Shown piece after piece: positions 1-33,702 of a DNA stretch of 33,702 bases. Source of the stretch: Fidelibacterota bacterium (GTDB taxonomy: Bacteria > Fidelibacterota > Marinisomatia > Marinisomatales > TCS56); NCBI GenBank assembly GCA_013203115.1, contig JABMQW010000139.1, forward strand, positions 1 through 33,702, in the 5' to 3' direction. The position numbers and the translations under genes were made by a program. The notes beneath the pieces are model-generated. The model saw only the letters and a program-made list of their open reading frames with translations. It searched no databases and was not told the DNA's origin. The stretch's first letter is position 1, and the number at the start of each line of letters is the position of its first letter.

Positions 1-140
1 GAATCTTGAAAGTATCACTAAACCTTCTTCTCCTTCTTTCGGCAATACTCATTTTAAATTGTTCTCTTCTTGCCATTTTTGATCACCTATTATAACATTT
101 TGTTGCTTTTTAGTGGTCAACGTATTTCAGGCATTGACAA
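1..140. other. Unassigned left edge, possible orphan signal peptide
   Basis: No protease-domain sequence is visible in this stretch in any plus-strand frame. From a TTG at base 6, the frame reads a short Lys-led run followed by a long Leu/Ile stretch (MKVSLNLLLLLSAILILNCS), which looks like a secretion signal, and then stops at about base 99. It is in the frame of the downstream PDZ ORF but separated from it by stop codons. It could be the 5' end of a DegP gene whose middle has been deleted, or it could be chance. It begins at the window edge, so its own upstream context is unknown. Confidence 0.3.
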
Positions 141-713
141 GTGGCCAGGGCTTTGGACCTCGCGACACGGGAAGGTGTGATTATCAGTCAGGTGGTTGAA
201 GATAGTCCGGCCGAGAAAGCGGGCATCCGGATAGGAGATATAATCATTGGCTTTGATGGAGTTAAAATAAATGGCCCATCGAAATTGCAAAATGTGGTAT
301 CATCCACCAAGCCGGGAAAGAGATCGAAAGTGGAAATAATCCGCGATGGAAAGAAAAAGACCATCGGTGTGGTTTTAGGGGAATTATCCCAGGATGATCA
401 AGTGCTTGCCAGCCGTTTGACCAGCAATAAAAATGAACTTGGTATCAATGTTCAGGAATTGACCCGATCGCTAGCAGAACGGTTTAATATTGATTATGAT
501 ACGGAAGGCGTGATCATTACTGAGGTTGAGCGTGGTAGTCGCGGTGATGAAGCCGGTTTGCGCCCCGGCGATGTGATCGTTCGGGCTGGCTCGGAGGATA
601 TCACTACCATCAAGGAATTCCGCCGCCTGAGTAACCCCGAGGATAGGGATATTCTTTTACTGCTTGTCAAACGCGGTAATGTTTCTCGTTATTATACTTT
701 GGATATTGGTTAA
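141..713 (+). CDS. C-terminal tandem-PDZ remnant of a DegP/HtrA-like periplasmic protease
   Basis: The 190-residue product matches the C-terminal half of Do-family (DegP/HtrA) serine proteases. PDZ1 has SPAEKAGIRIGDIIIGFDG (about residues 22-40). PDZ2 starts at LGINVQ (about residue 100) and has GDEAGLRPGDVIVR. In the family, these domains bind unfolded outer-membrane or periplasmic proteins and control the trypsin-like domain. That domain, with its His-Asp-Ser triad, is absent. PDZ1 also lacks its usual first strand (GYLGV-type), and an in-frame TGA lies just before the GTG start. I read this as a 5'-truncated gene or pseudogene that may still be translated (AGG lies about 10 bases upstream of GTG). 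A stand-alone PDZ adaptor is less likely because the domain is cut inside its fold. A strong terminator follows directly. Confidence 0.7.
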   Translation: MARALDLATREGVIISQVVEDSPAEKAGIRIGDIIIGFDGVKINGPSKLQNVVSSTKPGKRSKVEIIRDGKKKTIGVVLGELSQDDQVLASRLTSNKNELGINVQELTRSLAERFNIDYDTEGVIITEVERGSRGDEAGLRPGDVIVRAGSEDITTIKEFRRLSNPEDRDILLLLVKRGNVSRYYTLDIG

Positions 714-731
714 TACTGAAATCCGGCGCTA

Positions 732-764
732 AAGGAAAATCCTCCTTCCGGGAGGATTTTCCTT
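732..764 (+). terminator. Intrinsic terminator after the PDZ gene
   Basis: A perfect 14-bp inverted repeat (AAGGAAAATCCTCC and its complement) surrounds a 5-base loop, TTCCG. It begins 18 bases after the PDZ stop codon. The 3' arm is T-rich, but no separate T-run follows. It insulates the PDZ remnant from ileS and could work in both directions. Confidence 0.85.
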
Positions 765-920
765 ATAAAGACTAGCAGTACAAATTGACACTGGTAAGCT
801 ACTGCAATTAACTTTATAAGCTAAAAATGTACCGAATAAAGTATCTATTGGTGGTATTATTTTTGAAACACAGCTCCTGTTATAATTATGCTAAATGAAT
901 ATTAAAGACACGGTAGACGC

Positions 921-3900
921 ATGATCAAGAAAGTTGATCCAAAAGTTGATTTCATCGCGCTGGAACACGAGATTCAGGAATTTTGGAAATCCAAACGGAT
1001 TTTTGAGAAGCGCGTACAGGCTAATCAGGGCAAGCCACGCTGGAGTTTTCTGGATGGACCGATTACGGCTAATAATCCAATGGGTGTGCACCATGCCTGG
1101 GGACGTACTTTGAAAGACGTATTTCAGCGCTATATGGCGATGACCGGTCATGAATTGCGCTATCAGAATGGATTCGACTGCCAGGGATTATGGGTTGAAG
1201 TTGAAGTGGAGAAGGAACTGGGCTTTAAATCCAAGCGCGATGTGGAAGAATTTGGAATTGAGAAATTTGTTAATCTTTGCAAGGATCGAGTCCGTAAATA
1301 TTCTGAAATCCAGACCCAACAATCAATTCGGCTTGGTTATTGGATGGACTGGGATAATTCCTATTATACCATGTCGGATGAAAATAATTATACGATCTGG
1401 GCATTTCTGAAAAAATTATTCGAAAAGGGTAAGATATATAAAGGTACCGATGTTGTTCCATGGTCCGGTAAATCCGGTACATCGTATTCGCAGATGGAAA
1501 TTATCGAAGGCCGTAAACTGGTGGCACACGATGCTGTTTTTGTCCGTTTTCCATTGCAGGATCGTGAAAATGAATACCTTCTGGTTTGGACTACGACACC
1601 TTGGACATTGACTTCTAATGTTGCTGCTGCTGTAAATGTTAATCTGGATTATGTTCGCTTACGTGCCAAAGATGGATCGTTATATTATATTATTGCTGAT
1701 AATCTGGAATACCAGCGACTGGAAAAGCAATTCGCCGATAAAAAACAATGGGTCAATGGTGTTCCGAAATTGAAGACAATTGCTCAGGTATTCAAAGAAC
1801 AGGGCGGCTATACACTGGAAGGCACAACAAAAGGCTCTGAAATGGTTGGCTGGCAGTATATTGGACCTTTTGATGATTTGGAAGCCCAATCAATTGCCGG
1901 TGGTCATCCCTTTGCCCGGCCTGAATTAGAAAAAGATGGCGTAACCGGAATAAATTGTCATAAAGTAATTGATGGCGGCAAAGATTCTGAAGGTAAAGAT
2001 GTTGTTGTGGCTGGTGAAGGAACCGGGATTGTTCATGTTGCTCCCGGTTGCGGAGATATTGATCATAAAATTGGTTTGGAATTGGGCTTGGTTGATATAG
2101 CTCCCCTGGATGATGAATCAAAATATATCGAAGGTTTTGGCTGGTTAACCGGTTTGCTGGCTACTGATCAGGCGACCACTAATAAAATTGTTGAGAATCT
2201 TAAACAAAATGATTTTCTGGTTCATGTTGAACGATACCCGCATGTTTATCCCCATTGTTGGCGGTCAGGCGACGAGTTGGTTTTCCGGATGGTGAGCGAA
2301 TGGTATATCAAAATGGATTGGCGCGAGGATATTAAAACCATAGTTGATCAAATTAATTGGCTACCAGCATGGGGTCGTGAACGTGAACACGAATGGTTAG
2401 ACAACATGAGTGACTGGATGATTTCAAAAAAACGTTTTTGGGGTCTTGCTTTACCGATCTGGACGTTTGGTGATGGTAGTTACTATGTTATTGGTTCCAA
2501 GGCAGAATTAAAAGAGTTAAGCGTAGCAGGTTGGGATGAATTTGAAGGGCACAGCCCGCACCGTCCCTGGGTGGACAAGGTAAAAATCCGTCATCCTGAA
2601 ACCGGCTTAATCGGTACCCGCATACCCGATGTTGGCAATCCCTGGCTGGATGCCGGTATTGTACCTTATTCAACGATGAATTATCTAAGCGACCCGGATT
2701 ATTGGCAGAAATGGTTCCCGGCTGATTTTATTACTGAATGTTTTCCGGGTCAATTCCGCAACTGGTTTTATTCATTGCTGGCTATGTCTGTCATTATGGA
2801 GAACAAACCTCCTTTTAAAACTTTGCTGGGGCATGCCTTAGTCAAAGACGAAACCGGCCGTGATATGCATAAATCCTGGGGCAATACAATCTGGTTTGAT
2901 GATGCGGCCGAGAAAATGGGCGTGGATGTAATGCGCTGGATGTATGCGGCCCAGAATGTTGAGCATAATCTACTGTTTGGGTACCACCGTGCCGATGATA
3001 TGCGTAAACGGGTTATTACCCTCTGGAATTCCTATTCGTTTTTTGCCACTTATGCTGCTTTAGATCAATTTTCACCAACCGATTTAAACCTAAGTGAAGA
3101 TGACCTCACTATTCTTGATCGATGGATTCTTTCTAAATTGAATCAATTAATTATTGATTGTCGTGCAGCAATTGAAAATTTCCAGATTTTTCGGATGATG
3201 CGCAAAATCAATCTGTTTCTGGAGGATTTGTCTAACTGGTACATTCGTCGTAATCGCCGTCGTTTCTGGAAAAGTGAAGATGATGCGGACAAAAATGCCG
3301 CCTATCAGGTTTTATACGAAGTATTGCTGAAATCAATTCAATTGTTAGCACCGGTATTACCGTTTATTACCGAGAACATATATCAAAATCTGGCATGTAA
3401 TAGTGGTTCAGACTTGCCGGAAAGCGTTCATTTATGTGATTATCCCATTGCTGATCAAGATCGCATCGATAATGAATTGATGCAACAGGTTGATGCCTTA
3501 CGTAAATTGGTTGAACTGGGGCGATCGGCTCGCAATCAGGCTGGCTTGAAAATCAGACAACCACTGGCAAAACTAGCTTACATCATTAAAGATGATGCGA
3601 CTTCCGACTTTATTCAGGAGCATAAATCGGTAATTCTTGAAGAATTAAATGTTAAAGCAATTGAAAGAGTTGGTGAATCAAGTCAATTGCTAAGTTACCG
3701 TGTTAAGCCCAATTTACCGGTGCTTGGTCCAAAGTATGGAAGACTAATGGATGGCATCCAGAGCGAATTATCGAAACTGCCAGTTGAGGATATAATGGCA
3801 TCAATCGAGAATTCAGGTCAAATACATTTAACAATTGATTCTTCTGGCATTATTCTTGAGGTAAATGATTTGTTAATTGATAAAACTTCTGCCGCAGGTT

Positions 3901-4229
3901 ATACTTCAACCAGCGATGGTGAAATGACCGTGGGTCTTGTTACCGAATTGTCTGAGGAATTGATTCAGGAAGGAATCGTCCGAGATGTAATTAGACAGGT
4001 GCAAATTATGCGAAAAAAGGCTAAATTCGCAGTTGAAGATAGAATCAATATTTATGGTACGTTTGATGGACCAACAGGCGCTGCGATAAGGGCCAATAAG
4101 GAATATTTTTATAACGAAACATTAACTCAAAAGCTAATACCTGAGCTGCAACCGGGTGAATATAGTGAAACTATCACTGTACGCGATTGGAGCTTTACCA
4201 TTGCTATTAAACGTGTGAAAAAGGGTTAA
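921..4229 (+). CDS. ileS: Isoleucyl-tRNA synthetase with altered HIGH/KMSKS signatures
   Basis: This class I cytosolic synthetase charges tRNA-Ile and hydrolyses mischarged valine. At 1102 aa it is longer than E. coli IleRS (about 940) and within the range of long, IleRS2-type enzymes. The CP1 editing domain shows WTTTPWTL and GTGIVHVAPGCGDID, and a long anticodon-binding and C-terminal region follows. The HIGH motif aligns without gaps to GVHH (residues 55-58), and KMSKS aligns to DMHKS (residues 648-652 or one residue later). The DGP and GN residues flanking these motifs are normal, so the changes look like a family variant rather than decay. The ATG start fits the family N-terminus. Upstream TTGAAA (863) and TATAAT (881) boxes are too close together (12 bp) for a confident promoter. 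It is the first gene of an operon with dksA, lspA, rluD and xer. Confidence 0.97.
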   Translation: MIKKVDPKVDFIALEHEIQEFWKSKRIFEKRVQANQGKPRWSFLDGPITANNPMGVHHAWGRTLKDVFQRYMAMTGHELRYQNGFDCQGLWVEVEVEKELGFKSKRDVEEFGIEKFVNLCKDRVRKYSEIQTQQSIRLGYWMDWDNSYYTMSDENNYTIWAFLKKLFEKGKIYKGTDVVPWSGKSGTSYSQMEIIEGRKLVAHDAVFVRFPLQDRENEYLLVWTTTPWTLTSNVAAAVNVNLDYVRLRAKDGSLYYIIADNLEYQRLEKQFADKKQWVNGVPKLKTIAQVFKEQGGYTLEGTTKGSEMVGWQYIGPFDDLEAQSIAGGHPFARPELEKDGVTGINCHKVIDGGKDSEGKDVVVAGEGTGIVHVAPGCGDIDHKIGLELGLVDIAPLDDESKYIEGFGWLTGLLATDQATTNKIVENLKQNDFLVHVERYPHVYPHCWRSGDELVFRMVSEWYIKMDWREDIKTIVDQINWLPAWGREREHEWLDNMSDWMISKKRFWGLALPIWTFGDGSYYVIGSKAELKELSVAGWDEFEGHSPHRPWVDKVKIRHPETGLIGTRIPDVGNPWLDAGIVPYSTMNYLSDPDYWQKWFPADFITECFPGQFRNWFYSLLAMSVIMENKPPFKTLLGHALVKDETGRDMHKSWGNTIWFDDAAEKMGVDVMRWMYAAQNVEHNLLFGYHRADDMRKRVITLWNSYSFFATYAALDQFSPTDLNLSEDDLTILDRWILSKLNQLIIDCRAAIENFQIFRMMRKINLFLEDLSNWYIRRNRRRFWKSEDDADKNAAYQVLYEVLLKSIQLLAPVLPFITENIYQNLACNSGSDLPESVHLCDYPIADQDRIDNELMQQVDALRKLVELGRSARNQAGLKIRQPLAKLAYIIKDDATSDFIQEHKSVILEELNVKAIERVGESSQLLSYRVKPNLPVLGPKYGRLMDGIQSELSKLPVEDIMASIENSGQIHLTIDSSGIILEVNDLLIDKTSAAGYTSTSDGEMTVGLVTELSEELIQEGIVRDVIRQVQIMRKKAKFAVEDRINIYGTFDGPTGAAIRANKEYFYNETLTQKLIPELQPGEYSETITVRDWSFTIAIKRVKKG

Positions 4230-4241
4230 ATGAGGTCTACT

Positions 4242-4637
4242 ATGGCAAAGAAGCAATATCCCACAGGAAAATTGGAAAAATTTCGGAAGCTAATTCTGGA
4301 AAAAATGAACGTAGTTGCCGATGAAGTGGTAACAATTCAGGATGGTATCAATACGTCCAAAAATCCCAATGGAGCGATGTCCCAGGATTCAATTTACAGT
4401 GTCCATATGGCTGATGCCGGTACGGATTCTCATGAACGGGAAAAAAATTATCTGCTCATGACCAGGGAAGAGAATTACTATCGTAATCTAACAGTGGCAC
4501 TTGAGCGGATCGATACCAAAGAATTCGGGACTTGTATTATTTGTGGTGAGTTAATTGCCGAAGAGCGCATGATTGAAGTCCCCAATACTAATAAATGTGT
4601 ATCCTGTAAGTTGAAAGAGAAACTCAATCTGGTATGA
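4242..4637 (+). CDS. dksA: DksA/TraR-family zinc-finger transcription factor
   Basis: The 131-aa product has the DksA plan: an N-terminal coiled coil whose tip carries HMADAGTD (about residues 55-62), then a C4 zinc finger with Cys98, Cys101, Cys119 and Cys122 (CIIC...CVSC). In the family, the coiled coil enters the RNA polymerase secondary channel and, with ppGpp, modulates rRNA and stress promoters. The Asp residues at the tip are the acting ones. I chose ATG 4242 (MAKKQYP) over the ORF-track ATG 4230 because GAGG sits 6 bases upstream of 4242. The gene follows ileS by 12 bases and overlaps lspA by an ATGA junction, so it is translationally coupled. The ileS-dksA-lspA order recurs in FCB genomes. 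Confidence 0.93.
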   Translation: MAKKQYPTGKLEKFRKLILEKMNVVADEVVTIQDGINTSKNPNGAMSQDSIYSVHMADAGTDSHEREKNYLLMTREENYYRNLTVALERIDTKEFGTCIICGELIAEERMIEVPNTNKCVSCKLKEKLNLV

Positions 4638-5110
4638 GGGTGCTTTTCGTCACCGTATTTCTTTTAATACTGGATCAGATTACCAAAGCCCTAACCCGTG
4701 TACAGATGGATTTACATGAATCCATTCCCATCATTCAGGATTTTTTCCATCTTACACATGTAGCTAATGATGGAATGGCATTTGGGATTAATTTTCCGGC
4801 CGGGATTTATGTCTTTACTTTCGTATCATTTATCGCTTCCATCGGATTGGCCTGGTATCTGTGGCATGTTCGGAAGGCGACCTTGCTCTTGCGTTTATCG
4901 CTGGCTTTTATCCTGGCAGGAGCTGTCGGTAATCTGATTGACCGGGTACTGTTCCAAGAAGTAGTAGATTTTCTTGATTTTATGATCGCCGGTCATCATT
5001 GGCCGGTATTTAATGTGGCCGATTCTTCCGTAACAGTCGGCATGTTTTTTTTCCTTTATTATTCACTAATCCTTCAGCCCAAACTGGAAACTGCCCATTC
5101 ACCCAATTGA
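4634..5110 (+). CDS. lspA: Lipoprotein signal peptidase II
   Basis: This is the inner-membrane aspartyl peptidase that cleaves prolipoproteins before the lipidated cysteine. The product is 158 aa with four hydrophobic segments. It carries the family motifs: LDQITK near the N-terminus, NDGMAFG (about residue 45), GNLIDR (100), VVDFLDF (110) and FNVAD (126-130), which supply the conserved and catalytic aspartates. Its ATG overlaps the dksA stop (ATGA), and its stop overlaps the TTG start of rluD (TTGA), indicating coupled translation. A client is present in the window: the 985-aa lipoprotein at 15977. Confidence 0.96.
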   Translation: MRVLFVTVFLLILDQITKALTRVQMDLHESIPIIQDFFHLTHVANDGMAFGINFPAGIYVFTFVSFIASIGLAWYLWHVRKATLLLRLSLAFILAGAVGNLIDRVLFQEVVDFLDFMIAGHHWPVFNVADSSVTVGMFFFLYYSLILQPKLETAHSPN

Positions 5111-6075
5111 ATACTGTTACTTTACAGGTACAGATTAGGGAAAAAATTCGACTTGATAAGTATCTGTCGGATCAGTTAACAGATATATCGCGGACACGGA
5201 TTCAACAGCAGATTAAATCCGGTAATGTTACGGTAAATGGTAAACCGGTAAAAGCCAGTTATCAATTGGAGGGGGGGGAAGAAATTTACGTTGTTTTAAT
5301 CGACAGTCAACCGGAACCGGCAATAGTTATCCCGCAACAGATGGATTTGGATATAATTTATGAAGATAGTGCCCTGGCGGTTATCAATAAACCGGCTGGG
5401 TTGGTGGTACATCCGGGCAAAGGTAACAGGGAAGATACTCTGGCCAATGGATTGGCATACCATTTTCGAAATTTATCCGATGTAAATGGGGTTTTGCGTC
5501 CCGGTCTAATTCATCGATTGGATAAAAATACCACTGGATTAATTATTATTGCCAAAACCAATCAAGCGCACCTAAAATTAGCGCGCTTATTTGAACAGCG
5601 TGAGATTGAAAAAACCTATTTGGGAGTGACTTGGGGCGAATGGGATTCAAGAACCGGAAGAATCGAAATTGGTATTCGGCGTCAGCGTTCCGATCCTACC
5701 CGGTTTGAAGCATCAAACGATGGTAAACCAGCCATTACTGATTACGAAGTAATCGATACGTTTCGCTATTTAAGTTATGTCCAATTCTTTCCGCGGACTG
5801 GTAGAACACATCAAATCCGTGTTCATTCGGCTCATTCGGGATTTGCTATTTTTGCCGATACAGTGTATAATGGAGGTGTGAATCGCACCAAAGGGTATCT
5901 GCCTGAGGTTAGAAAATTTTTACAAGGATTATTGAATAAAATTAATCGGCAAGCCTTACACGCTTTCCGGATTCGGTTTAAGCATCCGAATTCCGGGGAG
6001 GACATCCAGTTTGAAGCACCACTTCCACCGGATATGACCTATTTGCTATCGGAAATCAAGCGATTTAATGGATGA
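5107..6075 (+). CDS. rluD: RluA/RluD-family 23S rRNA pseudouridine synthase
   Basis: The 322-aa protein has an N-terminal S4 RNA-binding domain (about residues 14-65, IRLDKYL) and a pseudouridine synthase domain with the RluA-family signature HRLDKNTTG, in which Asp139 is the expected catalytic nucleophile. GRTHQIRVH lies further on. RluD-type enzymes modify helix 69 of 23S rRNA, but paralogues with other targets look alike, so the exact site is an inference. The start is TTG overlapping the lspA stop, since S4 homology begins soon after it. The last bases overlap xer by 8. A run of eight G (5271-5278) in the S4 coding region is notable. Confidence 0.92.
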   Translation: MNTVTLQVQIREKIRLDKYLSDQLTDISRTRIQQQIKSGNVTVNGKPVKASYQLEGGEEIYVVLIDSQPEPAIVIPQQMDLDIIYEDSALAVINKPAGLVVHPGKGNREDTLANGLAYHFRNLSDVNGVLRPGLIHRLDKNTTGLIIIAKTNQAHLKLARLFEQREIEKTYLGVTWGEWDSRTGRIEIGIRRQRSDPTRFEASNDGKPAITDYEVIDTFRYLSYVQFFPRTGRTHQIRVHSAHSGFAIFADTVYNGGVNRTKGYLPEVRKFLQGLLNKINRQALHAFRIRFKHPNSGEDIQFEAPLPPDMTYLLSEIKRFNG

Positions 6076-6991
6076 TCCGAAACTAATTTTAATAAACGAT
6101 TTTCTTGCTTATATCATTAAAGAACGCAATTATTCCATTAAAACCAGACTGGCATATGCCCATGACCTTGAACGATTTCAGGTTTTTTTCGATTCGTATA
6201 CCGGCTTATTAACAAATGATTTTTTAAAAGTTGATCGAACTACCATCAGGCATTTTCTCGGTTCCGAATTTGAAAATGGATTTTCCAGTCGAACGGTTGC
6301 CCGCCGATTAGCCTCGTTAAAATCCTTTTTTAAATATTTGCTGAAAGCTGAAGAACTGCAAGCAAATCCTACCCTTGGAATAAAAACTCCCCGTACCCCC
6401 AAATCTTTACCAAACGTATTCTCTGAAAAATTAATTAACCAGTTGATGACTCTACCACCGGCAAATACCTTATCAGGTTTATGTGATCGAGCGATTTTAG
6501 AGTTGTTTTATAGTACCGGAATACGTTTAAGTGAATTAGCCACACTAAATATTGGCGATGTCTATTTTGAAAATCTGTTAATAAAAGTGACCGGGAAAGG
6601 AAATAGGCAAAGGATAATACCATTTGGTTTAACAGCCAAAAAATCCCTGGAACATTATCTGCGTGAACGTGGTAATACAAGTCTACATATCGATCGACGG
6701 CAACCAGTATTTATGAACAGTCGGAAAAAGCGATTATCAATTAGAACTATTCAGCGTCACGTAAAACAATATTTACATTTATTAATGGAAGGGGAAAATT
6801 TAGGACCGCACACTCTGCGGCATTCATTTGCCACACACTTGATGAATAAAGGTGCTGATATCAGATCGGTTAAAGATTTATTAGGGCATAGCAGTTTATC
6901 TTCTACTCAGGTTTATACCCATCTTCAACCGGAGCGTATGAAGAAAATTCACAACCAAGCCCACCCGCACGGAAGTACACACCGTAAGTGA
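6068..6991 (+). CDS. xerC: XerC/XerD-type tyrosine recombinase
   Basis: The 307-aa protein has the Xer length and layout: an N-terminal SAM-like core-binding domain (about 1-100) and a catalytic domain containing the full set Arg153 (STGIRLSE), Lys177 (TGKGNR), His248 and Arg251 (HTLRHSFATH), His274 (LLGHSS) and nucleophile Tyr283 (TQVYTH). Xer enzymes resolve chromosome dimers at dif near the terminus. Its place at the end of the ileS operon, overlapping rluD, supports a housekeeping role rather than a mobile integrase. Motifs alone do not separate XerC from XerD. No dif-like site was found nearby. Confidence 0.9.
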   Translation: MDDPKLILINDFLAYIIKERNYSIKTRLAYAHDLERFQVFFDSYTGLLTNDFLKVDRTTIRHFLGSEFENGFSSRTVARRLASLKSFFKYLLKAEELQANPTLGIKTPRTPKSLPNVFSEKLINQLMTLPPANTLSGLCDRAILELFYSTGIRLSELATLNIGDVYFENLLIKVTGKGNRQRIIPFGLTAKKSLEHYLRERGNTSLHIDRRQPVFMNSRKKRLSIRTIQRHVKQYLHLLMEGENLGPHTLRHSFATHLMNKGADIRSVKDLLGHSSLSSTQVYTHLQPERMKKIHNQAHPHGSTHRK

Positions 6992-7016
6992 TCAGAATTT
7001 CTGTGGAACGGATAAG

Positions 7017-7041
7017 ATTTGGTACATGATTTGTACCAAAT
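7017..7041. repeat. Inverted repeat upstream of hpf
   Basis: A perfect 10-bp inverted repeat (ATTTGGTACA / TGTACCAAAT) around TGATT lies in the 100-base gap between xer and hpf. It could be an operator for a dimeric regulator, since GTAC cores are symmetric, or an RNA hairpin ending the xer transcript. No T-run follows it. Confidence 0.55.
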
Positions 7042-7044
7042 GAA

Positions 7045-7068
7045 GTACATTGCAACAGAACAATGCAC
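7045..7068. repeat. Second hairpin upstream of hpf
   Basis: An 8-bp imperfect inverted repeat (GTACATTG / CAATGCAC, one mismatch) with an 8-base loop starts 3 bases after the previous palindrome. It sits 23 bases before the hpf start, within the likely leader or promoter. Confidence 0.4.
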
Positions 7069-7091
7069 ATTAAAGTGAAAGGTAATAGAAT

Positions 7092-7379
7092 ATGATAATT
7101 GAATTCACTGCTCGTCATTTTAAAGCACCCGATCAACTGAGAGAATATGCTGAAAACGAAATGAATCGATTGACTCGATATTTCGATCGGATTACGCAGG
7201 GACAGATAATATTAATTCACGAGAATAATCACTACTCGGTAGAAATTAACATTTCCGTTCCGAATGACAAATTAAATGTGAAGGAATCATCAGATAATAT
7301 TACAAAAAGTATTGATCGTGCCGTAGACACTATGGTAACTCGAGTTAAAAAATATAAACAGAAATTGAGACATTTTTAA
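7092..7379 (+). CDS. hpf: Short ribosome hibernation promoting factor / RaiA family
   Basis: The 95-aa product fits the S30AE beta-alpha-beta-beta-beta-alpha fold: it opens MIIEFTARHFKAPDQL and has an amphipathic C-terminal helix ending in Lys-rich KKYKQKLRH. Short HPF/RaiA proteins bind the decoding centre of idle 30S subunits in stationary phase or under starvation. The C-terminal dimerisation domain of long HPF is absent. AAAGG lies about 9 bases before the ATG. Two hairpins in the leader could mediate growth-phase control. The nucleotidyltransferase gene begins 20 bases downstream, probably on the same transcript. Confidence 0.88.
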   Translation: MIIEFTARHFKAPDQLREYAENEMNRLTRYFDRITQGQIILIHENNHYSVEINISVPNDKLNVKESSDNITKSIDRAVDTMVTRVKKYKQKLRHF

Positions 7380-7399
7380 CCACCTGAATATCTATTTCC

Positions 7400-8314
7400 G
7401 TGAAAGTCATCCTGCCTGTGGCGGGTTATGGAACCCGCCTCAAACCCCATACTGATACTATTCAAAAAGCGCTTTTACCTGTTGCCGGTAAAGCACTATT
7501 GGATCATATCATCGAAGATCTGTTAAAATATGGTATTGACCGAATCAATTTAATTATCGGCCATTTGGGTGAACAGATTATAAGTTATATGGAAAAATAT
7601 GCCGGTGACTTCGAATTCATCACTCAAACCGAACGCTTGGGATTGGGTCATGCAGTTTTACAGGGATTGAAGGATGTTGATGAACCGGTTCTGGTACATC
7701 TGGGTGATGCAGTATATAAATATCCATTTTCGCAATTGAATGATTTGACTGCCAACGGAATTGCCGTTTTACCCGTTGATGATCCGACTCGCTTTGGAGT
7801 AGTGGAATTAGATGGTGATACAATAATTGGTTTTCATGAAAAAGTAGCAGATCCGCCGAGTAATCTCGCTATCATCGGATTGTACTATTTCCAGAGCGAA
7901 GCACGCTTGAAGCAGGCAATCGAATATTTGGTTCAAAATGACCTGCGCACGAAAGGCGAGTACCAGATAACCGATGCGATGGCAGTGATGCTGGGCTGGG
8001 GAGATCCGTTCACGGCTCTACCCGGGGCTGAGTGGTACGACGCCGGTGTTCCGGGTACTTACCTGGAAACCAATCGATTGTTGCTGGAGACCCATCATGA
8101 AAATATTCAAAGTGTGGAATTTAAAGAACCGGTTTTTATCGGCGAAAACTGCTCTATTAACAATTCAATAATTGGTCCGAACGTTACCATCATGTCAAAT
8201 TGCATTATTTCTGATTGCAACATCGCGGATAGTATCGTACTTGCTGATTCCAAGTTGGAAAATCAACAGATCGTTTCCAAAATCATTGCTGAAGACGGTT
8301 TAAAATTCTGCTGA
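7400..8314 (+). CDS. Sugar-1-phosphate nucleotidyltransferase (RmlA/GlmU-N-like)
   Basis: The 304-aa protein begins with the NTP-transferase signature LPVAGYGTRLKPHT and a Lys-containing QKALLPVAGKALLDH. VHLGDAVY follows near residue 100 for metal binding, and about 55 C-terminal residues form a left-handed beta-helix-like stretch (IGENCSINNSIIGPNVTI). Family members make NDP-sugars such as dTDP- or UDP-glucose for cell-envelope glycans. The short helix tail resembles long-form glucose-1-phosphate thymidylyltransferases, but base and sugar specificity cannot be read here. The start is GTG, chosen because the P-loop-like motif begins at residue 4. The phosphomutase at 28058 could supply hexose-1-phosphate substrate. 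Confidence 0.88.
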   Translation: MKVILPVAGYGTRLKPHTDTIQKALLPVAGKALLDHIIEDLLKYGIDRINLIIGHLGEQIISYMEKYAGDFEFITQTERLGLGHAVLQGLKDVDEPVLVHLGDAVYKYPFSQLNDLTANGIAVLPVDDPTRFGVVELDGDTIIGFHEKVADPPSNLAIIGLYYFQSEARLKQAIEYLVQNDLRTKGEYQITDAMAVMLGWGDPFTALPGAEWYDAGVPGTYLETNRLLLETHHENIQSVEFKEPVFIGENCSINNSIIGPNVTIMSNCIISDCNIADSIVLADSKLENQQIVSKIIAEDGLKFC

Positions 8315-8334
8315 TTAATATAGGAAAAAAACCT

Positions 8335-8363
8335 TTGAATCATTATTGAAAACTATTTAAAAT
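8335..8363 (+). promoter_or_regulatory. Promoter of the metH-metF-metK-ahcY operon
   Basis: TTGAAT (8335-8340) and TAAAAT (8358-8363) are separated by exactly 17 bp, matching sigma70-type spacing, with five of six bases right in the -10 box. The predicted transcription start, about 7 bases downstream (near 8370), falls at the first base of the riboswitch P1 stem. That coincidence strengthens both calls. Confidence 0.7.
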
Positions 8364-8367
8364 TAGA

Positions 8368-8423
8368 GCCGTCGGGATTTGAGCCATATTGCTCCGACGT
8401 TAAATAATGCAGCTAAAAAGGCC
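8368..8423 (+). promoter_or_regulatory. SAM-II riboswitch aptamer
   Basis: The sequence follows the SAM-II (metA-type) consensus that I recall from the crystallised environmental aptamer. P1 is a perfect 6-bp stem (CGTCGG 8370-8375 / CCGACG 8394-8399). Conserved GATTT opens loop 1, followed by CC.TATTGC, then TAAATAATGCAGCTAAAAAGG. The pseudoknot pairing appears as GCC (8383-8385) with GGC (8420-8422). P1 and this pairing differ from the reference but still pair (covariation). SAM-II binds S-adenosylmethionine through a compact H-type pseudoknot and lowers expression of methionine/SAM genes. Here it lies directly ahead of metH, metF, metK and ahcY. Confidence 0.94.
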
Positions 8424-8427
8424 AATC

Positions 8428-8451
8428 AGCCGGTTTAGCGCCGGCTTTTTT
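8428..8451 (+). terminator. Intrinsic terminator (attenuator) between SAM-II aptamer and metH
   Basis: AGCCGG (8428-8433), a 7-base loop and CCGGCT (8441-8446) run straight into six T. The hairpin begins 4 bases after the aptamer and the T-run ends 3 bases before the metH ATG. That suggests SAM-dependent transcription termination rather than, or as well as, masking of the ribosome-binding site. AGCC in aptamer loop 1 (8382-8385) could alternatively pair with the 3' arm GGCT, an antiterminator hypothesis. Confidence 0.8.
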
Positions 8452-8454
8452 ACT

Positions 8455-11400
8455 ATGCAGAACTTACGCGAAATACTAAAAAAAAGAATCCTGGTCCTGG
8501 ATGGGGCTATGGGCACGATGATTCAATCCTGTCATCTGCAAGAAACAGATTTTCGGGGTGAACTATTTGTTGATCATCCAGTAGATCTGCAGGGCAATAA
8601 TGATATTTTATCCCTGACAAAACCGGATTTAATCGAGTCAATCCATTATGACTATTTAAAAGCCGGGGCTGATATAATTGAAACCAACACTTTTAACGCC
8701 AATGCCATTTCTCAGCAGGATTTCCAACTTGGGGAACCAGTATACGATATGAATCTAACTGCTGCCAGGATTGCCTGTAAAGTTGCTGGTGAATTCACCA
8801 GACAGGAGCCGGATAAACCCCGGTTTGTGGCCGGTGTTTTGGGTCCCACCAATCGAACTGCATCGCTTTCCCCGGATGTGGAACGCCCTGAATACCGGAA
8901 TGTAAATTTTGATACTTTAAGCGATGCCTATGGTACTCAAGTCACGGCTCTAATAAAAGGCGGCGTAGATTTACTGCTGGTGGAGACGGTATTTGATACG
9001 CTTAATTGCAAAGCGGCATTATTTGCTATTCAAAATTATTTCTTTGAGCACGGGACATCGATACCGGTCATGGTTTCAGGTACGATAACCGATGCCAGTG
9101 GCCGGACTCTATCGGGGCAGACGCTGGAAGCATTCTGGAATTCGATTAGTCCTGCGGATCTTTTCTGCGTCGGTCTGAATTGCTCCCTGGGTGCTAAGGA
9201 GCTGCGACCATATATCCGTGAGTTATCGGAAATTGCCAATACACTAGTCTCGATTCATCCCAATGCCGGCTTGCCTAATGAATTAGGTGAATATGATGAG
9301 TCACCGGAAAATATGGCTGATTTAATTGACGAATTTGCTGAAAAGGGACAAGTCAATATTGTTGGTGGTTGTTGTGGAACAACACCAGCCCATATAACTT
9401 CTATTGCTGCCGCTGTCGCTGGAAAAGCGCCGCGTAAAGTCCCTGAAATTCCGCATTTTACTCGTCTTAGCGGACTGGAACCGTTGACCATCCAACCTGA
9501 TTCATTGTTTGTCAACATTGGGGAACGGACCAATATGGCTGGTTCAGCCCGCTTTGCTCGTTTAATTCGTGCAGATGATTACGAGCAAGCCTTGGAAGTG
9601 GCCCGCCAACAAATTGATAATGGTGCCCAGATTATTGATATCAATATGGACGATGCTATGCTGGATTCGGCGGCGGTGATGGAAATATTTCTGAATATGA
9701 TCGCTTCTGATCCCGGAATCAGTAAAGTACCGATAATGCTGGATTCATCCGATTGGAAAGTTCTGGAGGCAGGATTGAAATGCCTGCAGGGCAAGGGAAT
9801 TGTCAATTCGATCAGTTTGAAGGATGGTGAAGAAGTGTTTTTGCGGCGGGCGCAATTGGTCCGACGTTATGGTGCCGCCCTGATTGTGATGGCGTTTGAT
9901 GAAACCGGGCAGGCTGAAACTTACGAACGCAAAATTTCAATCTGCCGACGTGCTTACCGTTTATTAATCGATCAGGTTGGTTTTCCACCCCAGGATATTA
10001 TTTTTGATCCCAATATCTTTGCTATTGCAACCGGTATTGATATTCATAATACTTACGCCGTTGATTTCATATCAGCCTGTCGCACTATTAAACAGGAATA
10101 TCCCGAATCATTGATCAGTGGCGGGGTGAGTAACGTATCGTTTGCTTTCCGTGGAAATAATACCATCCGTGAGGCTATTCATTCGGTGTTTTTATACCAT
10201 GCCATTCAGGCCGGAATGGATATGGGGATAGTGAATGCGGGGCAGTTAGCGGTTTATGATGATTTGCCGGAAGAACTGCGTCAAGCAGTGGAAGACATGG
10301 TACTAAATAGACACCTGAAAGCCCTAGATCATTTAACCAATCTGGCTTTGAAGTATCAGAAAAACAGCAAGAAAATGGTCGCTGTTCGGGAATGGCGCAA
10401 TCAGCCGGTTGAGGAGCGGATAAAACATGCTCTAATTGAAGGATTAGCTGACGATATTGAAAACGATGTCGAAGAATTAAGGAAAAAATGGCAGCAGGCC
10501 TTATCAGTAATCGAAGGACCTTTAATGGACGCCCTGAAGGTTGTAGGTGATTTGTTCGGCGCCGGTAAAATGTTTCTTCCGCAAGTTATTAAGAGTGCCC
10601 GGGTGATGAAAAAAGCAGTGGCCTACTTAGTACCATTTGTTGAGCAAGAGCGCTTGCGGGCCGGCCGGGAATTACAGACCAAGGGGAAAATCCTGTTAGC
10701 AACTGTGAAAGGCGATGTGCATGATATCGGAAAAAATATCGTTGCCGTAGTATTAGGCTGCAATAATTACGATATCGTTGATCTGGGAGTAATGGTACCG
10801 GCCGAACGCATAATAGCAGAAGCTTATAAACACCAGGTTGATATAATAGGTTTAAGTGGACTGATAACGCCCTCGTTGGTGGAAATGACCAGACTTGCTC
10901 ATGATCTGGAGCAACAACAATCTCAAATTCCGGTATTGATTGGCGGTGCCACCACTTCCAAAATCCATACTGCCGTTAAAATTGATCCTGAATATTCCGG
11001 TCCGGTGATTCATGTAAACGATGCCTCGCGTAGCGTTGAAACAGTGAATAATCTATTGGATCACAAATCAAAGACAATATTTGTTAGATCTACAAAGGAG
11101 ACCTACCAGCAATTACGCCGTAATTATAAAAACCAGCGTAAAACCACTAACCTACTGACAATAGCTCAAGCCCGCCGGAATAGTTTTACTCCTGTTTGGG
11201 TGGATTATCAACCACCTGCACCGCGGATAAATGAGCGGCAGGTGTTCAAGCAATTTCCATTGGAAAAACTAACGCCCTATATCGATTGGACACCCTTTTT
11301 CCATGTGTGGGAATTAAAAGGTCGTTATCCGGTCATTTTAGATGATCCGCGATTCGGCCTGCAGGCACGTGAATTGCTTAAAAATGGACAAGCTTGGTTA

Positions 11401-12153
11401 GATCGAATTATTAATGAAAAATTAATCGAAGCACGTTCTGTAATGGAATTATTCCCGGCCAATTCACAAGGTGATGATATTTTGGTTTACGCAAGTGAAG
11501 CTCGTTCAACTCTGAAAACAAAAATATTCGGATTACGTCAACAAACTGAGCATAGTCCTGATAAACCATATTATTGCTTAAGCGATTTTATTGCTCCAGT
11601 CAGTACTGGTTTAGCTGATTGGATAGGAGCTTTTGTAGTCAGTACCGGTTTTGGTGTCCCGGATTTGGTTAGGCAGTTGCGAAGGGAAAATGATGAGTAT
11701 GCCAGTATCATTGTAAAAGCGCTGGCTGACCGTTTAGCGGAAGCTTTTGCCGAGTATCTGCATGAATTAGTACGCAAGGAATTATGGGGCTATGCTGCTG
11801 ATGAACAGTTCAGTCCTGAGGAATTACGAAAAGAAAACTATCGTGGTATCCGACCAGCGCCCGGATATCCAGCCTGCCCGGATCATTCCGAAAAACAATC
11901 CTTATTCAATCTGTTAGACGCAACTAGGGAAATTGGAACTGAATTGACAGAAAATTTTGCCATGCAACCGGCGGCTTCGGTCAGTGGTTGGTATCTGGCT
12001 CATCCACAAGCGCGCTATTTTTCGGTTGCTAAACTGGATCGGGACCAGATTAAGGATTACGCCGGACGTAAAGGAATGCCCGTGGCTGAAATCGAAAAAT
12101 TCTTAGTTGCAAATTTGGCTTACGAGCCGCCATCAGAACCGGAAGGATCATAA
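8455..12153 (+). CDS. metH: Cobalamin-dependent methionine synthase
   Basis: MetH transfers a methyl group from methyl-tetrahydrofolate to homocysteine via B12. The 1232-aa protein is full length with all modules. The homocysteine domain has zinc ligands Cys243, Cys306 and Cys307. The pterin-binding domain starts near residue 350 (FVNIGERTN). The B12 cap and domain carry DVHDIGKN with lower-ligand His756. The C-terminal AdoMet reactivation domain has [12 protein letters not shown] at 1133. These positions run 3-4 residues behind E. coli MetH. I chose ATG 8455 ([17 protein letters not shown]) because the family N-terminus begins there. The upstream in-frame ATG 8407 of the ORF track lies inside the riboswitch and would encode the terminator. 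No Shine-Dalgarno sits next to the start; AAGG in the aptamer is the nearest. Confidence 0.97.
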
Positions 12154-12175
12154 TAATTATGGCTATTTTTGAATT

Positions 12176-13120
12176 ATGAAAGTAATTGAACATATAAATC
12201 GCGCTCAGGCACCTTTGTTCAGTTTTGAAATTATTCCACCTCCGCGCGGCAAAAGTGCTCAGGAGATCATAGATATTGTTAAAATGCTGCAACCGTATCA
12301 ACCGCCCTATATTGACGTAACTAGCCACTCCGCCGAGGCAACATATGAAGAAAGACCTGATGGTACGATTAAGCGGCGTATCCGCAAGAAACGCCCCGGA
12401 ACGATCAGTATCTGTGGTATTATTCAGAATCGCTTCAAAATCGACACTGTTGCTCATTTATTATGTCGCGGGTTTAGTCAGGAAGAAACAGAAGATGCCC
12501 TGATTGAATTAAATTATTTGGGGATTGAAAATGTTCTGGCGGTGAGAGGTGATGAGACCAATTATAAAAAACCGTTGAGCAAGGATAGGAGCATTAATTT
12601 TTATACCAGTGATCTGGTTACGCAGGTTGACAAAATGAATCGGGGACAATATCTGGAGGAATTATTAAACGCTGAGCCGACTAATTTCTGTATTGGTGTG
12701 GGCGGTTATCCCGAGAAACATTTTGAAGCACCGAACCTTAAGACCGATGTAGAGCATTTAAAAACAAAAGTTAATGTCGGCGCTGAGTACGTGGTTACAC
12801 AGATGTTTTTTAATAACATGGTATATTTTGATTTTGTTGACCGTTGTCGGGCTGCCGGTATTGAAGTACCGATAATCCCGGGTATCAAAGTGTTGAATCA
12901 ACTGTCTCAATTGAAGAATATTCCCCGCAATTTTCATGTCGATTTGCCGGATGAACTGGTAGATGAAATTCGGGAAAACCCCAGCCATATAAAAGATATT
13001 GGCTTTGAATGGGCTTATCAGCAATGTGCTGAATTATTGAACCGTGGTATTAAAAATCTACATTTCTACATTATGAATGATGCCAGTGTGATAACCAGAA
13101 TTATTGATCGATTGAATTAA
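12176..13120 (+). CDS. metF: Methylenetetrahydrofolate reductase
   Basis: The 314-aa enzyme reduces 5,10-methylene-THF to 5-methyl-THF, the methyl donor for MetH encoded just upstream (22-base gap). Family marks are FSFEIIPP with Glu18 as the expected catalytic acid, VTSHSAEAT, VLAVRGDE, GVGGYPEKH, VTQMFFNN for FAD and folate contacts, and IIPGIKVL. It is a single catalytic domain of bacterial length, so it lacks the eukaryotic regulatory half. SAM feedback here probably acts at the riboswitch. No strong Shine-Dalgarno precedes the ATG, as often in FCB genomes. Confidence 0.96.
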   Translation: MKVIEHINRAQAPLFSFEIIPPPRGKSAQEIIDIVKMLQPYQPPYIDVTSHSAEATYEERPDGTIKRRIRKKRPGTISICGIIQNRFKIDTVAHLLCRGFSQEETEDALIELNYLGIENVLAVRGDETNYKKPLSKDRSINFYTSDLVTQVDKMNRGQYLEELLNAEPTNFCIGVGGYPEKHFEAPNLKTDVEHLKTKVNVGAEYVVTQMFFNNMVYFDFVDRCRAAGIEVPIIPGIKVLNQLSQLKNIPRNFHVDLPDELVDEIRENPSHIKDIGFEWAYQQCAELLNRGIKNLHFYIMNDASVITRIIDRLN

Positions 13121-13171
13121 AATCTTAAAACAAGCAAGAATTAATATGAATAATGAAACTGAGGAGTTAAT

Positions 13172-14347
13172 ATGAGTCGATTCTTATTTACATCAGAATC
13201 TGTTACTGAAGGACATCCCGATAAAGTGTGTGATGCAATTTCGGATGCTATCTTAGACGATTTATTACGCCAGGATCCCGATTCCCATGTGGCTTGTGAA
13301 ACACTCGCTACTAAAGGAATGGTCATCGTATCGGGCGAGGTGAGCACCAATGGTTTCGCGGAGGTAGAGGCGATTGTAAAGCGCACACTGGAGGAAATTG
13401 GTTATATCGATCAGGCCTACGGCATGGATAGAGATGAAGTACGAGTACTATCATTGTTGCATCAGCAAAGTGCTGATATTGCTCGGGGTGTTGAACGGGA
13501 TAAAGACCATGAACAAGGCGCCGGTGACCAGGGACTAATGTTTGGTTATGCCTGCCGGGAAACACCGGAACTAATGCCTTTACCAATTCAGTTAGCCCAA
13601 CAACTGACTGCACGTTTAGCTGAATTAAGGAAAAACGGAACCCTGGATTGGCTGCGCCCAGACGGGAAATCGCAGGTCACGGTGGAATATGATGGTGATA
13701 AACCAATCCGGATTGAAAAAGTAGTTATTGCAACCCAGCATGACGATTTGATGGATCGTTTCAGCAGTGAAGAAAAGGAACATGCCTTCATTTCAAGGGA
13801 GGTAATTAAACATATAATCAAACCGGTTTTGGATAAAACAGATTTACCCTACGAAAATAAATTTATTGTTAATGGAACCGGACGATTTGTAAAAGGCGGA
13901 CCGGATGCGGATACTGGTTTGACCGGCCGGAAGATAATCGTTGATACCTATGGTGGTTATGCTCCCCATGGTGGTGGTGCTTTCAGCGGGAAGGATCCCT
14001 CCAAAGTGGATCGATCCGGGACCTACATGGCGCGTTATATCGCCAAAAATATCGTAGCAGCCGGATTGGCTGACCGCTGCGAAATTCAGTTATCATACAG
14101 TATTGGTGTGGCTGAGCCGACATCTCTTAGCGTGCGGACATTTGGATCGGGAAAGTTGAGTAATGAGCGGATTACCGAAATTGTACAAGAAGTCTTTCCC
14201 TTGAAACCGCGTCAAATCATCGAGCACCTGCAATTGAAACAGCCCCGATATCGTAAAACAGCTGCCTATGGTCACTTTGGCCGAAATGGTGATAATTTCT
14301 CCTGGGAGAAAACAGACTTGGTAGATCGTTTGAAGACCTACCTGTAA
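13172..14347 (+). CDS. metK: S-adenosylmethionine synthetase
   Basis: MetK makes SAM from methionine and ATP. The 391-aa protein has the family motifs in order: GHPDKVCDAISDAILD (residues 14-29), GAGDQGLMFGYA (the hexapeptide region), GGGAFSGKDPSKVDRS and GVAEPTSL. A good ribosome site (GAGGAG, about 8 bases upstream) sets the ATG. It lies third in the SAM-II-controlled operon, so its own product can switch the transcript off. Length and motifs are normal. Confidence 0.98.
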   Translation: MSRFLFTSESVTEGHPDKVCDAISDAILDDLLRQDPDSHVACETLATKGMVIVSGEVSTNGFAEVEAIVKRTLEEIGYIDQAYGMDRDEVRVLSLLHQQSADIARGVERDKDHEQGAGDQGLMFGYACRETPELMPLPIQLAQQLTARLAELRKNGTLDWLRPDGKSQVTVEYDGDKPIRIEKVVIATQHDDLMDRFSSEEKEHAFISREVIKHIIKPVLDKTDLPYENKFIVNGTGRFVKGGPDADTGLTGRKIIVDTYGGYAPHGGGAFSGKDPSKVDRSGTYMARYIAKNIVAAGLADRCEIQLSYSIGVAEPTSLSVRTFGSGKLSNERITEIVQEVFPLKPRQIIEHLQLKQPRYRKTAAYGHFGRNGDNFSWEKTDLVDRLKTYL

Positions 14348-14361
14348 TAAGGAATTAAAAA

Positions 14362-15807
14362 ATGAGTGTAATTGAAAAACCACTGAAATCGGATGTGGAT
14401 TTATCCTATAAAGTAAAAGATATCAGTCTGGCGGATGCCGGACAAAAAGCCATTTCGATGGCTGAAAAAGAGATGCCGGGCCTGATGGCTATACGACGTA
14501 AGTACAGTGCGGATCAACCTCTGAAAGGTTTACGTGTCACCGGCTCCCTGCACATGACTGTAGAAACAGCCGTTCTCATCGAAACTTTATGTGATTTGGG
14601 TGCTGATGTTCGCTGGGCCAGTTGTAATATCTTTTCTACCCAGGATCATGCTGCCGCGGCTATTGCCACCCGGGGCATACCGGTCTTTGCCTGGAAAGGT
14701 GAAACACTGGATGAATACTGGTGGTGTACCCGTCAGGCGCTGACATTTCCGGGTAATAAAGGACCGCAATTAATCGTTGACGATGGCGGAGATGCTACCT
14801 TGCTGATTCACCGGGGAGCCGAACTGGAACGGGAGCTGGCTGAACAGGGCGAACTCGCTCCGGATAATTCCGAAAGCGGGGATGAAAAAGCCATAGCAGC
14901 CAATCTGCGGGATGCCCTGTTAACCGAACCGGATCACTGGCAGAATATTGTGAAGGATATTATCGGCGTATCCGAAGAAACGACGACCGGTGTCCACCGC
15001 TTGGAACAAATGGCCGCCGCCGGCAAATTATTATTTGCAGCGTACAACGTCAATGATTCAGTGACCAAATCAAAATTTGATAATGTTTATGGTTGCCGGG
15101 AATCTTTGGCGGATGGTATAAAACGCGCTACTGATGTCATGATCGCTGGTAAGACGATAGTTATCTGTGGCTATGGCGACGTAGGTCGTGGCTGTGCCCA
15201 ATCCATGCGGGGCTACGGCGCCAAAGTGCTGGTGACCGAGATTGATCCGATCTGTGCCTTGCAAGCCGCGATGGAGGGTTACCGGGTGGTTTCACTGGAG
15301 CAGAGCCTGGCAGAAGGCAATATTTTTGTCACTGCGACCGGCAATATCGACGTGATAACGCTCGAGCATATGGAACTGATGAATGACCAGTCAATTATTT
15401 GTAATATCGGTCATTTCGATAACGAAATTCAAGTGGAGCCGTTGAATGCAGCTCCCCAGGTCAAGCGTGAGACCATCAAACCCCAGGTTGATCGGTATAC
15501 ATTTCCCGATGGCCACCAGATTTTCATGCTGGCCGAGGGACGTCTGGTTAATCTCGGTTGTGCCACCGGCCATCCTAGCTTTGTCATGTCTAATTCCTTT
15601 ACCAATCAGATCTTGGCCCAGATGGCCCTGGCCAAGGACCGGCCTGAAATCGGCGTTTATCGATTACCGAAAGAACTGGACGAAGAAGTGGCCCGGTTGC
15701 ATCTCGATCATGTTGGTGTAACCTTGACTGAATTGACTGATGAACAAGCGGAATACCTGGGAATACCAAAGGGCGGTCCCTATAAATCAGAGCATTACCG
15801 GTATTAA
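14362..15807 (+). CDS. ahcY: S-adenosylhomocysteine hydrolase
   Basis: AhcY splits SAH, the product inhibitor left by methyltransferases, into adenosine and homocysteine, returning homocysteine to MetH. The 481-aa protein shows [24 protein letters not shown], the NAD-binding [24 protein letters not shown], and the C-terminal PYKSEHYRY tail that reaches the neighbouring subunit's cofactor site. The length fits the longer family form with an insertion near residues 150-190. AAGG lies upstream of the ATG. It starts 14 bases after metK, and the operon terminator follows. Having ahcY instead of Pfs/LuxS fixes this organism's SAH recycling route in this operon. Confidence 0.98.
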
Positions 15808-15826
15808 TACAATTCCGAAAACTATG

Positions 15827-15859
15827 AAAAACACTCCATTTCGACGGGGTGTTTTTTTT
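15827..15859 (+). terminator. Intrinsic terminator of the met operon
   Basis: AAAAACACTCC pairs with GGGGTGTTTTT (one G-U pair) around an 8-base loop and ends in eight T. It begins 19 bases after the ahcY stop. This is a textbook rho-independent terminator. Confidence 0.93.
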
Positions 15860-15976
15860 ATGGTAAAGCTCATAAAAATGAGTGAACTTTAGACTGTAAA
15901 CTTATGTCCATTCGTTTAAACAACTTATCAGATAGTATTTGGGTAAGCGAGTAACCATAAACCAGAATATTAACAT

Positions 15977-18934
15977 ATGAAAATATTTAGGAAGAAAAAA
16001 AGCATAATAAAACAGGTAATATTAATAACAGCTTTATTATTAATCATACTTGCGGTCAGTTGTGATTTTCAAAGTCCGGCCAGTTTTGAAATGCCGACCT
16101 GGTTCATGGATTTGACCATTCCATTAATTCAGGAACGCTATCCATTGGCCGGGATTGTCGACAGTACGCAGATTTTTGTCACGTCTGATTCCCTTGGCAT
16201 GCAGATAATGTTTAGTGACACCCTCGATAAGATTGCCATCGATGCATCCTATCTGGAAGTAAAGCTTAACCAGGATATCGCCTTTACCCAGGATCCGATT
16301 TATCTACCGGAAATGGCGTTCGTATTTGATACGCTGATCATTATCGAAATTCCATTTGCCCCAAATAATAAATTTATTGATGTTGCACTGGATACTTTCG
16401 ATGTCCCCCCGGCAGTCGACCGCGAGATCTTCGCATCAACCTGGAACCAAATCGCATCTGCTTTTGATACATCAATTTTCCTGGAAATTAATATTCCCCA
16501 AGTAGATGAATCGGTTTTACCGGAGTTTATTACCTCAGTAGATGCTGTTGTAATTAGTGGTGACAGTGAAACAGACTCCAGTGTGTTTGCCACCAGCCTG
16601 ATAAATAATGGACTGCCGACTGCGGTCAAGGATGTTGAATTCAGTCTAATCACCGATCTGGACAGTCCCAATGATTCACTGGCTGGTCATTCCTGCAACC
16701 GCGTACTAAAAGACAGCACATTCTCCAAGCATACGCTGATTGGTGATAAGCAGCTCGGTTCAAAAATCAGGATGAATTTTGGTTTTAGTCTCGAAACAGA
16801 AACGGCATTGGATACTATACTGATCAATGCCGGCGATTCGGTAAAAGTAAATCTGTCGTTCCGGATCAGGATCGCTGGTGTCGATGAAGCGGTGGTTCAG
16901 ATCAGTGAATATGATCTTTCGCCTGAGATACCAGTCGTGGAGTTCCCTTCGGACATCCAAATCTACTCCGGCGTCTTCAAAACCGGAACCTGGGCTGGAA
17001 TCAATGAAATAGTCGTATCCGACCTGCAGAGTACTTACATCTTTGACATTGATTTTGTTATGAATTTCCGCAACTTCATGCCTCCTGAGGGTGAAGATTC
17101 GGTAAAAATTGAAACAGTCCTCAGCCGTGACAGCAGCGCTTACGGCCGGACCTTTGATATCGATGGCTATACTTTCGCCAATCCCGCCGGAGCCGACAGC
17201 GCTCTGGAATCCCTCATTATTGATGTATCAGCAGTGATTCAACATCAGACGGCCACAATTCCCCTGGATGGATCGGAATTCGGGCGCATGAGCCTTGGGG
17301 TTCAGGTCGATGAACTGCATTTTGCGTCTATGAATGTATACCTGACAGAGGAATTCCCGCCCAGCGAACAGGAAATTACCGGCATGCCGCAGGGTTTCTC
17401 AGGGATGGCATTTACCGATGTAAATATAACTTTTATTATAATGAGTTCTATCCAGCTTCCGGTATCAATTGACCTAGACTTTATCGGGGTAAACACCTTC
17501 GGTGATTCGGTAATTGTTCGTGTCATATCAAAGGTTGGAAATCCTGATACCTATGGTGATTCAGTAAAAACAGCGATACTATTAAACCGCAATGGGACAA
17601 CTACGACTATCTACGTACGAAACAGCGATACTGAAATTGACAGTGTAATCACTGATGACAGTGGTGAGTTCACCATTGTGGATTTGCTATCATCTAATCC
17701 GGAAGACCTAATAATCAATTCATCTGCCAAGATAGATGGTGAACGTGGTGATCTTATCCCCGGTGCTTCTATCGGTTTCAGCTATGAACTCACAGCGCCG
17801 CTCGAGGTGAAAATGGCGCCTATGACTTTTATACCGGTCAATGAATCGCCCTTGGAAGAATGGGATTATGAATTGCGTAATAAGATTCGCAGCGGACTTC
17901 GCAGTGCTTCAGCCGTAGCCCGGGTAATCAATCATTTTCCGGTCGGAGGAGAGATATCCATTCTGCTGTCTGATCAGAGTCATTTTCCCCTTGATCTGAG
18001 CCGGAAAAATCTGGATAGCCTGGCTATTGATCTGGGAATTGATATTTCCACCGGTGACAGTCTCTACGTGATCAATGAATGTTCCAGTCTGGATCCAGCG
18101 CTGGGGACCGATTCAACCGCGATTTATATATTCAACGTGATGTCTGATTTTAGTGAATGCGTGGATGGGGTCACCTATTTTATCCGCAGTTCCGCTTCCG
18201 GTACCGATACGGTCATGACTTATGTGGATACGCTGCTGAATATTGTGTTGCCCGATCCGCTGCTGATTAACTATGACTCGGATATTGATGACCGGCGACT
18301 CGTAGAAAACCCCGGCGATATCGTCAGCATCAGTGAAATCGATCCCGATAAAATCCGTTTAATGACCAGCCTCGGTAATCATTATACCACTCCCCGGATT
18401 CATCTGAACGGTTCACCAATTGATCCCATTACCGGCGATACGCTATCTGTCTTTCTCTCGATCAATGACTATGTTGAGATTAAATCTTTTCTGACCTTTG
18501 AGATTAGTAGTACCGGTGTCATGGAACCGGCTCCGGGAGAATTGGTCATGATTTATCCCAATGGTGGTGAATCGCTGAATGTGCTGGAGTTGATAACCAT
18601 CCGTTGGCGAACTTTCGGTAAGGTGAAAAATGTCAATCTTGATTATTCGATAGTAACCGATCCGGATATTGAAAATGACCAGGATTGGACAGCGCTGGAA
18701 TCGAACTGGACGGCAATTGCCAACGTGGATTCATTTGTTTGGGATGCAAATACTGAGTTCCCGAATATTCCCAGCCTGCAACGCGACAGCATACGTATCC
18801 GTGTTTCGGATGCCGGGTCGGATATCAGTGATATGAGCGGCTGGTATTTTACTTTGAAGCAAGTATTGCGCTCCTTTAGTAGCGGTTGTACCAGTGCCGC
18901 CGCTGCCGGATCAAACCGGGGAGAGAGCCGCTGA
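15977..18934 (+). CDS. Large uncharacterised surface lipoprotein with C-terminal PNGGE Ig-like module
   Basis: I do not recognise a function. The 985-aa product begins with Lys/Arg residues, a hydrophobic helix and a lipobox ending LAVSC, so Cys29 is the probable lipidated residue after LspA cleavage. The rest is rich in Asp, Ser, Thr and beta-branched residues with few Cys, suggesting a chain of beta-sandwich modules. A recognisable module near the C-terminus begins LVMIYPNGGESLN and continues ITIRW (about residues 855-955), an Ig-like fold common in secreted FCB proteins. The last 18 residues (Ser/Ala/Gly/Arg-rich) do not resemble a known sorting tail. Its stop overlaps the start of the barrel gene (TGATG), suggesting the two act together at the outer membrane. 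The start is ATG 15977, set by the signal sequence. Confidence 0.85.
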   Translation: MKIFRKKKSIIKQVILITALLLIILAVSCDFQSPASFEMPTWFMDLTIPLIQERYPLAGIVDSTQIFVTSDSLGMQIMFSDTLDKIAIDASYLEVKLNQDIAFTQDPIYLPEMAFVFDTLIIIEIPFAPNNKFIDVALDTFDVPPAVDREIFASTWNQIASAFDTSIFLEINIPQVDESVLPEFITSVDAVVISGDSETDSSVFATSLINNGLPTAVKDVEFSLITDLDSPNDSLAGHSCNRVLKDSTFSKHTLIGDKQLGSKIRMNFGFSLETETALDTILINAGDSVKVNLSFRIRIAGVDEAVVQISEYDLSPEIPVVEFPSDIQIYSGVFKTGTWAGINEIVVSDLQSTYIFDIDFVMNFRNFMPPEGEDSVKIETVLSRDSSAYGRTFDIDGYTFANPAGADSALESLIIDVSAVIQHQTATIPLDGSEFGRMSLGVQVDELHFASMNVYLTEEFPPSEQEITGMPQGFSGMAFTDVNITFIIMSSIQLPVSIDLDFIGVNTFGDSVIVRVISKVGNPDTYGDSVKTAILLNRNGTTTTIYVRNSDTEIDSVITDDSGEFTIVDLLSSNPEDLIINSSAKIDGERGDLIPGASIGFSYELTAPLEVKMAPMTFIPVNESPLEEWDYELRNKIRSGLRSASAVARVINHFPVGGEISILLSDQSHFPLDLSRKNLDSLAIDLGIDISTGDSLYVINECSSLDPALGTDSTAIYIFNVMSDFSECVDGVTYFIRSSASGTDTVMTYVDTLLNIVLPDPLLINYDSDIDDRRLVENPGDIVSISEIDPDKIRLMTSLGNHYTTPRIHLNGSPIDPITGDTLSVFLSINDYVEIKSFLTFEISSTGVMEPAPGELVMIYPNGGESLNVLELITIRWRTFGKVKNVNLDYSIVTDPDIENDQDWTALESNWTAIANVDSFVWDANTEFPNIPSLQRDSIRIRVSDAGSDISDMSGWYFTLKQVLRSFSSGCTSAAAAGSNRGESR

Positions 18935-20394
18935 TGAGTACTAAATTTATCCGGCTGGTCGTACTTGGTTGCATTATCTCAATGTCCCTGTTTGGTCAGT
19001 CGAAGCGCGATCCCCGTGTGGTTGGTTTGGCCGGGGCTTATGGTTCAGTTGCCGATGGTATTTTCGCTGTTGGGTATAATCCAGCCCTGCTGGCCTTGCA
19101 ACAGGATAAGCCCTTTATGCTGCAATTGGTTGGTATCGATTTTGGTATAGTCAGCAATTATATCTCACTCGGTAATCTGAATGAGATCAGTGGTGATACA
19201 TTGACCTCTGCCGATACCGATCTGATATTGCGTGAACTGGATCGCAGTGGGGGCTTACGATTGTTTACTGACTTGCACCTGCCCCTTCCGATAATGAATT
19301 TTGCTTCCGGCAACATGGCCCTGACTTCCAATATGGTAATTCTTGGCGATGTAACAATTCCTACTGGAATTATGGGTCTGTTACTGAAGGGTAATGGTGC
19401 CTATCTGACCGAAGAAATTGACATGACCCTCAAGCTGGACCTATTAGGTGTTAATGAATTCGGTTTCTCGTTTGCCATTCCGAGTACGGATTTTGCCTGG
19501 GGAATGACACTGAAATATTTGCAGGGTTTGTTTTATTTCGGAATTGATCCTGATTCAAGTTCCGCCTTTATGATTACCGACACCACCGCACTGTACGGTA
19601 GTGGTACCTATTATTTCAGGCAGGGAATCGGAGGCAGTGGTCTGGGACTGGATATCGGCTTTTGCACCAAGGATTTGGATGGCTGGCGGGTTGGGGTTTC
19701 GATGATAAATGCTTTGGGCAAAATCAACTGGAACCGCCCTAGTTTTATAAAAGATATCATGGCTGGTAGCGATAATCAATATGGCAATTCAGACGATCTA
19801 TTTCATTTATCCTGGGGTGGTATAGCCTTAAATGATAGTAATGCAGTCCGTTATATTTATACGATTGATACCTTGAACGCTCAGACTATGTCTAGCGATT
19901 CCTTGTTTTATTCTAATCCAACTGATGAACAGGTGGTTTATGACCTCACTGCCGATGGAAAACTGAAACAATTTTCCACCCGCTATCCGGCTCTGTTCAG
20001 GATTTCGGTTTCCAAACGATTCCCGGATGTATTAGTTGTCTCCGATTTAGTAGCCGGGTTCGAAGACCGCTTCTTTGTCCGTGATCGCTGGCGTTGGTCG
20101 ATTGGGGCGGAATTACTACGCAATCCCGCATTCCCGATCAGGTTTGGCTATTCCTGGGCCGGTTATGATTTCAAAGAGTTGGGGATGGGTTTCGGCGTGC
20201 ACAAGGGACCGATCATTTTTGACTTTGGGCTGGCATTTAGAAATGGACTCTGGATCCATTCCATGAAAGGGGTGAATATATCACTCGGTGTAACCATTAC
20301 CAGTTTTAAGAGTCGCAAGGAAACCCCGCCGGAGCCGGGTGCTGTAGAAGAGCCAATCATTCTGCCACCGGACACTAACGATAATCAGAACTGA
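18934..20394 (+). CDS. FadL/PorV-like outer-membrane beta-barrel protein (DUF5723-like)
   Basis: The 486-aa product has a signal peptide (MSTKFIRLVVLGCIISMSLFGQ, cut near residue 20-21) followed by DPRVVGLAGAYGSVADGIFAVGYNPALLAL. This is the N-terminal plug-like motif of the FadL/PorV/UPF0164 group of barrels. The remainder alternates short aromatic beta-strands with Gly/Asp turns. The Pro/Glu-rich tail (EPIILPPDTNDNQN) is not a barrel-ending strand. I moved the start from 18886 to ATG 18934 because the signal peptide begins there and GGAGAG lies upstream. Relatives carry hydrophobic cargo or act as type IX secretion shuttles; neither role can be shown here. Translational coupling with the lipoprotein argues for a joint outer-membrane complex. 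Confidence 0.82.
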   Translation: MSTKFIRLVVLGCIISMSLFGQSKRDPRVVGLAGAYGSVADGIFAVGYNPALLALQQDKPFMLQLVGIDFGIVSNYISLGNLNEISGDTLTSADTDLILRELDRSGGLRLFTDLHLPLPIMNFASGNMALTSNMVILGDVTIPTGIMGLLLKGNGAYLTEEIDMTLKLDLLGVNEFGFSFAIPSTDFAWGMTLKYLQGLFYFGIDPDSSSAFMITDTTALYGSGTYYFRQGIGGSGLGLDIGFCTKDLDGWRVGVSMINALGKINWNRPSFIKDIMAGSDNQYGNSDDLFHLSWGGIALNDSNAVRYIYTIDTLNAQTMSSDSLFYSNPTDEQVVYDLTADGKLKQFSTRYPALFRISVSKRFPDVLVVSDLVAGFEDRFFVRDRWRWSIGAELLRNPAFPIRFGYSWAGYDFKELGMGFGVHKGPIIFDFGLAFRNGLWIHSMKGVNISLGVTITSFKSRKETPPEPGAVEEPIILPPDTNDNQN

Positions 20395-20398
20395 TTAT
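20381..20398. terminator. Palindrome over two convergent stop codons, possible bidirectional terminator
   Basis: ATAATCAG-AA-CTGATTAT is a perfect 8-bp inverted repeat. It covers the TGA of the barrel gene and the TAA (minus strand) of the LptF/G gene, which abut with no spacer. It is AT-rich with a 2-base gap, so its hairpin would be modest. T-rich bases follow on the plus strand. Confidence 0.45.
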
Positions 20399-21483
20399 TT
20401 ACGTACACCGAGCAGCAGTAAAATTCCGCCAATCGAAAAGACCACATTGCCCATCCAAGCGGCATAGATCGGTTCAATGATTCCCTTATAGCCCAGGGAT
20501 TGACCGAATTTTATAAAAGCATAATACGAAAAGATCACCAATACACTCATTCCGGCGCCGAAGGAAAGTCCGCCTTTTGGTTTTAATAGTACCAGCGGCA
20601 GTCCGAACAGGACAACAATCAAGTTGGTAAAAGCGAAGGATATCTTGAAATCACGAACAACTTCCCAACGGGTTGTATCAACACCGTTTTCATCCAATTG
20701 GGCAATAAAATCCTTTAAGTCTGCATAGCTCAGTTCCTCCGGTGATGAAGATTTTCGCTCCACATCCGCTGGACTGAAGCCCAGATACAACAAGGTGTCG
20801 GTAGCACTTATACGTACCTTTTCTTCCTCACCGGCTAAATTAAAATTTCTGATCGAATACCGGCTAACCGCCCAATACTCCAGTGAATCTATCCAGGTAA
20901 TTTTCTGAATATCGATTCGTTCGCTAATCTGCCCCTGATTCATAATCTGTACGGTAACGTCATCGGCGGATTTTTGGTTATAATTGTATTTGCCAATTGC
21001 AATATGGTATTTTTCGGATCGTTGCAGGAAAATATTGGTTTTGATATTCTTACTGCGTCGTTTGTATTTCTGTATATATTCTTTTTTCAATTCCGCCCGA
21101 TTCACGTTTCCCCAGATTACCAGCCGGTCTTCAAACTGGAATGAGATCAAACTGATTATGAATCCAATCACGAACAGCGGTACGGCAACCCGGTAAAGGC
21201 TGATTCCCGTTGCTTTCATGGCGGTCAATTCGTTGCGTTTCGCGGCTATACCAATGGAAAAAACTGTCGCGATTAGCACGGCCATCGGCAGGCCAATATT
21301 GAAGAACCAGGGCAGGCTATAGAAGTAATAGCGCAATATAATCGGAAATGGCACCGAACTGTCGATGAATTTGTCTAATTGTTCAAATATATCAACGATG
21401 ATAAATATAGTGATAAAGCCTAACAGAGCCATTAACAGGACGGTCAGGAATTGTCGTACCAGGTAGATATCAAGCTTTTTCAT
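20395..21483 (-). CDS. lptG: LptF/LptG-family lipopolysaccharide export permease
   Basis: The 362-aa protein has the YjgP/YjgQ layout: three transmembrane helices at the N-terminus (about 10-120, including MAVLIATVFSIGIAAKRNELTAMKATGIS), a periplasmic beta-jellyroll of about 150 residues, and three C-terminal helices. The segment KRNELTAMKATG is the cytoplasmic coupling helix that meets the LptB ATPase. With LptB2 and its partner, it extracts LPS from the inner membrane. The opening KKLDIYLVRQFL fits LptG slightly better than LptF, but paralogue identity is uncertain. The partner genes are not in the window. It implies a diderm cell with LPS or a related glycolipid. Confidence 0.9.
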   Translation of the reverse strand: MKKLDIYLVRQFLTVLLMALLGFITIFIIVDIFEQLDKFIDSSVPFPIILRYYFYSLPWFFNIGLPMAVLIATVFSIGIAAKRNELTAMKATGISLYRVAVPLFVIGFIISLISFQFEDRLVIWGNVNRAELKKEYIQKYKRRSKNIKTNIFLQRSEKYHIAIGKYNYNQKSADDVTVQIMNQGQISERIDIQKITWIDSLEYWAVSRYSIRNFNLAGEEEKVRISATDTLLYLGFSPADVERKSSSPEELSYADLKDFIAQLDENGVDTTRWEVVRDFKISFAFTNLIVVLFGLPLVLLKPKGGLSFGAGMSVLVIFSYYAFIKFGQSLGYKGIIEPIYAAWMGNVVFSIGGILLLLGVRK

Positions 21484-21552
21484 CCAAACATGTGTCTATT
21501 TCAGGTCGGTAATTTGGCTATAATATGAATATAATTGAAGTGATTTAGGGTC

Positions 21553-22452
21553 TTAAGCAAACTTTAATTTCTGGCCTGAAAGCATAAACCAGTCGCCTAT
21601 ATTTTCTGGCGCAGACATGGAAAAATAGTGTTGATAAACGTGTTGTACCGCACCGGATTGAGCTTTCAATATTCCCGATAATGCAATCCTACCCCCATCG
21701 TTCAGTAATTCGGAAAATGATAGCGACAGTTCCAGCAGGGGATTAGTTTGGATGTTGGCAATAATTATATCGAATTTGCCTGCGGGCAACTCTTCCGGCA
21801 AAAAGGTTGGAAAATTGACCTGATTAATCGAAGCATTTTCCAGGGCCGCCGCATTGGCCTGGGGATCAATATCCACACCAACTGCCTTAGCAGCACCCAG
21901 CTTCAGAGCTGCAATTCCCAGAATACCTGATCCGCAGCCATAATCAAGTACCTGTTCGCCACCACTGATTTCCTGGTCCAGCCACTGCAGACATAATCTG
22001 GTGGAAGGATGAGTACCACTGCCAAAGGCAATCCCCGGATCGAGGCGGATATTGACTGCTTTTGGATCTATGATGGTTTCCCAGGTTGGTACGATCCACA
22101 GGCGCTCACTAATTTTCTGTGGTCTCGATAATTTCCGGACACTTTTCACCCAGTCCTGCTCAGGAATTTGTTCAATTTTATGGGCTGGTAATCCAGCTAA
22201 CTTGAAATGTGTTTTAAGTTGTTCCAGCAATGGTTCGATTTTTGTATCCAATGGTAACAGTACCGCAACAGCAGCAGAGTTGGGGATTATTAGCGCTGGT
22301 TGGCTGGAATCATCAAACCATTCATCTTCAACGGTGCTATCGGGATTGGTATTGACTATTGAGACAGATAGTCCACCCTGGTCCAATAAAAAATCAGCCA
22401 GGTTGCGGGGGTCTAACTCAGAGCAGGTGATGGTCACATTTATCCAACCCAT
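21553..22452 (-). CDS. prmA: Ribosomal protein L11 methyltransferase
   Basis: PrmA trimethylates ribosomal protein L11 with SAM. The protein (299 aa from the chosen start) has an N-terminal ferredoxin-like domain that binds L11, the linker signature LDPGIAFGSGTHPST, and a Rossmann methyltransferase core with VLDYGCGSGILGIAAL and VGVDIDPQA. The post-IV motif reads NIQTNPL where NILANPL is typical. I prefer ATG 22452 (MGWINVTITC), the normal family start, to the track's TTG 22473, which would overlap DUF503. It lies 7 bases after DUF503, so the two are co-transcribed. It uses SAM and feeds SAH to AhcY. Confidence 0.93.
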   Translation of the reverse strand: MGWINVTITCSELDPRNLADFLLDQGGLSVSIVNTNPDSTVEDEWFDDSSQPALIIPNSAAVAVLLPLDTKIEPLLEQLKTHFKLAGLPAHKIEQIPEQDWVKSVRKLSRPQKISERLWIVPTWETIIDPKAVNIRLDPGIAFGSGTHPSTRLCLQWLDQEISGGEQVLDYGCGSGILGIAALKLGAAKAVGVDIDPQANAAALENASINQVNFPTFLPEELPAGKFDIIIANIQTNPLLELSLSFSELLNDGGRIALSGILKAQSGAVQHVYQHYFSMSAPENIGDWFMLSGQKLKFA

Positions 22453-22459
22453 AGCACGC

Positions 22460-22759
22460 TTATAAATACTCAATCTGTTGATGGGTAATATCGGCCTGGC
22501 GCCAGCTATCGATTTTATTCAAAATTGCTTGCAGAGTTTGTCCCAGTTTACGTCGATCGTTTCCAACCGTGCAGATAGCCAGGGTGGCCGTTTGCCATTT
22601 CTCCGTGTCACCAAACTCAGCTATAGAAATATTGTAATGAGCTTTGATTCGTTCTTTGATACTTTTCACTACCTGACGTTTGTCTTTTAACGATTCGGCT
22701 GATGGAATATACAATTCCAAAGTCAGGACAGCGATAGGAGGTGGTTTAATGATAGCCAT
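22460..22759 (-). CDS. DUF503 / YlxP-like small protein
   Basis: The 99-aa product matches the DUF503 (YlxP) family: VLTLELYIPSAESLKDKRQVVKSI is the characteristic N-terminal strand-helix and SIAEFGDTEKWQTATLAICTVGND follows. The fold is a small alpha-beta domain. In many bacteria the gene sits beside rbfA, infB or truB, suggesting a part in ribosome maturation, but no activity is established. Here it leads prmA, another ribosome-related gene, which fits. It is divergent from murQ with a 130-base AT-rich gap that must hold promoters for both. Confidence 0.88.
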   Translation of the reverse strand: MAIIKPPPIAVLTLELYIPSAESLKDKRQVVKSIKERIKAHYNISIAEFGDTEKWQTATLAICTVGNDRRKLGQTLQAILNKIDSWRQADITHQQIEYL

Positions 22760-22889
22760 GACAATTTTCCCGTTAAGTGGGTGAAATTTGAATAAATTGC
22801 TTTAGATAATCAAAGCTGCATTTTTGATTTTTTTTGATATTACGCAATTAGCAGTAAATACGTATAAGTGAACACTTTTAAATTTGAAT

Positions 22890-23813
22890 ATGGAAAATAC
22901 TAAACCGCAGGCTCGCAAAGACCTGACCACAGAGAAACAGAACCCCAATTCCCTGCGGATTGACAAGCGTTCGATCCCGGAAATCCTGGAGATAATGAAT
23001 AAGGAAGATCAATCTATTGCCCTTAAAATCCAGGCGGTGCTACCTGAAATCAGCAGGGCTGTGGAACTGGCTGTCAAGGCCATCCAATGTGGCGGACACG
23101 TGTATTATATCGGTGCCGGTACCAGCGGTCGCCTGGGAGTTCTGGATGCTTCCGAAATACCACCTACATTTTCTGCTCCCAGAGATTGGTTCCAGGGGGT
23201 AATAGCCGGAGGACGGGAAGCATTGGTGCGTTCCATTGAAGGTGCCGAGGATATACCGGAAGATGCTGAAAAAGCATTGCAGAAGGTTGGTTTTTGTTCC
23301 AAAGATTTTTTAGTTGGTATTGCCAGCAGCAGCGCCACGCCCTATGTTGTTCATGCTTTGGGATGGGCGCGTGGCATCGGTGCCAGTACGGCCTATATAA
23401 TATGTAATCCCAAGCCCCTGCTGGATATTGAAGTTGACACGCTGATCGCCGTTGATGTGGGACCGGAAATCCTGACTGGTTCCACCAGACTGAAATCGGG
23501 GACAGCCACCAAATTGGTTTTGAATATGATATCAACTACCACGATGATCAGAATAGGGAAAGTATACGGGAATCTGATGGTGGACTTGGATGCGGTCAAT
23601 CAAAAGCTGGTGGATCGCGGCTCCCGAATCATTCAGCAACTGACGGACCTGCCCTATGATAAAGCCCGGGAAATGCTGTTTGCCTCTGGTAAAGAAGTGA
23701 AGACGGCGATTGTAATGACCCGCCAGCAGTGCGGCAAAGAGGAAGCCCGTCAACTGATACGGAACAACGACGGTTTCCTGCGGCGCATTATTGGAGACGT
23801 GGCCGGACAGTAA
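22890..23813 (+). CDS. murQ: N-acetylmuramic acid 6-phosphate etherase
   Basis: MurQ removes the lactyl ether from MurNAc-6-phosphate, giving GlcNAc-6-phosphate for peptidoglycan recycling or scavenging. The 307-aa protein carries the SIS-domain motif YIGAGTSGRLGVLDASEIPPTF with Glu89 as expected catalytic acid, SIEGAED with Glu120 as the expected second acid (31 residues on, as in E. coli MurQ), and STRLKSGTATKLVLNMIST. I chose ATG 22890 rather than the track's TTG 22884. No MurNAc kinase, AnmK or PTS gene is next to it, so the substrate supply must be encoded elsewhere. It appears monocistronic. Confidence 0.95.
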   Translation: MENTKPQARKDLTTEKQNPNSLRIDKRSIPEILEIMNKEDQSIALKIQAVLPEISRAVELAVKAIQCGGHVYYIGAGTSGRLGVLDASEIPPTFSAPRDWFQGVIAGGREALVRSIEGAEDIPEDAEKALQKVGFCSKDFLVGIASSSATPYVVHALGWARGIGASTAYIICNPKPLLDIEVDTLIAVDVGPEILTGSTRLKSGTATKLVLNMISTTTMIRIGKVYGNLMVDLDAVNQKLVDRGSRIIQQLTDLPYDKAREMLFASGKEVKTAIVMTRQQCGKEEARQLIRNNDGFLRRIIGDVAGQ

Positions 23814-23918
23814 TTTTTCATCTTTATGATTTATTAATTGCCGATCATGGAAAAAGGAAAAAATGGTTATCTCTTTATTAAATTAAAAATCAATGATTAA
23901 AAGCTTGAGAGGGGAAAT

Positions 23919-24449
23919 ATGAATGATCAGAAAAAGCGCGTAAAAGACCACCATGAGCGTACTGATCTGACCGGAGAACATAAACTTGGCGATGCCGGGC
24001 AGATGATCCTGGCGATCCTGTTTATCGGCGTCTGGCTGAGCGATGCGTTCATCTTTAAATATTCCATCGGCCTGAATGAATATATTTCGTTGGCGGTACG
24101 TTTACCGGTGGGAGTCGCCCTGTTGATTTTATCCGGTTACCTGGCCTGGACCAGCATGAATATTGTATTCAGTGAGGTGCGCTCTGAACCAGTAGTGATC
24201 AGGGATCGGGTCTATAAATATATTCGCCATCCCATGTATGTCAGCGAAATATTGCTGTATCTCGGTTTATTGCTAATCAATCTGTCAATCATTGCGGCTA
24301 TTGTCTGGCTGGCAGCAATCGTCTTTTTGTATTTTATCTGTCGCTATGAAGAAAAACTTTTGCTGGCACGTTTCGGCACTGATTATGAACAATACATGTG
24401 TGAAGTGCCAATGTGGATTCCCGGATTTAAAAGACGGAAAAAATTCTAA
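23919..24449 (+). CDS. ICMT/PEMT-like integral membrane methyltransferase
   Basis: The 176-aa protein has a charged N-terminal tail of about 25 residues, then four to five hydrophobic helices. Its C-terminal signature, VYKYIRHPMYVSEILLYLG followed by EEKLLLARFGTDYEQYM, is the SAM-binding core of isoprenylcysteine carboxyl methyltransferase and phospholipid methyltransferase families. Bacterial members methylate lipids or unknown small substrates; the substrate here cannot be named. A clear ribosome site (GAGAGGGG) precedes the ATG. It stands alone, followed by a REP-like palindrome. Confidence 0.85.
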   Translation: MNDQKKRVKDHHERTDLTGEHKLGDAGQMILAILFIGVWLSDAFIFKYSIGLNEYISLAVRLPVGVALLILSGYLAWTSMNIVFSEVRSEPVVIRDRVYKYIRHPMYVSEILLYLGLLLINLSIIAAIVWLAAIVFLYFICRYEEKLLLARFGTDYEQYMCEVPMWIPGFKRRKKF

Positions 24450-24458
24450 TTACGGATA

Positions 24459-24478
24459 GGACAACTCGCGAGTTGTCC
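24459..24478. repeat. REP-like perfect palindrome
   Basis: GGACAACTCGCGAGTTGTCC is a perfect 20-bp palindrome 9 bases after the methyltransferase stop. It is followed by CTACGT and preceded by a decayed ACGGATA, suggesting an original full arm of the ACGTAGGGACAAC type. Such intergenic palindromes with a TAGGG/CCCTA edge are typical of dispersed REP/RAYT-mobilised elements. It could also end transcription. Only one copy was found in the window. Confidence 0.65.
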
Positions 24479-24756
24479 CTACGTTAAAATTATATTTTCA
24501 TGAACCATGACATCCACACTCTATTTTGTTAAAAACCTGATAGCATCTATAAGAACGAATTATATTTATTGCAATTCCGATCCTGTATAAATTCCAGTAA
24601 CCGAATTAGAATTATGCTTAGGTTGTACGGTGAGGGCGGAGGATAGAAAATAATCCAGATGGTAGAATGATATGAGTAAAATATTTCCACATATTGACAC
24701 CGTTAGGCATTTGAAAATGATTTTTAGGTATTGCTGACAATTAGGAAAAATTGTAT
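24479..24756. other. Gene-free stretch before the glycosidase
   Basis: With the palindrome before it, this is the longest gap in the window (about 300 bases). It is AT-rich, has no convincing ORF, tRNA or riboswitch, and must hold the glycosidase promoter near its right end. The GC-richer patch GGTGAGGGCGGAGGATAG (24629-24646) stands out, but I cannot assign it. Confidence 0.6.
24694..24721 (+). promoter_or_regulatory. Candidate promoter of the glycosidase gene
   Basis: A perfect TTGACA (24694-24699) is followed after 16 bp by AATGAT (24716-24721), four of six bases matching the -10 consensus. The leader would be about 30 bases and include the AGGA ribosome site at 24743. The -10 box is weak, so this is tentative. 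Confidence 0.35.
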
Positions 24757-27700
24757 ATGAAAAAACAGCTTGTCAGATATAAAACGAAGGTTCTTATATT
24801 AACTTTCATTCTTTCGTTACTGGATCCATTCCAAATACTTGCGCAAAAACAATCCAGAACACACCCGGAATGGAGCAAAAATCTAACAATTTATGAAGCC
24901 AACATGCGCCAGCATTCATCCGAAGGAACGTTCAAAGCATTCGAGACCTATTTACCACAACTAAAAGAAATGGGTATTGGCATTATCTGGTTAATGCCCA
25001 TTCATCCCATCGGCTCAAAGAATAGAAAAGGCAGTTTGGGAAGTTATTATTCCGTAAAAGATTATAAAGCAGTAAACCCGGAATTTGGCACGCTAGAGGA
25101 TTTTAAATCTTTGGTTAATAAAACACATGAATTAGGCCTGTATGTTATTATCGATTGGGTTGCTAATCATACTGCCTGGGATCATCCCTGGGTTTCATCC
25201 AATCCGGACTTCTATACTAAAGACTCCTCAGGAAATTTTATATCTCCTGTTCCGGATTGGAGTGATGTTATTGACTTAAACTTTGAAAATCAAAACCTTC
25301 GCAAAGAGATGTATAATGCCATGAAATACTGGGTAACAGAATGCGATATCGACGGTTTTAGATGCGATGTGGCAGCTATGGTACCCACCGATTTCTGGAA
25401 TATGGTTTCCGATAGTTTAAACAAAATCAAACCCGTGTTCATGCTTGCGGAGGCTCATGAGCCTGAATTACACGCAAAAGCGTTTGATATGACTTATGGC
25501 TGGCAATTTAAGGACTTGATGAATGATATTGCGCAAGGGAAGAAAACTGTCGAGGATCTCGATAACTATTACCAGCAGGAGAAATCTATATATCACCCAG
25601 ATGCTTATCGAATGATTTTCACAACAAATCATGATGAAAATTCGTGGAATGGAACAGTTTATAAAAGATTAGGCCCGGCCGTAGAAACATTTGCGGTTTT
25701 CTCAGGAGTATTCAGGGGCATGCCTCTGGTTTATAGTGGACAGGAAGCCGGTCTGAACAAAGCTCTGGAATTTTTTGAGAAAGACCCGGTTGAATGGCAA
25801 GATCACAAATTGCGAGGGATATATACTAAACTGTTTCAGTTAAAAAAGCAAAATAAAGCTCTTTGGAATGGTCTGTATGGGGGAGAAATCGTTCGCCTTA
25901 AAACCAGCAATGACAAAAACATCTATAGTTTTGCCAGAGAGAAAGATGGTGACAAAATAATCGCTATTTTTAATTTTTCTCCGGTAAAACAGACATTTTC
26001 AATTAACAGCAGCCTGTTGGGAGGCAGTTACACAAACCTTTTTACGGAAGAAAAAATTGAATTACCGGAAAATGAAGAATTTGAACTGGATAGCTGGGGT
26101 TACCTGGTTTTTACGAATACGGAAATCATTGCGCAAGAAACTGAGACCGTGCGATTTAACTTTTACTCATCCAACGCAAATAAAGTATCAGTCGCAGGCA
26201 GTTTTAATAACTGGAATCCTAGTGAACACCTTATGCAACAGCAGGATTCATTATGGCAAATAGATATCGATTTAGCGCCTGGTTATTATTACTACAAGAT
26301 TGTATCCGATGGACAATGGCTACCTGACCCTGGCAATCCGCTACAAATAAACGACGGGGGTGAAAGTTTCAACTCCATTATAAAAGTTGGTAATCCAAAA
26401 AAACCTTTGCGCGCTAGTAGTTGTGAAGCCTTTCCCCGGGGAGCACTTCCCGAACCTGTTTTAGAGCAGAATCCTGAATGGGTTGATTTATATTATGCAG
26501 CCTGGGAAATGGCCTGGAATAAAATCAAAAAAGGCACCCCACAAAACGGCTTTGTAGAGTCTTACATGGACGAGGGTTTTAATGAGTTGATCTATCAATG
26601 GGATACTTGTTTTATGACCGTCTTTGCGGTGTATGGAAGGAACATCTTTCCCGTTATGCCATCACTGGACAATTTCTATCTCAAACAGCGATCAGATGGT
26701 TATATACAACGGGTTTATTGGGAGTCTACCGGTGAAATGGCACAGCCACCAACACTTGACGAACCAATGGTGAACCCGCCGTTGTTTGCCTGGTTGGAGC
26801 TTCGTTATTATGAAATTATCGGAGATAGTTCCCGATTAAAAAAAGTGCTGCCCGTCCTGGTAAAATATTTTAATTGGATAGAGAATAATTGTCGGTCATC
26901 TGCCGGTAAGGGGCTTTATTATATTTCACCATTAGGAAGCGGGATGGATAACACCCCCAGGCCTAATGTGGGGAAGGCAGGATGGATAGATTTTTCCGCA
27001 CAACAAACGCTGGCTGCAAAATCGATTGCCCAAATTGCTGAGATTACCGGGGAAAAAAGTATTGCTTTAGAGTATGCGGACAAATACCGTCGAATAAAAT
27101 CCTTAATTAATCAGCACAACTGGAACACTGTGGACCAATATTATTTTGACATGACTGAGGATGCAGCGCTGAGTAATGTTAAACATATCGGATCATTTTG
27201 GACTCTTTTATCTGAAGTAGCCTCAGATGAAAGAGCGGAACTGCTGCTTAACCATTTACAGAATCCGACAGAATTTTGGCGACCGCATTTGGTGCCAACT
27301 TTATCGGCTGATAATCAGGACTACGATCCCAAAGGTCATTATTGGCTGGGCAGTGTTTGGGCGCCAACTAATTATATGGTCGTAAAAGGATTAGAAAAAT
27401 ACCAGAAATTTTCTATTGCCAACAAAATCGCTCAAAATCACATCCAAAACATGGTTGAAGTGTACAATAACTTTAATCCAATCGAAGAAAAAATCGCTTT
27501 TGAAGAGCGGTATGCCGATGGTTACAAAACGATTTGGGAATGTTATTCACCGGAAATAGCCGAACCGGCCACGCGCTGGGATAATACGTTCTACTCCAGG
27601 CAGGATTTTGTGGGTTGGTCAGGATTAGGCCCAATTGCAATGCTTATCGAAAATATAATCGGCCTGGATATTAGGGGTAGTGAAAATACAATACGATGGC

Positions 27701-27900
27701 GCATATCCCGAGCAGACCGGCATGGAATTAAAAACTTACAGTTTAAAGAACAACTTGTTAGTTTGATTTGTAATCCCTCAGGAAAATCTTTAAAAATTGA
27801 TATTGAATGCCAGCAGCCTTTCCAATTGGAGATTTTTTGGAGAGACAAACATTATAAAAGGAAAATAAATCAAAACTCTCAACAACTGGTTATTAAGTAA
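24757..27900 (+). CDS. Secreted triple-domain glycosidase: GH13 alpha-amylase, CBM48, GH63/trehalase-like domain
   Basis: The 1047-aa protein has a signal peptide (basic start, hydrophobic core, ILA-Q cut near residue 29). A GH13 barrel follows (about 35-450) with region I DWVANH, nucleophile Asp204 (GFRCDVA), acid Glu232 (LAEAHE) and Asp293 (TNHDEN), all intact. Residues about 465-548 form a CBM48/AMPK-type glycogen-binding module (VAGSFNNWNP, GYYYYKIVSDGQWLPDP). Residues about 560-960 form an (alpha/alpha)6 glucosidase domain of GH63/GH37 type (QWDTCF with Asp616, GHYWLGSVWAPTNYM near 860, TIWECYSPE near 928). It probably cuts alpha-glucans outside the cytoplasm, the second catalytic domain releasing glucose from the products. 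I chose ATG 24757 because AGGA sits 10 bases upstream; the track's TTG 24751 is too close. It has no transporter or regulator neighbours and may be acquired. Confidence 0.88.
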   Translation: MKKQLVRYKTKVLILTFILSLLDPFQILAQKQSRTHPEWSKNLTIYEANMRQHSSEGTFKAFETYLPQLKEMGIGIIWLMPIHPIGSKNRKGSLGSYYSVKDYKAVNPEFGTLEDFKSLVNKTHELGLYVIIDWVANHTAWDHPWVSSNPDFYTKDSSGNFISPVPDWSDVIDLNFENQNLRKEMYNAMKYWVTECDIDGFRCDVAAMVPTDFWNMVSDSLNKIKPVFMLAEAHEPELHAKAFDMTYGWQFKDLMNDIAQGKKTVEDLDNYYQQEKSIYHPDAYRMIFTTNHDENSWNGTVYKRLGPAVETFAVFSGVFRGMPLVYSGQEAGLNKALEFFEKDPVEWQDHKLRGIYTKLFQLKKQNKALWNGLYGGEIVRLKTSNDKNIYSFAREKDGDKIIAIFNFSPVKQTFSINSSLLGGSYTNLFTEEKIELPENEEFELDSWGYLVFTNTEIIAQETETVRFNFYSSNANKVSVAGSFNNWNPSEHLMQQQDSLWQIDIDLAPGYYYYKIVSDGQWLPDPGNPLQINDGGESFNSIIKVGNPKKPLRASSCEAFPRGALPEPVLEQNPEWVDLYYAAWEMAWNKIKKGTPQNGFVESYMDEGFNELIYQWDTCFMTVFAVYGRNIFPVMPSLDNFYLKQRSDGYIQRVYWESTGEMAQPPTLDEPMVNPPLFAWLELRYYEIIGDSSRLKKVLPVLVKYFNWIENNCRSSAGKGLYYISPLGSGMDNTPRPNVGKAGWIDFSAQQTLAAKSIAQIAEITGEKSIALEYADKYRRIKSLINQHNWNTVDQYYFDMTEDAALSNVKHIGSFWTLLSEVASDERAELLLNHLQNPTEFWRPHLVPTLSADNQDYDPKGHYWLGSVWAPTNYMVVKGLEKYQKFSIANKIAQNHIQNMVEVYNNFNPIEEKIAFEERYADGYKTIWECYSPEIAEPATRWDNTFYSRQDFVGWSGLGPIAMLIENIIGLDIRGSENTIRWRISRADRHGIKNLQFKEQLVSLICNPSGKSLKIDIECQQPFQLEIFWRDKHYKRKINQNSQQLVIK

Positions 27901-27914
27901 CCGGTACTTAATAA
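27890..27914. repeat. Hairpin across the glycosidase stop codon
   Basis: TTATTAAGTA and TACTTAATAA form a perfect 10-bp inverted repeat around ACCGG. The TAA stop straddles the end of the left arm and the loop. It is AT-rich with no T-run, so it may be a weak terminator or a 3'-end stabiliser. Confidence 0.45.
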
Positions 27915-28057
27915 GTATGATGCCCAACACTCGCTTCCTTCAGGTAATTATAAAGATTTATTTGTCTATCCCCTCATAGAATCCTAACCAATAAATCCGT
28001 AAATTTTAATTATCATTTATGTAACATTAACACCTTAACACTTTTACGAGGTAATCA

Positions 28058-29428
28058 GTGAAAATTAATCCTTATATGTTTCGTGAATACGACATTCGCG
28101 GCAATGTAGCAGAAGATTTCCCACCGGACGTGGTGGTTGCATTAGGTAAAGGTTATGGCACATTCGTAGCCGACCAGGGCGGTCGCGAAATCACGCTATC
28201 CGGCGATATCCGTTTAACCACCCCCAGTTTGATGGACCAATTCAAACGTGGTGTATTGTCCACTGGTGTCGATGTTATCGATCTGGGTTTATTGCCCACG
28301 CCGGTCAATTATTTTTCCATGTTTCAACTGGACGTGGCTGGCGCCGTTCAGATAACCGGCAGCCACAATCCCCCGGAGTATAACGGCTTCAAGCTGAGTT
28401 ACCAGCGGGGCGCTGTTTATGGTCAGCAAATTCAGGATATTCGTCAAATTATTGAATCGGGTCACTTTGCTATTGGTGAAGGCAAAGCAGTTAGCCATGA
28501 AATCAAGGCTGATTATGAGCAAATGATTTTGAGTAAGATTAAACTGGAAAGACCGGTGAAAGTTGTCATGGATTGCGGCAATGCCGCTGCTTGTATCAAC
28601 TCGCCCACCATCTTTAAAGCGCTTGGTGTTGAATTAACCGAATTATTCTGCGATATCGACGGCACTTTTCCAAATCACCATCCCGATCCCACAGTGGAAG
28701 CCAACCTCACCGAATTGATCACCTTGATGAAAACTGGTAAATACGACGTGGGTCTTTCCTTTGATGGTGACGCCGACCGGGTCGGGGTAGTGGACGAAAC
28801 GGGTAAAATTATCTGGGCTGACCAGTTGATGTCACTCTTTCTACCAGAGATCGTGGAGCCGGGTGATGACATCCTGTTCGATGTTAAATGCTCCCAGGCC
28901 CTAGAAGACATGATTATTAAAAATGGCGGTAATCCGGTCATGTGGAAAACCGGACATTCTTTAATCAAAGTCAAGATGCGCGAATTAAATTGCAAATTCG
29001 GTGGTGAAATGAGTGGACACATCTTCTTTGCCGATGATTATTATGGCTATGATGATGCTACCTACGTGGCCGCCCGGCTGGTTCAGCTACTGTCCCGGGG
29101 TGATAAAAAATTATCGGAACTGGCAGCGGAAATACCAAAATATTATTCCACGCCGGAAATGCGGTTGATGTGTGAATCGGATGAAGAGAAATTCCGGATT
29201 GCTAAGGAAGCGGCGGAATTCTTCAGCGCTAATTACGATGTAATCGATGTTGACGGAGTCCGAATCAAATTTGGCGATGGCTGGGGTCTGGTACGCTCAT
29301 CCAATACTCAACCGGTTATCGTTTGCCGTTTCGAAGCTTCTACACAAGCCCGTATGGAAGAAATCAAAAGCCTGGTTCTAAGCAAACTGCAATCCATTGG
29401 TAAAATCGAACTAGATGCCGGTCACTGA
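28058..29428 (+). CDS. Phosphomannomutase/phosphoglucomutase (AlgC/ManB type)
   Basis: This alpha-D-phosphohexomutase interconverts mannose or glucose 6- and 1-phosphates. The 456-aa protein has all four domain marks: TGSHNPPEYNGFK with phospho-Ser102, the metal loop DGDADR (236-241), the sugar-recognition GEMSGH (316-321), and the phosphate-binding RSSNTQP near the C-terminus. The GEMSGH motif and size fit the dual PMM/PGM group. The start is GTG with GAGG 6 bases upstream. It overlaps the prenyl synthase by 14 bases. With the downstream isomerase it links fructose-6-phosphate to mannose-1-phosphate and glucose-1-phosphate for nucleotide sugars. Confidence 0.94.
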   Translation: MKINPYMFREYDIRGNVAEDFPPDVVVALGKGYGTFVADQGGREITLSGDIRLTTPSLMDQFKRGVLSTGVDVIDLGLLPTPVNYFSMFQLDVAGAVQITGSHNPPEYNGFKLSYQRGAVYGQQIQDIRQIIESGHFAIGEGKAVSHEIKADYEQMILSKIKLERPVKVVMDCGNAAACINSPTIFKALGVELTELFCDIDGTFPNHHPDPTVEANLTELITLMKTGKYDVGLSFDGDADRVGVVDETGKIIWADQLMSLFLPEIVEPGDDILFDVKCSQALEDMIIKNGGNPVMWKTGHSLIKVKMRELNCKFGGEMSGHIFFADDYYGYDDATYVAARLVQLLSRGDKKLSELAAEIPKYYSTPEMRLMCESDEEKFRIAKEAAEFFSANYDVIDVDGVRIKFGDGWGLVRSSNTQPVIVCRFEASTQARMEEIKSLVLSKLQSIGKIELDAGH

Positions 29429-30392
29429 TCATTTCTTGGTTCGTATCTCAGTTCTTCATGAAGAATTGAACCGGGCGCTGGCAGAACTTGATCTGCCAGA
29501 AACGCCCCACTACCTTTACGCCCCGATTCGTTATGTTAATACCGGCCAGGGTAAGCGCCTCCGTCCGATCCTGGTGCGGCTGACCGGGGAAGCCTGCGGT
29601 GCGAATGTTGCTGACCTGCTGAACGCGGGTCTGGCGGTGGAGTTATTACATAATTTCACCTTAGTACACGATGATATCATGGATGGTGATAACCAAAGGC
29701 ATGGTCAGCCTACCGTGCATAAGCAATGGGACGAATCCACAGCAATTCTGGCTGGTGATGGCCTGTTTGCATTAAGTCAATTATTGTTATTGAAGGTATG
29801 CGTAAATCCGTTAAAAGCACTACGGCGATTCAATGAAGCTACACTGGCGGTCTGTGAAGGCCAGGGTTTTGACAAGGAATTTGAGGCTGATTCCGCCATT
29901 ACGCTGGATCATTATCTAATCATGATCGAAAAGAAGACCGGTAACCTGATCGGATTGTGTGCCGAACTGGGTGCTATTTTAGGTGATCAGCCGGAGGCTA
30001 CTATCCAAGCCCTGTTTAATTATGGATTGGCATTGGGCAAAGCCTTTCAAATCCATGACGATGTTCTTGAGATTACAGCCGACCCGGAAATAATGGGGAA
30101 GAGTCTTGGCAGTGATATTAAAGCTGGCAAACAAACCATCCTCACTATTCTGGCTCGTGAAAAAGATGCTGGTAATTGGGGACAATTCTGTGCCTCAGTG
30201 GATACCAGTGACGAAACGAATCTTTGTCGGGCTTACCGGAATTATTTTGAATCAACCGGTGTACTCAATCAGGCCATAGCCAATGCCAAGCAGTATGGCC
30301 GGCAGGCCTTGGATTTGTTAGAAGTAATACCCTCAAAAAGTAGAAGTGTCCTGATAGAATTCACCGACCTGGTTTTAAACAGGAAGAAATAA
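29415..30392 (+). CDS. trans-Polyprenyl diphosphate synthase
   Basis: The 325-aa enzyme condenses isopentenyl diphosphate onto allylic primers. It has GQGKRLRP for substrate binding, the first Asp-rich motif HDDIMD (Asp86, Asp87, Asp90) and the second, FQIHDDVLEITAD, near residue 215. The first motif lacks the two-residue insertion of bacterial farnesyl synthases. The residue five before it is Phe81, which in geranylgeranyl synthases limits the chain to about C20. The chain length is therefore an inference, with longer quinone-type chains an alternative. The start overlaps the phosphomutase end by 14 bases, so the two are translationally coupled, an unusual pairing of sugar and isoprenoid genes. 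Confidence 0.92.
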   Translation: MPVTDHFLVRISVLHEELNRALAELDLPETPHYLYAPIRYVNTGQGKRLRPILVRLTGEACGANVADLLNAGLAVELLHNFTLVHDDIMDGDNQRHGQPTVHKQWDESTAILAGDGLFALSQLLLLKVCVNPLKALRRFNEATLAVCEGQGFDKEFEADSAITLDHYLIMIEKKTGNLIGLCAELGAILGDQPEATIQALFNYGLALGKAFQIHDDVLEITADPEIMGKSLGSDIKAGKQTILTILAREKDAGNWGQFCASVDTSDETNLCRAYRNYFESTGVLNQAIANAKQYGRQALDLLEVIPSKSRSVLIEFTDLVLNRKK

Positions 30393-30430
30393 AAATTATT
30401 CCACTCAAACCATCTAATTAACAGAATGAA

Positions 30431-31474
30431 ATGATTAAAGAACTGATAACAAAATACGACCCGGATAATATGTTTGGTGCAATTTATGATTTTCCCGATC
30501 ACATTACCGATGCTGTTCGTATCGGAGAGTCGATCCGGTTGCATAATGATTATTCGAATATAGCTACTATTGTTCTGGCGGGAATGGGTGGTTCGGCTAT
30601 CGGTGGCGATGTAGCACATATGCTGGTAGCAAATGAAATGTCCGTACCATTCAAGGTCGTACGCGGATACCGCCTGCCAAACTGGATCAATTTCAATACG
30701 CTGGTGATCTGTTCATCCTACTCCGGAAACACGGAAGAAACATTGGCAGCTTATGCCGCTGCTCGGTCCAAAGGCGCTCGCATCTGCGGGATTACCACCG
30801 GTGGCAGAATTGGTGAATTACTCGATACTGACGATCTTGACAAAATTACGATTGTGGCCGGATTACAACCCCGGGCCGCCCTGGCTTATTCATTTGTCAC
30901 TATTTTGTACCTGTTAAATAAAATTGGGATAATTGGAACCGGGTTTCAGGCGCGCTGTCAGGATACTGTTGAACTACTCAAATCAATGCGTGAGATTTAT
31001 TCTGCCAGTGACGATAATCCAACCCTGAAGCTGGCGCGCCAGGTCGCAGACCACCTGCCGATCATCTACGGTGAAACGGAAGCGACAGCCATCGTGGCTA
31101 ATCGCTGGCGGGGGCAGCTCAGTGAAAATTCCAAAATGCTGGCTTATAGCAATGAATTACCGGAGATGAACCATAATGAAATAGTGGGTTGGTCAAATAA
31201 TCCCGATCTGTTAAAACGGCTGGCGGTTCTCTGGTTACAGGATCAGGATGACCATCCCCGGGTGAAGCTGCGTCAGGAAAACAGTCGTGAATTGATTCGG
31301 GATTATTGCCTGCAAGAGGTTATTAGCGTTTCCGGAACCAGTCGTTTTGCCCGGTTGCTGCATTTGATTCACTTTGGTGACTGGCTCAGTTACTGGTGTG
31401 CTCTGGAACATGGGACCAATCCCACTCCGGTGGAAAAAATCATGGAATTGAAAGGTCGATTGGCAAAGCTCTAA
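30431..31474 (+). CDS. Bifunctional phosphoglucose/phosphomannose isomerase
   Basis: The 347-aa protein belongs to the archaeal/bacterial PGI/PMI branch of SIS-domain isomerases, which interconvert glucose-6-, fructose-6- and mannose-6-phosphate. It shows AGMGGSAIGGDVA and SSYSGNTEETL for phosphate binding, PRAALAYSF, NELPEMNHNEIVGW with the expected catalytic Glu, and the C-terminal HGTNPTPVEKIMELK signature. The length is standard for the family. It starts 38 bases after the prenyl synthase in the same orientation, completing a three-gene hexose-phosphate and isoprenoid cluster. Confidence 0.93.
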   Translation: MIKELITKYDPDNMFGAIYDFPDHITDAVRIGESIRLHNDYSNIATIVLAGMGGSAIGGDVAHMLVANEMSVPFKVVRGYRLPNWINFNTLVICSSYSGNTEETLAAYAAARSKGARICGITTGGRIGELLDTDDLDKITIVAGLQPRAALAYSFVTILYLLNKIGIIGTGFQARCQDTVELLKSMREIYSASDDNPTLKLARQVADHLPIIYGETEATAIVANRWRGQLSENSKMLAYSNELPEMNHNEIVGWSNNPDLLKRLAVLWLQDQDDHPRVKLRQENSRELIRDYCLQEVISVSGTSRFARLLHLIHFGDWLSYWCALEHGTNPTPVEKIMELKGRLAKL

Positions 31475-31488
31475 TTGTTATTATGATC

Positions 31489-31517
31489 TTGTGGAAATTT
31501 GAATCACGGGTTATATT
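31489..31517 (+). promoter_or_regulatory. Candidate promoter of the BFN gene
   Basis: TTGTGG (31489-31494) and TATATT (31512-31517) have 17-bp spacing. The -10 box matches at five of six bases, the -35 at three. A start about 7 bases downstream would lie within a few bases of the ATG at 31527, giving a near-leaderless mRNA. This would fit the absence of a Shine-Dalgarno. Confidence 0.35.
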
Positions 31518-31526
31518 GGTACTAAG

Positions 31527-32084
31527 ATGAAGCTGATTCCAGTACAGGTAGAGAAAATTTCCTTTCATCCTTCCAGCCATAGTTATGCTGTAATACTAAA
31601 AGAATTGGAAGGGGAAAGAAAATTACCAGTTATTGTAGGTGCTTTCGAAGCTCAGTCGATAGCGCTGGCACTGGAAAAGGTACAACCTCCGCGTCCTATG
31701 ACCCATGACCTGATCAGGAATGTTGTTCAAAGTATTGATGCTGATCTGACAGCAGTCACCGTAACCGAATTAAAGGATGGTGTTTACTATGCCCGTCTGG
31801 AATTGGACAGTATTTTATTTGGATCACGTTCAATCGACAGCCGTCCTAGTGATGCCATCGCGGTAGCTTTGCGATTAAACGCACCAATCATGGTTGCAGA
31901 ACAGGTGATGCGGGAATCATCAGTTTTGGATAAGGAGGCTCCTGCGATAATTCAACCAGAAACTAAAAATCCCGGTAAACCGACCAGAATGCGACTGGAA
32001 AAAGAGCTCGGGCGAGCGGTAGAGCGAGAAGAATATGAAATTGCCGCGAAGCTGCGGGATAAAATCAAAGAATTATATTCTTAA
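31527..32084 (+). CDS. Bifunctional-nuclease (BFN/DUF151) protein with C-terminal UVR motif
   Basis: The 185-aa product starts with a BFN domain (about 1-130; LPVIVGAFEAQSIALALEK and SRPSDAIAVALRLNAPIMV are diagnostic). It ends with a UvrB/UvrC-type helical hairpin (LEKELGRAVEREEYEIAAKLRDKIKEL, about 155-182). BFN proteins were first described as plant nucleases and are common in bacteria with unproven roles; the UVR motif is a protein-interaction element. The BFN-UVR pairing is a recurrent FCB and Actinobacteria architecture. No Shine-Dalgarno precedes the ATG. Its stop overlaps the rnc stop on the other strand by 3 bases. Confidence 0.9.
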   Translation: MKLIPVQVEKISFHPSSHSYAVILKELEGERKLPVIVGAFEAQSIALALEKVQPPRPMTHDLIRNVVQSIDADLTAVTVTELKDGVYYARLELDSILFGSRSIDSRPSDAIAVALRLNAPIMVAEQVMRESSVLDKEAPAIIQPETKNPGKPTRMRLEKELGRAVEREEYEIAAKLRDKIKELYS

Positions 32085-32797
32085 TAGGTTTTAATTAAAG
32101 TATCCAAAGCTATTTGAGCCGCGGCCTGTTCCGCGGTTTTTTTATTGCTGCCTATTCCTGATGGATAGGAATGGTCACCGATTTTAACATGTACCTCAAA
32201 TAATTTTTGATGTTCCGGTCCGGAAACCGCGGCCAGGCAGAATTTGGGGTTCTGCAGTTGCCGGGTATGACAGAGTTCGATCAATCGGCCTTTGAAGTTG
32301 GTTGCTTTCCAGGCATCAAATCGATGCCGCCAGATGGTATCAAGTACTAATTTTTCACATGGTTCTATCCCACCATCCATGTAGATAGCTCCAATTAGTG
32401 CTTCATAAACATTACCCAGTTGTTTGATGGCAATTTTATCTATATCCAAATCAACCGATGGCTCAATCTCCAACAAGGTCAACAGATCAAGCAAATATCC
32501 CATGTCAGCCAGAAAAGATTTTTGTACCAGTGCTGATCGTTTCTGGGTTAGGATGCCCTCATCGCCTTCGGGAAATTCCTGCATCAATGCTTCACTGACT
32601 ACCAGATCAATAACAGCATCACCGAGGAATTCCAGACGTTCGTAATTGGTACGGGGGAGCGAGGTTATGGAACGATGGGTAAAAGCCTGTTCCACATATT
32701 TTGTTTGTTTAAATCGATAGTGGATACATTTTTCAAGTTCGGCGAAACGATTATTTTTGTTTCGCCGACGGAAGAAAAACAGGGATAAAAAAGACAA
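32081..32797 (-). CDS. rnc: Ribonuclease III
   Basis: RNase III cleaves double-stranded RNA, including rRNA precursors. The 238-aa protein has the signature ERLEFLGDAVIDL (Glu53, Glu56, Asp60), the second metal site region LGNVYEALIGAIYMDGG with Glu132, and a C-terminal double-stranded RNA-binding domain (about 167-236, ending KKTAEQAAAQIAL). Asn129 stands where E. coli has Asp114, a substitution I recall in Bacteroidota-type enzymes. The start is TTG, 5 bases after fabF; no ATG or GTG lies before the domain. The first 20 codons are Phe/Arg-rich and encode a perfect RNA hairpin. The fabF-rnc pair is a conserved operon. Confidence 0.94.
   Translation of the reverse strand: MSFLSLFFFRRRNKNNRFAELEKCIHYRFKQTKYVEQAFTHRSITSLPRTNYERLEFLGDAVIDLVVSEALMQEFPEGDEGILTQKRSALVQKSFLADMGYLLDLLTLLEIEPSVDLDIDKIAIKQLGNVYEALIGAIYMDGGIEPCEKLVLDTIWRHRFDAWKATNFKGRLIELCHTRQLQNPKFCLAAVSGPEHQKLFEVHVKIGDHSYPSGIGSNKKTAEQAAAQIALDTLIKTY
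32119..32143 (+). terminator. Plus-strand terminator embedded antisense in rnc
   Basis: CCGCGG, the loop CCTGTT, CCGCGG and seven T lie 35 bases past the BFN stop. They form a standard terminator for the plus-strand transcript. The same bases encode the KKTAEQAAAQ helix of the RNase III RNA-binding domain on the minus strand, so the terminator is built inside a coding region. Confidence 0.85.
32739..32768 (-). promoter_or_regulatory. Hairpin in the 5' coding region of rnc mRNA
   Basis: TCGGCGAAAC and GTTTCGCCGA form a perfect 10-bp stem with a 10-base AT-rich loop, about 30-60 bases into the rnc reading frame. RNase III genes in other bacteria are autoregulated by cleavage of a hairpin near the mRNA 5' end. 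This one is short for that role, and the function is inferred. Confidence 0.45.
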
Positions 32798-32801
32798 TTT
32801 A

Positions 32802-33702
32802 TTAATTCCAGCGTTTTATGAGCAGGACGCCGTTATGTCCTCCAAATCCTAAGGAATTAGAAATTATAGTATCAACTTTTGCGGAAATTGCGGTATTGGG
32901 AACATAATTCAGGTCACATTCCGGATCAGCGTCAGTCAAGTTGATTGTGGGTGGTATTATTTGGTTTTCTATGATAAGTAAAGCAGCAATTGCCTCGATA
33001 GCGCCACTGGCTCCTAACAGGTGTCCGGTCATAGATTTAGTTGAACTGATATATAAATTATCGGCATGATCACCAAATACGGTTCGGATCGCTATTGATT
33101 CGTTTTTATCATTATGGGGGGTAGAGGTGCCATGAGCATTAATATAATCTACATCGCTGTATTTCATACTGGCATCGCGAATGGCAGCTTCCATTGCCTT
33201 AGCGGCTCCAGCGCCACCGGAAGCGGGCTGTGTTACATGGAAAGCATCATTGGTAGCACCGTACCCGGCGATTTCACCCAATATCCGGGCGCCACGTTGA
33301 CGGGCGTGTTCCAACTCCTCCAGCACCAGAATGCCAGCTCCTTCGGCAATTACAAACCCGTTGCGATTTAAATCAAATGGTCGGCTGGCTTTAGTTGGTT
33401 CATCATTCCTGGTGGACAGGGCTTTCATATTGGCAAAACCGGCTACTGCCATCGGACAAACCGAAGCTTCTGATCCGCCTGAGATCATAATGTCAGCCTC
33501 GCCGTACTGGATTGTACGCATTGCTACACCCAGGGCGTCCGTTCCGGAAGCGCAGGCCGATACAACTACGTGGTTGGGACCTTTAAAACCCCATTTGATG
33601 GCAATATGACCAGCGGCAATATTAGCAATCATTTTAGGGATGAAGAACGGTGATACCCGGCGTGGACCCTTTTCAAGCAGGTTCCGATGCTGCTCTTCAA
33701 AT
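32802..33702 (-). CDS. fabF: Beta-ketoacyl-ACP synthase II (5' end outside window)
   Basis: FabF condenses malonyl-ACP with acyl-ACP in fatty-acid elongation. The visible 300 residues hold the catalytic triad motifs: VSACASGTDAL (Cys), NAHGTSTPHND (His) and STKSMTGHLLGASG (Lys and His), ending at SNSLGFGGHN. The frame stays open to the right edge beyond the track's internal ATG and reads EEQHRNLLEKGPRRVSPFFIP, a standard FabF segment. The gene is therefore complete in nature but cut by the window, lacking about 110 N-terminal residues. It lies 5 bases upstream of rnc. In many bacteria acpP precedes it. Confidence 0.96.
   Translation of the reverse strand, partial: FEEQHRNLLEKGPRRVSPFFIPKMIANIAAGHIAIKWGFKGPNHVVVSACASGTDALGVAMRTIQYGEADIMISGGSEASVCPMAVAGFANMKALSTRNDEPTKASRPFDLNRNGFVIAEGAGILVLEELEHARQRGARILGEIAGYGATNDAFHVTQPASGGAGAAKAMEAAIRDASMKYSDVDYINAHGTSTPHNDKNESIAIRTVFGDHADNLYISSTKSMTGHLLGASGAIEAIAALLIIENQIIPPTINLTDADPECDLNYVPNTAISAKVDTIISNSLGFGGHNGVLLIKRWN

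Follow-up and report, generated by a model that had tools for sequence, protein, structure and literature searches.

Gene pair at the locus

The window, the whole analysed stretch of 33,702 nucleotides, derives from a member of Candidatus Neomarinimicrobiota (Marinimicrobia), a phylum of mostly uncultured marine bacteria, and its forward strand carries a lipoprotein gene and an outer-membrane barrel gene with the following features.

15977..18934, + strand: lipoprotein of 985 aa, type A of a new family; the signal peptide comprises residues 1-28
16061..16102, + strand: lipidated Cys29 and the N-terminal tail CDFQxPxxFExPTW, residues 29-42 (alignment of orthologs, paralogs)
17264..18121, + strand: core common to the paralogous lipoproteins, residues 430-715 (profile comparison)
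18518..18871, + strand: C-terminal PNGGE module, putative Kre9/KNH-like Ig domain, approximately residues 848-965, conserved in type A
18872..18931, + strand: disordered, variable C-terminal tail, residues 966-985, not conserved
18918..18927, + strand: GGGGAGAGAG, predicted ribosome-binding site of the barrel gene, within the lipoprotein reading frame
18932..18936, + strand: TGATG, lipoprotein stop and barrel start, one-base overlap
18934..20394, + strand: outer-membrane barrel of 486 aa with a FadL fold, DUF5723 family
19003..19011, + strand: K24-R25-D26, just past the predicted signal peptide, invariant in 21 aligned type-A barrels
19078..19086, + strand: NPA motif of the FadL/PorV superfamily, residues 49-51

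Both reading frames of the initial annotation are present and its TGATG junction holds. The program-made barrel frame begins at TTG 18886, but the true start is ATG 18934, with GGGGAGAGAG upstream at 18918-18927, and it is from this start that the one-base TGA/ATG overlap follows. The RNA fold of the junction is unremarkable (z -0.8). The short Ser/Ala/Gly/Arg tail of the lipoprotein, earlier regarded as unusual, coincides with the ribosome-binding region of the barrel gene, varies freely among orthologs, is missing in one of them (L064) and is modelled as disordered (pLDDT 34-38); it was therefore rejected as a functional element.

The pair is preceded by metH, metF, metK and ahcY, and at its 3' end lies an LptF/G permease gene on the opposite strand. 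The four upstream genes form a complete activated methyl cycle cluster (window 8407-15807) directly 5' of the pair; in most of the order metK and ahcY keep this place, while metH and metF are often absent there. In other families of the phylum an uncharacterised exported protein of about 630 aa, absent from the window, adjoins LptF/G at the same locus (L145:8630-10504, L146:7804-9744, L151:7032-8927, L142:228-2162).

Conservation and co-inheritance of the pair

Lipoprotein and barrel genes are coupled and inherited together: they are conserved as a pair across the phylum and have been duplicated jointly, which agrees with the coupling proposed earlier. Within the order, the lipoprotein was found in 69 of 101 genomes and the barrel likewise in 69 of 101, and a profile search of 245 genomes from the whole phylum detected the lipoprotein family in 187, among them 82 of the 94 of high quality. 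The barrel lies immediately 3' of the lipoprotein in all 78 loci, which were cut out around matches, and equally in all 41 loci that had been picked via the lipoprotein alone (the window, L055-L074 and L117-L136). With the nearest start codon used, so that the spacings are lower bounds, the barrel starts between -17 and +13 nt from the lipoprotein stop in 76/78 loci and at -4 in 40 of them. The neighbours are less constant than the pair: where one or more of metK, ahcY and lptF-G lie nearby (53 loci), 47 loci have ahcY directly 5', 43 have metK in the vicinity and 46 have lptF-G there, some of the losses being contig ends. Furthermore, lipoprotein and barrel tree distances correlate across 27 loci (r = 0.90), also when MetK and LptF/G are taken into account (partial r = 0.65, permutation p 0.0005). 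Neither gene was found on plasmids. At two loci (G010:C5:204709-207547 and L104:5956-8911) the lipoprotein frame is split into two to three overlapping or adjoining frames behind which the barrel is intact, representing either an assembly error or a pseudogene.

The pair is absent from f15, a family with streamlined genomes (about 0.4-1.0 Mb) that keeps LptF/G; the f15 genomes tested also retain LptD, for which LptD_2 was the right model (PF04453 gave almost nothing), and SprA. Neither LPS export nor type IX secretion thus requires the pair, and it cannot be needed for every large outer-membrane protein. One f15 locus (L137:5187-9524), where the lipoprotein pair is lost, carries a 349-aa PorV-like barrel behind a 1089-aa exported protein.

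Paralogous cassettes

The family comprises at least two ancient paralogous cassettes, one of the window type at the metK-ahcY/lptF-G locus and another elsewhere. The genome of the window also holds the second type (G000:C109, locus L035), whose barrel scores higher for DUF5723 (E 5e-28) and whose lipoprotein is homologous to that of the window (profile-profile E 6e-19, probability 99). Across the phylum, all profile-recognised cassette barrels have a lipoprotein in front with two exceptions, namely L145, where one barrel precedes the lipoprotein to give the order barrel-lipoprotein-barrel, and L051, where a PorV-like barrel has another neighbour. Tandem lipoprotein-barrel-lipoprotein-barrel arrays follow ahcY in family f29 (L141:3685-10474 and L140:2002-8308), and the cassette barrels of L148, L149, L152 and L156 (619-659 aa) have about 190-260 additional amino acids N-terminal of the FadL-like part.

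Anatomy and predicted location of the lipoprotein

The protein has the signal peptide and lipobox of a bacterial lipoprotein, with Cys29 invariant in 21 aligned orthologs. The CDFQxPxxFExPTW tail is conserved; paralogs retain the Cys and mostly also the PxW motif, and the core (residues 430-715) is common to all lipoproteins of the family. All nine type-B lipoproteins carry four tandem repeats, each of about 133 aa, between the conserved lipidated N-terminus and the conserved C-terminal core, the f8 form (about 680-700 aa) carries two, and in the f13 form (about 365 aa) no repeats are detectable; the arm between the fixed ends thus varies in length by whole modules.

When the lipoprotein, its repeats, its core and its C-terminal module were compared at sequence level with Pfam, NCBIfam, PHROGs and PDB, only the C-terminal module found a match. 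The Ig-like PNGGE module of the initial annotation appears to be Kre9/KNH-like (PF10342 in 9/25 family members, best E 7e-5); the copy in the window is by itself unmatched. No Pfam or NCBIfam family covers the whole protein, which falls into no known unrelated family and stands outside known families, as had been supposed; single weak matches to DUF3712, DUF7693, MlaD and KdpC were taken as chance. In the AlphaFold model (mean pLDDT 86.7, pTM 0.57) the domains are confident and their arrangement is uncertain. Its closest fold match is BDI_1231 of Parabacteroides distasonis (PDB 4h3w; probability 1.00, E about 1e-4), an uncharacterised secreted protein of 313 residues as against 985 aa here, with a TM-score of 0.5 on its own length, an rmsd of 10 A and 11% identity. 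BamH was not among the best 50 PDB matches listed for the model.

Two weak signs suggest that the lipoprotein is located on the cell surface, namely the Ig-type C-terminal module and an enrichment of D-[ST]-hydrophobic sites, the O-glycosylation motif of Bacteroidota. There are 22 such sites against 7.5 expected, about threefold, and across 68 members 18.7 against 6.4 expected; five predicted cytoplasmic proteins of the window show no such enrichment. The excess of sites could also stem from beta-turn composition. The Bacteroidota surface-export rule, at least two acidic residues in the six after the Cys, describes 27 of 64 lipoproteins, and the window copy has one acidic residue.

The barrel belongs to the FadL/PorV superfamily

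The window barrel matches DUF5723 (PF18990) with E 4e-12 and 46.9 bits, above the curated cut-off of 26.8, as do 54 of 59 members of the barrel family. It also matches TraF_2 (E 7.5e-4) and stays below the threshold of the PorV/PorQ profile NF033709 (27.9 bits, cut-off 90). In a Foldseek search the AlphaFold model (pLDDT 88.1, pTM 0.83) retrieved FadL, TodX, BamG and PorV at probability 1.00, and CymD was also found; the best fold matches include BamG chains from three Bacteroidota BAM structures (9n2d_B, 9hjm_F and 9hiv_F). In a profile search of PDB sequences, TbuX (E 0.011), PorV (0.41) and CymD (0.44) came closest, and no BamG chain was matched at E 10. Together with the NPA motif at residue 49, the fold places the protein in the FadL/PorV superfamily, in agreement with the FadL/PorV-like barrel originally described.

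Possible function of the pair

In Bacteroidota, the FadL-family barrel BamG binds the BamA barrel at its back and serves as the anchor of BamH, a surface lipoprotein that wedges its conserved N-terminal tail into or against BamG (PMC12611786, PMC12578637). The paralogs BamG2-BamH2 constitute a putative operon (PMC12578637, PMC12611786), BT1786, annotated as DUF4270, being BamH2 (PMC10434189, PMC12578637).

We consider the Neomarinimicrobiota pair to be an undescribed, phylum-wide and duplicated outer-membrane module, for which a surface scaffold held by a FadL-fold anchor is the likeliest reading and transport the foremost alternative. The two-part outer-membrane machine of the initial annotation stays the best reading of its inferred function, and the lipoprotein belongs to no described family. 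Its suggestion of an undescribed system also stands; no published description of the pair was found, and the literature collection searched held no paper on DUF5723 or on lipoproteins of Neomarinimicrobiota/Marinimicrobia. Tentatively, we propose that both proteins bind each other in one outer-membrane complex, a lipoprotein scaffold docked on the FadL-fold barrel and working like BamG-BamH. The DUF5723 barrel would serve as the membrane anchor and the lipoprotein as its obligate partner, with the lipid anchor and the conserved N-terminal tail packing against the barrel and the body standing on the cell surface as a long arm rich in beta structure. Such a module may be a housekeeping scaffold or canopy that takes part in assembling surface or outer-membrane proteins, rather than a substrate importer. 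Conservation of the N-terminal tail and core while the repeats vary fits an arm docked at its anchor end, and the near-universal presence outside streamlined genomes, which parallels that of BamG, missing in endosymbiotic Bacteroidota, argues for a BamGH-like scaffold. Against it count the two defining features of BamG-BamH that the pair lacks, its loss from f15 genomes that keep LptD, LptF/G and SprA, the want of a known BAM subunit among the neighbours and the number of lipoproteins with the acidic export signal (27 of 64), as well as the short, FadL-length N-terminus of the barrel, with which a transport path is still conceivable.

Transport of hydrophobic substrates or lipids, with the barrel as an open FadL-type channel for which the lipoprotein captures or relays substrate, is the alternative to be weighed first, although we regard it as rather unlikely. 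It would account for TbuX, PorV and CymD as the nearest profile matches, for FadL and TodX leading the fold matches together with BamG, and for the want of the N-terminal extension that fills the lateral gate in BamG; however, its near-universal occurrence in the phylum and its constant place at a housekeeping locus set the pair apart from a niche uptake gene, genes for catabolism or fatty acids do not adjoin it, and classical FadL channels are not known to need a lipoprotein partner. That the two proteins are BamG and BamH orthologs diverged beyond sequence search is improbable. The BamG chains among the best fold matches would agree with it, as would the report by Liu et al. (PMC12611786) that, of the seven other FCB phyla they considered, six have BamG and BamH, but DUF4270 (PF14092) was found in 0/61 genomes of relatives even at E 1, while the positive control matched in Bacteroides, and the barrel profile missed BamG. 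Furthermore, the N-terminal extension of BamG (about 10-12 residues beyond FadL) is absent, NPA standing at residue 49 as against 58 in E. coli FadL, though another FadL-like barrel of the same genome (G000:C135) has a longer N-terminus. The lack of DUF4270 and of the extension is the reason why the pair is not classified as BamGH and is proposed only to work like it.

A part in type IX secretion, of the PorV-PorU or PorQ-PorZ kind, is quite improbable: the barrel does belong to the PorV superfamily and SprA occurs in 59/61 relatives, but f15 genomes have SprA and a PorV-like barrel without the pair, and separate PorV-like barrels of about 350 aa exist in these genomes. Least probable of all is an LPS-export accessory tied to the neighbouring LptF/G gene, which points towards the cassette in 46 of 53 loci with metK, ahcY or lptF-G nearby; this gene is convergent and not co-transcribed with the pair, the second cassette type is located elsewhere, and f15 has LptF/G and LptD without the pair.

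Comparison with known two-part systems

SusC-SusD, to which the pair had been likened, proved a poor comparison: there too barrel and lipoprotein share one operon, but the barrel type differs and the lipoprotein is unrelated. SusD occurs in 22/61 relatives, not in the genome of the window, and shows no correlation with the pair. PorV-PorU and PorV-SprA likewise join a FadL/PorV-superfamily barrel to a large exported protein. The proposed parallel to PorU-PorV holds for the barrel fold alone; the partner in the window is a lipoprotein in which no protease domain is recognised (no Pfam match), and BamH-BamG is closer. The channels FadL, TodX, TbuX and CymD have the barrel fold and the NPA motif in common with the window barrel, and are not known to have an obligate lipoprotein partner.

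The nearest precedent is BamG-BamH of the Bacteroidota BAM complex. Both systems have a FadL-fold outer-membrane barrel, a lipoprotein with a conserved N-terminal tail and paralogous copies, and both are common throughout their own phylum and lost in reduced genomes, those of endosymbiotic Bacteroidota in the case of BamG. In contrast to BamG-BamH, the lipoprotein and barrel genes are always adjacent in the Neomarinimicrobiota pair; the lipoprotein is not DUF4270, unlike BamH2, is much longer than BamH and in type B is built of repeats, the barrel is DUF5723 without the N-terminal extension, and no known BAM subunits were found among the neighbouring genes. Elsewhere in the genome of the window (L161:1068-3535, contig G000:C135) and at L164:5671-8351, the different FadL-like barrel with a longer N-terminus (Toluene_X) mentioned above lies directly 3' of a lipoprotein of 353-430 aa, with strong matches in some genomes of the phylum only; as a candidate for a genuine BamG-type pair it is more promising than the pair described here.

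The latter might, as a conjecture that we hold with some reserve, represent a third class of machine made of a FadL-fold barrel and a lipoprotein beside the PorV systems and BamGH, ancestral to Neomarinimicrobiota, in which each genome uses two or more parallel cassettes to make surface arms that differ in length, possibly as an extension of the BAM complex peculiar to this phylum. With its naturally occurring forms of four, two or no repeats, the family offers material for testing the working of such canopies. If the conjecture is true, a deep-branching FCB phylum would possess a two-part outer-membrane machine of its own, a counterpart to the BamG-BamH extension described for Bacteroidota in 2025, and the FadL-type barrel with a lipoprotein arm would be a general FCB theme of cell-surface building and not a Bacteroidota speciality.
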